A DNA stretch of 64,000 nt from Paracoccus sp. Z118 (lineage in GTDB: Bacteria > Pseudomonadota > Alphaproteobacteria > Rhodobacterales > Rhodobacteraceae): the NCBI RefSeq assembly GCF_019061185.1, contig NZ_JAHQZU010000001.1:1-64000 (forward strand), in the 5' to 3' direction. The stretch's first letter is position 1, and every line of letters starts with the position of its first letter. The notes beneath the pieces are model-generated. The model ran no database searches, had not been told where the DNA came from, and saw only the letters and a program-made list of their open reading frames with translations. This document shows positions 1 through 64,000 of the stretch, one piece after another. Made by a program: the position numbers and the translations under genes.

Positions 1-109
1 CAATCCCGGCATCAGGCTGCCCGCTGTAGCAATCTGATCAAGCTCGGACCTCTCCGAGGGCCGGCGCTCCTACACCACGCCAAGGGGCATGACCCTGGCA
101 GGCCGCTGT

Positions 110-401
110 CCGTATCCTCGACGATGGCAATCAGCCGCGCTGTGTTAGCCGCACCTTGGGGCCCGATCTGCCCGTACTCGCCCAGATGCCCGCGCAGGGC
201 ATCGATCGCCTGTGTCCGCTGCCGGATCAGAAGCTCGCGCCCGCGGAAGACCAGCCCCGCTTCCTGCGTCTCTTCGCTCTTCACGGGCACGAAACGCATC
301 GTCGGGCGCAAAGCCGCCTCGCAGATGGCTTTGGCATAGGAAGCATAGTTCTTCTGCCGCTTCATGGAGGGTTTGACGTATGCGGGCGGGATCAACCGCA
401 A
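110..401 (-). pseudogene. IS110-family transposase fragment
   Basis: The minus-strand reading frame carries the conserved N-terminal half of IS110-type (DEDD) transposases: a stretch starting RLIPPAYVKP, then CEAALRPTMRFVPVKSEE, then RQRTQAIDALRGHLGEYG and ending near VEDTDSGLP. Similarity stops around position 110, where the frame continues into unrelated residues before a stop. Roughly 95 of the usual 330-400 residues remain, with neither the start nor the C-terminal serine-containing domain, so it cannot be active. It abuts a second transposase remnant of a different family, which marks an IS graveyard. The assignment is by remembered family sequence. Confidence 0.75.
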
Positions 402-429
402 CCATGGCCCAACTTACCGATTTGCCGGC

Positions 430-1056
430 CCCAGAAGTGCGCGCCGCCGCGCCCATCACCAAGCCCCTCCGCGGCCGCTTCATACTCGGCCAGGGGTCGC
501 AGCAGCGTCGGGATCGGGATCGGCGCGTCCACATCCCTCTCCCCGCCGACCGTCTCCGTGATCGTCTGGATCGTCCGGCCGGCGGCACCGGCAACCCCGG
601 CGAAGTGGACCGGATCGACAATGCGCCCCCGCCGGCCGGCGCTGCGGGGTGGCAGGCCACCTCGACGCCCGCATGGGTGATGCGAACCGTCTCGGCCGCG
701 ACCAGCACGCGCACCGGCTCGCCGATCAGCCGTCAAGGCACCGAGTAGGCGTTGGTGTCCATCTCCACCGCGCAGTCAGGCCCGACGCGCCGGCTCAGTT
801 CGCGCAGGGCCAGGAAAGGACCACGACCCTGCAACGGCTTCAGTGTCCCGGCTTCGTCACGGGCAAAGCGCAGCATCGGCGCCTCGCCGGTCATGCTGTG
901 GACCCGCCGGTCGGCGATCTCGCGAGTCCATTGCACCAGATGCGCCTCCAGAGCCATGAAGCTGTCGAAGGCACGTCCGGCGATCGCGTTGCCCTTCACG
1001 TAGCCGACGCCGCGCTGGTCCTTGCCCTTCGTGCGCGGCCGGTAAGGCGCGCGGCT
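430..1056 (-). pseudogene. IS21-family IstA transposase remnant (C-terminal part, broken)
   Basis: Reading 1056 down to about 735 on the minus strand gives typical IstA sequence (PYRPRTKGKD, VKGNAIAGRAFDSF, then NAYSVP). Where the family has a tryptophan (PWRLIGE) the codon is TGA, a nonsense change near 733-735. The same frame continues (RLIGEPVRVLVAAETVRITH) and then shifts around 640-655 into another frame carrying GRIVDPVHFAGVAGA and LLRPLAEYEAA, the usual C-terminus. There are thus at least two inactivating changes, the N-terminal half is missing and no istB follows. Confidence 0.75.
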
Positions 1057-1194
1057 TCCTGCGTGATGGAGGTGCCTTGTCCAAGGAAGAATAAAGCGAG
1101 GTTAACGTGCGGAACGTTGAACTCCCGCGCATGCTCGTCGTCGGCGATGAAACCTCTTGCCTTCGATGGGATAGGCGTCCCGCTGCATGTTCGG

Positions 1195-1902
1195 CTAGCC
1201 GAGCACCCGCTTCAGGTCGGACTCGATCTGCCGCTCCACGTCCAGGTCAAGGCTGGTCGTGATGTGGTCCAGATGCGTCCGCATGACCCGCATGGCCGCG
1301 CCCGCGTCGCCGGCGGCGAGGCAGTCGATGATCTCGGAATGCTCGTCTGGCCCGCAGTTGTAATGCGCGCTGTCGCGATAGACGGCGGTGATCAGCGAAC
1401 AGCGCGAGATCAGGTCCCGCAGGGTCGAGATCAGGAACTCGGACCCCAGCAGTTCGGCCAAGGACATGTGGAAGCCGCCCGACAGGCGAATCACGTCCGA
1501 CACTGCATCGGCCTCTGCCGCGGCCCGCTCACGGGCGACATGCTTGCGCAGCTCGGCGATCTGGCGGGGTGTGATGCGCGGGGTCAGTCGCTCGATGATG
1601 CGCTCCTCGACCAGCTTTCGGGTGAAGAACACGTCGCCCGCCTCTTCGACGGTGGGGGCGGCGACCACACTGCCCCGGTTAGGCAGCAGCTGGACCAGCC
1701 CCTCGCTTGCCAGCCCGGCAAGCGCCTGGCGGATGCGGGCGCGGCTGACGCCGAAGATCTCGGCCAGCTGCTCCTCCTTCAGGCGGGTGCCGGGGCGCAG
1801 CCGCCGTTCGGCGATGGCCAGCCAGATCCGCTCGCCGATCTCGGAGGACGTAGGCGGCTTGTCAGTGGCGCCGTGCGCCGGGGTCAGACTGGCATCATTC
1901 AT
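1195..1902 (-). CDS. GntR-family transcriptional regulator, FCD (FadR/VanR) subfamily
   Basis: A 235-residue protein with an N-terminal winged helix (about residues 18-85, with GTRLKEEQLAEIFGVSRARI and LVQLLPNRGSVV) and a C-terminal all-helical FCD domain. The FCD metal-site histidines are visible in FHMSLAEL, DEHSEIID and HLDHITT. Proteins of this type repress catabolic operons and are released by a pathway metabolite bound in the FCD pocket. The gene is divergent from the flavin-reductase gene, with a palindromic site about 20 bases ahead of its start, so autoregulation and control of the neighbouring uptake and hydrolase cluster is likely. The inducer is unknown; a cyclic amide or pyrimidine derivative is an inference from the neighbours. 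Confidence 0.9.
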   Translation of the reverse strand: MNDASLTPAHGATDKPPTSSEIGERIWLAIAERRLRPGTRLKEEQLAEIFGVSRARIRQALAGLASEGLVQLLPNRGSVVAAPTVEEAGDVFFTRKLVEERIIERLTPRITPRQIAELRKHVARERAAAEADAVSDVIRLSGGFHMSLAELLGSEFLISTLRDLISRCSLITAVYRDSAHYNCGPDEHSEIIDCLAAGDAGAAMRVMRTHLDHITTSLDLDVERQIESDLKRVLG

Positions 1903-1918
1903 GACAGATCATCCTTGA

Positions 1919-1938
1919 CTACAAACTTGTAGACAATA
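1919..1938. promoter_or_regulatory. Candidate GntR operator
   Basis: CTACAAACTTGTAG (1919-1932) is a perfect palindrome with 6-base arms and a 2-base spacer. It overlaps TTGTAGACAA (1927-1936), which has the TTGT-NN-ACAA form common for FCD-type GntR repressors. It lies about 20 bases upstream of the regulator start and about 80 upstream of the divergent flavin-reductase start. The same TTGTAGACA word recurs at 9095-9103. Confidence 0.6.
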
Positions 1939-2014
1939 CCGTAGGCGAAATCAACCGCTGCGGCGCCACTTCGACGGTGCCGCAGCACCTTCACTATCGA
2001 CCCCGGGGGGTGAG

Positions 2015-2650
2015 ATGGAGTTCGACTTTACTGCTCTTGAGGCGCAGGAGCGTTATCGGCTGCTGTCGAACTTCGTGGGTCCGCGGCCTGTAGCGCTGGT
2101 GTCCTCGGCGGGGCCGGAAGGCGGTCAGAATGCTGCCCCCATGAGCTTCTTCAACGTGTTCTCGCATGAGCCTCCGATCGTCATTCTGGGAATTCAGACC
2201 CGGCCGGACGGCGCCGTCAAGGACACGGTGCTCAACATCCGGGAAACCGGCGAATTCGTGGTCAACATGGTGGACCTCGCACTAGCACCGGGCATGCTGA
2301 TCTGCGGGCTGCCGTTCGACCGCGACGTGGACGAGATCCGGACCGCGGGGCTGACGCCGTTGCCGGGCCGCTTGGTGCGCGCGCCCCGCATCGCCGAGGC
2401 GCCCTGCGCCATGGAATGCCTGGTGGAGCGGTTGATCGACTATGACCGACGGGTGATCGTGCTGGGGCAGGTCGTGATGATGCATGTCCGCCCCGACTGC
2501 CTGGACGCGGCCGGGCGCTACGTGAACCCCGAGTGCTATCATCCGATCGCGCGCCTGCACGCCGACAACTACGTCGTCGCCGACCGGCAGATCGAGCTGA
2601 AGGCCCCCGACATCGCATCCATCGTCGCTGTGCGCGAGGCCAAGCTATGA
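2015..2650 (+). CDS. Flavin reductase-like domain protein (FMN-binding split barrel)
   Basis: A 211-residue protein resembling the flavin reductase-like/flavoredoxin group: RYRLLSNFVGPRPVALVSS at the N-terminus, then NAAPMSFFNVFSHEPPIV, the usual FMN-contact region. Such proteins bind FMN and either reduce flavin for a partner oxygenase or act as small oxidoreductases. A GGGGGG tract (2005-2010) serves as the ribosome-binding site for the ATG at 2015. The stop overlaps the ATG of the racemase fragment (2647) by 4 bases, so the two were translationally coupled. The partner enzyme is not visible and may have been lost with the deletion just downstream. Confidence 0.8.
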   Translation: MEFDFTALEAQERYRLLSNFVGPRPVALVSSAGPEGGQNAAPMSFFNVFSHEPPIVILGIQTRPDGAVKDTVLNIRETGEFVVNMVDLALAPGMLICGLPFDRDVDEIRTAGLTPLPGRLVRAPRIAEAPCAMECLVERLIDYDRRVIVLGQVVMMHVRPDCLDAAGRYVNPECYHPIARLHADNYVVADRQIELKAPDIASIVAVREAKL

Positions 2651-2796
2651 TCCTGCACCTGATCAACCCGAACTCGACGCCGGGCATGACGGAAACGGCG
2701 CGCGCAGCGGCTGTCGCCGTTGCCTCGCCCGGCACGCGTATAATGGCCACCAACCCTATCGGCACTCCAGCCAGTATAGAAACGGCCCATCGATAA
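2647..2796 (+). pseudogene. Asp/Glu/hydantoin racemase, N-terminal stump
   Basis: 49 codons start exactly like hydantoin or aspartate/glutamate racemases (LINPNSTPGMTETARAAA, later NPIGTPASIE) and then meet TAA at 2794-2796. Full-length members have about 220-250 residues with two catalytic cysteines, neither of which is present. The sequence right after the break is the antisense end of a truncated amidohydrolase, so the 3' four fifths of this gene was removed. In intact clusters the enzyme racemises 5-substituted hydantoins or related amides. No function is expected now. Confidence 0.8.
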
Positions 2797-4101
2797 CGCG
2801 GGGACATTCAGTGCCTGCTGCACGTCGCCGCCAAGCGACGGGCGCCTCAGGTAGACCGCGATGTCGGCGGGGGCGCCGGGGATCAGCCGCCCCAAGTCAT
2901 CGCGCCCCAGCGCCCGCGCGCCGCCGAGTGTCGCGGCATCCCACATGTCGGCCGAGCGGACCGAGTTTGGCCCGCCTGCGATCCGGCCCGTGATCAGCGC
3001 GGTCAGCAGGTTCAGGAGCATGTCGGGGGGCGCAGTGTCGGTGCCCATGGCGATGTTGATGCCCATGGCCCGCAGCCCCCCGAAGGACCGCAGCATCGAC
3101 CCCCCGCGTCCCGAGACCAGCGGGCAATGGACGACATGGACGCCATGCTCGGCGTAAAGCCGCAGGTCGGCATCCGTCGCCAAGATCGCGTGCGGTGCGA
3201 TCAGGCGCGGCGAAAGCAGTCCCAGGCTCGCCAGCCATTCGGGGGCGGTAGTGCCGTGCAGGGTGCGCACGGTGTCCAGCTCCATCCGGCCCTGTGCCAT
3301 GTGCAGCCGAATTGGGCAGCCCAACTCGCGGCTGGCGGCGTCCGTGCGGCGCAAGAGCTCGGCGGTGCAGGTTTCCACGCGGTCGGGCGCCAAAAGGCCG
3401 CGGACCAGCCCGCTGTGGCGGCCGTCATGGTTGCGGATGTAGCTGATCGCGGCGTCGAGGCCCGCAAGCCCCCGCGCTTCGTCGAAGACGGGGACCATGC
3501 GCCCAGGCCCCTCCAGCACCATCCCGCCCGAGCGGTAGGCCGGGCCAAGGTAGACCCGCAGCCCCATCTCGCCTGCCGCGTCGGCGGCGGCCTCGAACTC
3601 GGCCACCGTCTCGCCCCATTCGCGATAGAACAGGCTGGCGATCGGCGCTGCGGTGGTAATCCCGTTCAGCAGGAGCTGGGCGAAAGCGAAGCGTTTCTGG
3701 AACGCCAGTTCGTCCGGAGTATACATCTCGTAGGGGCCGCGTTCGACATAGCTTTGCGGCCAGACCCGGCCCTTCGCCCAACCCGGCTGATGGTCGATGG
3801 CGAGCACGGTCGTGTCCAGGTCGGACAGCGCATCAAGGTCGATCAGGCCGGGAGAGATCAGCGCCAGCCCGAAGTCGAGGCGCCTCGCGACCTCGCCGTC
3901 GAAGCGGCGGCCGACGAACAGGATGCGGCCGCCCTCGATCACCACCTCGCCGTCTGGGATCAGGCGGTGCTCGCCTTCACCATGGCCCAATACCCAACGA
4001 GCGGTCAAAAGGGTCCGACCGTCGGGGCACCCGCCCAGAGGCAGCGCGGACAACACTCGTCCGGCTGCGGGCGGTTCGGCGGGGCGAGTGGGCGCGGTCA
4101 C
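2797..4101 (-). pseudogene. Amidohydrolase-superfamily protein, C-terminally truncated
   Basis: From a GTG at 4101 (overlapping the upstream deaminase stop as GTGA) the frame encodes a TRZ/ATZ-like amidohydrolase: LISPGLID at the end of the first barrel strand, then HMAQG, APHAI, HCPLVSGRGG and MGTDTAPPD. The normal HxH metal motif after PG-ID is replaced by DLDALSDLD, so metal binding must differ or be absent. Family-like sequence ends near ALNVPAL (about 2800). Beyond that the open frame runs antisense through the racemase stump to 2569 and is not genuine. The final C-terminal beta-sandwich segment is therefore missing. It might be a pseudogene or a read-through fusion of unknown stability. 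Confidence 0.7.
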
Positions 4102-5288
4102 GGCATCACCTGCCCGGCCAGCTCGCCCAGCCGCCCGGTGACGCGGCCGGCCTTGACGACCAACGGGCGCGGCGCGCCCCCGGCCACCGCATGGGCCAGC
4201 GTCCGGCCCTGCAGCAGTGTCAGGTCGGCAGGGTTGCCCACCTCGATCGCGTGGGCAAAGCCCATCACCTCGGCTCCGCCGACAGAACAGACATGCAGCG
4301 CGTGCTCCAGATCGACGTCCCGCCGGAAGCCGTTCTTCATCCCGATCACCTCGGCCCGGTGCAGCATGTCGGGCTTGCCCCATGGTCCCCAAGTGTCACG
4401 GATGCCGTCGCAGCCGGCGCCGACGCGCACGCCGGCGTCGCGCAACCGCGCGAGTGAAGGCACCGGAGCCGAGGGCGCACCGGTCGTCAGTATGGCAATG
4501 TCCAGGTCCGCGATCTCGTCGATTAGCGCCGCTGTGCGCTGCCAGTCGGGCGCGCCCAGGCAGAAGGCATGGCTGACCGCCACCCGGCCCTGCATTCCCA
4601 GCGCGCGGGTCCGTTCAAAGATCAATTCGAGGCTGAAGGCGCCCAGTTCGCCCAGTTCGTGGAGGTGGATGTCCACGGGCTTGCCGTGCCTTTCCGCCAG
4701 CCCGAAGACCACGTCCAAGGCCCCCTTGGGGTCGCGCTCCATCCCGCAGGGGTCGATACCGCCGACGACATCGGCCCCGTTTGCCAGCGCTTGGTCTAGC
4801 AACTCGGCGGTGCCGGGGCGGGCCATGATGCCGGACTGGGGGAAGGCGACGATCTCGATATCGATGACCCCTGCCAGCGCCTCGCGCGTGCGAGCCACAC
4901 CTTCCAGAAGCGTCAGGCCGTGCTCCGTGTCAATGTCGACATGGCTGCGGATATGGGTCGCACCATGGGCTACCAGCCCCAACGCATGGCGCAACGACTG
5001 GCGATGTGGGTCGATGCCAATCCGGGCGCGCTGCTCGCGCTCGAAATCAATGCGTTCCTTCAGCGAGGCCCGGTTCTCGTTGACATGCCAGTCCATGCCC
5101 CAGGTGGTCTTGTCCAGATGCGTATGAGCGTCGATCAGGCCGGGGATCGCCAGATGGCCGCCGCCGTCCTCGACCGGAACGCCGGGTGCGTCGATGGCGG
5201 GCGCGATCTCGGCAATCAGTCCGCCGCGCACCAGAAGATCAGTGGGCGCGTCGCCCATCGGGCGAATGTTGCGGATCAGCAGGTCCAT
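4098..5288 (-). CDS. Cytosine deaminase-like amidohydrolase
   Basis: A 396-residue CodA/AtzC-like hydrolase. The metal and substrate motifs are complete: PGLIDAHTHLDK (about residues 50-61), THIRSHVDIDTEH, GGIDPCGMERDP, HLHELGE, SHAFCLG and GCDGIRDTWGPWG. These enzymes deaminate or hydrolyse amino- or alkylamino-substituted rings (cytosine, creatinine, N-isopropylammelide); which one cannot be told here. It follows the permease genes by 4 bases and overlaps the next amidohydrolase, so it is part of one operon with the transporter. It is the only hydrolase in the cluster that looks intact. Confidence 0.85.
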   Translation of the reverse strand: MDLLIRNIRPMGDAPTDLLVRGGLIAEIAPAIDAPGVPVEDGGGHLAIPGLIDAHTHLDKTTWGMDWHVNENRASLKERIDFEREQRARIGIDPHRQSLRHALGLVAHGATHIRSHVDIDTEHGLTLLEGVARTREALAGVIDIEIVAFPQSGIMARPGTAELLDQALANGADVVGGIDPCGMERDPKGALDVVFGLAERHGKPVDIHLHELGELGAFSLELIFERTRALGMQGRVAVSHAFCLGAPDWQRTAALIDEIADLDIAILTTGAPSAPVPSLARLRDAGVRVGAGCDGIRDTWGPWGKPDMLHRAEVIGMKNGFRRDVDLEHALHVCSVGGAEVMGFAHAIEVGNPADLTLLQGRTLAHAVAGGAPRPLVVKAGRVTGRLGELAGQVMP

Positions 5289-5292
5289 CGTC

Positions 5293-6273
5293 TTACCTCA
5301 GCTTGGGGTTCAGGGCGTCGCGCAGCCAGTCGCCGACCAGGTTGACCGACACCACCAGCAGCGACAGCTGGATCACGGGGAACACCACGACCCACCAGAT
5401 GCCAGAAAACAGGAAGTCGTTGCCCAGCCGGATCAGCGTGCCCAGGCTGGGCTGGCTGGGCGGCATCCCGATGCCCAGAAAGGACAGCGTAGCCTCCGTC
5501 AGGATCGCCATGCCGAAGTTCAGGGTGGCGGCGACGAAGACCGGGGTCAGAGTGTTCGGCAGAATGTGATGGAACATCACCCGCCTTGCCGGGACCTTCA
5601 GCAGCCGGGCGGTGGCGATGTATTCGCGCTTGCGTTCGACGGCGGTCTGGGCGCGGACGGTGCGGGCATATTGCACCCATGCTGCCAACGTGATCGCCAG
5701 CACGAGCACGCCCGCTGCGCCGATCTCCCGCAGGTTGGCCGGCAGCGCCTGACGCGCGACGGCACTGACAAGGATTGCGACCAGGATGGTCGGGATCGAC
5801 AGCAGGATATCGCCCAGTCGCATCAGGACCGTGTCGGTGAAGCCGCCAAAATACCCCGCGAACAGCCCGAACATCAGCCCGATCGCCAGTGACAGCGCGA
5901 CTGACGCAAAGCCGATCACGATCGAGATGCGCGAGCCATACAAGATGGCTGACAGCATGTCTCGCCCCTGCGTGTCCGTGCCCAGCAGGAATGGCCACAT
6001 CCCGTCGGAGTGCCAGATCGGCGGGATCTCGGCGTTCAGAAGGTCGAGTTGGCCAGGGTCATAGGGATTCTGGGGCACGTAAAGCGGCGCCGCGAAGGCA
6101 GCCAGCACCAGAAGCAGCAGCACGAGGGTTCCCAAGATCGCCGAGGGGTTGCGGGTGAAGGAATACCACAGGTCGCTCTTGCGCCAGCGCGCGATCCGAC
6201 CGTCCGGTCCGTCCGAGGGCAGGATGGCGTCGGCGGGCAGGTTTACCTGCGGCTGGGTCGCGGGATCGGTCAT
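5293..6273 (-). CDS. Dipeptide-type ABC transporter permease (DppC-like)
   Basis: A 326-residue inner-membrane permease with the DppC N-terminal soluble region (FTRNPSAILGTLVLLLLVLA), a periplasmic loop and then the BPD_transp_1 domain. The LLGTDTQGRDMLSAILYGSRIS signature and the EAA-loop region ending in ILPNTLTPVFV are clear. About six membrane segments are visible. It pairs with the DppB-like gene 13 bases upstream and the binding protein beyond it. No ATPase gene is in the cluster, so a complete transporter would need ATPases encoded elsewhere. Confidence 0.9.
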   Translation of the reverse strand: MTDPATQPQVNLPADAILPSDGPDGRIARWRKSDLWYSFTRNPSAILGTLVLLLLVLAAFAAPLYVPQNPYDPGQLDLLNAEIPPIWHSDGMWPFLLGTDTQGRDMLSAILYGSRISIVIGFASVALSLAIGLMFGLFAGYFGGFTDTVLMRLGDILLSIPTILVAILVSAVARQALPANLREIGAAGVLVLAITLAAWVQYARTVRAQTAVERKREYIATARLLKVPARRVMFHHILPNTLTPVFVAATLNFGMAILTEATLSFLGIGMPPSQPSLGTLIRLGNDFLFSGIWWVVVFPVIQLSLLVVSVNLVGDWLRDALNPKLR

Positions 6274-6286
6274 GAAGGCGGCTCCC

Positions 6287-7255
6287 TTATTTCGTTTCGC
6301 GCAGCCGCGGGTCGATCACGGCGTAGGCGATGTCCACCGCCGTATTCAGTGCGACGAAGATGAAGGAGATGATGACGAGATAGGCCGACATCACCGGGAA
6401 GTCGAGAAAGGTGACCGCCTGTATGAACAGCAGCCCCATCCCCGGCCACTGGAACACAGTCTCGGTGATCAGCGCGAAGGCGATCAGCGAGCCCACGTTC
6501 ATCGCCGTCATGGTGATGACTGGCATCAGGCAGTTGCGCAGCGCGTGGAGGAACCAGATGCGGTGACGCGGCACACCGCGGGCCCGGGCGAACTTGACGA
6601 AATCGGATCGCATCACTTCGAGCATCTCGGCCCGCACCAACCGCATGACCAGCGTGATCTGGTAGAGCGCCAGGGCAATCGAAGGAAGCAGCAGTGCTGC
6701 CCTGCCTGAGTGGGTCAGAAAGCCCGTAGACCACCAGCCCCAATCCACCACCTCGCCGCGGCCGAAGGCTGGCGCGATTCCCAGCGTCACTGAAAAGACC
6801 AGGATCAGGAGGATGCCGACCACGAAGCTGGGCAAGGAGACGCCGATGATAGACACCAGTTGCAGCGCCTCGGCATACCATCGCCCGCGCCCGATCGCGG
6901 TCAGAACCCCGAGCGGAAGCCCGATCGCGAGCGACAGGAAGGTCGCTACCAGCACCAGTTCCATTGTGGCGGGGAAGCGCTCGCCGATCAGGCCCAGCAC
7001 CTCCTGCCCGTTGCGCCAGGACATGCCGAAATCGCCGCTCGCGGCATTGGCAACGAAGCGACCATACTGGACCAGCATCGGGTCGTTCAGCCCCATCCGT
7101 TCGCGCAGGGCGTCGCGGTCGGCCTGGGTCATCTGTTCGTTGGCCATCATCTCGACGGGATCGCCGGCCACCCGGAAGATGGCAAAGGCCAGAAACGCTA
7201 CCGCCAGCATCACGAAGGCGGCGTTGAACAAGCGTCTGAGTATGAAGACCAGCAT
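6287..7255 (-). CDS. Dipeptide-type ABC transporter permease (DppB-like)
   Basis: A DppB-type permease of about 322 residues that begins with the family hallmark MLVFILRRLFNAAFVMLAV. It continues with FRVAGDPVEMM and GLNDPMLVQYGRFV and ends in the conserved VDIAYAVIDPRLR. I prefer the ATG at 7255, preceded by GAGGCAGGAAC. A longer frame starts at 7318 and overlaps the binding-protein stop by 4 bases, but its extra 21 residues look non-family. It forms the heterodimeric channel with the DppC-like protein downstream. Confidence 0.9.
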   Translation of the reverse strand: MLVFILRRLFNAAFVMLAVAFLAFAIFRVAGDPVEMMANEQMTQADRDALRERMGLNDPMLVQYGRFVANAASGDFGMSWRNGQEVLGLIGERFPATMELVLVATFLSLAIGLPLGVLTAIGRGRWYAEALQLVSIIGVSLPSFVVGILLILVFSVTLGIAPAFGRGEVVDWGWWSTGFLTHSGRAALLLPSIALALYQITLVMRLVRAEMLEVMRSDFVKFARARGVPRHRIWFLHALRNCLMPVITMTAMNVGSLIAFALITETVFQWPGMGLLFIQAVTFLDFPVMSAYLVIISFIFVALNTAVDIAYAVIDPRLRETK

Positions 7256-7314
7256 GTTCCTGCCTCGTCGGAAGAAGGGGAGGGACGGGGCCGCAGCGGC
7301 CCCGCCGACCGTGA

Positions 7315-8880
7315 TCATTTCATCCGGGTCATCCAGTGGCGGACCTTGTTATCGGCCAGTTGGACCACGCTTTCGACCTTGTCCGACATCGCCCAGGCGA
7401 TCGGCTGCTGGTGCAGCGGAAGCATGATCATGTCGTCCTTGACCATTTTCAGCGCCTGCGTCTGCAGCGCCAGACGTTTGTCCCGGTCCATCTCGGTCGA
7501 AGCCTGGACGATCAGCGTGTCCAACTCGGGATAAGACCAGCCGCCCCAATTGAAGACGCCTGCGGTTCCGGTCTTGGACTGCATCATCTGGACGAGGATG
7601 GAATAGCTGTCCAGCATCGGCTCGTTGGCCCAGGCGATCAGGTAGACGTCAGCCTTGCCGCTGGATCGCTTGGGCGTCTGCACTGCGGTCGGCCCGATGT
7701 CGAGCGTGGGCTTGAAACCCGCCCGGGTCAGCATCGACACCATGGCGTTGCAGATGTCCTCCTCGCTGACATAGGCATCGGTGGTGCAGATCAACGTGAA
7801 GGGCAGACCCTCGTGCCCGGCCTCTGCCAGCAGGGCGTTCGCGCGGGCGGCGTCGGCGGCCGGGAACTCATCCAAGGCTGCGTCATAGCCCGGAATCTCG
7901 GGCGAGACGACCGTGCCCGCGTTGCGGGACTTGCCGCGCATCACGCGCTTCTGGAGCAAATCCTTGTCGATCGCCAGTTCGAAGGCCTGGCGGACCCGCA
8001 GATCGTTGAAAGGGTTGTCACGCCCGTCGGCCAACTGGTCCCTGCGGTTGAAGCCCACCATCAGCGTCCGGAGGTCCGTCCGTTCCAGCACAGTGACACC
8101 GGGTGCCGCGGAGAGGCGCGCCACATCCTGAACGGGCGCTTCCTCGGTGAAGTCAATTTCGCCAGAAAGCAGGGCTGCGACGCGGGTGGCGGCCGAGGTG
8201 ACGGGGGTGAACTCGATCCGGTCCAGGTTGTGGAGGGGCGTGTCCCACCAGCCGTCGTTCTTCAGCAGCACAGTCTTACTGTCGGGCACCCGGCTTTCCA
8301 GACGGAAGGGCCCGGTGCCGTTGGTGTTGAAGGTGGCGAAGCCCTCAACCTGGGCGCTGACATCGGTGGGCAGTTCCGAATTGTTGGCTGTCAGCCAGCC
8401 TTCGTCGAAGATGTGGATGTTGGTCAGGTCGTTCAGCAGCAGGGGATATGGGCCGGTCAGCTCGATCTCGACCGTATGATCGTCGATCTTCGTCGCGGAC
8501 TTGTAGGCGGGCAGGTTCCCGCGAAGCGGTGAGGTTTCGTGGCTGACCCGGCGCAGCGAGGCAAGAACGTCGTCGGCCGTGAACTCGGCTCCGTCGTGGA
8601 ATTTGACCCCCTCCCGCAGCTTGAAGCGCCAGACTGCGTCCGACACGACCTCCCATTCGGTTGCCAACGCCGGCTCGATCTCCAGCTTGTCGTTGTAGCG
8701 CACCAGCCCTTCGTAGACATGGTTGAGGAAGGCGATGGTGTAGCTGTCGCCGTAGGAATAAGGGTCGAGCGAGTAGATGTCGCGCTTCCCGCCCCAGCGG
8801 ATCATGTTCTCCGCCCAGACGGGCGTTGCCAGCACGGCCACCGCCGTCACACCGGCTAGAAGTCCCTTGATGAGTCTCAT
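7315..8880 (-). CDS. ABC transporter substrate-binding protein, family 5
   Basis: A 521-residue periplasmic binding protein of the peptide/nickel (SBP_bac_5) class. It has an N-terminal signal peptide (MRLIKGLLAGVTAVAVLATPVWA), then SLDPYSYGDSYTIAFLNHVYEGLV and the family motif LREGVKFHDGAEFTADDV. Ligands of this class include peptides, opines, glycosides and heterocycles. Given its operon partners, a nitrogen heterocycle or cyclic amide is plausible but inferred. It is the first large gene of the minus-strand operon, with a candidate GntR operator about 215 bases upstream. Confidence 0.92.
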   Translation of the reverse strand: MRLIKGLLAGVTAVAVLATPVWAENMIRWGGKRDIYSLDPYSYGDSYTIAFLNHVYEGLVRYNDKLEIEPALATEWEVVSDAVWRFKLREGVKFHDGAEFTADDVLASLRRVSHETSPLRGNLPAYKSATKIDDHTVEIELTGPYPLLLNDLTNIHIFDEGWLTANNSELPTDVSAQVEGFATFNTNGTGPFRLESRVPDSKTVLLKNDGWWDTPLHNLDRIEFTPVTSAATRVAALLSGEIDFTEEAPVQDVARLSAAPGVTVLERTDLRTLMVGFNRRDQLADGRDNPFNDLRVRQAFELAIDKDLLQKRVMRGKSRNAGTVVSPEIPGYDAALDEFPAADAARANALLAEAGHEGLPFTLICTTDAYVSEEDICNAMVSMLTRAGFKPTLDIGPTAVQTPKRSSGKADVYLIAWANEPMLDSYSILVQMMQSKTGTAGVFNWGGWSYPELDTLIVQASTEMDRDKRLALQTQALKMVKDDMIMLPLHQQPIAWAMSDKVESVVQLADNKVRHWMTRMK

Positions 8881-8957
8881 CCTTAGTGCTCCCTGTGAAG
8901 GGCCCCCTACGATCTCGGCGCCGCCTTGGAGGCCAGAAAACCTGGCGGAGGGCGGCC

Positions 8958-9032
8958 CTACTCGGCCATCAGGGTCAGCCAGCTGCGCGGCTTGTTGTCA
9001 GCGCGCACACTCGCCTTTCGGTCTTGTTGCAT
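8958..9032 (-). CDS. Possible 24-residue leader ORF
   Basis: The ATG at 9032 follows a strong Shine-Dalgarno-like run (AGGGGAGAGGATC) and opens 24 codons (MQQDRKASVRADN, ending LTLMAE) closed by TAG. It sits between the candidate operator and the binding-protein gene, in the same orientation. The peptide resembles nothing I recognise. It could be a leader peptide, the stump of a lost gene, or chance. The ribosome-binding site is the main support. Confidence 0.35.
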   Translation of the reverse strand: MQQDRKASVRADNKPRSWLTLMAE

Positions 9033-9093
9033 GATCCTCTCCCCTGACCAGACAGGACGAGCCTTGACCAATGGCGTCAACGTGTCAACGAAA

Positions 9094-9105
9094 TTGTAGA
9101 CATTA
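9094..9105. promoter_or_regulatory. Second copy of the GntR operator word
   Basis: ATTGTAGACATT here repeats the TTGTAGACA word found at 1927-1935, with one base changed in the last position of the TTGT-NN-ACAA palindrome. It lies about 215 bases upstream of the binding-protein gene. On the minus strand it overlaps a weak promoter-like pair (TTTACT, 17 bases, ACAATT). This suggests the regulator at 1195-1902 controls the operon from both ends. Confidence 0.5.
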
Positions 9106-9637
9106 TTTGCATACAGTAAATGCAGTGCGATGCCGGGATCGCGCTCGGCAGACACAAGGAGGCGTGGAGTGGTCAGCGGGTGCCTTCAGCGTGGTGCTGT
9201 TTGCCCTTCTTCTGCAGGTCGCCTGCAACGCTGTTCTGAAAGGCAGCAGCGACACGCTGCTGACGACGAAGCTCGCCCTGCGCGCCTCCCAGTGTGCAGA
9301 GAGATGAGAGGCTTCCGGTCAACAGCTGGATCTCGAGCGGATCGCACGGGATCAGATAGGGCGAGGGGGAAATGTGACCGCCGACCCGGTTCCGGCTACG
9401 GTGTATTGGAGATCTCTGCTATGTGGGCGTCGAACTTGTGCCGTGAGACCGACGTGGTCACTGCAGAGCCAGTCGGAGAAGCCGCTGACTCGCGGTTGTC
9501 CGATTCGTCGGCGGTTGAAATGGCCGATGAGAAGCGAGTGGCTGGGACCACATGGACCGGGAAACCGGGCCGAAGAGGTGTTCCGGTCGTGACCGCCGAC
9601 GGAAATTATCTTATTGGAAATAAGCTATAATTTCTAT

Positions 9638-9714
9638 TGGTCGGAGCGAGAGGATTCGAACCTCCGACCCCCTGCTCCCGAAGCAGGTGCGCTACCAGGC
9701 TGCGCTACGCTCCG
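9638..9714 (-). tRNA. tRNA-Pro (CGG)
   Basis: On the minus strand the 77 bases fold as a full cloverleaf. The acceptor stem CGGAGCG/CGCTCCG spans 9714-9708 and 9648-9642, with discriminator A and an encoded CCA (9640-9638). The anticodon stem CCTGC/GCAGG encloses TTCGGGA with anticodon CGG, and the T-arm is GGAGGTTCGAATCCTC. It reads proline codon CCG. Its 3' end faces the accessory block to the left, the usual side for island integration. An antisense ORF over it is an artefact. Confidence 0.97.
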
Positions 9715-9766
9715 ACCGTAGGTGGGGCAGGTAGCGCGGGGCGCGGCGGAATGCAAGGGCCGGCGG

Positions 9767-10735
9767 TCAGGGGCGGCGGGAAAATATGCGCGGGGCGAAC
9801 AGGCGCGGGCCGAAGGTCGCGCGGGGCGAGACCAGCGCGTCGCCCGCCGCGTCCGAGGCGGTGACGGGGCTGGAGCGGCTGGCGCCCCGCGCTTCGCGCC
9901 AGAGGATGTAGATGCCCGAGCCGACGATGACCGAAAGACCCAGCAGCGTCGCGCGGCCCGGCAGTTCCGCGAACAGCAGCCAGCCCCAGAGAACCGCCCA
10001 GCCGATCTGGCTGTATTGCATCGGCGCGACGACGGCGGCCTCTCCCGTCCGATAGGCGAGGACGCTCAGCGCGCTGGCGCTGAGCGCGAGGACGGCGACG
10101 GCGGCGGTCAGGCCCAGATCTCCGACCGGCATGGGCCGATAGACGAAGGGCAGGGCGATGGCGGTGACGGCCACGTTCAGGACGATGGGCCAGAGGACTA
10201 GCACGATCGCCTGTTCCTGGCCGCCGATCCGGCGGGCGATCAGCGCCGCCAGCGCCCCGCCGAACGCGGCCGTCAGCGCGGCGGCGTGGCCAAGGGACAG
10301 CGCGCCGCTGCCCGGCCGCAGGACGATCAGCACCCCGACCAGCCCGGCGATCACCGCGCCCCAGCGATGCGGACCTACCCGCTCGCCCAGCATCGGGATC
10401 GACAGCACCGTGATGATCAGCGGCATGGTGAACAGGATGGCATAGACCTGCGCCAGCGGCAGCAGCCCGAAGGCGGTGGTGCAGGCGATGGCGTTGAGGC
10501 AGATGCAGCCGCTGCGCAGCGCCACCCAGCCGGGGTGGCGCGGGCGCAGCGAGCCGATGTCGCGCCGCGCCAGCAGCAGGACCGTCGCGGGGGGGAAGGA
10601 CAGCACCGCGGCGAAGAACAGGATCTGGAAGGGCGAGTAGCCCGCCCCCAGAAGCTTCAGGATGGCGTCATGGCCGGCATAAAGCGCCATGCCGGCCAGA
10701 CCAAGCGTGGCGCCGCGAAGATTCGCGCCGGCCAT
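9767..10735 (-). CDS. DMT-superfamily transporter (EamA family)
   Basis: A 322-residue integral membrane protein with about ten hydrophobic segments arranged as two EamA repeats (for example GMALYAGHDAILKLLGAG near the start and VVAPMQYSQIGWAVLWGWLL in the second half). Family members export or import small metabolites such as amino acids, nucleosides or riboflavin; the substrate cannot be read from sequence. It ends 53 bases from the tRNA gene and lies 5 bases downstream of leuB on the same strand, so it may be co-transcribed with it. Confidence 0.85.
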   Translation of the reverse strand: MAGANLRGATLGLAGMALYAGHDAILKLLGAGYSPFQILFFAAVLSFPPATVLLLARRDIGSLRPRHPGWVALRSGCICLNAIACTTAFGLLPLAQVYAILFTMPLIITVLSIPMLGERVGPHRWGAVIAGLVGVLIVLRPGSGALSLGHAAALTAAFGGALAALIARRIGGQEQAIVLVLWPIVLNVAVTAIALPFVYRPMPVGDLGLTAAVAVLALSASALSVLAYRTGEAAVVAPMQYSQIGWAVLWGWLLFAELPGRATLLGLSVIVGSGIYILWREARGASRSSPVTASDAAGDALVSPRATFGPRLFAPRIFSRRP

Positions 10736-10739
10736 GGTC

Positions 10740-11867
10740 TCAGGCCAGCGCGTCCAGCGCCTGAAGGATGCGGTCGCCCATCTCCGAGGTGCTGACGGGG
10801 GTGCCGCCTTCCGGCCCCATCAGGTCGGCGGTGCGCGCGCCGTCGGCCAGCACCTTTTCCACCGCCCGCTCCAGCAGGTCGGCATCTGCGCCCTTGTCGA
10901 AGGAATAGCGCAGCGCCATCGCGAAGCTGAGGATGCAGGCGATGGGGTTGGCCTTGCCTTGACCCGCGATGTCCGGGGCGGAACCGTGGACGGGCTCATA
11001 CAGCGCCTTGGGTCGCCCGTTCGCCGCCGGTGCGCCGAGGCTGGCCGAGGGCAGCATCCCGAGGCTTCCGGTCAGCATCGCCGCCGCGTCCGACAGGATG
11101 TCGCCGAACAGGTTGTCGGTCACGATCACGTCGAATTGCGACGGGCGGCGGACCAGCTGCATCGCGCCGTTATCGGCATACATGTGGGTCAGCTCGACCT
11201 CGGGGTATTCATTGTCGTGCACCCACTGGACCTCCTCGCGCCAGAGGATGCCGGATTCCATCACGTTCGCCTTTTCCATCGAGCAGACGCGATTGCCGCG
11301 CTTCTTCGCCAGCTCGAACGCCGCCCGCGCCACGCGCCGGATTTCCCCGCTGGTGTAGCGCTGGGTGTTCACGCCGACGCGGCCGCCCTCGTTGTCCGGG
11401 TTGTTGTCGTCGGCATGGATGCCGCGCGGCTCGCCGAAATAGACGCCCGAGGTCAGCTCGCGCACGATCAGGATGTCGAGCCCCGCCACCACCTCGCGCT
11501 TGAGCGAAGAAAAATCGGCCAGCGCGTCGAAACATTGCGCCGGGCGCAGGTTGGCGAACAGGTCCATCTCCTTGCGCAGCCGCAGCAGGCCGCGTTCGGG
11601 CTTCACGCTGAAGTCCAGATTGTCGTAGGCGGGCCCGCCCACGGCACCCAGCAGCACCGCGTCGGCCGCCTGCGCCTTGGCCATCGTCGCGTCGGTCAGG
11701 GGCGTGCCATGCGCGTCATAGGCGCAGCCGCCGACCAGATCCTCATCGATGGAAAAGCTCAGGCCGCGCTTGTCGCCGAACCAGCCGATGACCTTGCGGA
11801 CCTCGGCCATCACCTCGGTCCCGATGCCGTCGCCCGGCAGGATGAGAAGGGAAAACTGGTCGCTCAT
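10740..11867 (-). CDS. leuB: 3-isopropylmalate dehydrogenase
   Basis: A 375-residue protein that opens with [14 protein letters not shown] and carries the isocitrate/isopropylmalate dehydrogenase signature near [20 protein letters not shown]. The substrate region includes [18 protein letters not shown], distinctive for LeuB. It oxidatively decarboxylates 3-isopropylmalate to 2-oxoisocaproate in leucine synthesis, in the cytoplasm, with NAD. Length matches the family (350-375). The leuD and leuC genes lie 1.6 and 2.9 kb upstream on the same strand, which makes a dispersed leucine cluster. Confidence 0.97.
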
Positions 11868-11995
11868 ATGGGCCCCTTTTTGCTGTCGCTCCTCGCCTAG
11901 ACGCGAGGCAAAGCCGGGTCAAGCTCACGCCGAGTTGGCTTGCGGTCCGGGGCCGAGTGGGGCCTGATATGGGCGCACGGACAAGGGGGCGACCC

Positions 11996-12394
11996 ATGAA
12001 GACGATCATTGCAGCGGCGCTGATGGCGGGGCTGGCCAGCGCGGCTTTTGCCGACGGGGGCATGGCGGTGCAGCTGCCGGACGTGTCGGCGATGCCAGAG
12101 GCCGAGGCGAAGGAGCTGATTGCGCAGCTGGCGCAGGTCAACGTGATCACCTCGAACTGCCCGGATCATGCGATCGGCAACGGCGAATGGACGCTGATCA
12201 CCGGCACCGGCGACCGGCTTGCGGCGCGGCTGGGGCTGGACGCGCAGAGCTATGACCGCACCTATTTCGCCCCCGCCTTCAAGCTGCTGGACGATCCCGG
12301 CGCCTGCGACCGGATCGGCCCGACCGCCGGGCCGCTGATCGACCGGCTGGTGGGGATGGGCGGCGGCACGACGCCCATTGCGCAGTCGCAATAG
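11996..12394 (+). CDS. Small secreted protein of unknown function
   Basis: The chosen ATG at 11996 gives 132 residues starting with a clean signal peptide (MKTIIAAALMAGLASAAFA). The ORF opens further upstream at 11957, but those residues precede the signal and were dropped. The mature part is small, with two cysteines (SNCPDH and PGACDR) that could form a disulfide, and no motif I recognise. It is probably periplasmic. It is convergent with the phosphatase-fold gene, the two stops being one base apart. Confidence 0.7.
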   Translation: MKTIIAAALMAGLASAAFADGGMAVQLPDVSAMPEAEAKELIAQLAQVNVITSNCPDHAIGNGEWTLITGTGDRLAARLGLDAQSYDRTYFAPAFKLLDDPGACDRIGPTAGPLIDRLVGMGGGTTPIAQSQ

Positions 12395-12395
12395 G

Positions 12396-13451
12396 TCAGG
12401 GAAGGGCCAGATCGACCCAGACCAGCCGGTGGCGGGACGCCGCCCCCGCAACATCCGCCAGCGGCTCGCCCGGCGCGGGCCACAGGACGCCCGCGTCGGT
12501 CGTCGTCAGGCTGCGCGCGGGCAGCACGTAATCCACCCGCAGGTTGCCGGGTCCGTCCGCGCTCGGCCATTGCGCGGTGTCGAGCGCCGGCCGCCCGTTC
12601 TGGGTCGAATTGGCCCCGTCCTGCGGCGCGAGGCGTCCGCCTTCGCTCGCGGGCTCGGGGTCCTGCACATGCGGCAGAAGCAGGTCGAACGCCTCGCGCC
12701 GGCCGTCCCCATCGATGGCATCGAGGTTGAAATCGCCGAGGATCACGAACGGCGCATCGGGCAGGTGATGCGCCCAGAAGGCGATCTCGTCATGGTTGCG
12801 GCGGCCGTTGCGGTCCGTCTCCGGGTCGTCGAAGACCGGCGGCGTGGCCGAGAAGGCCAGCAAATGCAGCACCGTTCCGCCGACCGTCACCGGCACGTCC
12901 CAATGCGCGGTCGAGGACAGGCGCTGCGCCGCCGCGATCTCCTCGGGCACCGAAGGCATCAGGTTCCGCGGCAGGTCGCGCCACAGGAAGGCGGAATGGT
13001 CCGTCACCTCTCCCAACGGCAGGCGCGACAGCACCGCCATCCCGCCCTCGCCGGTGAAGAAGCCGAAGCCCTGCGCGTCGTCCGCCGTGCCCGTCCGCCC
13101 GTTGCCGTCGAGATCGAGACCGGTGGCCATGCCGCTGTTGGGCTGGGCGGCGAAGCGGTGAGGATAGGGGGCGCCCGCCTCCTCCAGCAGGCCGGCGAAG
13201 GCGGTCAGCGCCGCGCCGTGGTGATCCCAGTCGAAGCCGGTCAGCAGCAGCACGTCGGCATCCGCCGCCGCGACGATCTGCACCGCCGCCGCGATCTGTT
13301 CGTCCTTGCCGGACCGGATGTCGCGCAGCAGCAGCCCCGGTCCCTTGCGGGTCAGGTCAGGCGACCATGTGGCGACCCGCAGCGTCTCGGCGCTCGCCCC
13401 GAAGGGCGCCGCCAGCAGCAGGAAAAGAGCCGCCGCGCGGGTCAGACCCAC
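12396..13451 (-). CDS. Secreted endonuclease/exonuclease/phosphatase-family protein
   Basis: A 351-residue protein with a signal peptide ([18 protein letters not shown]) followed by the EEP fold: [10 protein letters not shown] at the start, [32 protein letters not shown] (the GDFN metal and catalytic motif) and a terminal RHRLVWVDL, where H is the usual catalytic histidine. Such exported proteins are often annotated as phytase-like or nuclease-like; the substrate is unknown. The GTG start at 13451 lies inside the leuD stop region (overlap of 10 bases), so translation is probably coupled to leuD. Confidence 0.82.
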
Positions 13452-14047
13452 GGTTGCGACTGCGCGATCCGCTGTTCGTAGCTGCCGATCGACGGCGCCT
13501 TCTCAAGCGTCAGGCCGATGTCGTCCAACCCGTTCAGCAGGTTGTGGCGGCGATGCGCGTCGATCTGGAACGGATATTCCGTCCCGTCCGCGCCGACGAC
13601 GACCTGATTTTCCAGATCGACGGTCAGCCGCGCATTGGCACCGTTTTCCGCATCCTTCATCAGCGCGTCCACCGCCTCTTGCGGCAACACCACCGGCAGG
13701 ATGCCGTTCTGGAAGCAGTTGTTGTAGAAGATGTCCGCGAAGCTGGTCGAGATGACGGCCCGGATGCCGAAATCCTTCAGCGCCCAAGGCGCGTGCTCGC
13801 GTGACGAGCCGCAGCCGAAGTTGTCGCCCGCGACGATGATCTGCGCCTCGCGATACGCCGGCTTGTTCAGCACGAAATCGGGCTTTTCCGAGCCGTCGGC
13901 GTTGTAGCGCATCTCGTCGAACAGGCTTTTGCCCAGCCCCGAGCGGTGGATCGTCTTCAGGAACTGCTTGGGGATGATCATGTCGGTGTCGATGTTGACC
14001 AGCGGCATGGGCGCGGCGATACCGGTCAGAGTGGTGAACTTGTCCAT
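13442..14047 (-). CDS. leuD: 3-isopropylmalate dehydratase small subunit
   Basis: A 201-residue LeuD beginning [20 protein letters not shown], with the swivelling-domain motifs [13 protein letters not shown] and [19 protein letters not shown]. It forms the isopropylmalate isomerase with LeuC and converts 2- to 3-isopropylmalate. Length is normal. It is separated from leuC by a membrane-protein gene on the other strand, so the two subunits are not in one simple operon here. The downstream EEP gene overlaps its 3' end. Confidence 0.97.
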
Positions 14048-14121
14048 GTGGTCCTTTCGGGTCGCAAGGTGCCGCCCGGCCGGAAGCGCGCGGCGGCTGC
14101 AAGGTTGACGAGGGGGATGTC

Positions 14122-14694
14122 ATGATCGGCTGCGTCGCGGAACGCTGGACACCGGGGATCGGCGATCCCGAGCCGACCGGCTGGCTGACGGTCGCCGCCT
14201 ATCTGATCTGCACGGGGCTGGCCGTCGCCGTGTGGCGCAGGATGCCGCCGGGCAGCGGCGGGGGCTTCTGGGCCGTGCTCGCCGGGCTGCTGCTGTTCCT
14301 GGCGGTGAACAAGCAGCTCGACCTGCAGACCGCGCTGACCGCCACGGGGCGCTGCCTCGCGATGGCGCAGGGCTGGTACGAGGCGCGCCGGGCGGTGCAG
14401 GTCGGATTCCTGGCCGCGCTGTTGGTGCTGGTGGTCGGCTCGCTGGTGATCGGCCGCGACACGCTCGGCGGCAGCCTGCGCGAACACCGGCTGGCGCTGT
14501 CGGGCACGGCGATCCTCGGCGGCTTCGTGATGATGCGCGCCGTGGGCTTTCACGGCATGGACATGCTCATCGACCAGCGCCTGTTCGGGATCAGCGTGAA
14601 CTACGTCTTCGAGAACGCAGGCCTCGTGCTGATCGCGCTGAACGCCATCGCCATCCTGCGGCGCCCGCAGAGGCGCGCCGCAGGACAGGTCTGA
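14122..14694 (+). CDS. Membrane protein of unknown function between leuC and leuD
   Basis: A 190-residue protein with about five hydrophobic segments (WLTVAAYLICTGLAVAVW, FWAVLAGLLLFLAVNKQLD, VGFLAALLVLVVGSLVIG, LSGTAILGGFVMMRAVGFH, NAGLVLIALNAIAIL). The ATG at 14122 follows GAGGGGG. In related genomes such proteins have been mislabelled isopropylmalate isomerase because of their position; nothing in the sequence supports enzymatic activity. It runs opposite to the flanking leu genes, which implies its own promoter. Confidence 0.75.
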   Translation: MIGCVAERWTPGIGDPEPTGWLTVAAYLICTGLAVAVWRRMPPGSGGGFWAVLAGLLLFLAVNKQLDLQTALTATGRCLAMAQGWYEARRAVQVGFLAALLVLVVGSLVIGRDTLGGSLREHRLALSGTAILGGFVMMRAVGFHGMDMLIDQRLFGISVNYVFENAGLVLIALNAIAILRRPQRRAAGQV

Positions 14695-14719
14695 CCGATC
14701 AGCGCCGAGGGGCATGGCG

Positions 14720-16159
<1,440 letters not shown>

Positions 16160-16219
16160 GGCAAACTCGATCAATTGTGGAAAATCAGGGGTGGATCGTG
16201 GGCGCGACGGCGCGGACGA

Positions 16220-16306
16220 TCAAAGTCGTGCGGTCACGGTCAGGCTGGCGCCGAAGAAGCGGCCGGGAAGGCGGACGCGGTCCTGAATGTCGAAATACCG
16301 GAACAT
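16220..16306 (-). CDS. Possible leaderless 28-residue ORF in the leuC 5' region
   Basis: The ATG at 16306 starts 28 codons (MFRYFDIQDRVRLPGRFFGA, ending TARL) closed by TGA at 16220-16222. The predicted transcription start from the promoter at 16314-16342 falls within a few bases of this ATG, so it would be translated as a leaderless message. It contains only three leucine codons, so it is not a classical Leu attenuator. Its role, if any, in leuC expression is unknown. Confidence 0.35.
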   Translation of the reverse strand: MFRYFDIQDRVRLPGRFFGASLTVTARL

Positions 16307-16313
16307 GCCAGTG

Positions 16314-16342
16314 TTTATAGGCTCGCCGCGCCCCTGTTTCAA
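16314..16342 (-). promoter_or_regulatory. Sigma-70-type promoter for leuC
   Basis: On the minus strand TTGAAA (16342-16337) and TATAAA (16319-16314) are separated by exactly 17 bases, close to consensus and unusual in such GC-rich DNA. It points at leuC, whose start is about 150 bases downstream. The divergent mscS gene begins at 16393, so its promoter must overlap this one. Confidence 0.7.
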
Positions 16343-16392
16343 GCGTCATGCGGCCGCTTGCCGCATCGCCCCGGCTGTGTCGTGATGCAGCC

Positions 16393-17775
16393 ATGGAAAG
16401 CTTGATCCCGGGAATCGCGGATGCCAGCGGGGCGCTGTGGTCGCAGATCACGGTGTTCTTCAAGCTGATGCTGCTGCCGCACCGGCTGTGGCAGGCGGCG
16501 GCCATCCTCGCGCTGGTCCTGCTGGCCCATCTGCTGCGCGCATTGGTCCGGCCGCGGCTGGACCGCTGGCTGCGCACCCGCAAGGGCTGGCCCAAGTGGC
16601 GGCTGCGGCTGGGGCTGCTGGTCCGGCGCAAGCTGCGGGTCATGATCTTCGCCGCGCTCGCCTGGGCGGTGGTGCTGGTGATGCGAGAGGTAACGTGGCC
16701 CTCGCGCAGCCAGCTGATCGCGCTGGCGGCGACGGTCGCGACGGCCTGGGTCGCCATCGACTTCGGCGTGCGGATCATCGCCAACCCGTTCCTGCGCCGG
16801 ATCGTGCGCTGGGGCGCGTGGATCTGGGCGACGCTGTATCTGATGGGGCTGCTGGACCCGATGCGGGCGGTGCTGGACAGCCTTGCGCTGGATGTCGGCA
16901 CGTTCCGGCTGTCGCTGCTGGACGTGCTGCGGGCGGTCGCGCTGGCGGCGCTGCTGATCGCGGTGGTGCGGGTGCTGTCGCGGCTGATCGCGGCGAGCCT
17001 TGCGCGGAATGCGGACCTGTCGCCCTCGGTGCGGGTGCTGACGACCAAGATCGTGCAGGTGGCGCTGCTCGCCGTGGCGGTGGTGTTCGGGCTTCAGGCG
17101 CTGGGGCTGGACCTGACCGGGCTCACGTTCTTTTCCGGCGCGATCGGGCTGGGGCTGGGCTTCGGGTTGCAGAAGGTCGTGTCGAACCTCGTCAGCGGGA
17201 TCATCATCCTGCTGGACAAGTCGATCAAACCCGGCGACGTCATCAGCCTTGGCGACACCTTCGGCTGGATCGACGCGCTGGGGGCGCGCTATGTCAGCGT
17301 GGTGACGCGGGACGGCAAGGAATACCTGATCCCGAACGAGGATCTGGTGACCGGGCAAGTCGTCAACTGGTCGCATACCGACGAATTCGTGCGGCTGGAC
17401 CTGAATTTCCGCGCCTCGTATCACGACGATCCGCATCTGGTCAGCCGCATCGCCATCGAGGCGGCGGCCCATGTTCCCCGCGTCTGCGAGGACCGCAAGC
17501 CGGTCTGCTGGGTCATCGATTTCGGCGAGAGTTCCGTGGAATACCTGCTGCGCTTCTGGATCACCGACGCCCAGCAGGGGCTGACCAACGTCAAGGGACA
17601 GGTGTTCCTGTCGCTGTGGGACGGGTTCCGCAAGCACGGCGTCACCATCCCCTTTCCGCAGCGCGAGGTGCGCCTCCTGCACCAGCAGGACACCGGCACC
17701 ACCATCGCCGCGGACGAGCCGACGCCCGCCGACCGCGCCGCCTCGATCCGCGCCGGGATGGTGCCCACCGAATGA
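16393..17775 (+). CDS. Mechanosensitive ion channel, MscS family
   Basis: About 460 residues with an extended N-terminal membrane region (five or six segments) followed by the MscS core. The pore helix region FFSGAIGLGLGFGLQKVVSN and the beta domain with LLDKSIKPGDVISLGDTFGW and LIPNEDLVTGQVVNWSH are diagnostic. It opens on hypo-osmotic shock and releases solutes. The ATG at 16393 is preferred because the residues before it lack family character; the frame is open from 16348. Confidence 0.9.
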   Translation: MESLIPGIADASGALWSQITVFFKLMLLPHRLWQAAAILALVLLAHLLRALVRPRLDRWLRTRKGWPKWRLRLGLLVRRKLRVMIFAALAWAVVLVMREVTWPSRSQLIALAATVATAWVAIDFGVRIIANPFLRRIVRWGAWIWATLYLMGLLDPMRAVLDSLALDVGTFRLSLLDVLRAVALAALLIAVVRVLSRLIAASLARNADLSPSVRVLTTKIVQVALLAVAVVFGLQALGLDLTGLTFFSGAIGLGLGFGLQKVVSNLVSGIIILLDKSIKPGDVISLGDTFGWIDALGARYVSVVTRDGKEYLIPNEDLVTGQVVNWSHTDEFVRLDLNFRASYHDDPHLVSRIAIEAAAHVPRVCEDRKPVCWVIDFGESSVEYLLRFWITDAQQGLTNVKGQVFLSLWDGFRKHGVTIPFPQREVRLLHQQDTGTTIAADEPTPADRAASIRAGMVPTE

Positions 17776-17824
17776 CACCGGCGCAGGCCGAAGGCCGATC
17801 CGGCGAAATCGACAAATGGCTTCA

Positions 17825-17852
17825 TTGAAAATCCGCCCTCCCGTGCTATCTT
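17825..17852 (+). promoter_or_regulatory. Promoter-like pair upstream of rsfS-rlmH
   Basis: TTGAAA (17825-17830), a 16-base spacer and TATCTT (17847-17852) resemble a housekeeping promoter about 50 bases ahead of the rsfS start region. This would let rsfS and rlmH be transcribed independently of mscS. Confidence 0.55.
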
Positions 17853-17903
17853 GGATTTATCCCGGCGCCGGGGAATTGCGGCGCGCAGACCGGAGGAAGT
17901 CCC

Positions 17904-18338
17904 CTGTCCACCACCGTCCCGTCGGCGGCAACGCCGACCGCGACCACCGCGACGACCAGCGATCAGTTGCTGGCCCGCATCCTGTCCTCGCTCGATGACG
18001 ACAAGGCCGAGGATATCGTCACCATCGACCTGCGCGGCCGCTCGGCCATGGCTGACCACATGGTCATCGCCTCGGGCCGCAGCTCGCGTCAGGTCGGCTC
18101 CATCGCCGACAAGCTGGCCGAGCGTCTCAAGCAGGATCTGGGCCGCAATGTCCGGATCGAAGGCAAGGACACCGGCGACTGGGTGCTGATCGACACCGAC
18201 GACGTCATCGTCCACGTGTTCCGTCCCGAGGTGCGGGAGTTCTATCAGCTCGAAAAGATGTGGATGCCGGCCGACGCGCTCGGCAGTCTGCGGGCCGACC
18301 GGGCCGCGCAGGACGCATCGCTGCCCATCGCGCAGTAA
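17904..18338 (+). CDS. rsfS: Ribosomal silencing factor RsfS
   Basis: RsfS/Iojap-family protein: LSSLDDDKAEDIVTIDLRG, then SAMADHMVIASGRSSRQV, GDWVLIDTDDVIVHVFRPE and FYQLEKMW are family hallmarks. It binds L14 on the 50S subunit and blocks subunit joining under starvation. There is no ATG in a sensible place. A CTG at 17904 follows GGAGGAAGT with a 7-base gap from GGAGG, giving 144 residues. The alternative TTG at 17967 has no ribosome-binding site. A CTG start is therefore the best fit, though rare. The rlmH gene follows 18 bases later. Confidence 0.92.
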   Translation: MSTTVPSAATPTATTATTSDQLLARILSSLDDDKAEDIVTIDLRGRSAMADHMVIASGRSSRQVGSIADKLAERLKQDLGRNVRIEGKDTGDWVLIDTDDVIVHVFRPEVREFYQLEKMWMPADALGSLRADRAAQDASLPIAQ

Positions 18339-18356
18339 CCGCTCGGGCGTCCGGCC

Positions 18357-18833
18357 ATGATGCGCATCCGCATCGCGGCGGTCGGACGCCTGCCAGCCCG
18401 CGCCCCCGAGGCCGGGCTGATCAACGACTACCTGACCCGGCTCAATCAGACCGGCCGGGCGCTCGGCCTCGGTCCCGCCAGCGTGGCGGAGGTCGAGGAT
18501 CGTCGCGGCGGCGGCATGCCGGCCGAGGCCGCGCTGCTGGCCCGCCAGATCCCCGACGGCGCGGCGATCATTGCCCTGGACGAGCGCGGGCGGCTTCTCT
18601 CATCCCCCGATTTTGCCGCGCAGCTTGGCCGCTGGCGCGATGACGGACGTCCCGAAACCGTGCTGCTGATCGGCGGCGCGGACGGGCTGGACCCGGCCCT
18701 GCGGGACCGCGCCGATCTGGTGCTGTCCTTCGGGCAGATGGTCTGGCCGCACATGCTGGCCCGCGTGATGCTGGCCGAGCAGCTCTACCGGGCCGCCACG
18801 ATCCTCGCCGGCAGCCCGTATCACCGCGCCTAG
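18357..18833 (+). CDS. rlmH: 23S rRNA (pseudouridine1915-N3)-methyltransferase
   Basis: A 158-residue SPOUT methyltransferase. The C-terminal knot region has LLIGGADGLDP and LSFGQMVWPHMLARVMLAEQLYRA, with the terminal SPYHRA typical for RlmH. It methylates pseudouridine 1915 in helix 69 of 23S rRNA using SAM. Pairing with rsfS is a widely conserved arrangement. The stop is 2 bases from the stop of the convergent LOG gene. Confidence 0.96.
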   Translation: MMRIRIAAVGRLPARAPEAGLINDYLTRLNQTGRALGLGPASVAEVEDRRGGGMPAEAALLARQIPDGAAIIALDERGRLLSSPDFAAQLGRWRDDGRPETVLLIGGADGLDPALRDRADLVLSFGQMVWPHMLARVMLAEQLYRAATILAGSPYHRA

Positions 18834-18835
18834 GC

Positions 18836-19672
18836 TCAGCCCTCGGGCGGGGGCGGCTCGCGCCAGCCGTCGATGATCCCGATCGCCTCGTCGGCGGTTT
18901 CCACGAAGCGGATCAGGTCGAGGTCGCCGGGGCTGATGGTGCCGGCGTCCACGAGGCCCTGCCAGTCGATGATCCGCTCCCAGAACGCGCGGCCGAACAG
19001 CAGGAACGGCAGCCGCTTCATGCGCTGGGTCTGGATCAGGGTCAGCGCCTCGAACATCTCGTCCAGCGTCCCGAAGCCGCCGGGAAACACCGTGATGACC
19101 CGCGCGCGCATCAGGAAATGCATCTTGCGGATGGCGAAATAGTGGAAATTGAAGCTGAGCGCGGGGGTCACGAACAGGTTCGGCGCCTGCTCGTGCGGCA
19201 GCACGATGCCGAGGCCGATGGACGTGCCGCCCGCCTCTTGCGCGCCCTTGTTCCCCGCCTCCATCACGCCGGGACCGCCGCCGGTGCAGATCACCCATTC
19301 GCGCCCGCCCGTGCCCATGCTGCGGGCGGTCATCAACCGGGCGAAACGCTCGGCCTCGGCGTAGTAGCTGCTGAGCGCGGCGAGCGTCGGGGTGGCCGCG
19401 CCGGCCGCGTGTTCCGGGGCGGGAATGCGGGCGCCGCCGAACATGACGACGGTGCTTTCCACCCCCGCCTCGTTCATCAGCATCTCAGGCTTCAGAAGTT
19501 CCAGCTGCAGGCGGACGGGGCGAAGCTCCTCGCGCAGCAGGAAATCGGTGTCGGTGAAGGCCAGCCGGTAGGAGGGCGCGCGCGTCTGCGGCGTATCGGG
19601 TTCGCGCGCGACGATCCGGGCATCCTGATCGCTGTGGCGCAGCACGTTGCGGTGGTCGTCGTCTGCGGTCAT
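18836..19672 (-). CDS. LOG-family protein (lysine decarboxylase-like Rossmann fold)
   Basis: From the ATG at 19672 (MTADDDHRNVL) the protein has 278 residues. It carries the LOG signature VFPGGFGTLDEMFE (PGGxGTxxE) and a nucleotide-binding ICTGGGPGVMEAGNKGA. The LOG fold releases free bases from nucleoside monophosphates (cytokinin-activating type) or acts on related nucleotides; the real bacterial substrate is not evident. The N-terminal 80 residues are an extra region seen in the longer LOG subgroup. The frame stays open to 20116, but that part is antisense to dapD. Confidence 0.85.
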   Translation of the reverse strand: MTADDDHRNVLRHSDQDARIVAREPDTPQTRAPSYRLAFTDTDFLLREELRPVRLQLELLKPEMLMNEAGVESTVVMFGGARIPAPEHAAGAATPTLAALSSYYAEAERFARLMTARSMGTGGREWVICTGGGPGVMEAGNKGAQEAGGTSIGLGIVLPHEQAPNLFVTPALSFNFHYFAIRKMHFLMRARVITVFPGGFGTLDEMFEALTLIQTQRMKRLPFLLFGRAFWERIIDWQGLVDAGTISPGDLDLIRFVETADEAIGIIDGWREPPPPEG

Positions 19673-19778
19673 CGTCACCCCTTGCACCCGGCCGGCGGCC
19701 TTGCGGCGTTGCGCGGCCCCGACGCCCCGCTTATAGCCCTGAGGCAAGAGTTTCCACCCGCTGCCGACAGGAGCCACC

Positions 19779-20603
19779 ATGACGAACGCCGCGCTTGAAT
19801 CCGCCATCGAGGCCGCTTGGGATACCCGCGACACCATCAGCCCCGCCACCACGGGCGAGGTGCGCGACGCGATCGAGGCGACGCTCGACGCGCTCGATTC
19901 CGGCAGCCTGCGCGTGGCCGAGAAGCGCGGCAGCGGCTGGCATGTGAACCAGTGGGCGAAGAAGGCGGTGCTGCTGGGCTTCCGCCTGAACGACATGGAG
20001 CAGATGTCCGGCGGGCCGCAGGGCGCCGCGTGGTGGGACAAGGTGGACAGCAAGTTCAAGGGCTGGGGCGACGAGCAGTGGCGGGCCGCGGGTTTCCGCG
20101 CGGTGCCCGGCGCCATCGTCCGCCGTTCGGCCTATGTCGCCAAAGGCGCGGTGCTGATGCCAAGCTTCGTCAATGTCGGCGCCCATGTCGGCGAGGGCAC
20201 GATGGTGGATACCTGGGCCAGCGTCGGGTCCTGCGCGCAGATCGGGCGCAACGTCCACCTGTCCGGCGGCGTCGGCATCGGCGGCGTGCTGGAGCCGATG
20301 CAGGCCGGCCCGACGATCATCGAGGACGACTGCTTCATCGGCGCCCGGTCCGAGGTGGTCGAGGGCGTGATCGTGCGCGAGGGCTCGGTCCTCGGCATGG
20401 GGGTCTATCTGGGGCAGTCCACCAAGATCGTGGACCGCGAGACCGGCGCGGTCAGTTATGGCGAGGTGCCGGCGGGCTCGGTCGTGGTGTCGGGTACGAT
20501 GCCGTCGAAGAACGGCGTGAACCTTTACTGCGCGGTGATCGTCAAGCGCGTGGATGCGCAGACGCGCAGCAAGACCTCGATCAACGAATTGCTGCGCGAC
20601 TGA
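19779..20603 (+). CDS. dapD: Tetrahydrodipicolinate N-succinyltransferase
   Basis: A 274-residue left-handed beta-helix transferase. Hexapeptide repeats occupy roughly residues 100-220 ([41 protein letters not shown]), and the N-terminal helical domain has [16 protein letters not shown]. It succinylates tetrahydrodipicolinate in the lysine/diaminopimelate pathway. AGGAGCC precedes the ATG. A strong hairpin closes the gene at 20627-20660, so it appears monocistronic. Confidence 0.96.
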
Positions 20604-20626
20604 CGCGCACGGCGCGGTTGCTGCTG

Positions 20627-20660
20627 TGCCCCGGCCGGGCGAAACTGCCCGGCCGGGGCA
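20627..20660 (+). terminator. Hairpin after dapD
   Basis: A perfect 14-base inverted repeat (TGCCCCGGCCGGGC, loop GAAACT, GCCCGGCCGGGGCA) lies 24 bases beyond the dapD stop. No clean T-run follows directly (ACAAAAGTTGCTTTG), so it may act as a terminator or as a 3' stabilising hairpin. Confidence 0.65.
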
Positions 20661-20741
20661 ACAAAAGTTGCTTTGCCTTTGAACCGATAGCACTTTTGGC
20701 GCGTTTCCCGCTGAGAACCCCTCGGCACAGGAGACTATCGC

Positions 20742-20993
20742 ATGGAAGGACTCGGTTGGCTGGCGGCCATCATCGTCGGCGGTCTGGCGGGTTGGATCGC
20801 CAGCAGCATCATGAAGGCCGATACCGGCATCTTCTTGAACATCATCCTCGGGATCGTCGGCGCGGTCGTCGCCAACTTCCTGCTCGGCCTCTTCGGCGTC
20901 AATTTTCAGGCGGGAAGCTGGCTGGGACAGGGCATCGCCGGCCTGATCGGCGCCGTGATCCTGATCTGGATCGTCCGAGCGGTAAGACGCTAG
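20742..20993 (+). CDS. GlsB/YeaQ/YmgE-family stress membrane protein
   Basis: An 83-residue, very hydrophobic protein with three transmembrane segments and the transglycosylase-associated family pattern: GWLAAIIVGGLAGWIASSIM, then ILGIVGAVVANFLLGLFGV and GLIGAVILIWIVRAV. Family members accumulate in stationary or stress conditions; the molecular function is unknown. AGGAGAC before the ATG is a good ribosome-binding site, and an intrinsic terminator follows at once, so it is a single-gene unit. Confidence 0.88.
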   Translation: MEGLGWLAAIIVGGLAGWIASSIMKADTGIFLNIILGIVGAVVANFLLGLFGVNFQAGSWLGQGIAGLIGAVILIWIVRAVRR

Positions 20994-21020
20994 GACCGCA
21001 TACAGGCAGAAGACTGGAAG

Positions 21021-21046
21021 AACCCGCGGTCCGCCGCGGGTTTTTC
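21021..21046 (+). terminator. Intrinsic terminator
   Basis: AACCCGCGG, loop TCCG, CCGCGGGTT followed by TTT: a GC stem directly ahead of a T-run, 28 bases past the stress-membrane-protein gene. Confidence 0.85.
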
Positions 21047-21230
21047 TCATGGAGCGGGCGGGCAGCGGCCATTTCGCCCGGTGAGTGATGCGCGGTTCGA
21101 GCGGCATCTGCCGATGGATGTCGAGCGGCATGGCGTCGCCCTTGTGCAGTGGTGCTTACCCACTTCTACGGCAAGGACGGTTTCCAGCGGGTTAACGCCC
21201 GGAACTTGCGCCTCATTCCAACCATCGACG

Positions 21231-21252
21231 AGAAAGGGGGCCAGAGGCCCCC
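21231..21252 (-). terminator. Intrinsic terminator of the transglycosylase gene
   Basis: On the minus strand GGGGGCC, loop TCT, GGCCCCC then TTTCT, 8 bases after the stop of the MltB-type gene. Confidence 0.75.
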
Positions 21253-21259
21253 GTTTCCG

Positions 21260-22510
21260 TCAGCGCAGCTGCCCCAGCAGGACCGAGGTCGCGTAGCCAT
21301 CCGGCGGCTGGCCGATGGAACGCTGGAAGGCGGAGATCGCCTCCATCGTGCCGGTGCCGATCTTGCCGTCGATCTCGTCGTTGTAGAAGCCGCGGCGGGC
21401 CAGCAGGCGCTGGATCTCGAACCGCTCGTTCTGGGTCAGCGGGCGGTCGCTGCGCGGCCATGACCCGGTGATCCCCGGACGGCCGGCGATCGCCTCGGCC
21501 AGATAGGACACGCCGAGCGCGTAATTGTCCGAGTTGTTGTAGCGCAGGATCGACCGGAAGTTGTCGAGGATCAGGAAGGCCGGCCCGCGCGCGCCCGCCG
21601 GGCGGATGATCGAGCCGGTGCCCTGCGGCAGCGCCCGGCCGTGCATCGGGCGCACGCCCGCCGCCGCCCATTGCGCGGTGGACCGGCGCGTCGCCTTGCC
21701 CACGTCGCTGAAGCCCGCGGGCAGCACCACCTCGGTCCCCCAGGCCTGACCGCGATTCCAGCCGTTGCGGGCCAGATAGGCGGCGGTCGAGGCGAGGCTG
21801 TCGGTCGGATCGTCAGACCAGATGTCGCGCCGCCCGTCGCCGGTGAAGTCCACCGCGTATTCGAGGAACGAGGTCGGCATGAACTGGGTGTGCCCCATCG
21901 CGCCCGCCCACGAGCCGAGCAGATGCGTCGGGTCTGTGTCGCCCGCCTGGATGATCCGCAGCGCGGCGACCAGCTGGTTCTCGAACATCTCGGCGCGGCG
22001 GCCGTCATAGGCGAGCGTCGCGAGCGACGGGATGACCTGCATCCGCCCCCGGTTCGAGCCGTAGTTCGATTCCATCCCCCAGACGGCCAGCACGATCTCG
22101 CGCGGGACGCCGTAGCGCCGCTCGATCTGGCTCAGCACGCCCGCGTGGCGCGCGGCCATCTCGCGGCCGGTGCGGATACGCTCGGGCGAGACGGCGCTGT
22201 CGAGATACAACCAGACGGGGCGCGTGAACTCGGCCTGACGGCGGTCGAGGCGGACGACATCGGGGTTGTATTGCGCCAGCGCCATCGAGCGGTCGAAGGT
22301 CGCGGGCGAGATGCCGCGCGAGATGGCGCGGGGGCGGAAATTCTGCACCCAGCGTTGCAGGCCCGCCGCGTCCTGCGGCGAGGCGGCGGGAATCGCCGCC
22401 GGGGTCACGCTGCTGCCCGAAGGTCCGGGGGGGGCCACGGCGACGCCGCAGGACCCCAGCGCCGCGATCAGGACCGCTGAAACCGCGAGGCGGGAAAGGA
22501 AGAAGCTCAT
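21260..22510 (-). CDS. Lytic murein transglycosylase (MltB type) with peptidoglycan-binding domain
   Basis: A 416-residue lipoprotein: the signal ends in a lipobox-like ALGSC near residue 22. The catalytic domain contains WGMESNYGSNRG (E is the catalytic acid) and SWAGAMGHTQFMPTSFLEYAVD. A PG_binding_1 domain closes the protein (ERFEIQRLLARRGFYNDEID, then TMEAISAFQRSIG). It cleaves the MurNAc-GlcNAc bond with 1,6-anhydro ring formation at the cell envelope. The ATG at 22510 is favoured over a GTG two codons upstream. Confidence 0.93.
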   Translation of the reverse strand: MSFFLSRLAVSAVLIAALGSCGVAVAPPGPSGSSVTPAAIPAASPQDAAGLQRWVQNFRPRAISRGISPATFDRSMALAQYNPDVVRLDRRQAEFTRPVWLYLDSAVSPERIRTGREMAARHAGVLSQIERRYGVPREIVLAVWGMESNYGSNRGRMQVIPSLATLAYDGRRAEMFENQLVAALRIIQAGDTDPTHLLGSWAGAMGHTQFMPTSFLEYAVDFTGDGRRDIWSDDPTDSLASTAAYLARNGWNRGQAWGTEVVLPAGFSDVGKATRRSTAQWAAAGVRPMHGRALPQGTGSIIRPAGARGPAFLILDNFRSILRYNNSDNYALGVSYLAEAIAGRPGITGSWPRSDRPLTQNERFEIQRLLARRGFYNDEIDGKIGTGTMEAISAFQRSIGQPPDGYATSVLLGQLR

Positions 22511-22595
22511 TGTCACTGCCCGTTCGTTCTTGAAAGCTGCTCTTTTTCAGTCAGCCTAGCGCAGCCGGGCAGGGGGGAAAACCCAAACCTCGCCT

Positions 22596-22925
22596 TCAGC
22601 GCGAATCGCCGGTCGGATCGTCGAAGAACGGCTCCATCTGCGCGACGATCACGGCGTTTTCCTCCAGCGCGCGGGCCATCAGGGCGCGTTCCTCGCCCGG
22701 TATCTCGTCGCCGCCGGCCAGCCGTTCGTCCAGTGTGCCGTAGCCCTGCACCTCCAGCGGGGCGAGGTCGGCCTGTTTCAGCACCGCCACCGTCTCGCGC
22801 ACCGCCTCGGCCTGATCCTTGCCCGAGGCATAGCAGATCAGCGCCGCGCCGGTCGCGCCCTTCGGAAGGCCGTCGCCGGGTTTGCGGCCGACCTGGACCA
22901 GCAGCGTATAGACCTGTTGTGCCAT
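22596..22925 (-). CDS. Conserved hypothetical protein, 109 residues
   Basis: From the ATG at 22925 the protein starts MAQQVYTLLVQVGRKPGDGL and contains a helix-rich middle with QAEAVRETVAVLKQADLAPL and an acidic C-terminal half. It has no signal peptide, membrane segment or catalytic motif that I can name. The longer open frame upstream is antisense to ybaK. Coding composition and a clear alpha/beta pattern support it as real. It is divergent from the YbaK-family gene, with 48 bases between the starts. Confidence 0.65.
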   Translation of the reverse strand: MAQQVYTLLVQVGRKPGDGLPKGATGAALICYASGKDQAEAVRETVAVLKQADLAPLEVQGYGTLDERLAGGDEIPGEERALMARALEENAVIVAQMEPFFDDPTGDSR

Positions 22926-22973
22926 GCTTCGCCCCCTGCGATGGTGCCGCGCCACAAGGCAGGGGGATGGGGG

Positions 22974-23441
22974 ATGAGCCGCAGCTTGGCAAGGGTCGAG
23001 GCCGCTTTGATCGCGGCGGGGCTGCCGGTCCGCGTGATCGAGGCGGGCGAGTGCCGCACCGCCGAGGCCGCCGCCGCGTCGGTGGGCTGCGCGGTCGATC
23101 AGATCGCCAAATCGATCATCTTCCGGGGCGAGGACAGCGGCCATGTGGTGCTGTTCATCACGGCGGGCGGCAACCGGGTCGATGCCGCCAAGGCCTCGGC
23201 TGTCGCGGGGCAGAGGCTCGGCAAGGCCGATGCCGGGCTGATCCGGGCCGAGACCGGCTTTGCCATCGGCGGCGTGGCGCCGGTCGGCCATCTGCGGCCG
23301 GTGGCGGCCTTCTGGGACCCGCGGCTGTCCGATTTCGACGTGGTCTGGGCGGCGGCAGGGACGCCGCGCCACGTCTTTTCCGCCGCGCCCGCCGACCTGC
23401 TGCGCGTCAGCGGCGCCGCGCCCGCCGATTTCACCGGCTGA
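22974..23441 (+). CDS. YbaK/EbsC-family aminoacyl-tRNA deacylase-like protein
   Basis: A 155-residue protein (ATG at 22974 after a G-rich ribosome-binding site) with the YbaK fold: DQIAKSIIFRGEDSGHVVLF (lysine-containing active-site strand), then GGNRVD and the ETGFAIGGVAPVGH loop. Relatives hydrolyse mischarged Cys-tRNA(Pro) or Ala-tRNA(Pro) in trans. The exact misacyl-tRNA preference cannot be told. Its stop is 3 bases from the stop of the convergent DUF421 gene. Confidence 0.88.
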   Translation: MSRSLARVEAALIAAGLPVRVIEAGECRTAEAAAASVGCAVDQIAKSIIFRGEDSGHVVLFITAGGNRVDAAKASAVAGQRLGKADAGLIRAETGFAIGGVAPVGHLRPVAAFWDPRLSDFDVVWAAAGTPRHVFSAAPADLLRVSGAAPADFTG

Positions 23442-23444
23442 GCG

Positions 23445-24176
23445 TCAGTCGAGCTGCGGCAGCTCGCCGGTATCCAGCAGCCGCGCCTCGGTCCAGCCCC
23501 GGTTGCCGCAATTGTCGCAGGGCTGGTCCTGCCTGACCTCGCCCGAGCGGCGCAGGTTGCCGCATTCGGCGCAGCAGAGATGACCTTCGACCGTTTCGCC
23601 GGGGGTGCGCAGGGTGACGTGCCGCATCATGTCGTCCGGCGGCAGCAGGGACAGTCCGGGCGCGGGTTTGCGGCGGCCGAACACCGACATGCCGCCGCCT
23701 TCCTCGACGAACGCCATCTCGACCTGGCCGAGATTGGCGACGCCCAGCCGGCGCAGCATGCTGCGGACCTCTTCCATCGACATATCGCTCGCCTTGCGGC
23801 CGGGAATGCTGATGCAGCCGTCGCGCACCACCGCGATGGGGCGTCCGTCGATCACCTGGTTGGCGCGCTTGGACCGCGCCGCGATCGCATCCAGCGCCTT
23901 GTTGAGCATCACGATGACAGTGATCGCCAGCATCGCCTGCAACAGCGGGACATCCGGGTAGAACGTGGCGTCGCCCACGGCCGATCCGAGCGCGATCACC
24001 AGCAGCATGTCCATCATGGAAAGCTGCGCCACGCTGCGCCCGCCGATCCAGCGGACCAGCGTCAGGGTGTAGCCGTAGATCACGACCGTCCTGAACAGGA
24101 TTTCCAGATAGAACAGGGGTGGATGCTCGCCGAAGAACATCCGCGCAAGATCGAAGGGAATGACGGGGTCTTCCAT
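23445..24176 (-). CDS. DUF421 (YetF/YcaP-like) membrane protein with zinc ribbon
   Basis: About 243 residues from the ATG at 24176. Three N-terminal membrane segments (LFYLEILFRTVVIYGYTLTL, MMDMLLVIALGSAVGDATFY, LLQAMLAITVIVML) are followed by the DUF421 soluble domain (IDGRPIAVVRDGCI, MSMEEVRSMLRRLGV). Beyond that an extra C-terminal CxxC pair (CAECG and CDNCGN) forms a likely zinc ribbon, not part of the basic DUF421 architecture. Function is unknown; relatives are linked to spore germination or envelope stress. Confidence 0.85.
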   Translation of the reverse strand: MEDPVIPFDLARMFFGEHPPLFYLEILFRTVVIYGYTLTLVRWIGGRSVAQLSMMDMLLVIALGSAVGDATFYPDVPLLQAMLAITVIVMLNKALDAIAARSKRANQVIDGRPIAVVRDGCISIPGRKASDMSMEEVRSMLRRLGVANLGQVEMAFVEEGGGMSVFGRRKPAPGLSLLPPDDMMRHVTLRTPGETVEGHLCCAECGNLRRSGEVRQDQPCDNCGNRGWTEARLLDTGELPQLD

Positions 24177-24257
24177 GGCCGCTCCGTGAAGGCCGGGGCG
24201 GCAACCGGCCCGCGGCACTGGCCTTCATGGCGAAGGCCGCCGGCGCGTGCAAGAACC

Positions 24258-24779
24258 TCAGCGCGGAGTCAGGCGGCCTGCGAACTCGGCGAAGATCCGG
24301 GCATAGACGTCGCGCTTGAAGGGAACGATGCGCTGGATCAGATCGTCCGGGGCCATCCAGGCCCAGCGGCTGAATTCGGCGTGTTCGGTTTCAAGGTTCA
24401 CATCGCTGTCGTCGCCATGAAAGCGCATCAGCACCCATTTCTGCCGCTGGCCGCAGAAGCGGCCCTGCCACATCCGGCCCAGAAGCTCGGGCGGCAGGTC
24501 GTAGCAGATCCAGCCCTCGGTCTCGGCCTCCACCTCGACCAGATGGGGGGACAGGCCGGTTTCCTCGCCCAGCTCGCGCAGCGCCGCCTCGCGCGGGGAT
24601 TCGCCCGGATCGATGCCGCCCTGCGGCATCTGCCAGGCGTCGCCGGGGTTGTCGATGCGCTGGCCGGCGAAGACCAGCCCCTGATCGTTCACCAGCACCA
24701 CCCCCGCGCAGGGTCGATAGGGCAGGCCGAGGGGGCCGGTCGCCTCCTCTCCCTTGTCGGTCACGCCGTCATCGCTCAC
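24258..24779 (-). CDS. rppH: RNA pyrophosphohydrolase (Nudix)
   Basis: A 173-residue Nudix hydrolase: [20 protein letters not shown] at the start, Nudix box GGIDPGES with RELGEETGL, and the RppH-type [13 protein letters not shown]. It removes pyrophosphate from the 5' end of mRNA (or dinucleoside polyphosphates) and triggers decay. The ATG overlaps the ctpA stop (ATGA), which makes it the last gene of the gpmI-envC-ctpA chain. The N-terminus carries a short extra leader relative to the E. coli enzyme. Confidence 0.9.
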
Positions 24780-26278
24780 GGGCGGGGCACCGGATGGTTC
24801 GCCGGGCGCGCCACCGGGGCGCCGGGGTTCTGGCCGGGCGCGGCGTCGGTCTGGTTGTCCACGGCGTCCGGCACGGGCTCGCCCGTGGTCGCGTCTTCGC
24901 CGGTCACGGCGGGTTTGGCCGCAGCCGGGACTTCGGACGCGCGATAGTTCACCGCCGCCAGACCCTTGAGGATGTCGATGGCGTAGGCGAGCTGATAGTC
25001 TTCCTCGCGCAGCTTGGCCGTCGCCTCCACCTGCTTGGCCTCTTCCTCGATCTGCTGCTTCATCTCGTCGCTGATCGAATCGTTGTTCAGCGCCCCGCGC
25101 AGGTCGCTTTCCGAGGTGTTGAAGTTCGACGCGCTGCGGGGCTTGTCGTCCTCATCCTCCTGCGGGCGGGCCGGGGGCTGCTGGACGATGATGTCGGGGT
25201 TGATCCCCAGCGCCTGGATGGACCGGCCCGAGGGCGTGTAGTAGCGCGCGGTGGTCAGGCGGATGGCGCTGTCGGATGTCACCGGCATCACCGTCTGGAC
25301 CGAGCCCTTGCCGAAGCTCTTGGTGCCGACGACGATGGCGCGGCGGTGGTCCTGAAGCGCGCCGGTCACGATTTCGGACGCGCTGGCCGAACCGCCGTTG
25401 ATGAGCACGACCATCGGCTTGCCCTGCGCCAGATCGCCCGGTTCCGCGTTCCAGCGTTCGCTGTCCTCGGGGTTGCGGCCGCGGGTCGAGGTGATCTCGC
25501 CCGCGTCGAGGAACGCGTCGGACACCAGCACCGCTTGATCCAGCAGCCCGCCGGGGTTGTTGCGCAGGTCGAGGACGAACCCCTCCACCTCGTCGATGCC
25601 GCCGGCTTCCTCGATCGCCTGATCCATCTGCGTCTGCAGGGTGGAATAGGTCTCGTCGTTGAAGGTGGACACGCGCAGGACGATGGTGTCGCCCTCGGTC
25701 CGGGTCTTGACCACCTGCAGCTTGATCGTGTCGCGCATGATCGTGATGTCGAAGGGCTCGCTTTCGCCCTCGCGCAGGATGGTGATGGTGATCTCGGACC
25801 CGACCGGGCCGCGCATCTTCTCGACCGCCTGATCCAGCGACAGGCCCATCAGCGATTCGCCGTCAACATGGCTGATATAGTCGCCCGCCTGCACACCCGC
25901 CTCGGCGGCGGGGGTGTCGTCGATGGGCGAGATGACCTTGACGAGCCCGTCTTCCTGCCCGACCTCGATCCCGAGGCCGCCGAAGCTGCCGCGGGTCTGG
26001 GTCTGCATGTCTTCGTAATCGGACGACGACAGGAACGAGGAATGCGGGTCCAGCGAGGTCAGCATCCCGTTGATCGCCGCCTCGATCAGGGTCTTGTCGT
26101 CCACCTGTTCCACATAGTCGCGGCGCACCCGTTCGAACACGCTGCCGAACAGGTCGAGTTCCTGATAGACGGAGGCATTGCGCCCGGATTCCTGCGCGAT
26201 CAGCGGCCCGGCGAGCTGCGTCGTGACAAGAACCCCGGCCAGCGTGCCGGCGATCCCTGCTATCAGATAGTGCTTCAT
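24776..26278 (-). CDS. ctpA: Carboxyl-terminal processing protease (S41 family)
   Basis: A 500-residue S41 peptidase. An N-terminal hydrophobic signal or anchor is followed by the helical region ([20 protein letters not shown]), a PDZ domain ([18 protein letters not shown], then [14 protein letters not shown]) and the protease core with [28 protein letters not shown] (nucleophile Ser in GSASAS) and [12 protein letters not shown] (catalytic Lys). The C-terminus is a long, Pro/Ala-rich tail. It degrades or trims periplasmic proteins, probably cell-wall enzymes, in keeping with the envC neighbour. Start and stop both overlap neighbours by 4 bases. Confidence 0.94.
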
Positions 26279-27477
26279 TCGGTTGTCCTGACCTGCTGAG
26301 CCTGCCCCACAACCGGATTCATCACGAACCAGTCGGCAGGGTCCAGTGTTTCCTTCCCGTGACGCAATTCAAGATACAGCGTCTCGGTCTGGCCCGCGAT
26401 GCTGCCCGTCGCGGCGTTGGCCACGAAGGCGGGGCCGAATTCCGTGGCTGAGCCTTCCTGCCCGCCCATCAATCCCAGAGGCTCGCCGGCCGACAGGACG
26501 TCGCCGATCTCACCGAAAACCTGATCTAGTCCGGCGACGACCAGAAGATACCCGCGCGCGGGTTCAACGATCATCACGTTGCCGTAATCGAGCAGCGGCC
26601 CGCGATAGCGGATGGTCGCGGCCCATGGCGTCGTGACCAGCGCGGCGGGGGCGGTGGCGATGGTCAGGCCGGGGCGTTCGACCCCGGCCGCGTCGGGCTG
26701 GTTGTAGCCGCGCAGCACCGTGCCCATGACCGGCAGCGGCAGGCTGCTCTGCGCGCCCTCGAAATCCGCCATCGGGGCGCCGATGTCCTTTTCCATCCCC
26801 GCAATGCCGCTGGCAAAGGCGTCCAGCGTGTCGGCGGACTGGATCAGGGTGCGCACCTCCTCGGGCGCGTCGCCGAACCGGACCGGCAGGGACGAGCGGT
26901 CCGTCACCGCCGAGGCGAGCAGGCGCCGCGCCTCCTGCACCTGGCCGAGCCCTTCGGCCAGCGTGTTGGCGGCGCTGGTTTCCAGCGCCCGGACGGTCGC
27001 GATCTCGTCCAGATCGTCCTTGAGCTTGTCCGCCTCGTCCTGAAGCGCCGGGACGACCGAATGGAGGATCATGCCGGATCGCGCCGTGCTGGTCGGCCCG
27101 GCCGGGTGCAGCAGCAGCGCCGTTTCGGGCGAGCGCTGCATCGTCGTCATCACCCCCAGCACCCGGCCCAGCCGGTCGCGGCGGGCGTCGAACTGCTCGC
27201 GGATCTCGGCCTCGCGCAGGCCTGCGCGGCGCAGCCCGTCGCGCAGGGCGGCAAGGCCGATCTCGTAGGCGCGGATGATTTCCGTCAGCGCGACGACCTG
27301 ATCGTCCTTGGTCAGCGCCTGATCCATCTGCCCCAGCGCCGAGCGCAGCTGCTCGGCCGCAAGCGCCGCGTCGCGCGCCGCCGCCTCGGCCGGATTGATC
27401 GGCTGGGCAGCAAGCGCCGGGGGCGTCGCCGCCAGCAGACCGGCGAGCAGGGCCGTAAGGACCGGACGCAGGATCAT
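26275..27477 (-). CDS. envC: EnvC-like murein hydrolase activator (degenerate LytM)
   Basis: A 400-residue secreted protein: signal peptide to about residue 24, a long coiled-coil region (AARDAALAAEQLRSALGQMD onward, to about residue 190), then a LytM/M23-like domain (LLDYGNVMIVEPARGYLLVV, ending LYLELRHGKETLDPADWF). The M23 zinc ligands (HxxxD and HxH) are not present, as in EnvC, which activates amidases rather than cutting peptidoglycan itself. Its place between gpmI and ctpA is a conserved alphaproteobacterial order. The stop overlaps the ctpA ATG. Confidence 0.85.
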   Translation of the reverse strand: MILRPVLTALLAGLLAATPPALAAQPINPAEAAARDAALAAEQLRSALGQMDQALTKDDQVVALTEIIRAYEIGLAALRDGLRRAGLREAEIREQFDARRDRLGRVLGVMTTMQRSPETALLLHPAGPTSTARSGMILHSVVPALQDEADKLKDDLDEIATVRALETSAANTLAEGLGQVQEARRLLASAVTDRSSLPVRFGDAPEEVRTLIQSADTLDAFASGIAGMEKDIGAPMADFEGAQSSLPLPVMGTVLRGYNQPDAAGVERPGLTIATAPAALVTTPWAATIRYRGPLLDYGNVMIVEPARGYLLVVAGLDQVFGEIGDVLSAGEPLGLMGGQEGSATEFGPAFVANAATGSIAGQTETLYLELRHGKETLDPADWFVMNPVVGQAQQVRTTE

Positions 27478-28997
27478 GCGCGGCGGATCAGCGAATGGCC
27501 GGTCATCTGCTCCGGCGGCTCGATGCCCATCAGCTCCAGCACCGTCGGCGCGACATCGGCCAAGCGCCCGTCGATCACACCGGCGCCCGCCGGGCCGCCA
27601 TAGACGATCACCGGCACCGGGTTGGTGGTGTGGGCGGTGTGCGGGCCGCCGGTTTCCGGGTCGATCATCGTCTCGCAGTTGCCGTGGTCGGCGATGATGA
27701 CCGCCGCGCCGCCCGCGCGGTCCAGCGCCGCCAGCATCAGGCCCACGCCGTCATCCACCGCCTCGCAGGCGCGGATGGCGGCGGACAGGCTGCCGGTATG
27801 GCCGACCATGTCGGGATTGGCGAAGTTCACCACGATCAGGTCGTAGCCCGCCCCGATCGCGCCGACGAGCCGCTCGGCCACCTCGGGCTCGGACATCTCG
27901 GGTTGCAGGTCGTAGGTGGCGACCTTCGGACTGGCCGGCATGAAGCGGTCCTCGCCCGGCTCGGGCGCCTCGCGGCCGCCGTTCAGGAAGAAGGTGACAT
28001 GGGGATATTTCTCGGTCTCGGCGATGTGGAACTGACGCAGCCCGCGCAGCGAGACCCAGTGCGCGAGCGTGTTCTCCACCACCTGCTTGGGATAGGCGGC
28101 GGCAATGAATTCGCTGTGGCGGGCCGAGTAGTCCACCATCCCCAGCACGGCGGACCAGCGGGGGCGGCTGGCTGTGGGGAAGGCGGTGAAATCGGGATCG
28201 GCCAGCGCCGCCATGATCTCGCGCGCGCGGTCGGCGCGGAAGTTGAGGCAGAAGACGCCGTCGCCGTCCTTCGCCCCGGCATAGCCCGAAAGCACGGTGG
28301 GCTGGATGAACTCGTCGGTCTCGCCGCGGGCATAGGCGGCGCTGACAGCCTCGGCAGCATTCGGCGCGGTCAGCCCCTCGGCGCGGACGATGGCGGCATA
28401 GGCGCGGCTGACCCGGTCCCAGCGGTTATCGCGGTCCATCGCGAAATAACGGCCGATCACGGTGCCGATCCGGGCCCCTTGGGGCAGGGCGGCCTGTAGT
28501 GCGGCAATGAACCCCGGCGCCGATTGCGGCGGCACATCGCGCCCGTCAGTGATCGCGTGGACCACGACCGGCACCCCCCGTTCGGTCATCGCGCGGCAGG
28601 CGGCGACGATGTGGCTGACATGGCCGTGAACGCCCCCGTCCGAGACGACGCCCAGCAGATGCGCCGTCCCGTCCGCCGCCGAGACGCGATCCGCGAAGCC
28701 GGCAATCTCGGGGTTCTGGAAGAAGCTGCCATCCTCGATGGCGAGGTCGATCTGGCCCAGATCCATCGCCACGACCCGGCCCGCGCCGATATTCATGTGC
28801 CCGACCTCGGAATTGCCCATCTGCCCGCGCGGCAGGCCGACATCGGGGCCATAGGTGATGAGCGTGGCGTGCGGGCACTCGGCCAGCAGCCGGTCCATGT
28901 TCGGCGTGCGGGCCTGATCGGGCGCGCTCTGCTCCGGCCGGTCCGAGATGCCCCAGCCGTCGAGGATGCACAGAACGACGGGTTTCGGAGCGGTCAT
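27474..28997 (-). CDS. gpmI: 2,3-bisphosphoglycerate-independent phosphoglycerate mutase
   Basis: A 507-residue alkaline-phosphatase-superfamily enzyme from the ATG at 28997 (MTAPKPVVLCILDGWG, where D is a metal ligand). It has the phosphoserine region MGNSEVGHMNIGAGRVV, HAITDGRDVPP, FCLNFRADRAREI and the C-terminal NFANPDMVGHTGSL and IIADHGNCE metal motifs. It interconverts 3- and 2-phosphoglycerate in glycolysis without a cofactor. Its TGA overlaps the envC ATG. The open frame runs to 29054, but the first 19 residues precede the family start. Confidence 0.95.
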   Translation of the reverse strand: MTAPKPVVLCILDGWGISDRPEQSAPDQARTPNMDRLLAECPHATLITYGPDVGLPRGQMGNSEVGHMNIGAGRVVAMDLGQIDLAIEDGSFFQNPEIAGFADRVSAADGTAHLLGVVSDGGVHGHVSHIVAACRAMTERGVPVVVHAITDGRDVPPQSAPGFIAALQAALPQGARIGTVIGRYFAMDRDNRWDRVSRAYAAIVRAEGLTAPNAAEAVSAAYARGETDEFIQPTVLSGYAGAKDGDGVFCLNFRADRAREIMAALADPDFTAFPTASRPRWSAVLGMVDYSARHSEFIAAAYPKQVVENTLAHWVSLRGLRQFHIAETEKYPHVTFFLNGGREAPEPGEDRFMPASPKVATYDLQPEMSEPEVAERLVGAIGAGYDLIVVNFANPDMVGHTGSLSAAIRACEAVDDGVGLMLAALDRAGGAAVIIADHGNCETMIDPETGGPHTAHTTNPVPVIVYGGPAGAGVIDGRLADVAPTVLELMGIEPPEQMTGHSLIRRA

Positions 28998-29128
28998 CGC
29001 ATGGCCTTTCGCGGAAGGGGCCGGATTTCGCCGGTCGCGGGTTTTTACGCGCACCCGTCGCAGGGGGCAAGCGTGGGGGCAAGCACGTCGCCGTGGACGC
29101 GGGCCGGACTTGGGCTTAGGTTCGCCGC

Positions 29129-29950
29129 ATGAGAATCCTCTTTCTTGGCGATGTGATGGGCCGTTCGGGCCGCCGGGCGATCACCGACCGGCTGGCTGCG
29201 CTCAAGGCCAGCCTCAAGGCCGATTTCACGATCGTGAACGGCGAGAATGCAAGCGGCGGCATGGGCCTGACCGCCGCCCATGCGAAACTTCTGCTGGACG
29301 CCGGGGCCGACTGCCTGACGCTCGGCGACCACGCCTTCGACCAGAAGGACATGCTGTCCTTCATCGACACCGAGCCGCGCGTCCTGCGCCCCCTGAACTA
29401 CGCGCGCGAGGCGCCGGGGCGGGGCTTTCGGGTGTTTTCGGACGCGCGCGGGCGCAAGGTGCTGGTGCTGCAGGCGCTGGGGCAGGTGTTCATGAAGCGC
29501 CCCTTCGACGATCCCTTCAGCGCCGTCGACGCGGTGCTGCGCGCCCATCCGCCCGGCGGCATGGTGCAGGCCGCCGTGCTGGACATCCACGCCGAGGCGA
29601 CCAGCGAGAAGATGGCGATGGGTCATTACTGCGACGGCCGCGCGAGCCTCGTGGTGGGCACCCACACCCATGTCCCGACCGCCGACACCCAGATCCTGCC
29701 GCGCGGCACCGCCTATCAGTCCGACGCGGGGATGTGCGGCGATTACGACAGCGTCATCGGCATGGACAAGGCCGAGCCGATGCGCCGCTTCCTGACCGGC
29801 ATGGGCCGCGACCGCTTCACCCCCGCCGAGGGCGAGGCGACGCTGTCCGGCGTGCTGGTCACGACCGACGACCGCACCGGCCTTGCGACGGCGGTCGAGG
29901 CGCTGCGCGACGGCGGACGGCTGGTGCCGACGCATGGGATCAAGGGCTGA
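29129..29950 (+). CDS. YmdB-like metallophosphoesterase (TIGR00282 family)
   Basis: A 273-residue calcineurin-like phosphoesterase: MRILFLGDVMGRSGRRAI (first metal motif), FTIVNGENASGGMGLTA, LTLGDHAFDQKD and GTHTHVPTADTQILPRGTAY (last motif). Bacillus YmdB is a 2',3'-cyclic nucleotide phosphodiesterase that affects biofilm and RNA turnover; the family is known for that but the role here is inferred. It is divergent from gpmI, starting 131 bases from it. Confidence 0.88.
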   Translation: MRILFLGDVMGRSGRRAITDRLAALKASLKADFTIVNGENASGGMGLTAAHAKLLLDAGADCLTLGDHAFDQKDMLSFIDTEPRVLRPLNYAREAPGRGFRVFSDARGRKVLVLQALGQVFMKRPFDDPFSAVDAVLRAHPPGGMVQAAVLDIHAEATSEKMAMGHYCDGRASLVVGTHTHVPTADTQILPRGTAYQSDAGMCGDYDSVIGMDKAEPMRRFLTGMGRDRFTPAEGEATLSGVLVTTDDRTGLATAVEALRDGGRLVPTHGIKG

Positions 29951-30073
29951 CGCCGCGCTGATGCACGGCCTCGCATCGGCGGAAGCGGCCCGCTCCAACC
30001 CCCTCCGACTTGCGCCGGACGGGTTTTTCCGGCACCTCCGCCCCGGCGGCAGACGCGCAGAGGTTGCATACGC

Positions 30074-31852
30074 ATGTTCGGTTTCGCACTGACCGGCCAA
30101 TCGGCCGCCATCGCCGTGCTGGTCATCATCGCCATCACCTTCGTCCTGTTCGTGCGGGAAAAGCAGCCGCCCGAGGTCGTCGCCATCGGCGCTGCCGCGC
30201 TGATGCTGGCGCTGGGGCTGCTGCCCCATCGGGACGCGGCGGCGGTGCTGTCGAACTCGGCCCCGTGGACCATCGCCTTCATGTTCATCATCATGGGCGG
30301 CCTGCTGCGGACCGGCGCGCTCGAGGCGCTGTCGCGTCAGGTGGCGAACCGCGCCGATACCCAGCCGGTGCTGACGATCTGCGTGCTGTTCGCCTTCGTC
30401 GCGGTCGCCTCGGGGATCATGAACAACACGCCGGTCGTCGCCGTGATGATCCCCATCGTCATCCAGGTCGCGGCGCGTGCCAATATCTCGCCCAGCAAGC
30501 TGCTGATCCCGCTGAGCTACTTCACCGTCATGGGCGGGATGCTGACGCTGATCGGCACCTCGACCAACCTGCTGGTGGACGGGGTCGTGCAGGACCGGGG
30601 GATGCAGCCCTTCGGCATCTTCGACATCCTGCCGGTGGGCGTCGCGGTGACGCTGGCCGGGGGCGCCTTCATGGCGCTGGTCGGCCACCGCCTGCTGCCC
30701 GACCGGGCCAGCCTGTCCGGGTTCCTGACCAACCGCGCCGAGATGAAGTATTTCACCGAGGTCGCCATCCCCGAGGACAGCAGCATCGTCGGCATGAACG
30801 TCAATGACGTGAAGATGTTCAAGCGCGACGCGGTGCGGGTGATCGACGTGCTGCGGGGCGACGCCTCGCTGCGCCGCGACATGGCGAATGTCGTGCTGGA
30901 GCCGGGCGACCGCGTGGTGCTGCGTTCGGAAATGGCCGACCTGCTGGAGATGCAGAAGAACAAGGACCTGCGGGCGCTCGACAAGCTGTCCTCGGTCCAG
31001 ACCACCACGGTCGAGGTGCTGATCTCGCCCGGCGCCCGGATGATCGGCCGGCGGCTGGGGGACCTGCGCCTGCGGCGGCGCTATGGCGTCTATCCCATCG
31101 CCGCGCATCGCCGGAACCAGAACTTCGGCCGCCAGCTCGAGGATCTGGAGATCCGCGTCGGCGACACCCTGCTGCTGGAAGGCGCGCCCGAGGATATCGC
31201 CCGGCTGGTGTCCGACATGGACCTGACCGGCGTGACGCATCCCACGACCAAGCCGTTCCGCCGCCGCCACGCCCCCATCGCGATCGGGGCGCTGCTGTTC
31301 GTCGTCGTGCTGGCGGCGCTCGACCTCGCCCCGATCATGGCGCTGGCCTTCGTGGCGGCGGCCGTGATCCTGCTGACCAGCTGCGTCGATCCCGACGAAG
31401 CGTTCGATTTCGTCGAGGCGCGGCTGCTCGCCATGATCTTCGCCATGCTCGCGATCGGCGCGGCGCTGGAGCATACCGGCGCTGTCGAGCTGATCGTGGA
31501 CGCGGTGGCGCCGTGGATGCAGGGAATGTCGCCCTTCTGGACGCTGGTCTGCGTCTATTTCCTCGGGCTCGCGCTGACCGAGGTGCTGTCGAACAACGCC
31601 GTCGCCGTCATCCTCACCCCCATCGCCATCGAGCTTGCGCTGCAGCTTGGCCATGACCCCCGCGCCTTCGTGGTGGCGGTGATGTTCTCGGCCTCGGTCG
31701 CCTTTGCGACGCCGATCGGCTATCAGACGCACATGATGGTCTATGGCCCCGGCGGCTACCGCTTCAGCGACTTCCTGCGGATCGGCATTCCGATGGACAT
31801 CGTGACGGGCATCGTCGCCTGCCTAACGATCCCGCTGTTCTGGCCGCTGTAG
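30074..31852 (+). CDS. SLC13-family permease with two TrkA-C domains
   Basis: A 592-residue transporter: N-terminal membrane block with the DASS-like MNNTPVVAVMIPIV and LLIPLSYFTVMGGMLTLIGT, then a cytoplasmic insert of two RCK_C/TrkA_C domains (about residues 215-390, each containing a GD-V-L strand pattern), then a C-terminal membrane block with EVLSNNAVAVILTPIAIEL and FATPIGYQTHMMVYGPGGYR. Such proteins are sodium- or proton-coupled anion carriers (sulfate, dicarboxylate, others); the substrate is not decidable. Confidence 0.88.
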   Translation: MFGFALTGQSAAIAVLVIIAITFVLFVREKQPPEVVAIGAAALMLALGLLPHRDAAAVLSNSAPWTIAFMFIIMGGLLRTGALEALSRQVANRADTQPVLTICVLFAFVAVASGIMNNTPVVAVMIPIVIQVAARANISPSKLLIPLSYFTVMGGMLTLIGTSTNLLVDGVVQDRGMQPFGIFDILPVGVAVTLAGGAFMALVGHRLLPDRASLSGFLTNRAEMKYFTEVAIPEDSSIVGMNVNDVKMFKRDAVRVIDVLRGDASLRRDMANVVLEPGDRVVLRSEMADLLEMQKNKDLRALDKLSSVQTTTVEVLISPGARMIGRRLGDLRLRRRYGVYPIAAHRRNQNFGRQLEDLEIRVGDTLLLEGAPEDIARLVSDMDLTGVTHPTTKPFRRRHAPIAIGALLFVVVLAALDLAPIMALAFVAAAVILLTSCVDPDEAFDFVEARLLAMIFAMLAIGAALEHTGAVELIVDAVAPWMQGMSPFWTLVCVYFLGLALTEVLSNNAVAVILTPIAIELALQLGHDPRAFVVAVMFSASVAFATPIGYQTHMMVYGPGGYRFSDFLRIGIPMDIVTGIVACLTIPLFWPL

Positions 31853-32707
31853 TCAGGCGTCCATCGCGCTGCGCACCGCCGCCTCGGCCTGCGCGGCAAG
31901 GCGCTTGCGGTCCTGCCCCGCGACCGGGATCGGCGGGTGCAGCGTGACGGTGACGCTGCCCTGACGCGGCTGGGCCAAGACCGCCAGCAGATGCGGGCCC
32001 AGATCCATGTCGCCCCACCAGCCATAGAAGCGCGGATCGCGCCCCGGCGGCGCGTGATAGCTGGCGGTGACCGGCTGGACCGCCAGCCCCTCGGGCAAAG
32101 CGGGATCGAGGAATCCCTGAAACAGCGTCGGCTTGAACGGCAGGACCCGGCGGCCGTCGGTGCTGGTGCCTTCGGGAAAGAACAGCAGCCGGTGACCGGC
32201 GGCTGTGCGGGCGGCGAACTCGGCGGCCTGCTGGCGGGCGAGGCGCGGGTCGCGGGCGACGAAATGGGTGTTGGTGACGCGGGTCAGGATGTTGATGCCG
32301 GGCCAGCCCGCCACCTCGGCCTTGCTGACGAAGAACACCGGCATCGCCGCGTTCAGAACGAGGATGTCGAGCCAGCTGGAATGGTTGGCGACCACCGTGC
32401 CCGGCCCGCGCATGGGCCGCCCGATGCGCCGCCAGCCGATCCCCATGCACCACAGGCTCAACCGGCAGACGCCCTGCACCCACGGCCCGGTGACGGGGCG
32501 GCGCGGGCCGGCGGCCAGCCGCTCACCCGCGCGCAGCGGCAGAAGCAGCAGGACACCGATCAGCAGGACCGAAACGACCGCCGCCCCCCGCAGCGCCACC
32601 AGCACCCAGCCGGCCGGCCCGATCCGGGGCAGGGGCGGAGGGGTTCCGCCGCGCCACGTGGCCTCGCGCCCGGTATAGCTGGCGGCCTCGGGCGAGGGCG
32701 GGGTCAT
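31853..32707 (-). CDS. olsA: Lyso-ornithine lipid O-acyltransferase (PlsC family)
   Basis: A 284-residue membrane-associated acyltransferase with the PlsC motifs NHSSWLD (NHxxxxD), FFPEGTSTDG and the substrate loop VTNTHFVARDPR. Its ATG overlaps the stop of an OlsB-like N-acyltransferase gene by 4 bases. That pairing is the classic olsBA operon, in which OlsA adds the second acyl chain to lyso-ornithine lipid. Judged alone it could be a generic 1-acyl-glycerol-3-phosphate acyltransferase. The context makes OlsA the better name. Confidence 0.82.
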   Translation of the reverse strand: MTPPSPEAASYTGREATWRGGTPPPLPRIGPAGWVLVALRGAAVVSVLLIGVLLLLPLRAGERLAAGPRRPVTGPWVQGVCRLSLWCMGIGWRRIGRPMRGPGTVVANHSSWLDILVLNAAMPVFFVSKAEVAGWPGINILTRVTNTHFVARDPRLARQQAAEFAARTAAGHRLLFFPEGTSTDGRRVLPFKPTLFQGFLDPALPEGLAVQPVTASYHAPPGRDPRFYGWWGDMDLGPHLLAVLAQPRQGSVTVTLHPPIPVAGQDRKRLAAQAEAAVRSAMDA

Positions 32708-33486
32708 GCGCTCTGGCCGCGGCCTTCGTAGAACCGGCGGTGGCGACCCGACATCGCCTGGGTGTCCATCAGCAGCAGCACGTCAGTCGTGTTGAACGCC
32801 CGGTCCACGAAGGCGCCTTCGCCCACGACCCCGCCGAGCCGCAGATAGGCCTTGATCAGCGGCGGCATCGCCAGCAGCGCCTCGCGCCGGTCCAGACCGG
32901 CTTCCGGGATCAGGTCCATGCGCTGATAACCTTCGGGCAGGGCGACGGGGCGGATCGCCTCGGGCGCGAGGTGGTGGTGATGCAGCCACGACAGCGCCGG
33001 AGCGAGGGGCGCCGGGTCGGTGCCGTGGAAACTGGCGACCCCGAACAGAACCTCCAGCCCGCGGTTCAGCACATAGTCGGCCAGCGCGTTCCACATCAGG
33101 AACATGCCCGAGCCGCCCCGATAATCGGCATCCATGCAGGACCGGCCCAGTTCGACCAGCGTGCGGCCCGAGGCCTTCAGCCGAGTCAGGTCGTATTCGG
33201 AATCGCAGTAAAAACGGCCGAACGCGTGGCCCCGGTCGCCCGGCAGGAGGCGATAGACGCCGACGACATGATCCAGCGCCGCCGGATCGCGGCGGGTGTC
33301 CACCAGCACAAGGTGATCGACAATGGGGTCGAATTCGTCCCGTTCGAGCCGGTTCTGGTGGTCGACCAGCGGGCCGTCGCCGCCCAGCTCCTCGACGAAG
33401 ACGCGGTAGCGCAGGCGCTGCGCGGCGAGCAGGTCGGCCTCGTTGGCCGCAAGGCGGATCTCGAACCACGAGGCGTCGGGCGTCAT
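32704..33486 (-). CDS. olsB: L-ornithine N(alpha)-acyltransferase
   Basis: A 260-residue GNAT-fold protein of the hemolysin-like OlsB family, from the ATG at 33486. It has RLAANEADLLAAQRLRYRVF (acyl-ACP side), HLVLVDTRR with GVYRLLPGD, and the FGRFYCDSEYDLTRL, ELGRSCMDADYR and WNALADYVLNRGLEVLFGV blocks typical of OlsB. It attaches a 3-hydroxy fatty acid to ornithine from acyl-ACP, the first step to phosphate-free ornithine lipids. Coupled to olsA by ATGA. Confidence 0.88.
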   Translation of the reverse strand: MTPDASWFEIRLAANEADLLAAQRLRYRVFVEELGGDGPLVDHQNRLERDEFDPIVDHLVLVDTRRDPAALDHVVGVYRLLPGDRGHAFGRFYCDSEYDLTRLKASGRTLVELGRSCMDADYRGGSGMFLMWNALADYVLNRGLEVLFGVASFHGTDPAPLAPALSWLHHHHLAPEAIRPVALPEGYQRMDLIPEAGLDRREALLAMPPLIKAYLRLGGVVGEGAFVDRAFNTTDVLLLMDTQAMSGRHRRFYEGRGQSA

Positions 33487-33615
33487 GTGCTCTGTCCCTT
33501 GTGGTGGAGGATGAGGGTTGTCTAGGGTCCGCGCGGCTTCCGTGCAACCCGGCTGATTTTCGCTCATCACGGGAACATGACTCCCGCTTGACGTAACCGG
33601 GGGTTGCATTATGGT

Positions 33616-33801
33616 TCAGTTCATGCCGGCTCCGCCATCCACCAGTTCCAGCCTGACCCGCGACCCGTCGATGACCTGCTTTCCGGCATCGGCGAAGGCG
33701 ACGACGATGCGGTCGCCCACGCGGGACTGGACCTGCCCGACGCCCCAGTCGGGCGCGCCGGGGTGACGGACCATCATTCCAGGTTCCAGGATTTCATTCA
33801 T
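33616..33801 (-). CDS. DUF3553-domain protein
   Basis: A 61-residue protein (MNEILEPGMMVRHPGAPDWG, then GQVQSRVGDRIVVAFADAGK) with the SH3-like beta pattern of DUF3553, also found as an appendix of UvrD-type helicases. A free-standing copy is common in Rhodobacteraceae. The fold (VRHP, WG-GQVQS, VVAFADAGK) suggests a nucleic-acid or protein-docking barrel, but no function is established. It is divergent from chpT. Confidence 0.8.
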   Translation of the reverse strand: MNEILEPGMMVRHPGAPDWGVGQVQSRVGDRIVVAFADAGKQVIDGSRVRLELVDGGAGMN

Positions 33802-33858
33802 GACGATTTTCCCCCTGCTTCCCGTCTGCCCGCGCGGCTGCCCTCAGGCTAGCCGGTG

Positions 33859-34509
33859 ATGGATTGCACGACCAGTCCGGCCCTGCCGGCCATCGCCGCC
33901 GAACGGCTCGCCGCGCTCGTCGCCTCGCGGCTGTGCCATGACCTCGTCTCGCCGCTGGGCGCGATCGGCAACGGGGTCGAGCTGATCGAGATGGGGGGGC
34001 CGCCCGCCCCCGGCCCCTCGCCGGAGCTGCAACTGATCGCCGACAGTGTCGAGGCGGCGCGGGCGCGGATCCGCGTGTTCCGCGTGGCCTTCGGCCATAC
34101 CGCGCCGGACCAGCGCCTGTCCGTGGGCGACCTGCGGAACCTGCTGCGCGACATCGGCAGCGGCGGCGGCGCGGGCGGGCGGCTGCAAGTGCAGCTCGAC
34201 GCCGAGGGGGACCTGCCGCGCGGCGAGGCGCGGATGATCCTGCTGGCGGTGATGTGCCTGGAAACGGCGCTGCCATGGGGCGGGCGGGTGCTGATCTGCC
34301 GCGGCGCGCAGGGCTGGCGTCTGGTGGCCGAGGCCGCCCGCACCCGCCCGGCGCCGCATCTCTGGGCGTGGCTGCAACCGGGCCGCTCGCATCTGGAGGA
34401 GCCTTCCGCCCCCGAGGTGCAGTTCGCGCTGCTCGCCGCCCATGCACTGGCCGCGGGGCGCCCGCTGGCGGGCGAGCTGGACGAGAGCGGGGCGGAGATT
34501 TCGTTCTGA
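33859..34509 (+). CDS. chpT: Histidine phosphotransferase ChpT
   Basis: A 216-residue ChpT-type protein: LVASRLCHDLVSPLGAIGNG contains the phospho-accepting His in the H-DLVSPLGA helix, followed by a dimerisation helix and a degenerate ATP-lid-free domain (RMILLAVMCLETALPWGG). ChpT relays phosphate from CckA to CtrA (and CpdR) and so controls cell cycle or, in Rhodobacterales, motility and gene-transfer-agent regulons. The ATG at 33859 follows an in-frame GTG at 33856. Confidence rests on the H-box pattern and size. Confidence 0.88.
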   Translation: MDCTTSPALPAIAAERLAALVASRLCHDLVSPLGAIGNGVELIEMGGPPAPGPSPELQLIADSVEAARARIRVFRVAFGHTAPDQRLSVGDLRNLLRDIGSGGGAGGRLQVQLDAEGDLPRGEARMILLAVMCLETALPWGGRVLICRGAQGWRLVAEAARTRPAPHLWAWLQPGRSHLEEPSAPEVQFALLAAHALAAGRPLAGELDESGAEISF

Positions 34510-34913
34510 GGGGGCGTCTGAGAGGGGCGGGGCGCTCATCGGGACAGTCGAGCCCGCAGCGCACCCATTCGCCGCGAGATGGGCCGGCACGAGGGCGTCC
34601 GTTGATATGGGCGGAAGGGAGCTCCCGTCTTTCCCGCAGGAGGCGGTCTGTCGCGCGTCCGGTCAGTAGCCAGTAACGCCACCGCCGACTTCACGACCTG
34701 CCCGCGATACCCGCCCGGTTCGCCCAAAGCGGACCGGGACGCGCCCGCCCGCCCCTTGGCGGGCGCGTTCGCGCCCACCCGTGCGGACGCGTCCTTCCGT
34801 CGCGCAGGCTTTGCCGAACCGCCCGAAAACGGGCTTGTGGCCCGTTTTCTTCAGCGGCGTTGATTATAGGTGGCGATGGGTCCGAAGCGATCGGTGCCTC
34901 CGTCACCAGCCGC
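34510..34913. other. Gene-free stretch with two terminator-like hairpins
   Basis: About 400 bases between chpT and proA. I see no credible gene. One hairpin (GCGCCCGCC, loop of 8, GGCGGGCGC at 34741-34766) suits the plus strand. A second, GAAAACGGGC-TTGTG-GCCCGTTTTC (34825-34849), has T-runs on both strands and probably ends proA transcription coming from the right. Confidence 0.6.
34825..34849 (-). terminator. Bidirectional terminator downstream of proA
   Basis: A 10-base perfect stem GAAAACGGGC/GCCCGTTTTC with a 5-base loop, ending in TTTTC in either direction, 65 bases beyond the proA stop. Confidence 0.8.
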
Positions 34914-36197
34914 TCAGGCCCGAACTGCCCCGTCGCCCGTCACCAGATACTTGAAGCTCGTCAGCTGCTCCGCGCCCACCGGTCCGCGGGCATGGATCTT
35001 GCCCGTGGCGATGCCGATTTCCGCGCCCATCCCGAACTCGCCGCCATCCGCGAACTGGGTCGAGGCGTTCCGCATCAGGATCGCGGAATCAAGCTCGCGG
35101 AAGAACCGCTCGGCGGCGGCGTCATTCTCGGTCAGGATCGACTCGGTGTGGCCGGAACTGTAGCGGCGGATATGGCCGATCGCGCCCTCCACCCCGTCCA
35201 CCAGCTTCACGGCGATGATGCTGTCCAGGAACTCGTGGCCGAAATCTTCGGGGGTGGCCGGGACGGTGCCGGGGATATTCGCCAGCTCGCCCTCGGCCCG
35301 GACCTCGACGCCGGCGTTCAGCAGGTCGCGGATCAGCACGTCGCCGTGCCTGCTGTAGAACTCCCGGTCGATCAGCAGGCACTCGGCCGCGCCGCAGATA
35401 CCGGTGCGGCGGGTCTTGGCGTTCAGCACCACGCGCCGGGCCTTTTCCAGATCGGCGTCGCGGTCGGCATAGACGTGGCAGATCCCCTCCAGATGGGCGA
35501 AGACCGGCACCCGCGCCTCGGCCTGCACAAGGCTGACAAGCCCCTTGCCGCCGCGCGGAATAATGACGTCGATCAGCCCCTGCGCCCGCAGCATCGCCGT
35601 CACGGCCGCGCGGTCGCCGGTCGGCACCATCTGGATCGCCGCCTCGGGCAGCCCCGCCTGGCGCAGCCCCTCGGCCATGCAGGACAGGATCGCCGCCGAG
35701 GAATGCAGCGAATCCGATCCGCCGCGCAGGATCACCGCGTTGCCCGACTTCACCGCCAGCGCGCCCGCATCGGCGGTCACGTTCGGGCGGCTTTCATAGA
35801 TCACGCCCAGCACCCCCAGCGGGGTCGAGACGCGGCGGATATGCAGCCCGGTCGGGCGGTCCCATTCGGCCAGCACCCGGCCGACCGGATCGGGCTGCTC
35901 GGCCACCGCCCGCAGCCCGTCCGCGATGCCGCGCACCCGCCCCGAATCCAGCCGCAGCCGGTCCACCATCGCGAGGGGCAGGCCCTTCCGCTCGGCATTG
36001 ACCAGATCCTCGGCATTGGCGTGGAGGATCTGCGCCTCGCGCTCGACCAGAAGCTGCGCGGCGCCGATCAGGGCGGCGTGCTTGCGCTCGGCCGAGGCGA
36101 CGCTGAGCGAGGCGGCCGCCTCGCGCGCGCGGGCGCCCATGCGGGCGATCAGCTCGTCGGCGGTCAGGGTTTCAATCCCGTTCGAGGTGTCGTCCAT
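34914..36197 (-). CDS. proA: Gamma-glutamyl phosphate reductase
   Basis: A 427-residue aldehyde-dehydrogenase-fold enzyme from the ATG at 36197 ([11 protein letters not shown]). It carries the ProA signatures [26 protein letters not shown]-like [13 protein letters not shown], and the catalytic cysteine in [13 protein letters not shown]. It reduces glutamyl-5-phosphate to the semialdehyde with NADPH in proline synthesis. ProB, its usual partner, is not adjacent. The frame is open to 36269, but the extra residues lack family character. Confidence 0.95.
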
Positions 36198-36348
36198 CAT
36201 CGCGTTCTCATCCTGTGGGGCGCCGTCATCCGCCGGTTCGCGCGGGGCGCTCGAACCTGGCGGCAACATAGTCGCTGCGCGTGGCGGCGGCCAGCGCCCG
36301 TGTCTGGGGGCATCCGTGAGGGCGCAATATACGAGGAAAAGGGGGGGA

Positions 36349-36670
36349 AGGTGCAGGATTCTGTTGCCAGGCTCCTGCGGGCCCCGCCTTACGCTGCTAG
36401 GCGGAAGGGCTTAGGTTTCGGTTACCCGAGCTGCTTACGCAGCCAGAGCGACCGGAGCACGGTTGTCGTTGGCAACTGTACTTTTCGCACCGATAACGGT
36501 GGTAGCTCACCGAGACAAAGCTAACAGCTTTAGACGTTCGTCGATCCTGTTTCGGCCCCATGTGCCCCCAACGAGGGAGTTTGGTGGAGCCGCCGGGTAC
36601 CGCCCCCGGGTCCGATCCGGTTATTACCTGCGCGTTTATGTCCATAGTCCGGGCGAACCCGGACACAGCC
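36349..36670 (-). ncRNA. ssrA: tmRNA, circularly permuted two-piece (alphaproteobacterial type)
   Basis: On the minus strand an acceptor piece ends in CGGCTCCACCA (3' A at 36582). About 22 bases later the coding piece begins GGGGCCGAAACAGGATCGACG at 36559. GGGGCCG pairs with CGGCTCC to form the 7-base acceptor stem across the two pieces. The tag frame 36473-36435 encodes ANDNRAPVALAA followed by TAA. Stem-loops at the 3' side (CCGCCT/AGGCGG, GCAGGA/TCCTGC) fit the pseudoknot region. The outer ends are approximate. It rescues stalled ribosomes with SmpB. ORFs called over it are false. Confidence 0.95.
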
Positions 36671-36818
36671 AATCTAGGAAGCCGCGGGGCGGCTGACAAG
36701 GGTTATCTCGGGGACCGTCTCGCGGCTTCGGGGCAGGACCGGTACACGGCGCGGTGAGGAAACGAACCCGGCTCCGGCGCGTTGAAGGGCGCTGACCATG
36801 AACGAAGGATAGATCACG

Positions 36819-37064
36819 ATGCGTTCCCTTGTCCTGCCGCTCGCCCTGATGATGCCGCTGGCAGCGGTGGCCGCGCCCCCCGCCGACGACGCGCCGAGGC
36901 TGTCGCAGATCGCCGCGACGGTCGAGGCCGAGCTGGGCGACGACCTGCATTATGTCGAAAGCATCGAATGGGATAATGACGGCTACTGGGAAGTCGAATA
37001 CCGCACCCGCGACGGCCGCGAGGTCGAGGTGGACATCGACCCGATGACCGGCCGCCCGCGCTGA
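36819..37064 (+). CDS. Small secreted PepSY-domain protein
   Basis: An 81-residue protein: a signal peptide (RSLVLPLALMMPLAAVAA) followed by a single PepSY-like domain, LSQIAATVEAELGDDLHYVE then YWEVEYRTRDGREVEVDIDP with the D-x-TG-ending MTGRPR. PepSY modules are thought to inhibit peptidases or sense envelope conditions. It is a single-gene unit between the tmRNA promoter region and a strong terminator. Confidence 0.83.
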   Translation: MRSLVLPLALMMPLAAVAAPPADDAPRLSQIAATVEAELGDDLHYVESIEWDNDGYWEVEYRTRDGREVEVDIDPMTGRPR

Positions 37065-37084
37065 TCCGGCACAGGGGCTGAACG

Positions 37085-37115
37085 GAAGGGGCCGCGCAGG
37101 AAGCGCGGCCCCTTC
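37085..37115 (+). terminator. Terminator after the PepSY gene
   Basis: A perfect 13-base stem GAAGGGGCCGCGC/GCGCGGCCCCTTC with loop AGGAA, 20 bases past the stop. It could work for both this gene and the convergent thioesterase gene. Confidence 0.8.
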
Positions 37116-37147
37116 ACCTTCTGCGAGTCACCTGTCGCGCGGCGCGG

Positions 37148-37564
37148 TCAGGCCTTGCGCCAGTCGATCACGACCTGCGTCTGGGTCACGATGGCGGCGG
37201 GCTTGCCGTCCCCGCGCGAGATCGTCGTCTGCCACACCATCGTCGTGCGGCCCCGGTGAAGCGGCACGCAGCGCGCCGTCGCCTTGTCGCCCACGCGGAT
37301 CGGACGCAGGAAGTTGGTCTTGCTTTCCAGCGTCGTGGTGGACTTGCCCGGAGGCAGGTTGATGATCGTCGCGGTGCCGCCGATATTGTCGGCCAGCGCC
37401 ATGATCGCGCCGCCATGCATGACGCCGTTGCGGTTGGCCAGTTCGGGCGTCACCTCCATCTCGGCCACCAGCTCGTCCTTCTGGACAGAGATCATTCGGA
37501 AGCCCAGCAGATGCGCAAAGGCGGGCTGGTCGAAGGCGATGCGTTCCTGTTCGTCGCGATCCAT
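37148..37564 (-). CDS. PaaI-type hotdog thioesterase
   Basis: A 138-residue single hotdog domain with the PaaI/YdiI motif NRNGVMHGGAIMALADNIGG (catalytic Asn/Gly-Gly helix), followed by TTTLESKTNFLRPIRVGD. These enzymes hydrolyse acyl-CoA or aromatic acyl-CoA thioesters; which one is open. The next gene on the strand, dctP-like, ends 50 bases upstream, so co-transcription is possible. Confidence 0.85.
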   Translation of the reverse strand: MDRDEQERIAFDQPAFAHLLGFRMISVQKDELVAEMEVTPELANRNGVMHGGAIMALADNIGGTATIINLPPGKSTTTLESKTNFLRPIRVGDKATARCVPLHRGRTTMVWQTTISRGDGKPAAIVTQTQVVIDWRKA

Positions 37565-37614
37565 ATGTGGGTCCCGGTCCGGGGCCGGCCCCTACACGAG
37601 CCGGCCGGGTTTCG

Positions 37615-38700
37615 TCAGCGCGCCGCCTGGCTTGCGTTGAAGTAGTCGTAGGGCAGCTCGGCGATCCGCATCCACTGCTGCTGCTTCAGCCAGTAGGCCG
37701 ACCACTGCTCATAGACCTTGCGGAAGTTGTCGTTCGACTGCGCGTATTCGTCATACAGCTTGCGCGATTCCGCGAAGGCGGCGGCCAGAACGTCGTCGGG
37801 GAAGGCATGGACCTGCGCGCCCGCCTGCACCAGCCGCAGCAGCGCGTCGGGGTTGCCGTTGTCGTATTTGGCGATGCAGTGGGTCATCGTCTCGGCGCAG
37901 GCGGCCTCCAGCGCGGCTTGGAAATGCGCGGGCAGGGCGTTCCAGCGGTCGAGGTTGACGTAAAGGCCGACGTTCGCCGTGCCCTCCCACCAGCCGGGAT
38001 AGTAGTAATGCGGGGCGACGCGCTGGAAGCCCAGCTTCTCGTCGTCCAGCGGCCCCGAGAATTCGGCCGCGTCGATGGTGCCGCGTTCCAGCGCGGCGTA
38101 GATGTCGCCGCCCGCGATCTGCTGCGGGACGACGCCCAGCCGCGACAGGATCGTGCCGCCCAGCCCCGCGATCCGCAGCTTGAGGCCGTTGAGGTCCGCC
38201 ACGGACGTGATCTGCTTGCGATACCAGCCGCCCATCTGCGCGCCGGTGTTGCCCGCCGGAATGGTGCGGACGTTGAACGGAGCCATGAACTCGTTCATCA
38301 GCTCCAGCCCGCCGCCGTAATGCAGCCAGGCGATCGTCTGCCGGGTGTTCAGGCCGAAGGGCAGCGAGGTGTCGAAGCCCCAGGTCGGGTCCTTGCCGAT
38401 GTTGTAGCTGCCCAGCGTGTGCGCGCACTCCACCGTGCCGTCGGTCACGGCGTCCAGTGCCTGAAGCCCCGGCACCAGCTCGCCCGCCGCGAAGGGCTGG
38501 ATGGTGAAGCCCCCATCCGTCATTTCGGCGATGCGGCGCGAGAGCTGGTCGGAAATGCCGTAGAGCGTCTCGAGGCTTTTCGGATAGCTCGAGGTCAGGC
38601 GCCAGCTGACGGTGGGCTGGGCCTGCGCCAGCGCGGGGGCGGCCAGCATCGTGGCGGCAGAGCCGACTGCGGCGGTGGACAGGAAGTCGCGACGTTTCAT
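37615..38700 (-). CDS. TRAP transporter solute-binding protein (DctP family), orphan
   Basis: A 361-residue periplasmic protein with a twin-arginine-type signal (MKRRDFLSTAAVGSAATMLA) and the DctP core: WRLTSSYPKSLETLYG, NGLKLRIAGLGGTIL with the carboxylate-binding Arg, and EFSGPLDDEKLGFQRVAPHYYYPGWWEG. The last resembles the alpha-keto-acid binding TakP subgroup (tyrosine/tryptophan-rich). No DctQ or DctM membrane genes are near, so the membrane partners must lie elsewhere. Confidence 0.9.
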   Translation of the reverse strand: MKRRDFLSTAAVGSAATMLAAPALAQAQPTVSWRLTSSYPKSLETLYGISDQLSRRIAEMTDGGFTIQPFAAGELVPGLQALDAVTDGTVECAHTLGSYNIGKDPTWGFDTSLPFGLNTRQTIAWLHYGGGLELMNEFMAPFNVRTIPAGNTGAQMGGWYRKQITSVADLNGLKLRIAGLGGTILSRLGVVPQQIAGGDIYAALERGTIDAAEFSGPLDDEKLGFQRVAPHYYYPGWWEGTANVGLYVNLDRWNALPAHFQAALEAACAETMTHCIAKYDNGNPDALLRLVQAGAQVHAFPDDVLAAAFAESRKLYDEYAQSNDNFRKVYEQWSAYWLKQQQWMRIAELPYDYFNASQAAR

Positions 38701-38778
38701 GGTATCTTCTTTCGGGTGAGGCAGTCGGAAAGGGGCGGGGCCGACCGGCCGCGCCCCGCCTGTGTCAGAAAGGACGGA

Positions 38779-39822
38779 TCAGAACCCGGCCTTGATCTTC
38801 TCGAACTCGGCAAGCTGACGCTCGCGCTGCGCCGGGTCGTTCGGGGTCTGGGCCAGCAGCGGCACGTCCACCTCGCTGAGGCCGGCCTGCACGCGCGGGT
38901 CGTCCTTCACCAGATCCATCCCGGCGTTGGTGGTGTGGCCGTAGCCGACGACATCCAGCACGCCCTGCGCGGCCGACGGGTCCAGCCAGGCGTTGATGAA
39001 GTCGTAGGTCTTGTCCTCGCTGCCGGGCCCGTTCTTGAGGTTGATGAACCCGCAGAAGAAGGTCGAGCTGCCCTCGGCCGGTTCGCGCTGGAAGCCGATG
39101 GGGAAGTTTTCTTCGGCAAGCTGGGTCGGGCTGTCGTTCCACGACCACGCCACGTCCACCCCGCCAGACGCCATCATCTGGTTCAGCGAGGCCGGGTCGG
39201 TCCAGTAGGCCTGCACGTTCTGATGCGCCTGCCGCAGCCAGTCGGCGGCGGCGTTGAACTGCTCGTCCGTGACCTCGGTCCAGTCGGTCGTGCCGGTCGC
39301 GAGATACCCCAGCGCCCAGACGTCATCGGCTGAATCGGGCAGGCTGGTGCGGCCCTGATAGGCGGGGTTGACGAAGACGTTCAGGCTCGCCACGTCCTCG
39401 GCGGGGACGTTCTCGGTGTTGTAGGCGATGGCGGTCGCGCCCCAGTCGGTCGGGATGTACCAGACGCCCTCATCGTCCTGGAAGATTTCGGAATCGAGGA
39501 AGCGGGGGGCAATGTCGGCGAAGTTCGGGATGCGCGAGGTGTCCCACGGGTCGATCAGCCCGGCGTCGCGGTATTTCGACACCATCTGGCTGCACGGATG
39601 GGCGACATCCGCGCGAAAGCCCGAGGCGAGCTTCTGATACGCCTCGTCGTCGTCGCCATAGAAGGCAAAGGTGGGCACGTCGCCATGCTGGTCGATGTAT
39701 TTCTGGAAGATGCGCGGGTCTTCGAAGCCGGACCAGTCGAAGACGGTCAGCTCGGCGTCGGCGGCCAGCGCGGGGGTCGTCATCAGGGCCAGCAGCATGG
39801 CCGTCGAGCGCAGGTAGGTCAT
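38779..39822 (-). CDS. Extracellular solute-binding protein, polyamine (PotD-like) type, orphan
   Basis: A 347-residue binding protein: signal peptide (TAMLLALMTTPALAADAEL), then LTVFDWSGFEDPRIFQKYID, GVWYIPTDWGATAIAYNTE and VDVAWSWNDSPTQLAEE, the pattern of family-1/8 spermidine/putrescine binders. Acidic and aromatic residues in these blocks usually contact the amine. No PotABC genes are adjacent. It is 78 bases upstream of the DctP gene on the same strand, so two orphan binding proteins may share a transcript. Confidence 0.88.
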   Translation of the reverse strand: MTYLRSTAMLLALMTTPALAADAELTVFDWSGFEDPRIFQKYIDQHGDVPTFAFYGDDDEAYQKLASGFRADVAHPCSQMVSKYRDAGLIDPWDTSRIPNFADIAPRFLDSEIFQDDEGVWYIPTDWGATAIAYNTENVPAEDVASLNVFVNPAYQGRTSLPDSADDVWALGYLATGTTDWTEVTDEQFNAAADWLRQAHQNVQAYWTDPASLNQMMASGGVDVAWSWNDSPTQLAEENFPIGFQREPAEGSSTFFCGFINLKNGPGSEDKTYDFINAWLDPSAAQGVLDVVGYGHTTNAGMDLVKDDPRVQAGLSEVDVPLLAQTPNDPAQRERQLAEFEKIKAGF

Positions 39823-40151
39823 GGGTCGTTCCCCTCCAAGGTTTGGGCGGAACGCTAACCGCGCCGGGCGCTTGGCGGCAAGATGGCAAATCGACGGTAA
39901 GGGGCGGGAGCGCGCGTGTTCCGGGCGCCGCCAGCGATGTCAACCGATTTTCTTTGTTTTCGGGGGTGATTCGTGTTACAAGACTTCCACATTTGTTCTG
40001 GGGCGAGGTGGTTTTTGCTGCGTCGTCCCAATCAGACTGCCCGGTCCGCCGTCTGCCCGGTGGACTAACAACAAGCTCAACGGACCCGGGGCGGGGCGAC
40101 CCGTCCGGGTTTTTTTGCGCCCGCCCTCCGGGGCGCCTGGAAGGAAGCTCG
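39823..40151. other. Leader/intergenic region ahead of carD
   Basis: 329 bases between the divergent PotD-like gene and carD. No gene is seen. The plus strand holds a T-rich patch (39948-39962) that could be promoter DNA, then about 120 bases ending in a hairpin plus T7 (40084-40116) that would stop transcription before carD. This looks like an attenuator leader or a short RNA gene. The carD ribosome-binding site (GGAAGG, 40138-40143) is beyond it. Confidence 0.5.
40084..40116 (+). terminator. Terminator-like hairpin in the carD leader
   Basis: ACCCGG (40084-40089) and CCGGGT (40105-40110) can pair around a GC-rich loop that itself allows alternative pairings, and seven Ts (40110-40116) follow. 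It sits 36 bases upstream of the carD start codon. Confidence 0.65.
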
Positions 40152-40664
40152 ATGTCGAAGACCAAGAAGAATGAATTCCGTCCCGATGATTTCGTCGTCT
40201 ATCCGGCGCATGGCGTCGGCCGTATCGTGTCGATCGAAGAGCAGGAAGTTGCCGGCCTGCGTCTGGAAATGTTCGTGATCTCGTTCGAAAAGGACAAGAT
40301 GACCCTGCGCGTTCCGACCGCGCGCGCGACCGCGATCGGGATGCGGGGCCTCGCCTCGCCCGATCTGGTGGACCGCGCGCTGGAGACGCTGAAGGGCAAG
40401 GCCCGCGTCAAGCGCGCGATGTGGTCGCGCCGGGCGCAGGAGTATGAGCAGAAGATCAACTCGGGCGATCTGCTGTCGATCGCGGAAGTCGTGCGCGACC
40501 TGCATCGCAGCGACGACCAGCGCGAGCAGAGCTATTCCGAGCGTCAGCTTTACGAAGCCGCGCTGGACCGCCTGACCCGCGAAGTCGCCGCCGTCAGCGG
40601 CATCGACGAGGGCGGGGCGCAGAAGAAGGTGGAATCGGTCCTGACCTCGCGCGTCGCAGCCTGA
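40152..40664 (+). CDS. carD: CarD-family transcriptional regulator
   Basis: A 170-residue protein from the ATG at 40152. The N-terminal Tudor-like RNA-polymerase-interaction domain is clear (FRPDDFVVYPAHGVGRIVSI, EQEVAGLRLEMFVISFEKD, MTLRVPT), and the C-terminal helical domain follows (MWSRRAQEYEQKINSGD, EVVRDLHRSDDQREQSYSER). Alphaproteobacterial CarD homologues bind RNA polymerase beta and stabilise open complexes at ribosomal and other promoters. Long upstream frame extensions precede a good ribosome-binding site and were discarded. A symmetric terminator follows. Confidence 0.93.
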   Translation: MSKTKKNEFRPDDFVVYPAHGVGRIVSIEEQEVAGLRLEMFVISFEKDKMTLRVPTARATAIGMRGLASPDLVDRALETLKGKARVKRAMWSRRAQEYEQKINSGDLLSIAEVVRDLHRSDDQREQSYSERQLYEAALDRLTREVAAVSGIDEGGAQKKVESVLTSRVAA

Positions 40665-40683
40665 GCCGCCGCCGTTTGAATTG

Positions 40684-40710
40684 AAAAGGCCCGCCTCGCG
40701 CGGGCCTTTT
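40684..40710. terminator. Bidirectional terminator between carD and the M20 peptidase gene
   Basis: AAAAGGCCCGC, loop CTCGC, GCGGGCCTTTT: an 11-base perfect stem with T-runs on both strands, between two convergent genes. Confidence 0.88.
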
Positions 40711-40737
40711 GCGTTGCTGGGCGATGCCGGGCCGGGA

Positions 40738-42123
40738 TCACACCAGCCGCGCCATGATCCGTGCCCAGCTTCGCGCCCCACGGGAGAAGCTTTCGACGTT
40801 GTATTTCTCGTTCGGGGAATGGATGCGGTCGTCGTCGCGGCCGAAGCCGATCAGCATCGTGTCCATGCCGAGGATCGTCTGGAAATCCCCCGCGATGGGG
40901 ATCGAGCCGCCCGCGCCGATGAACGCCGCCTCACGGCCCCATTCCTCACTCAGCGCCTCCTTCGCCGCGGCGAAGGCCGGGTCGGATATGTCCATGCGGC
41001 TGGCGGGCGAGTTGCCGTGGCCGATGAATTCGACGGTGCAATCCTCGGGGACGAAGCGGCGGACATGCTCGCGCAGCGCCGCGCGGATGCGGTCCGGGTC
41101 CTGCCCGGCGACCAGGCGGCAGCTGACCTTCGCGCGGGCCTCGGCGGGCAGGACGGTCTTGAATCCCTCGCCCGCATAGCCGCCGGCGATGCCGTTGATC
41201 TCGAACGTCGGGCGCGACCAGACCATCTCCAGCCCCGAGCGGCCCTTTTCACCGATGGGCTGCTTGAGGCCCACGCGGGACAGGAATTCCTCGGTGTCGA
41301 AGCCCAGATCGTCCCAGTCGGCGCGAAGCTGGTTCGTCAGCTCCTCGACGCCATCGTAGAAGCCGGGCAGGGTGATGCGCCCCTCGGCGTCCTTCACGGC
41401 GGCCAGCGCGTTCGCCAGCACCTGCACGGGGTTCGCGGCAAGGCCCCCGAAGCTGCCCGAATGCAGGTCGCGGTCGGCGGCGCGGATCACGATCTCCTCG
41501 CCCATCAGGCCGCGAAGCTGGGTCGTGATCGCGGGCCGCCCGTCCGAATAAAGCGAGGTGTCGCAGATCAGCGCGAGGTCCGCGCGCAGCTCGTCCTCGT
41601 TCGCCGTCAGGAACGGCTGCAGGCTGGGCGAGCCGGATTCTTCCTCGCCCTCGAACAGCAGCGTCAGGCCGTCAGGGACGCGGCCATGCACGGCCTTCCA
41701 CGCCCGCATCGCCTCGACGAAGGTCATCAGCTGGCCCTTGTCGTCGCAGGCGCCGCGGCCGCGGATCACCGGGCCGTCGGGCGTATCCTCGATGGCCGGA
41801 TCGAAGGGATCCCGGTCCCACAGATGCAGCGGATCGACCGGCTGGACGTCGTAATGGCCGTAGAACAGGATCTTGCGCCTCCCGCCCGGCGCGGAGTGGG
41901 CGACCACCATCGGCTGCCCCGCCGTCTCGCGCACCGCGGCATCGAATCCCAGCCCTGCCAACTGATCGCGCAGCCATTCCGCCGCGCGGCGGGTGTCGGC
42001 ATCATGGGCCGGATCGGTCCCGACCGAGGGGATGCGGATGAACTCCTTCAGCCGCTCCAGCGCCTCGGACAGGCCCGCGTCCAGGCTGGCCAGAACCCTG
42101 CCCAATGCCTTGTCATCCTTCAT
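40738..42123 (-). CDS. M20-family dipeptidase/carboxypeptidase
   Basis: A 461-residue metallopeptidase with all M20 zinc motifs: [15 protein letters not shown] (His-x-Asp), [15 protein letters not shown] (bridging Asp), [14 protein letters not shown] (Glu-Glu) and the C-terminal [13 protein letters not shown]. The lid domain (residues about 200-340) includes the HSGSFGG turn. Length and motif details match the dipeptidase group (PRK08201-like/CNDP-like). It is cytoplasmic. Substrates are probably di- or tripeptides. Confidence 0.92.
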
Positions 42124-42284
42124 CGTGCCGGCCTTTCCCTAGTCGTTTCATCAGGTTCTTCTGCGCCCAAAGGTCGCATGAATCGCCCGAGGGGCTGTCA
42201 AACGCGGACCGTTCGGCTTATCAAGTCCAGAAGCTTTGCGGCCGGACGATGGCCGCACCCAGCCAGATACGCAAGGGAACGCTC

Positions 42285-43514
42285 ATGGATTACGAAGCCG
42301 CTCTGGATCTCGCGCTTGGCCGGCTGCACGAGGAAGGCCGCTACCGCACCTTCATCGACATCGAGCGCCGCAAGGGCCATTTCCCGCAGGCCATCTGGAC
42401 CCGCCCGGACGGCACGGAACAGGAAATCACCGTCTGGTGCGGCAACGACTACCTGGGGATGGGTCAGCACCCGGCGGTGCTGGGCGCCATGCACGAGGCG
42501 CTTGACGCGACCGGCGCCGGATCGGGCGGGACGCGCAACATCTCGGGCACCACGGTCTATCACAAGCGGCTGGAGGCGGAACTCGCCGATCTGCACGGCA
42601 AGGAAGCGGCGCTGGTCTTTTCCTCGGCCTACACCGCCAATGACGGCACGCTGTCCACGCTGCGCAAGCTGTTCCCCGGCCTCATCATCTATTCGGACGA
42701 GCTGAACCACGCCTCGATGATCGAGGGGATCAAGCGTTTCGACGGCGCCAAGCGCATCTTCCGCCACAACGACGTGGACCACCTGCGCGAGCTGCTGGAA
42801 GCCGACGATCCGGCGCTGCCCAAGCTGATCGCCTTCGAGTCGATCTATTCGATGGATGGCGATTTCGGCCCGATCGAGGCGGTCTGCGACCTGGCGGCCG
42901 AGTTCAACGCCCTGACCTATCTGGACGAGGTCCACGCGGTCGGCATGTACGGCCCCCGCGGCGGCGGCGTGGCCGAGCGGGACGGGCTGATGGACCGCAT
43001 CGACATCTTCAACGGAACGCTGGGCAAGGCGTTCGGGGTCTTCGGCGGCTATATCGCCGCCTCGGCGAAGATGTGCGACGCGGTGCGCAGCTATGCGCCG
43101 GGCTTCATCTTCACCACCTCGCTGCCGCCGGTGATCGCCGCCGGGGCGGCGGCCTCCATCGCGTTCCTCAAGACGCCCGAGGGGCAGGTGCTGCGGGACG
43201 CGCAGCAGACCAACGCCCGCATCCTCAAGATGCGGCTGCGCGGGCTGGGCCTGCCGATCGACGACCGGGGCACGCATATCGTGCCGGTCCATGTCGGCGA
43301 TCCGGTCCACTGCAAGATGCTGTCGGACCTGCTGCTGGACGAGTTCGGCATCTACGTCCAGCCGATCAACTTCCCCACCGTTCCGCGCGGGACCGAGCGG
43401 CTGCGCTTCACGCCATCGCCGGTGCATGATCCCAAGCAGATCGACCGGCTGGTGCTGGCGATGGATGCGCTCTGGTCACGCTGTGCGCTGAATCGCGCCC
43501 ACGCGGTCGCCTGA
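42285..43514 (+). CDS. hemA: 5-aminolevulinate synthase
   Basis: A 409-residue alpha-oxoamine synthase from the ATG at 42285 ([20 protein letters not shown]). Key blocks: [65 protein letters not shown] and [15 protein letters not shown] with the PLP lysine. It condenses succinyl-CoA and glycine to ALA, the C4 route used by alphaproteobacteria. Possible start codons further upstream have no family residues. No Fnr-type palindrome was seen in the 160 bases ahead of it. Confidence 0.97.
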
Positions 43515-43632
43515 CCCCAAAATCAACGGGTGCCGTCCTCGCGGACCCGTGATAAGATTTCCTCAATCAAAACGTGCCAGATTCGCGTTAAAGCGGTAGT
43601 GGCAAACTCTTCGAGTATTGGGGCAGGCGCAG

Positions 43633-44904
43633 ATGATCGGCATGCGGACGGAACGTCCGGCCAACGACAATTCTTCCGAGGTGCGGTCAGCGCCCCGGTT
43701 CGACGATTTCGAGATGCGGCTGGGCGATGTGATGCGCGGGGAACGCGCGACGCTGGGCAAGTCGCTGCTGGACGTGCAGCGCGAGTTGCGCATCCGCGCG
43801 AGCTATGTCGCCGCGATCGAGAATTGCGACGTCTCGGCCTTCGACGCGCCCAGCTTCATCGCCGGCTATGTCCGCTCCTACGCCAAGTATCTGGGCATGG
43901 ACCCGGACTGGACCTTCCGTCACTTCTGCGAGGAATCGGGCTTTCAGCCGGTGCATGGCATGGCCCCCGCCGCCTCCGGTCCCAAGCCACAGCGCCGCCC
44001 CGCCGATCCGGCCGAGGCGCTGGCCAATCCCAAGGCGCTGTTCATCCCCCAGCCGGAAAGCTTCTGGTCGGGGATCGAGCCGCGGGCCATCGGCTCGATC
44101 GCCGTGATGGTCGCGCTGGCGGTCGGGCTCGGCTATGGCGGCTGGTCGGTCCTGCAGGAGGTGCAGAAGGTCCGGCTGACCCCTTCGGACCAGTCGCCGG
44201 GCATCGTCGCCGCGCTGGACCCCGTGCAGGAGATGCAGGCCCCCGAGCTGTCGCAGGACCTGGCCGCCATCGACCTGCCGCAGCCCGAGGCGCTGGACCG
44301 CATCTATCGCCCGCAGGCGCTGGAAGTGCCGGTGATGACGCCGCGCGACGGGCCCATCGCCGCCATCGATCCCGGCCTGCCCGACCCGATGGAGGAGGCG
44401 ATCCAGACCGCACTGGCGGCGACGCCTGCCCCCGATGCGGCGGCGATGGCGCATGGCCCGCAACTGCCGGCGGGGCAGGACCAGGCGGTCCGCACCGTCG
44501 CGGCGGACGCGGCCGAACTGGAACTGCTCGCCGTGCGTCCCGCCTGGGTGCGCGTCAGCAGCGCCGATGGCACGGTGATCCTGGAAAAGACGATGGACGC
44601 GGGTGAGCGGTTCACCCTGCCCAAGCTGGAGCAGCCGCCGGTCCTGCGGGCGGGCAACTCCGGCGCGGTCTATTTCGCGGTCAGCGGCCAGACCTACGGC
44701 CCGGCGGCCCCCGGCGCGCAGGTGGTGAAGAACATCGAACTGTCCCCCGCCGCCCTGACCGAACGCTTCGCCGCCGCAGATCTCACCTCGGACCCGGAAC
44801 TGGCGCAGATGGTGGCGCTGGCCTCGGCCGCGCCGCTGATCGGCGAGCCGGAGGAGGCAGGCGCGGGCGGCGCGGCCCCGCCGACGCCGCGGCCGGGGGG
44901 CTGA
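43633..44904 (+). CDS. RodZ-like protein (HTH_25 plus DUF4115)
   Basis: About 423 residues. The N-terminal Xre-type helix-turn-helix ([54 protein letters not shown]) is followed by a basic linker, one membrane segment ([19 protein letters not shown]) and a Pro/Ala-rich periplasmic part ending in a DUF4115 beta domain ([20 protein letters not shown]). RodZ links MreB to the wall-elongation machinery. The ispG gene 121 bases downstream is a common neighbour. A TTG at 43618 would add five residues. Confidence 0.85.
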
Positions 44905-45025
44905 CACCAGACCCACGCTCAAGGCCGCGCTCAAGGCCATGCTCACGGGGATTCGCTTGGCGCGGCGGTTGCCCCGCCGTGCCTGTCGGCTTATCTGGGG
45001 GCCAGCAGCAAAAGGCACGAGGCGC

Positions 45026-46171
45026 ATGAGCCACAATCCCATCCGTCCCTGGCGCAACATCGACCGTCGCAAGTCGCGGCGGATCATGGTGGGTAATGTT
45101 CCGGTCGGGGGCGACGCGCCGATCAGCGTGCAGACGATGACGAACACCGATTCGTCGGACGTGCGCGCGACGCTGGCGCAGGTGATCCAGGCCGCCGACG
45201 CGGGCGCCGATATCGTCCGCATCTCGACCCCCGACGAGGGCTCGACTCGCGCCCTGCGCGAGATCACGCGGGAAAGCCCGGTGCCGATCGTCGCGGACAT
45301 CCATTTCCACTACCGCCGCGCCATCGAGGCCGCCGAGGCCGGCGCCGCCTGCCTGCGGATCAACCCCGGCAATATCGGCGAGCCGTCCCGCGTGCGCGAG
45401 GTCATCAAGGCCGCGCGCGATCACGGCTGTTCGATCCGCATCGGCGTCAACGCCGGCAGCTTGGAGCGGCACCTGCTGGAGAAATACGGCGAGCCGTGCC
45501 CCGACGCGATGGTGGAAAGCGGCCTCGACCACATCAAGCTGCTGCAGGACAACGACTTCCACGAGTTCAAGATCAGCGTGAAGGCGTCCGACGTGTTCCT
45601 CGCCGCCGCCGCCTATCAGGCGCTGGCCGAGGCGACGGACGCGCCGATCCATCTGGGCATCACCGAGGCGGGCGGCCTGCGCGGCGGCACCGTGAAATCC
45701 GCCGTCGGCATGGGCAACCTGCTGTGGTCCGGCATCGGCGACACGATCCGCGTGTCGCTGTCGGCCGATCCGGTGGAAGAGGTGAAGGTCGGCTACGAGA
45801 TCCTGAAGTCGCTCGGCCTGCGCACGCGCGGGGTGCAGATCATCTCCTGCCCGTCCTGCGCGCGGCAGGGCTTCGATGTCATCAAGACGGTCGAGGCGCT
45901 GGAGCAGCGGCTGGAACACATCAAGGTGCCGATGAGCCTGTCGATCATCGGCTGCGTGGTGAACGGGCCGGGCGAGGCGCTGATGACCGATCTCGGCTTC
46001 ACCGGCGGCGGCGCGGGCAGCGGCATGGTCTACATGGCCGGCAAGCAGAGCCACAAGATGAGCAACGCCCAGATGATCGACCATATCGTCGAACTGGTCG
46101 AGCAGCGGGCCGAGGCGTTGGCGAGCGCCGAGGAGCCCTCAGCGCCGGAATTGGCCCGCGCGGAAGGCTGA
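45026..46171 (+). CDS. ispG: 4-hydroxy-3-methylbut-2-enyl-diphosphate synthase
   Basis: A 381-residue GcpE from the ATG at 45026: [15 protein letters not shown] at the N-terminus of the TIM barrel, [24 protein letters not shown] and the iron-sulfur cysteines in [14 protein letters not shown] and [12 protein letters not shown]. It reductively converts MEcPP to HMBPP in the non-mevalonate isoprenoid pathway. The 3' end overlaps the convergent rarD gene by 33 bases. Confidence 0.97.
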
Positions 46172-47029
46172 CGCCGACCAGATCGCCAGCGCCGTCCAGA
46201 TCATGGCGAAGGCGATCATGTACCAGCGGGTGAACACCTCGCCGAAGATCACCACCGCGCACAGGAATTGCAGCGTCGGGTTCAGATAGCCGATCAGCCC
46301 CACCGTCGCCATGTCCACCGACCGGGCGGCGCGGGCGAACAGCATCAGCGGAATGGCCGTCATCGGCCCGCACATGACCAGCAGGACGCTCGTCCACAGG
46401 TCGGACCCGAACGCGCCGCTGCCAAGGCCGGGCAGCAGCCCCAGATGCACCAGCGCCAGCCAGCCGAGCGCCAGCGGCGCCAGCACCGCGACCTCGGCCG
46501 TCACCGACTGCACCGACCCCAGCGGCAGCGCCTTCTTGATGACGCCGTAGAAGCCGAAGGTCACGGCGATGATGAGACTGATCCACGGCGCCGCCCCCAG
46601 CCCGAGGGTCAGCACCACGACGGCCGACGTCGCCAGCGCGACCGCAAGCTTCTGGAGCGGCCGCAGCCGCTCGTGGAACAGCGCCACGCCGAAGAGGACG
46701 GCGACCAGCGGATAGATGTAGTAGCCGATCGAGGATTCGACGACATGGCCGTTCTGGACCGACCAGATGAACACGCCCCAGTTGGCCGAGATCATCACCG
46801 CCGCCAGCATGACCCGGTGCAGATGGGGTGGACCCAGCGCCTCGCGCAGCCGGTGCAGCCTGCCCTGCACCGCCAGCACCCCGGCGAACAGGACCAGCGA
46901 CCAGATCGTGCGGTGGGCAAGCACCTCGGGCGGGGGAACGTGGCGCAGCAGGTAGTAGAAGACCGGCGAGGTGCCCCAGATCACGCAGACGCCGATCATG
47001 GACAGAATGCCCCTCGTCCGCTCGGTCAC
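46139..47029 (-). CDS. rarD: RarD-type EamA transporter
   Basis: A 296-residue, ten-segment membrane protein. [59 protein letters not shown] and [19 protein letters not shown] are characteristic of RarD (chloramphenicol-sensitivity protein). The physiological substrate is unknown. It overlaps the convergent ispG 3' end. Confidence 0.88.
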
Positions 47030-47117
47030 GTGTCGCTCTCCGTCTCTGCCCGCCGCCCGCCATGCGCCCGATCCGCGCGTTCCGCAAGGGTGGCGGGGGA
47101 GGGCGGGAAGCGGACAT

Positions 47118-47149
47118 GAAAAGACCCGCCCGCGGCTGCGGACGGGTCT
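47118..47149 (-). terminator. sodB terminator
   Basis: On the minus strand AGACCCG, an inner CCGC/GCGG stem, and CGGGTCT followed by TTTC, 22 bases beyond the sodB stop. Confidence 0.75.
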
Positions 47150-47170
47150 GATGCGGAACCGCGGAGGGAA

Positions 47171-47770
47171 TCACATGCGGCGGGCGACGTCTTCCCAGTT
47201 CACGAGGTGGTTCAGGAAGTTTTCCAGATACTTGGGACGCACGTTGCGGAAGTCGATGTAGTAGGAATGTTCCCACACGTCGCAGCCCAGCATGGCGGTC
47301 TGGCCGTGGCACAGCGGGTTCACGCCGTTCTCGGTCTTGGTGACTTCCAGCTTGCCGTCGGCGCCCTTGACCAGCCACGCCCAGCCCGAGCCGAACTGGC
47401 CGACCCCGGCCTCGGTGAACTTCTTCTTGAAGTCATCGACCGAGCCGAAGCTGTCCTTCAGCGCCTTTTCCAGCTCGCCGGGCATGGCGCCCGATTTCGG
47501 CGACATCATCTGCCAGAACTGCGCGTGGTTCCAGTGTTGGCTGGCGTTGTTGAAGATGCCGTTCTGGGCCACGGCGCCCTTTTGATAGGTGCCCTTGACG
47601 ATGTCTTCCAGGCTGGCGTTCTCCCACTCGGTGCCCTTCACCAGCTCGTTCAGCTTGTCCACGTACGCCTTGTGGTGCTTGTCGTGGTGGTATTCCAAGG
47701 TTTCCTTGGACATGCCGTTCGCCGCCAGCGCGTCGTGGGCATAGGGAAGGTCGGGAAGCTCGAAGGCCAT
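47171..47770 (-). CDS. sodB: Superoxide dismutase, Fe/Mn family
   Basis: A 199-residue enzyme from the ATG at 47770 (MAFELPDLPYAHDALAAN). Metal ligands are in LEYHHDKHHKAYV, NHAQFWQMM and the signature DVWEHSYYIDF. It dismutates superoxide in the cytoplasm. Residues fit the iron-preferring form but the metal cannot be fixed by eye. A ribosome-binding GGAAAA precedes the start. An inverted repeat CCACCC-GAAT-GGGTGG (47815-47830) lies in the leader. Confidence 0.95.
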   Translation of the reverse strand: MAFELPDLPYAHDALAANGMSKETLEYHHDKHHKAYVDKLNELVKGTEWENASLEDIVKGTYQKGAVAQNGIFNNASQHWNHAQFWQMMSPKSGAMPGELEKALKDSFGSVDDFKKKFTEAGVGQFGSGWAWLVKGADGKLEVTKTENGVNPLCHGQTAMLGCDVWEHSYYIDFRNVRPKYLENFLNHLVNWEDVARRM

Positions 47771-47952
47771 GTCATTTTCCTTTCGGATCAAGATGAAGGG
47801 TAATGTCAGCTAGTCCACCCGAATGGGTGGCGCGGCTCGCACCCAAACGCAACCCCCGCGCCGGCAGTTCCCTCCGCCGGGGCGCGACGGGCGCATTGGC
47901 AAAGGGGCGATCCGGTGTGTAGAAGGGGCGGGAAAAAGGTTCCGGGGACCGC

Positions 47953-48660
47953 ATGGCCAATCAGAATGACAGCTTCATCGACGAGGTGACCGAGGATCTG
48001 CGCCGCGATCGGCTGTTCACGCTGATGCGGCGCTTCGGCTGGATCGTGGTCCTGCTGATCGTGCTGCTGGTCGCCGCGTCGGCCTGGCGCGAATATGCCG
48101 GGAACCGGGCCGCGACGCGCGCGCAGGCCTTCGGCGACGCCGTGATCGCGGCGCAGTCGCAGGCCGAGGCGGCGGCGCAGGCCGAGGCGCTGGCGGCCAT
48201 CGATCCGCTGAACTCCGCCGGGCGGGCGATGGTCCGCGACCTGCTGACCGCCGGGGCCGAGGTCGAGGCGGGGCAGGGGGCCGAGGCGGGCCAGCGGCTT
48301 GCCGCCGCTGCCGAGACGGCCGATGGCGACGAGGTGGTGATGGCGCATCTCGCCTCGCTCAAGTCGGTGCTGGCGCAGGGCGAGGCGATGGACCCGCCCA
48401 CGCGCGACGCGGTTCTGGCGACGCTCAGCGCGCCCGGCGCCCCGTTCGAGCTGCTGGCGCTGGAGCTGAAGGCTGTGGCCCTGATCGACGCGGGCCGCCC
48501 CGACGACGCCATCGCCCTGATCCGGCAGATCCAGCTCAAGGATGGGCTGACCGAGACGATGCGCCGGCGACTGTCCGAAATGCTCATCACCCTTGGCGTC
48601 GATCCCCAGCCCGAAGCGGACCTGCCCGGCAACGTGCCGGCGACGCTGCCGGCCGGCTGA
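47953..48660 (+). CDS. YfgM-like membrane-anchored TPR protein
   Basis: A 235-residue protein: short cytoplasmic start (MANQNDSFIDEVTEDLRRDR), one membrane helix (FGWIVVLLIVLLVAASAW) and an Ala-rich helical periplasmic region with TPR-like pattern (AVALIDAGRPDDAIALIRQI). YfgM assists periplasmic chaperones at the Sec translocon. It is followed by a BamB-like gene and der, the same yfgM-bamB-der order as in E. coli, which supports the assignment. Confidence 0.82.
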   Translation: MANQNDSFIDEVTEDLRRDRLFTLMRRFGWIVVLLIVLLVAASAWREYAGNRAATRAQAFGDAVIAAQSQAEAAAQAEALAAIDPLNSAGRAMVRDLLTAGAEVEAGQGAEAGQRLAAAAETADGDEVVMAHLASLKSVLAQGEAMDPPTRDAVLATLSAPGAPFELLALELKAVALIDAGRPDDAIALIRQIQLKDGLTETMRRRLSEMLITLGVDPQPEADLPGNVPATLPAG

Positions 48661-48731
48661 TCCGACCCTGACCTTCGCGCCGGCCGTGCTGGCCGCGCGC
48701 CGCCCCAATGTCCGCCCGAAAGGATGCCGCG

Positions 48732-50054
48732 ATGTCCAAGCTGACCCTGACCGTCACCGCCATCTGCGCGGCGCTTGTGCTTGCCGGCTGCAACCGCGGC
48801 GACCCGCCGCTGCCCGGCACCCGGCTCGACCCGCGCGAGGTCGTCTCGCCCGGCGGGCCGCAGATCGTGGACGGCAATCCCGTCACCTCCACTGCGCTGA
48901 ACCTGGCCGCCCCGCGTTCCTTCGAGTGGCCGCAGCGGGCCGCGAACGCCGCCCATCTGATGCCGCACGCGGCGCTGACGGGCGGCACGCAGCTTCTGTG
49001 GTCGGCCCGGATCGGCGAGGCCGCGGGCCGCCGCCACAGCATCACCGCCGATCCGGTGGTGGCGGGCGGGCGCGTCTTCGCCATGGACAGCCGCGCCCGC
49101 GTGACGGCCACCGCGCTGTCGGGCGGCACGGCGTGGAGCGTGGACCTGAAGCCCGCCTCCGAGAGCGGCGACAGCGTCTCGGGCGGGGGGCTCGCCTATG
49201 ACGGCGGCACGGTCTTCGTGACGACCGGCTGGGGCGAACTGGTGGCCGTGGACGCGGCGACCGGCGGCGTGCGCTGGCGCCAGGGGGTCGAGGCCCCGAT
49301 CGGTGGCGCCCCCACGGTGGCGAACGGCACCGTCTATGCCGTCGCCCGCGATTCGACCGGCTGGGCCGTGCGCGCCAGCGATGGCCGGGTGCTGTGGACC
49401 GTGTCGGGCATCGCCGCGCAGACGGGCGTGACCGGCGTGTCCGCCCCGGCGGTGTCGGGCGACACCGTGGTCTTCCCCTTCGCCTCGGGCCAGCTTCTGG
49501 CCGTGGACACCGCCACCGGCGTCGAGAAATGGAGCGCGCAGGTCGCCGGCACCCGCCGCGGCCGCGCCATCGCCTATATCCGCGACCTGACCGGCGATCC
49601 GGTGATCGCGGGGGATACGGTGCTGGCGGGCTCGTCCTCGGGGCGGATCACCGCCTTCGACATGGCGACCGGGATGCAGCGATGGTCGGACAAGGACGGC
49701 GCGAACAGCCCGGTGCTGCTGGCGGGCGGGTCGGCCTTCGCCGTGAACGATCAGGCGCAGCTGGTGCGGCTGGACGCGGCGGCCGGCGGGCGCATCTTCG
49801 CGGTGCAGCTGCCCTATTACACCGACCGTCGGGTGCGGCGGCAGGATCGCATCGTCGCGCATTACGGCCCCGTGCTGGCCGGCGGGCGGCTGTTCGTCGC
49901 CTCCAGCGATGGCGTGCTGCGGGTGTTCGATCCGAACTCCGGCGCGCTGGTCGGACAGGGGGCGATTCCCGGCGGGGCGGCGACGGCCCCCGTCGTGTCG
50001 GGCGGCACGCTTTACGTCACCGGCCGCGACGGCCAACTGCACGCGTTCCGCTGA
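48732..50054 (+). CDS. bamB: BamB-like PQQ-repeat lipoprotein
   Basis: A 440-residue lipoprotein from the ATG at 48732; signal [15 protein letters not shown] ends in a proper lipobox. The mature part is a beta-propeller of PQQ-type repeats ([79 protein letters not shown] and further). BamB is the propeller subunit of the outer-membrane protein assembly complex. Its TGA overlaps the ATG of der by one base (TGATG). Confidence 0.87.
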
Positions 50055-51535
50055 TGAGCTTCACCCTCGCCATCGTCGGACGCCCGAATGTCGGCAAGTC
50101 CACCCTGTTCAACCGCCTCGTCGGCAAGCGGCTGGCGCTGGTCGATGACCAGCCCGGCGTGACCCGCGACCTGCGCGAAGGCGACGCCCGGCTGGGCGAT
50201 CTGCGCTTCATCGCCATCGACTCCGCCGGGCTGGAGATGGCCGAGGATGACAGCCTGCAAGGCCGCATGCGCCGCCTGACCGAGCGGGCGGTGGACGAGG
50301 CCGATATCTGCCTGTTCGTGATCGATTCCCGCGCGGGCGTCACCGCTGCCGACGAATATTTCGCCGACATCCTGCGCAAGCGGGCGCGGCATGTCATCCT
50401 CGTCGCCAACAAGGCCGAGGGGCGGGCGGGCGAGTCGGGCTTCCTCGAAGCCTATTCGCTGGGTCTCGGCGAGCCGCTGCGGGTTTCGGCCGAGCATGGC
50501 GAGGGGTTCGACGACCTCTACGGCATCCTCGCCCCGCTGGCCGACCGGATCGAGGCGGAACGCCCCGCGCCGATCGTGCCGGAAACAGACGTCGCCCTGA
50601 CCGACGAGCAGGCCGAAAGCGGCGAGGGGGCCGAGGACTGGCGCCCCTCCGTCGCGCGTCCCTTGCAACTGGCGGTGATCGGGAGGCCCAATGCGGGCAA
50701 GTCCACCCTCATCAACAAGATCATCGGCGAGGATCGGCTGCTGACCGGCCCCGAAGCCGGGATCACCCGCGATTCCATCAGTGTCACGACCGAATTCATG
50801 GGCACGCCCATGCGGATCTTCGACACGGCGGGGATGCGCCGCAAGGCGAAGATCTCGGACAAGCTGGAAAAGCTGTCGGTCGCGGACGGCCTGCGGGCGG
50901 TGCGCTTTGCCGAGGTGGTCGTGGTGCTGCTGGACGTGGCGATCCCGTTCGAGCAGCAGGACCTGCGGATCGCGGATTTCGCGGAAACCGAGGGCCGCGC
51001 GGTGGTCGTCGCCGCGAACAAGTGGGATCTTGAAGAAGACAAGCCCCACAAGCTGAACGAACTGCGCGAGGCGTTCGAGCGGCTTCTGCCGCAGCTCAAG
51101 GGCGCGCCGCTCGTCACCGTCTCGGCGCGCACGGGCAAGGGGCTGGACCGGCTGCATGCTGCGGTCCTGAAAGCGCACGAGGTCTGGAACCGCCGCATCT
51201 CCACCGCGAAGCTCAACCAGTGGCTCGGCGCCATGACCGAGGCGCATCCGCCGCCCGCGCCGGGCGGGCGCCGCATCCGCCTGCGCTACATGACGCAGGT
51301 GAAGACCCGGCCGCCGGCCTTCGTCGTCATGGCGACCCATGTGGACCAGATTCCCGACAGCTATCAGCGGTATCTGGTGAACGGGCTGCGGATCGACTTC
51401 GACATGCCGGGCACGCCGATCCGCCTGACGTTCCGCGATCAGGGGGCGAAGAACCCCTACAAGGACAAGAGCAACAAGCGCCCGACCGGCGCGCTGGCCA
51501 AGCACAAGTCCCGGCAGCGCCCGAAGGATTCCTAG
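50054..51535 (+). CDS. der: Ribosome-associated GTPase Der (EngA)
   Basis: A 493-residue protein with two tandem GTPase domains. The first P-loop is [11 protein letters not shown] (residues about 8-18) and the second [11 protein letters not shown] (about 215-225), each with its own DxxG (DSAGL, DTAGM) and NKxD (NKAE, NKWD) motif; the first NKAE is slightly atypical. A C-terminal KH-like domain follows ([20 protein letters not shown]). It is required for 50S assembly. Translationally coupled to bamB. Confidence 0.96.
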
Positions 51536-52287
51536 GTCGTCACCCGCACCAGCACGACCGCCATCGTCGCGATCCCCAGCACGCAGGCGGTCGAAAGCGT
51601 CGTGCTGAGCCCGAGGCTGGCGACCGCCACCCCCAGCATCGCCCAGATGATCGCCAGCGCGTAGGTCACGTTGTTGCCCAGCCACAGCTGCACCTGCGCC
51701 CCGATCAGCGACAGGGCCAGCAGTCCGCAGAGCGCGGCCAGCTCGCTCTGCAGGTTCAGATGCAGCCGCGCCAGCGCGACCGCCGCGCCGGTCGCGCCGA
51801 CGGTCAGCCAGCCCGCGATCAGTCCCAGCGGCCAGTCCACCGGCTCGGTCGGCTCGGGGTCGGTCAGCAGCCCGGCGACGACGCCGACCGGCGCGCCCAG
51901 TGCCAGCGTCATTCCCAGCGCCGGCGAAGCCGTCGAGATCCACGGCCAGACCGCCCCGGCGGCCAGTCCAAGCAGGACCAGCACCGGCAACCGCCGCGGA
52001 AACCCGCTCTGCCAGCGCAGCGCGATATAGGCGGCGCAGCTCAGCATCACCGCGATCAACAGCCCCCAGAGCCAGATATTCACCGGGTTCTGGACGATGC
52101 TCACCAGATCGTCGGCGGCGATCAGCGCCCCGGCGCCGTTCTGCATCGCATATCGCTCCAGCATCTCGACATAGCTCAGCGAGCCGCGCCGCAGCACGGG
52201 GTCGGGGCGCAGCGCGACGAGCAGCGCGCCCGCCGCGAAGAACGCGACGACGAAGGATTCAAGCCATGCGCGCATCCACCGGTCCAT
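51532..52287 (-). CDS. Membrane protein of unknown function
   Basis: A 251-residue protein with about seven hydrophobic segments (for example [73 protein letters not shown]). The N-terminal half has a soluble stretch [17 protein letters not shown]. No motif is recognised. It overlaps the der stop by 4 bases on the opposite strand and precedes no obvious operon partner. Confidence 0.72.
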
Positions 52288-52341
52288 CCTCAGGAACGCG
52301 GCGCCGGGCAGGCAGGTTGCGTCGGGCCGCCTCCGCCGCCC

Positions 52342-53634
52342 TCAGGCAAGCGATCCGTCGCGTCCCAGCCGGATCGCGCCGCCGAGATAGGGGTGCAGAA
52401 CCGCCGGCAGTTCGACCGAGCCATCGGCCTGCTGGCCGTTTTCCAGCACCGCGATCAGCGTGCGGCCGACGGCGAGGCCCGAGCCGTTCAGCGTGTGCAC
52501 GAACTCCGGCTTGCCGCCGCCTTCGGGGCGATAGCGTGCGTTCATCCGCCGCGCCTGGAAATCGCCGACATAGCTGACGCTGGAAATCTCGCGGTAGGTG
52601 TCCTGGCCGGGCAGCCACACTTCCAGATCGTGGGTGATGCGGGCGCCGAAGCCCATGTCGCCGGTGCAGAGCGCCACGGTGCGATAGGGCAGACCGAGCG
52701 CCTCAAGCACGGCCTCGGCGCATTTCGTCATCCGTTCATGCTCGGCAAGGCCGTTTTCGGCGTCGGTGATCGACACCATCTCGACCTTCTCGAACTGATG
52801 CTGGCGCAGCATCCCCGATGTGTCGCGACCCGCCGAGCCTGCCTCGGACCGGAAGCACTGCGAATGGCCGACCATCCGGCGCGGCAGCGTGGCGTGTTCG
52901 ACCAGATCGCCGTGGACGGTGTTGGTCAGCGTCACCTCGGCCGTCGGGATCAGCCACCAGCCTTCGCGGGTCTGATAGCTGTCCTCGCCGAATTTCGGCA
53001 GTTGCCCGGTGCCGAGCATCATGTCGGACAGGACCAGAACCGGCGTCCAGGTTTCGGTCAGCCCGTGCTTGTCGATGTGCATGTCCAGCATGAACTGCGC
53101 GAGCGCCCGGTGGATGCGGGCCACGCCGCCCGACAAGACTACGAAGCGCGAGCCGGAGAGCTTGGCGGCGGTGGCGAAATCCATGCCGGGCTTCACGCCG
53201 GGAATGTCGAAATGCTCCAGCGGCGGGAAGTCCAGCGCGCGCGGCTCGCCCCAGCGGCGGATTTCGACGTTGTCCGTCTCGTCCTCGCCGTCCGGCACGC
53301 TGTCCAGCGGCAGGTTGGGAATGGTCATCAGCAGGTCGTTCAGTTGCCGGTCCAGCGCCTCGGCCTCGGCCATCATCGCGGCGATCTGCGCCTTGCTGTC
53401 GCCGATCAGCGCCCGCAGCCGCTCGAACTCGGCCTCATCCCCGCGCGCCTTCGCGGCCCCGGTTTCCTTGCTGGCGCGGTTCTGTTCGGCCTTCGCCTCC
53501 TCGGCGGCGTTGATCCGGGCGCGGCGGTCGGCGTCGAGCGCAAGGATTTCCGCCGACATCGGCGCGAGGCCCCGGCGGGCAAGGCCCGCGTCGAAGGCTT
53601 CGGGGTTTTCGCGGATGGCGCGGATGTCGTGCAT
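52342..53634 (-). CDS. serS: Seryl-tRNA synthetase
   Basis: A 430-residue class II synthetase: N-terminal coiled-coil arm ([20 protein letters not shown] and following to about residue 105) then the catalytic core with motif 2 ([20 protein letters not shown]) and motif 3 ([18 protein letters not shown]). It charges tRNA-Ser (and tRNA-Sec where present). ATG start after AAGGGACC. Sequence is standard for the family. Confidence 0.97.
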
Positions 53635-53697
53635 GGCGGTCCCTTTGTCTCGGCGCCCCCCGGATAGCGCAGGCGGGCGCGTGACAAAAGGGGCGGG

Positions 53698-54057
53698 TCA
53701 GCGGGCCTCTGCGTCCTGCAACATTTCCGCGACGGCGGGCCAGAACGCCTCGCGCCCCGGATAGCCCTCGATCCGGCCGATTTCCTTGCCGCCTTCCAGC
53801 AGGATGAAGGTCGGCGTCACCCGCGGGCGGCTGGCGAGGGCCAGTCCGTTGGGCCAGGGACCGTCGAAATCGACATGCAGCAGGGGCGCGGCGCGGCCCT
53901 GCGGGTGGGCGGCGTAGGAGGGCAGGATCTCGGCCCGGAACTGGCGGCAGAAGGGGCAGCCGGGGCTTTCCACCATCAGCATCTGCCAGCGCGCGCCCCC
54001 GGCATGGGCACCGAAGGCCAGCAGGATCAGGGTGCAAAGGCTGAGGATGCGGAGCAT
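53698..54057 (-). CDS. Periplasmic thioredoxin-fold protein
   Basis: A 119-residue protein from the ATG at 54057: signal peptide (RILSLCTLILLAFGAHA), then a minimal thioredoxin domain with the active-site pair in ESPGCPFCRQF (CPFC), a cis-Pro block RPRVTPTFILLEGGKEIGR and a C-terminal helix. It resembles SoxW/DsbE-like small reductases; the redox partner is unknown. The very long open frame continuing upstream on this strand (to 57606) is a shadow. Confidence 0.8.
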   Translation of the reverse strand: MLRILSLCTLILLAFGAHAGGARWQMLMVESPGCPFCRQFRAEILPSYAAHPQGRAAPLLHVDFDGPWPNGLALASRPRVTPTFILLEGGKEIGRIEGYPGREAFWPAVAEMLQDAEAR

Positions 54058-54162
54058 TCCGCCTTGGTAGGGCCGCCCCCGCGCCGCCGCAATGGCGCAT
54101 GGCTTCACATCGCCGGCAGGGGCGACTACGACTCGCCGGGCCGTTGTTCGAGAGGGCCCCGG

Positions 54163-55122
54163 ATGGACGACCTGCCCGAAAAGCTGACCCGAGGCGACCG
54201 CCGCGCGCTGGCCCGCGCGATCACGCTGGTGGAAAGCACCCGCCCCGACCACCGCGCCCGCGCCATCGATCTGCTGGCGGCGCTGCCGCCCCGTCAGGCG
54301 CTGCGGATCGGGCTGTCGGGAACGCCCGGCGTCGGCAAGTCCACCTTCATCGAGGCGTTCGGCCTGATGCTGACGGGGCAGGGGCTGCGCGTCGCGGTGC
54401 TGGCGGTCGATCCGTCCTCGGCCCGCTCGGGCGGCTCGATCCTCGGCGACAAGACCCGGATGGAGCACCTCTCGCGCGAGCCGCGCGCCTTCATCCGCCC
54501 CTCGCCCAGCCGCGCCGAACTCGGCGGCGTCGCCCGGCGCACGCGCGAGACGGTGCGCCTCTGCGAGGCGGCGGGCTTCGATGTGGTGCTGGTCGAGACC
54601 GTCGGCGTCGGCCAGTCCGAGACGCTGGTCGCGGACATGACCGACCTGTTCGTGCTGCTGCTGGCCCCGGCGGGCGGGGACGAGTTGCAGGGCGTCAAGC
54701 GCGGCATCATGGAGATGGCCGACCTGATCCTCGTCAACAAGGCCGATGGAGAGTTGCGCGCCACCGCCATGCGGACCGTCGCGGATTACGCCGGCGCCCT
54801 GCGGCTGCTGCGCAAGCGCCCGCAGGACCCGCCGGGATTCCCCAAGGCGCTGCCGGTCTCGGCGGTGGAAGGGCAGGGGCTGGAGGGCGCATGGGCCGAG
54901 ATGCAGGCGCTGGTGGACTGGCGGCGCGAACACGGCCATTTCGACCGCCACCGGGCCGAGCAGGCTCAAAGCTGGTTCCTTGCCGAGGTCCGCGCGGGCC
55001 TGCTGGCGCGGCTGTCGCAGGAGCCCGCCGCGACGCTGCTGCAGACGTTGGGCGCGGAGGTGGCGATGGGCCATGCCGATCCGGTGGCGGCGGCCGCCGA
55101 GATGCTGGACAGCCTGCGTTAG
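54163..55122 (+). CDS. meaB: MeaB-type G3E-like GTPase (ArgK family)
   Basis: A 319-residue P-loop GTPase with LSGTPGVGKSTFIEAFG (Walker A), AVDPSSARSGGSILGDKTRM, RPSPSRAELGGVARRTRE, DVVLVETVGVGQSE and LILVNKADGE. MeaB protects and reloads methylmalonyl-CoA mutase with adenosylcobalamin. No mutase gene is nearby, so the link is by family. The N-terminal helical extension and the C-terminal dimerisation helices are present. Confidence 0.9.
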   Translation: MDDLPEKLTRGDRRALARAITLVESTRPDHRARAIDLLAALPPRQALRIGLSGTPGVGKSTFIEAFGLMLTGQGLRVAVLAVDPSSARSGGSILGDKTRMEHLSREPRAFIRPSPSRAELGGVARRTRETVRLCEAAGFDVVLVETVGVGQSETLVADMTDLFVLLLAPAGGDELQGVKRGIMEMADLILVNKADGELRATAMRTVADYAGALRLLRKRPQDPPGFPKALPVSAVEGQGLEGAWAEMQALVDWRREHGHFDRHRAEQAQSWFLAEVRAGLLARLSQEPAATLLQTLGAEVAMGHADPVAAAAEMLDSLR

Positions 55123-55176
55123 CTTTCTGAATGAAACGCCCGAAGTTCGGCGGCAGGCCCGCGCGAATCGGGTAGG

Positions 55177-56277
55177 ATGGGCTTCATGGACACGCTCTTC
55201 ACCCTTCCCGACCCGGCCACGCTCTACCGCGCCCTGCTGGAACGCGACCCCGCGTTCGAGGGGCGGGCGCTGGTCGGCGTCACCTCGACCGGCATCTTCT
55301 GCCGGCTGACCTGCCCGGCGAAGAAGCCGCGGCCTGAAAACTGCCGCTGGTTCGACGGACCGGCGGCCGCGTTGGCGGCGGGGTTCCGGCCCTGCCGCCG
55401 CTGCCACCCCCTGGGCGCGCAGGCCGAGGGCGATCCGGTGATCGCCCCGCTGCTGGCGGCGCTGCGGGACGACCCCGCCCGCCGCTGGTCCGAAACGGAC
55501 GTGGCGGCGCTGGGGCTGGACCCCTCGACGGTGCGGCGGGCCTTCCGCCGGCAGTTCGGGATGACGTTCCTTGAACTCGCCCGGCAGATGCGGCTGCGGG
55601 CCGGGACCCGCGCCCTGAGCGCCGGCGCCCCGGTGATCGAGGCGCAGCTCGAGGCGGGCTTCGACAGCGCCTCGGGCTTCCGCGAGGCCTTCGCCCGGCT
55701 TTTCGGCGCGCCGCCGCAGGCGCTGCGGACAGGGGCGGGGCTGTCCGCCGACTGGATCGACACGCCGCTTGGCGGGATGATCGCGGTCGGGGACGCGGAA
55801 ACCCTGCATCTGCTGGAGTTCGTGGACGGCAAGGGGCTCGCCGCCGAATTGCGGGCCCTGTCCAAAGGGGCACAAGGGATCGCCTTGGGCCGCACCCCCG
55901 CGATCGACCGGACCGAAACCGAGCTTGCCGCCTTCTTCGCCGGCCGGCCCGATGGCTTCACCGTGCCCCTCACCCTTCACGGCACCCCGTTCCAGCGCCG
56001 CGTGTGGGAGGAGTTGCGCCGCATCCCGCCGGGCGAGACGATCAGCTATGCCACGCTGGCGGGCCGGATCGGCCAGCCCACCGCCACGCGGGCGGTGGCG
56101 CGGGCCAACGGGGCGAACCAGATCGCCATCGTTGTGCCGTGCCACCGGGTGATCGGCGCCGATGGCAGCCTGACCGGCTATGCGGGCGGCATCTGGCGCA
56201 AGCAGGCGCTGATCGAGGCCGAACGCAGGCTCGCCGCCGCGCGGCACGGCGATTCGGCCTTGACGCAGGGGGCCTGA
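55177..56277 (+). CDS. ada: Bifunctional Ada: DNA methyl-phosphotriester repair/activator and O6-alkylguanine-DNA methyltransferase
   Basis: A 366-residue protein in four parts: zinc domain (GVTSTGIFCRLTC, then GFRPCRRCHP) with the acceptor Cys; an AraC-type helix-turn-helix pair (about residues 95-180, FGMTFLELARQMRLRAGTRA and AGFDSASGFREAFARLFG); a ribonuclease-like linker domain; and the Ogt domain with IAIVVPCHRVIGADGSLTGY, where PCHR holds the second acceptor Cys. It repairs alkylated DNA and activates its own regulon. Start ATG is followed four codons later by a second Met. Confidence 0.94.
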   Translation: MGFMDTLFTLPDPATLYRALLERDPAFEGRALVGVTSTGIFCRLTCPAKKPRPENCRWFDGPAAALAAGFRPCRRCHPLGAQAEGDPVIAPLLAALRDDPARRWSETDVAALGLDPSTVRRAFRRQFGMTFLELARQMRLRAGTRALSAGAPVIEAQLEAGFDSASGFREAFARLFGAPPQALRTGAGLSADWIDTPLGGMIAVGDAETLHLLEFVDGKGLAAELRALSKGAQGIALGRTPAIDRTETELAAFFAGRPDGFTVPLTLHGTPFQRRVWEELRRIPPGETISYATLAGRIGQPTATRAVARANGANQIAIVVPCHRVIGADGSLTGYAGGIWRKQALIEAERRLAAARHGDSALTQGA

Positions 56278-56385
56278 GCGCCTAATCACGCGCAACGGAT
56301 TTCCGGGCGCTGCCTTGGCTAGCGCCCTTTCATTTTCGGTGCCGCCCAAACGATGCGGTTGCCCGAGCAGCGAAGGAAACAGATC

Positions 56386-56661
56386 ATGTCGCGCGTGTGC
56401 GAACTGACCGGCAAGGGGCCGATGACCGGCAACAACGTGTCCCACGCCAACAACAAGACCCGTCGCCGGTTCCTGCCGAACCTGAACGACGTCACGCTGA
56501 TCTCCGACAAGCTGGGCCAGTCCTATTCGCTGCGGATTTCGGCGCACGCGCTGCGCTCGGTCGATCACCGCGGTGGGCTGGACGCGTTCCTCGCCAAGGC
56601 AAAGGACGCCGAGCTGTCGGCCCGCGCGCTGAAGATCAAGCGGGATCTGGCGAAAGCCTGA
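56386..56661 (+). CDS. rpmB: 50S ribosomal protein L28
   Basis: A 91-residue L28: [20 protein letters not shown] at the N-terminus, then [19 protein letters not shown] and [19 protein letters not shown]. The start at 56386 follows AAGGAAACAG. Length and sequence match alphaproteobacterial L28. It lies on its own with a terminator behind it. Confidence 0.97.
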
Positions 56662-56685
56662 TCGGCTGACCTGCGAATTCCTACG

Positions 56686-56716
56686 GCCCCGCTCCTTCCC
56701 GGAGCGGGGCCTTTCG
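56686..56716 (+). terminator. rpmB terminator
   Basis: GCCCCGCTCC, loop TTCCC, GGAGCGGGGC then CTTTCG, 25 bases after the rpmB stop. Confidence 0.78.
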
Positions 56717-56760
56717 CATGTCGGCTTTGCGTTTCCCGCGCGGCCCGCTAAGCCTTGGTC

Positions 56761-57108
56761 ATGCGCCCGGGCCTGCATCTTCTTCTGATTCTGCTGATCG
56801 CGGCCACCAGCCTCTCGCTGGGGTCTGCGCGGGGGCAGGCGCGGGTGGCGGGGCAGATGGTGCTGTGCGACGGGCACGGCGTCACCACCGTCGCCGTCGA
56901 TGCCAGCGGCAATCCGGTCGAGCGGGTCGTCATCTGCCCCGACATGGCGCTGTCGCTGCTGGCCGCGCTGGACGTGCCGCCGCCGGAGCTTCCCCGGCGG
57001 CTGGCCGCCGTCCTGGTGGTTCCGCTGCCAGCCGCCCGCGACGGCGCGGGCCTCTCCGTCATCGTCAACCAGCCGCGCGGCCCCCCGGCCTCGTCCGCGC
57101 TGACCTGA
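56761..57108 (+). CDS. Small secreted CutF/DUF2946-like protein
   Basis: A 115-residue protein from the ATG at 56761 with a signal peptide (LHLLLILLIAATSLSLG). The mature part has QMVLCDGHGVTTVAVDASG and RVVICPDMALSLLAALDVPP, the pattern of DUF2946 proteins (Cys, GHG-TV-VDA-G, second Cys-Pro), and then Pro-rich segments (VPPPELPRR, RGPPASS). In Rhodobacter, CutF of this type stands before copper genes and acts as a translated copper sensor. Here a PCu(A)C gene follows after 30 bases. Only one cysteine remains in each half, so the assignment is tentative. Confidence 0.6.
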   Translation: MRPGLHLLLILLIAATSLSLGSARGQARVAGQMVLCDGHGVTTVAVDASGNPVERVVICPDMALSLLAALDVPPPELPRRLAAVLVVPLPAARDGAGLSVIVNQPRGPPASSALT

Positions 57109-57138
57109 CCTTCCAACCATCAAAGACGGACCAGACCC

Positions 57139-57609
57139 ATGAAAACCCTGATTTCCGCCGCGCTTCTGGCGCTGACCCCCATTGCCGCGCTGGCCGAGGC
57201 CCCCGGCATCACCGCCAGCGACGCCTATGCGCGTTCGGCCAACCCCCGCTCGGGCGCGGCCTTCATGACCATCGAGAACGCGAACGCGAACGATTGCGTG
57301 CTGAGCGCCGTCGCCTCGGACGTGACCGAGCGGGCCGAGTTGCACACCCATCAGGAAACCGACGGGGTGATGAAGATGACCCCCGTCGAATCCGTCACCA
57401 TCCCGGCGGGCGGCAGCCATCCGCTCGCGCGCGGGGCGGACCACATCATGCTGATGGCGCTTGAGACGCCGCTGAATGACGGCGACACCGTGAACATCAC
57501 GCTGGATCTGGGCGATTGCGGCACGCTGCCGGTGGCGGCGGTCGTGGACAACGCGCGCCAGCCTGACGCGGCGGCGGGCGGTCATGCTCACGGTCACGCC
57601 GCGCACTGA
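57139..57609 (+). CDS. PCu(A)C periplasmic copper chaperone
   Basis: A 156-residue protein with signal peptide (MKTLISAALLALTPIAALA). The PCu(A)C copper site is legible: ELHTHQETDGVMKM, then a His-Pro turn (GGSHPLARGADHIMLM), giving the HxM/MxH-type Met/His ligands. The C-terminus is His-rich (GGHAHGHAAH) and may add a low-affinity site. It delivers copper to the CuA/CuB centres of cytochrome oxidase. Coupled in orientation to the CutF-like gene. Confidence 0.9.
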   Translation: MKTLISAALLALTPIAALAEAPGITASDAYARSANPRSGAAFMTIENANANDCVLSAVASDVTERAELHTHQETDGVMKMTPVESVTIPAGGSHPLARGADHIMLMALETPLNDGDTVNITLDLGDCGTLPVAAVVDNARQPDAAAGGHAHGHAAH

Positions 57610-57666
57610 GCGAACAGGACTCAGCGGCCGGCGCGGAACGCTCCGCGCCGGCCGTGTCCTGCGTGG

Positions 57667-60102
57667 CTATTTCTGCCACCCGCGCAGGCGCAGCGCGTTC
57701 GTGACCACGAACACCGACGACAGCGCCATCGCCCCCGCCGCCAGCATCGGCGACAGCTGCGGGCCGCCGAAGGGCACCAGCGCCCCCATCGCGACCGGGA
57801 TCAGCGCGACGTTGTAGGCGAAGGCCCAGAACAGGTTCTGCCGGATGTTGCGCATCACCGCGCGGGACAGCCCGATGGCGCGCGGCACCCCGCTCGGATC
57901 GCCCGAGGACAGCACGACCTCGGCCGCCTCGATGGCGACATCGGTGCCGGTGCCGATGGCGATGCCGGTTTCTGCCGCCGCGAGGGCAGGGGCGTCGTTG
58001 ATCCCGTCGCCCACGAAGACGCTGCCCGGCCCCATCGCGCGGATCGCGTCCAGCTTGCCTTCCGGCAGGACGCCCCCGACCACATGGTCGATCCCCAGCC
58101 TGCGCCCGACCGCATCCGCCGCCGCCTGCACGTCGCCGGAGATCATCGCGGTCTGCAGGCCTTCCTCGTGCAGCGCCGCGATGGCCCCCTTGGAGCTTTC
58201 CCGCAGCGGATCGGCCATCCCCATCACCGCGACATGCCGCCCGTCCACCGCCAGATGGATCGGCGTCGCCGCCTCGGCCGCCAGAGCATCGCCCCGCGCG
58301 GCCAGCGCTGGATCGGCGGCGATGCCGGCCGCCTCCAGCGCGCCGCGATTGCCCAGCAGCACGGCGCGGCCTTCCACCGTGGCGCGAAGGCCCCGGCCGG
58401 GCAGGGCCGAGACGTCCTGCGCGGGCGGCGCGTCGATCCCCTCGGCCGCCGCCGCCGCGACAAGGGAAGCGGCCAGCGGATGTTCGGACCGCGCCTCGGC
58501 CCCGGCGGTCAGGCGCAGCGCCTCGGCCCGGTCGATCCCGTCGGTTGCCAGCGCGACCAGCGTCGGGCGGCCTTGCGTCAGCGTGCCGGTCTTGTCGAAG
58601 GCGACAGTCTTCGCCTCGGCCAGACGTTGCAGCCCGTCGCCGCGCCGGAACAGGATGCCGAGTTCTGCCCCCCGCCCGGTGCCGACCATGATCGACATCG
58701 GCACGGCAAGCCCCATCGCGCAGGGGCAGGCGATGATGAGAACCGAGATCGCCGCCACCAGCGCATGCGTCACCCGCGGTTCGGGGCCGAAGATCAGCCA
58801 CAGCGCGAAGGCCAGCACCGATAGCGCCAGCACCACCGGAACGAAGACCCGCGTCACTCTGTCCACCAGCGCCTGCACCGGCAGCTTCGCGCCCTGCGCA
58901 TCCTCGACCAGCCGCACGATCCGGGCCAGCGCCGTGTCGGCCCCCGTCGCCGTCACCCGGAAGCTGAGCGGGGCGGCGCCGTTCACCGTGCCGCCCGTCA
59001 CCGGATCGCCGGGGGATTTCGTCACCGGCACCGGCTCTCCGGTCAGCATGGATTCGTCGATGAGGCCGCTGCCTTCGGTCACGACGCCGTCCACCGGCAG
59101 CCGCTCGCCCGGCAGAACCGTCACGATGTCGCCGGGAACAAGCTGCGTGACCGGCGTGTCCACTAGCCGCCCGCTGCGGTTCACATGGGCGGTGTCGGGC
59201 GCGAGTTCGATCAGCTTGCGGATCGCATGACCTGCCTGACCCTTGGCGCGGGCTTCCAGCCAGCGGCCCAGCAGGATCAGCGTGACGATCACCGCCGCCG
59301 CCTCGAAATAGACGGCGCGGCTGTCGGGCGGCAGCAGGCCGGGGGCGAAGGTCGCGAAGGTCGAATAGAGGAACGCCGCCCCCGCGCCGAGCGCGACGAG
59401 GCTGTTCATCTCGGGCCGGCCCTGCAGCAGCGCAGGGATGCCGATGCGGAAGAACATCCGCCCCGGCCCGACGAGCACGGCGAGGGTCAGAACGAACTGG
59501 GCGATCCAGAGAAGCTGCGTGTCCACGCGCGCCAGCAGCCAGTGATGGAAGCCGGGGATCAGGTGGCCGCCCATCTCGACGACGAAGATGGGCAGGGTCA
59601 GCGCGGCGGCGATCCAGAAGTTGCGGCGCAGGCGGTCCGCCTCGGCCCCGTGGCGGTCGGCGGCGGATTGCGGGCTGGCGGTGCGGTCCTCGACGGGCGT
59701 GACCGGATAGCCGGCCTTGTCGCCGGCGGCCGTGAAATCGGCGGCGGGCACACCGGGCACATGGCTGACCGTGGCGGTCTGGGTCGCAAGGTTCACCTGC
59801 GCCGAGACGACGCCCGGCACCTGCGCCAGCGCCCGCTCCATCCGCCCGACGCAGGATGCGCAGCTCATCCCATCGATGCTCAGGCGGGTGGTGGCCATCT
59901 CGGCTTGATAGCCCGCCTCGGACACCGCCTCGACGGCTTTGGGCAGGGCGGCGGGGTCGGTCAGCTCCAGCGTGGCGCGCTGGGTGGCAAGGTTGACGGC
60001 GGCGCGGCCCACGCCCGGAACCGCCGAAAGGGCGCGTTCGGCGCGGCCGACGCAGGAGGCGCAGCTCAGCCCGTCAAGCTGCAGTTCGATCTGTTGTGCC
60101 AT
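57667..60102 (-). CDS. copA: Cu+-exporting P-type ATPase
   Basis: An 811-residue P1B-ATPase from the ATG at 60102. Two heavy-metal-binding domains each carry Cxx[16 protein letters not shown] (near residue 11) and [15 protein letters not shown] (near residue 77). Then come the membrane CPC motif ([13 protein letters not shown], about residue 458), the phosphorylation site [10 protein letters not shown], the EHPLAAS HP motif and [11 protein letters not shown]. It pumps Cu+ out of the cytoplasm. It is convergent with the PCu(A)C gene. The open frame extends past the start to 60192 without family residues. Confidence 0.95.
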
Positions 60103-60367
60103 GGTATCCTCTTTGGCTGGAACATGCGTTCGGGGCAAAGAGGATGCGCGGCGGCGCCTGCGGGCGGCCGGGCGGGCGGGCCGCTGCCTCATGCGGGCGC
60201 GGCGGGGCGAGATGCACCGGCGGGTGGACGGGCGCGGTGCGGGCGGTCAGCCGCCGGCCCCGCTGGAAGCAGCGACAGGCCCGGTCGCCCCGGCCGTTGC
60301 AGTCATGCGCGGCGCGGACGGCGGCCCGGCGGGGCGGGACAGGCGACAGGCTTTTGCAGCAGGACAT
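60074..60367 (-). CDS. Possible Cys-rich upstream ORF of copA
   Basis: The ATG at 60367 is preceded by a strong Shine-Dalgarno sequence (GGAAGGAG, then CCGCC). The frame begins [10 protein letters not shown], has further cysteines ([13 protein letters not shown]) and ends at 60074, 29 bases inside copA in another frame. The remainder is rich in Pro/Arg/Ala, as expected for a non-coding frame, so the real product may be shorter: a frame one base away contains a small ORF (ATG at 60306, TGA at 60247). A hairpin GTGCCC-TGC-GGGCAC (60393-60407) is upstream of it. Confidence 0.35.
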
Positions 60368-60511
60368 GGCGGCTCCTTCCAGTGGAGGATATGTGCCCTG
60401 CGGGCACCTCGTGCAAGCGGACCGCCGCCGGGTCACGCCGCTTTGAGTTGATCGGGGCGGGCCGAGCCGGTAATCGCAGGTAAAACGACACGCAATATCA
60501 AAGGGACGGAC
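60103..60511. other. copA upstream region
   Basis: About 410 bases between the divergent copA and YkuD genes. It contains the possible upstream ORF of copA on the minus strand, the hairpin at 60393-60407 and AAGGGACGG, the YkuD ribosome-binding site. I see no clear CueR-type palindrome; TCCTTCCAGTGGAGGA (60374-60389) is only weakly symmetric and includes the upstream ORF's ribosome-binding site. Confidence 0.5.
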
Positions 60512-61066
60512 ATGAACCGCCGCAAGCTCCTGACGCTCGGACTGGGCCTGCCCCTTGCCGTCATCGCCGCGCCCCGCCTCGGCATCGCCCAGGCCGCCGA
60601 TCCCTATGCGCCGGTCGAGGTGCCGATCCGCGAAGGTTTCGAGGTCGGCTCGATCGTGGTCGTGTCCAAGGACTACTTCCTCTATCACGTCATCGCGCCG
60701 GGCCGGGCGATCCGCTACGGCGTCGCCGTCGGCACCGCCGAGCTGGTCTGGCGCGGCCGCGCGCTGGTCGGGCGCAAGGTCGAATGGCCGAGCTGGACGC
60801 CGACGGCGGCGATGATCGAGCGCAGCCCCGAACACTACGCCAGATACAAGGACGGGATGCCGGGCGGCCCGCAGAACCCGTTGGGCGCCCGCGCGCTGTA
60901 TCTGCACACCGAAAGCGGCCACGACACTGCCATCCGCATCCACGGGACGACCGATCCGGGCTCCATCGGGCGCTCGGTCTCGAACGGCTGCATCCGCATG
61001 CGGAACGAGGCGGTGATGGACCTGTTCGACCGGGTGCCGATCGGCACGCCCGTTTACGTTTACTGA
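60512..61066 (+). CDS. L,D-transpeptidase (YkuD family)
   Basis: A 184-residue exported protein: a signal with a twin-Arg-like start (MNRRKLLTLGLGLPLAVIAA), then the YkuD domain with IRIHGTTDPGSIGRSVSNGC and IRM, the HxxT...SxGCIRM catalytic signature with the nucleophile Cys. It forms 3-3 peptidoglycan cross-links or anchors proteins to peptidoglycan. Size is at the small, single-domain end of the family. Confidence 0.92.
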   Translation: MNRRKLLTLGLGLPLAVIAAPRLGIAQAADPYAPVEVPIREGFEVGSIVVVSKDYFLYHVIAPGRAIRYGVAVGTAELVWRGRALVGRKVEWPSWTPTAAMIERSPEHYARYKDGMPGGPQNPLGARALYLHTESGHDTAIRIHGTTDPGSIGRSVSNGCIRMRNEAVMDLFDRVPIGTPVYVY

Positions 61067-61087
61067 GCCCGCGCCGGGATCGACGGA

Positions 61088-62296
61088 TTGCCGGAGCCCC
61101 GCAGGCTGACGCTGACCTCGTTGACGGACCCTGCGCTTGCGGGGTTCGACGAGGTGATCGACGTGCGCTCGCCGTCGGAATACGCAACCGATCACATGCC
61201 GGGGGCGATCAACCTGCCGGTGCTGGACGACGCGCAGCGGGCCGATGTCGGCACCATCTACAAGCAGCAATCGGCCTTCGACGCCCGCAAGATCGGCGGC
61301 GCGCTGGTCGCGGCGAACGCCGCGCGGCATATCGCCGGGCCGCTGGCGGATCGTGGCGGCGGTTGGCAACCGCTGCTGTATTGCTGGCGCGGCGGGCAGC
61401 GCTCGGGTTCGTTCGCGACGATCCTGGGCCAGATCGGCTGGCGGGTGGCGGTCGTGGACGGCGGCTGGAAGACCTGGCGGCGGCTGGTGCTGGAGCAGGT
61501 CGAGCAGCGCGGCCCGGCGTCGAAGCTGCTGGTGCTGGACGGCAATACCGGCTCGGCCAAGACGCGGATATTGGGGCTGCTGGCGCGGCGCGGGGCGCAG
61601 GTGATCGACCTCGAGGGGCTCGCCAACCACCGCGGCAGCCTGTTCGGCGCGATGGCAGGCGGGCAGCCGCCCCAGAAGCTGTTCGAAAGCCGGCTGGCGA
61701 TGGAACTGGCGCGGCTGGACCCGGCGCGGCCGGTGGTGGTCGAGGCGGAAAGCTCGCGCATCGGCGAGGTGATCCTGCCCCGCGCGATGTGGCACGCGCT
61801 CTGCGCGGCGCCGCGCCTGCGGCTGTCGGTGCCGGCCCGCGCGCGCGCCGAGTTTACGGTGCAGGCCTATGCGGACCTGCTGACGGATGCCGGACGGATC
61901 GAGGAAGCGGTCGCCCGCCTCGCCCATCTGCACCCCGCCAGCCGCATCGAGGAATGGCGCGGCCTCGCCCGCGCAGGGCGCTGGGCCGATCTGGCCGAAG
62001 GTCTGATGCAGGCCCATTACGACCCGCGCTACCTGAGCCACCGCGCGCGCTATGCCGAAGCCGAGATCGGCGTGATCGAACTGGATGCCCTGGAGGGCCC
62101 CGCGCCGGAGCGGGCCGCAGCGGAGATCGAGGCGGTGCTGCGGAGCGAAGCTTTCACTGGGTTCGCGGGCCGGATCGGGCAGGCGGCAGACGCGCGTTCG
62201 GCCTTGACCCCACCGGAAGCGGTCCTCGAAACCGGCCTCACCGATGCCGGAACCTGCACCGAAGCGGCTCGTGCGGCGAGCCGCAAGGCGACGTAG
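61088..62296 (+). CDS. selU: tRNA 2-selenouridine synthase
   Basis: A 402-residue protein: N-terminal rhodanese domain (FDEVIDVRSPSEYATDHMPG, with the active-site Cys in LLYCWRGGQRSGSFA) joined to a P-loop domain (LLVLDGNTGSAKTRILGLLA), the defining MnmH/SelU architecture. It exchanges sulfur for selenium at U34 of several tRNAs through a geranylated intermediate, using selenophosphate. The start is a TTG at 61088, without a better option upstream. SelD is not in the window. Confidence 0.88.
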   Translation: MPEPRRLTLTSLTDPALAGFDEVIDVRSPSEYATDHMPGAINLPVLDDAQRADVGTIYKQQSAFDARKIGGALVAANAARHIAGPLADRGGGWQPLLYCWRGGQRSGSFATILGQIGWRVAVVDGGWKTWRRLVLEQVEQRGPASKLLVLDGNTGSAKTRILGLLARRGAQVIDLEGLANHRGSLFGAMAGGQPPQKLFESRLAMELARLDPARPVVVEAESSRIGEVILPRAMWHALCAAPRLRLSVPARARAEFTVQAYADLLTDAGRIEEAVARLAHLHPASRIEEWRGLARAGRWADLAEGLMQAHYDPRYLSHRARYAEAEIGVIELDALEGPAPERAAAEIEAVLRSEAFTGFAGRIGQAADARSALTPPEAVLETGLTDAGTCTEAARAASRKAT

Positions 62297-62332
62297 GCCG
62301 CCGCTGCTGCGAAGCTGCCCGATCGGCCGGGG

Positions 62333-63088
62333 TCAGGGTTCGGTCGGAGCGCTGCCCAGTATATCGTCCACCCATGCCGGAACCGTCATCGTCGCCGGTC
62401 CGGCGAGGTGCCGGTCGAACAGCGGCGAGCTGCGGCGCGGATCGAGGTTGATCTCGACGCATTCGGCGCCGTGGTCATGGGCGATCTCGACGAAACCGGC
62501 GGCCGGGTAAACCTCGCCCGAGGTGCCGATCGCCGCGAAGATGCTGGCCGCCTGCAACGCGTGAAGGATCTCGTCCATCTGCTGCGGCATCTCGCCGAAC
62601 CAGACGATATCGGGGCGAAGGCTCGCCTGTCCGCAGGACGGGCAGGGATCGTCGGTCGTCAGGTCGCCATCGACCTGAAAGCGATGGCCGCAGTTTGCGC
62701 AGACGCCGCGGTTCAGCGCCCCGTGCATGTGGACGACGCCACGCGCGCCCGCACGGTCAAGCAGGTCGTCCACGTTCTGCGTCACCAGCATCACGTCGTC
62801 CCGCAGGGACAGCCGCGCCAGCGCCCGGTGCGCCTCGTTGGGCTGCGCTTTCCGGGCCTGCCGCCGGCGGTCGTTGTAGAAGCGCTGGACAAGATCGGGG
62901 TTGCGGCGGAACGCCTGCGGAGTCGCCACATCCTCGATCGCGTGCTGTTCCCAAAGCCCGCCACTGTCGCGAAACGTTGCCAGGCCGCTTTCGGCCGACA
63001 GCCCGGCCCCGGTCAGGACCACGATCCGGGTGGCGGTGCGGGGTGCGTCGGCCCGGCTCACGTCGGCATGCCTCCTCAACGCCCGCAA
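62333..63088 (-). CDS. cobB: NAD-dependent protein deacylase (sirtuin)
   Basis: A 251-residue class U/III sirtuin: VVLTGAGLSAESGLATFRDS (NAD loop), VTQNVDDLLDRAG, HMHGAL with the catalytic His, a zinc ribbon CANCG with CPSCG, and IAAIGTSGEVYPAA (FAAIGTSGEVYPAA as seen). It removes acyl groups (acetyl or succinyl) from lysines with NAD. The N-terminal ten residues are extra. It overlaps the following small gene by 13 bases. Confidence 0.93.
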   Translation of the reverse strand: MRALRRHADVSRADAPRTATRIVVLTGAGLSAESGLATFRDSGGLWEQHAIEDVATPQAFRRNPDLVQRFYNDRRRQARKAQPNEAHRALARLSLRDDVMLVTQNVDDLLDRAGARGVVHMHGALNRGVCANCGHRFQVDGDLTTDDPCPSCGQASLRPDIVWFGEMPQQMDEILHALQAASIFAAIGTSGEVYPAAGFVEIAHDHGAECVEINLDPRRSSPLFDRHLAGPATMTVPAWVDDILGSAPTEP

Positions 63089-63375
63089 TAGGCTTGGGCT
63101 GTCGAGGCGAAGTTCTTGTAGCGGGCCCAGAATGCGTTGTCGGCATTGCTCTTGGACATCCGCACGTCCTGCGCTTTCTGCGCGTCGCGGAAGAAGCTCG
63201 CCGCGCGCCGCTGGTCGGCCCGCGACAGCGTCAGGTCGGCCGCCTGCTGGATGCAGCCGCAGAGCCGCGCGGAACTGCGGCGGTCGGACCCCTTGCAGGC
63301 TGAATCGAGCGGACCGGCGACGGCGAAGGGCGCGGTCAGCACGACCGCCGCGATGATGACTGCGGGTTTCAGCAT
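63076..63375 (-). CDS. Small secreted protein of unknown function (Rhodobacteraceae type)
   Basis: A 99-residue protein with a signal peptide (MLKPAVIIAAVVLTAPFAVA) and four cysteines in the mature part (DSACKGS, RLCGCIQQA, QAYCGR), with a helical middle rich in Arg and Ala (RRAASFFRDAQKAQDVRM). Such proteins occur across Rhodobacteraceae and have been loosely labelled arginine transporter, which the sequence does not support. Probable periplasmic, disulfide-bonded. Precedes the sirtuin with overlap, so co-transcribed. Confidence 0.72.
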   Translation of the reverse strand: MLKPAVIIAAVVLTAPFAVAGPLDSACKGSDRRSSARLCGCIQQAADLTLSRADQRRAASFFRDAQKAQDVRMSKSNADNAFWARYKNFASTAQAYCGR

Positions 63376-63691
63376 GATCTTTCGTCTCCTCGTGAAGCCA
63401 CCGTTTGGCCGGCGGTCGGTTCTGAGTCCGCGACGGACGGGGGAATCTGAGTCCGCGCGTGACCTCCGAAAACTACCAGAAAATGCCGGTTGTCACAACG
63501 ATGGCAACCCCTCGGGTTGAGGGTGCCACGCTCCGCCCATCCGTCTGGTGGTGCTGCGGCGTTGTCGTTTGCGCCAAAGCGCACATCGAAGCGGTCTGCA
63601 TCCCGATGCAGGCGACCCGAGCTGGAGCGCTGTCCCGGCCGAGAAGGTTTCTGCAAACGGCGCCGTTTCGCCCGGACTGCCCTCTTCCGCG
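63376..63691. other. Intergenic stretch, no gene seen
   Basis: About 315 bases. It contains the upstream region of the small secreted protein gene (minus strand, GAGACGAAAGATC before its ATG) and a few short direct or inverted repeats (CAACCCCTCGGGTTGAGGG near 63507). No ORF here resembles a family known to me. Confidence 0.5.
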
Positions 63692-64000
63692 TCAACCCAC
63701 GCTTCGACGCAATAGCATCAGCGCGTTGGAATAGCCCGTCTGCGCGCCGGTGCTTGCCTGCGACCGGATCAGGAAGCGCTGGATCAGCTTCTCCATGTTG
63801 GCCGGATCGGCGAGCGCCTTCGCTTCCGTCGTGCCGAACAGCTTTCCGGCGGCTGCGCTGAATTCCTCCAGTTGGCGGTCGAGGGGCAGCTTGCCGTAGG
63901 CGGTGCCGAACCCGAAAGCGCCGGCCACGACCTTGCGCAGAGGTGTCGATCCGAGGATCTGATACCATTTGGTCTTGTCGGTAGATGGTGCCCCGGCAAT
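63692..64000 (-). CDS. DUF1217 protein (flagellar-associated), 3' part only
   Basis: A minus-strand frame open from the right window edge to the TAG/TGA stop near 63692. It carries the DUF1217 blocks TKWYQILGSTPLRKVV, FGFGTAYGKLPLDRQLEEF, KALADPANMEKLIQRFLIR and a short Ser/Gly-containing C-terminus. In Rhodobacterales this family is found in flagellar gene sets, often beside flgF. The N-terminal part lies outside the window. There is no internal start that fits, so the start must be further right. Confidence 0.8.
   Translation of the reverse strand: MAGAPSTDKTKWYQILGSTPLRKVVAGAFGFGTAYGKLPLDRQLEEFSAAAGKLFGTTEAKALADPANMEKLIQRFLIRSQASTGAQTGYSNALMLLRRSVG

What the first reader, a model, noticed from the sequence alone, without database searches (positions are those of the whole stretch)
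2640..2810. Deletion scar that cuts two convergent genes at one point
The plus-strand racemase loses its last four fifths after PASIETAH, and the minus-strand amidohydrolase loses its C-terminal end after ALNVPAL. Both breaks fall within about 2785-2800. The reading frame of the amidohydrolase now runs antisense through the racemase stump. A single deletion between originally convergent genes explains this with least effort. Interior genes have been lost.
Basis: partly seen in the sequence, partly recalled or inferred. Interest (0 to 1): 0.55.

Follow-up and report, generated by a model that had tools for sequence, protein, structure and literature searches.

The report
Deletion scar in a Paracoccus operon
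A Paracoccus bacterium has lost about 2.9 kilobases between two genes that face each other, which cut both genes short and removed two transporter genes between them; this is an ordinary, fairly recent gene-loss scar.

Summary
The scar is real. In Paracoccus G028 (L056) the cluster reads binding protein>permease>permease>amidohydrolase 1>amidohydrolase 2>OppD>OppF>, then <racemase <flavin reductase, GntR>. The window has this order but lacks ~92 residues of amidohydrolase 2, both ATPase genes and 195 of 240 racemase residues; on the G028 template, 2,893 bp. One correction: the breaks are not at one point. Racemase homology stops at 2781, amidohydrolase homology at 2855; the 73 bp between resemble neither, and no significant source was found. 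'TAH' and 'ALNVPAL' are filler-coded. Of 89 distinct homologous loci, 87 keep the amidohydrolase 2 end; 79 of the 84 long enough have both ATPases next. No ortholog of a lost part was found elsewhere in the genome, and the junction in no other genome searched. What remains is under purifying selection close to that of intact relatives, so the loss looks recent. Ku is encoded, which fits end joining; the mechanism is inferred, and reads were not available. Ordinary gene decay, low interest.

The parts
2857..4101 (-). amidohydrolase 2 (PRK06151 chlorohydrolase-type), 415 residues kept, ~92 C-terminal residues lost
2569..2856 (-). non-native 95-codon tail read on from amidohydrolase 2 through the filler and antisense to the racemase stump and the end of the flavin reductase gene
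   Evidence: the profile match stops; the tail alone gives no significant match
2782..2854 (.). 73-bp filler between the two breakpoints; no significant match found
2647..2796 (+). racemase stump: 45 native residues (2647-2781), 4 filler-coded residues and a stop; its start overlaps the flavin reductase stop
2015..2650 (+). flavin-reductase-like protein, intact
1195..1902 (-). GntR/FCD regulator, intact
4098..5288 (-). amidohydrolase 1 (PRK05985-type), intact
5293..6273 (-). ABC permease (called permC here), intact
6287..7318 (-). ABC permease (called permB here), intact
7315..8880 (-). ABC substrate-binding protein, intact

Best explanation
A recent deletion of about 2.9 kb between two convergent transcription units removed the C-terminal end of amidohydrolase 2, both ABC ATPase genes and four fifths of the racemase, and left a 73-bp filler at the join. 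Shown: the intact order in relatives, what is missing, that no ortholog of the missing parts was found elsewhere in the genome, and that what remains is under purifying selection. Inferred: that it was one event, and that it arose by end joining of a double-strand break with captured or newly made filler DNA (the genome encodes Ku). Also inferred: the importer has lost its own ATPases and the pathway is probably dead, although other Opp-type ATPase pairs in the genome might substitute.
For: G028 shows the intact convergent cluster; the missing interval there is 2,893 bp. 87 of 89 distinct homologous loci have amidohydrolase 2 to at least position 485 of 494; of the two others one has a frameshift (L086) and one ends at the contig edge (L159). 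79 of 84 loci with at least 2.3 kb downstream have OppD and OppF directly after it on the same strand. In the own genome the best match to G028 OppD is 65% identical (all 123 candidates scored) and to OppF 53% (114 of 114), against 78-87% and 75-88% for these genes in the other fetched Paracoccus clusters; the racemase finds only the stump and a 34% family member at C91 (24 of 24), and the amidohydrolase 2 end only a 36% match, E 0.002, at C95 (16 of 16). Three Opp pairs looked at sit beside their own permeases and binding protein. Amidohydrolase 2 residues changed in the window alone and in G028 alone are 22 and 22. Ku is present.
Against: The 73-bp filler means a clean single cut is not the whole story; insertion followed by deletion is possible. 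No raw reads. The convergent template used is 77-78% identical in DNA, so breakpoints are known only to within a few bases. In four of the eight stretches tested the highest dN/dS of the window exceeds the highest among relatives (GntR 0.395 against 0.337, amidohydrolase 1 0.274 against 0.271, flavin reductase 0.186 against 0.167, the 45-codon stump 0.420 against 0.287), and one of seven window/G028 counts leans to the window (flavin reductase 12 against 3); some relaxation cannot be excluded.
Confidence: 0.9

Rival explanations
1. Two-step loss: a mobile element or other foreign DNA entered the region and was later removed together with its flanks, leaving the 73-bp filler as its remnant.
For: A filler of unknown origin is present. 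Degraded transposase pieces (IS110-like, and a Mu-type transposase C-terminal piece) lie at about 12-999 of the window. Weak, non-significant resemblances of the filler to a phage-integrase gene on Cupriavidus plasmids (E 0.2) and to a sequence in G083 (E 7.7e-4 for one of 196 genomes).
Against: No filler match is significant; no Pfam match in the three frames tried; no plasmid match for the filler peptide at E 10; no direct repeat of at least 8 bp found at 2600-2950.
Confidence: 0.2
2. Assembly error: a chimeric contig joins two distant places.
For: The site lies 2.8 kb from the end of a contig in a 161-contig assembly.
Against: Both sides belong to the same cluster in the same order and orientation as in G028. 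No long repeat was seen at the join: of the four own-genome candidates scored for 2770-2870, the best other than itself is 26 bases at E 0.014, and no 14-mer is repeated within the window plus three other own stretches. No orthologs of the missing genes were found elsewhere.
Confidence: 0.05
3. The shorter forms are a conserved functional variant rather than a scar.
For: The chimeric amidohydrolase frame is open for 510 codons, close to the native ~494; its kept part is under purifying selection.
Against: The junction was not found in 195 other genomes or 294 other family members; the tail has no similarity to the native C-terminus; both ATPase genes are gone.
Confidence: 0.03

Closest known systems
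Intact amidohydrolase / Opp-type ABC / racemase / flavin-reductase / GntR cluster of Paracoccus and of Rhizobiales and Rhodobacteraceae (e.g. L056/L091, L092, L096)
   Same: same genes in the same order and orientation on both sides of the scar
   Different: window lacks the end of amidohydrolase 2, OppD, OppF and most of the racemase, and has a 73-bp filler
Bacterial deletion junctions made by illegitimate recombination or end joining (general knowledge, recalled)
   Same: kilobase deletion without a direct repeat found at the join; filler at the join; Ku encoded in the genome
   Different: mechanism not demonstrated; the filler is longer than the few bases usually described (recalled)

Membership tests
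Deletion scar (pseudogenes made by one deletion) | intact version with the missing DNA exists in relatives at the same place | tested here: met
Deletion scar (pseudogenes made by one deletion) | missing DNA absent from the rest of the genome | tested here: met
   protein, all candidates scored; DNA, 40 of 266 candidates scored; genome 99.01% complete by the tool's figure, 161 contigs
Deletion scar (pseudogenes made by one deletion) | the two retained ends abut directly | tested here: not met
   73 bp of non-homologous DNA lies between them; so a deletion with filler, not a clean one
Deletion scar (pseudogenes made by one deletion) | junction confirmed by reads or PCR | not testable with these tools
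   no reads held
Repeat-mediated deletion | direct repeat at both ends of the lost interval | tested here: inconclusive
   no direct repeat of 8 bp or more in 2600-2950; but only the retained join can be seen, and one repeat copy could have gone with the lost interval
Ku-dependent end joining | Ku gene in the genome | tested here: met
   PF02735, E 1.6e-46 at C22:4882-5415
Ku-dependent end joining | LigD ligase in the genome | not tested
   not searched
Asp/Glu/hydantoin racemase (PF01177) | whole domain | tested here: not met
   positions 1-46 of 211 only, 24.4 bits against a curated cut-off of 31

The most novel reading that the evidence does not exclude
The 510-residue chimera, in which the native C-terminal ~92 residues of an amidohydrolase are replaced by 95 residues read from filler and from the antisense strand of two genes, is expressed and folded: a new C-terminus born from antisense sequence.
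Probability: 0.03. Interest if true: 0.45.

Novelty: new member of a known kind. Interest (0 to 1): 0.12.

Why it matters
It is a clear example of how a catabolic cluster can die by one event: enzymes and the importer's ATPases are lost together while the rest still looks functional. It also warns annotators that a full-length open frame (510 codons, close to the native length) can hide a truncated protein. Beyond that it is ordinary.

Tried and rejected
Relocation of the lost genes: not supported. The own genome has many Opp-type ATPases, but the best OppD is 65% and the best OppF 53% identical. Of these I looked at the surroundings of three pairs only (C73, C95 near 158 kb, C55 near 44 kb), each with its own permeases and binding protein; the others were not looked at.

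Origin of the filler: searched in 196 genomes, plasmids and phages, as a peptide and against Pfam: nothing significant. Alignment to four relatives and to the first 20 kb of the window, 20 comparisons with 30 shuffles each: one beat all its shuffles (G028, loose scoring, 17.5 against 16.5), but that place is in a permease gene outside the lost interval. Against the lost genes of 78-82 loci, three of six mean scores beat all 40 shuffles (OppD one way, OppF and racemase the other way), with scattered positions; for OppD 6 of 12 positions fell at 125-173. These are simple base shuffles that do not keep codon structure. A piece copied from the lost genes at the ~77% identity seen elsewhere would score about 39 (my arithmetic), the best seen against the relatives being 17.5, so I do not take the filler for such a piece. 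The integrase resemblance was not accepted: E 0.2, gaps, frame not kept.

Promoter and terminator scan of 1900-4200: none found. Paper searches: two for the cluster (no paper; one paper, not on this cluster by its listing) and two for deletion junctions; only listings and starts of abstracts were seen. The substrate of the cluster was not worked out.

Not examined: of the 19 genomes with amidohydrolase 2 (own included), 13 relatives were taken as long stretches; G061, G064 and G066 were not looked at further, G024 and G090 only as short loci. One search kept the best 80 of 217. In one search four duplicate loci (L091, L094, L163, L168) were dropped before counting. In one search only racemases above 100 bits with the motif were counted (78).

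Full report
What is there. The window is the first 64 kb of contig C73 (288,744 bp) of a 3.6-Mb, 161-contig genome. Left to right: GntR/FCD regulator (-), flavin-reductase-like protein (+), racemase stump (+), amidohydrolase 2 (-), amidohydrolase 1 (-), two ABC permeases (-), substrate-binding protein (-).

The intact version. The four congeners with the closest amidohydrolase 2 (77-80%) and racemase (58-76%) carry both within about 5 kb. Taken out and compared, all four have an OppD-type and an OppF-type ATPase gene directly after amidohydrolase 2. In G028 (L056) the next genes are racemase, flavin reductase and GntR with the racemase convergent, exactly the window's order. In G007, G014 and G019 the GntR/flavin reductase/racemase block is turned round. 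So the convergent order is not the only one in the genus, but it exists and recurs: of 76 loci that have both ATPases and at least 4.2 kb downstream, 17 have the racemase convergent, 45 co-directional and 14 show none there.

What is missing. On the G028 template the last shared base of amidohydrolase 2 is 7759 and of the racemase 10653, so 2,893 bp are absent: about 92 C-terminal residues of amidohydrolase 2, both ATPase genes and 195 of 240 racemase residues.

The join. Racemase homology ends at 2781, amidohydrolase homology at 2855. All of 78 homologous racemases have G, none TAH, after SIE; of 29 further family members 28 have G and one S. A profile of 87 amidohydrolase 2 homologs matches the window's chimera to profile position 403 of 489, and the tail alone does not match significantly. 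The 73 bp between are filler. Its source was not found; weak scores against the lost genes are far below those of a recently copied piece.

How unusual is the loss. Of 89 distinct loci (80, itself the best 80 of 217, plus 13 fetched, minus 4 duplicates), 87 reach position 485 of the 494-residue G028 query; the others are L086, split by a frameshift, and L159, cut by the contig end. Of 84 with at least 2.3 kb downstream, 79 have both ATPases right there on the same strand; L105, L164, L165, L166 and L169 do not. The junction was not found in 195 other genomes (up to four candidates scored in each) or in 294 other family members (two scored in each; the two matches there cover only the amidohydrolase side).

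Moved or lost? Searched as proteins with every candidate scored, the own genome has no OppD above 65%, no OppF above 53%, no racemase besides the stump except a 34% family member at C91, and for the amidohydrolase 2 end only a 36% match, E 0.002, at C95. In the other fetched Paracoccus clusters these ATPases are 78-87% (OppD) and 75-88% (OppF) identical to G028's. A DNA search with the whole interval agrees (40 of 266 candidates scored; it did not list even the stump, so it is the weaker test). Hence lost, within a genome the tool scores 99.01% complete.

Age. The kept parts have no stop or frameshift. dN/dS of amidohydrolase 2 is 0.17-0.23 for the window against relatives and 0.10-0.29 among relatives. 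In four of eight stretches the window's highest value exceeds the relatives' highest: GntR 0.395 against 0.337, amidohydrolase 1 0.274 against 0.271, flavin reductase 0.186 against 0.167, the 45-codon stump 0.420 against 0.287. Changes in the window alone and in G028 alone, with G074 as outgroup, are 22/22 for amidohydrolase 2, 30/26 for amidohydrolase 1, 30/30 for the binding protein, 13/7 and 15/16 for the permeases, 13/11 for GntR and 12/3 for the flavin reductase. On the whole the scar looks young compared with the species split; slight relaxation is not excluded.

Mechanism (inferred). No direct repeat found at the join, filler present, Ku encoded: end joining of a break is the simplest route. 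Insertion and later loss of a mobile element is the main rival, given transposase remnants at 12-999. Effects, also inferred: a 510-residue chimera, a 49-residue stump, an importer without its own ATPases, and two transcripts that may now run into each other (the scan of 1900-4200 found no terminator).

Verdict. It is an ordinary deletion scar.

Noticed in passing
window 12-999 (- strand): Degraded transposase pieces: an IS110-like fragment (PF01548, below cut-off) and a Mu-type transposase C-terminal fragment (PF22483, just over cut-off), near the GntR gene.
   Followed up: partly
L086, L021, L020 (G018, G024, G090): Amidohydrolase 2 is split by an apparent frameshift in three other Paracoccus genomes, with OppD still present next to it; this may be repeated decay of the cluster or sequencing errors.
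   Followed up: partly
L055, L057, L058 versus L056 and window: The GntR/flavin reductase/racemase block lies in opposite orientations next to the ABC operon in different Paracoccus, and its place varies across Rhizobiales and Rhodobacteraceae.
   Followed up: partly
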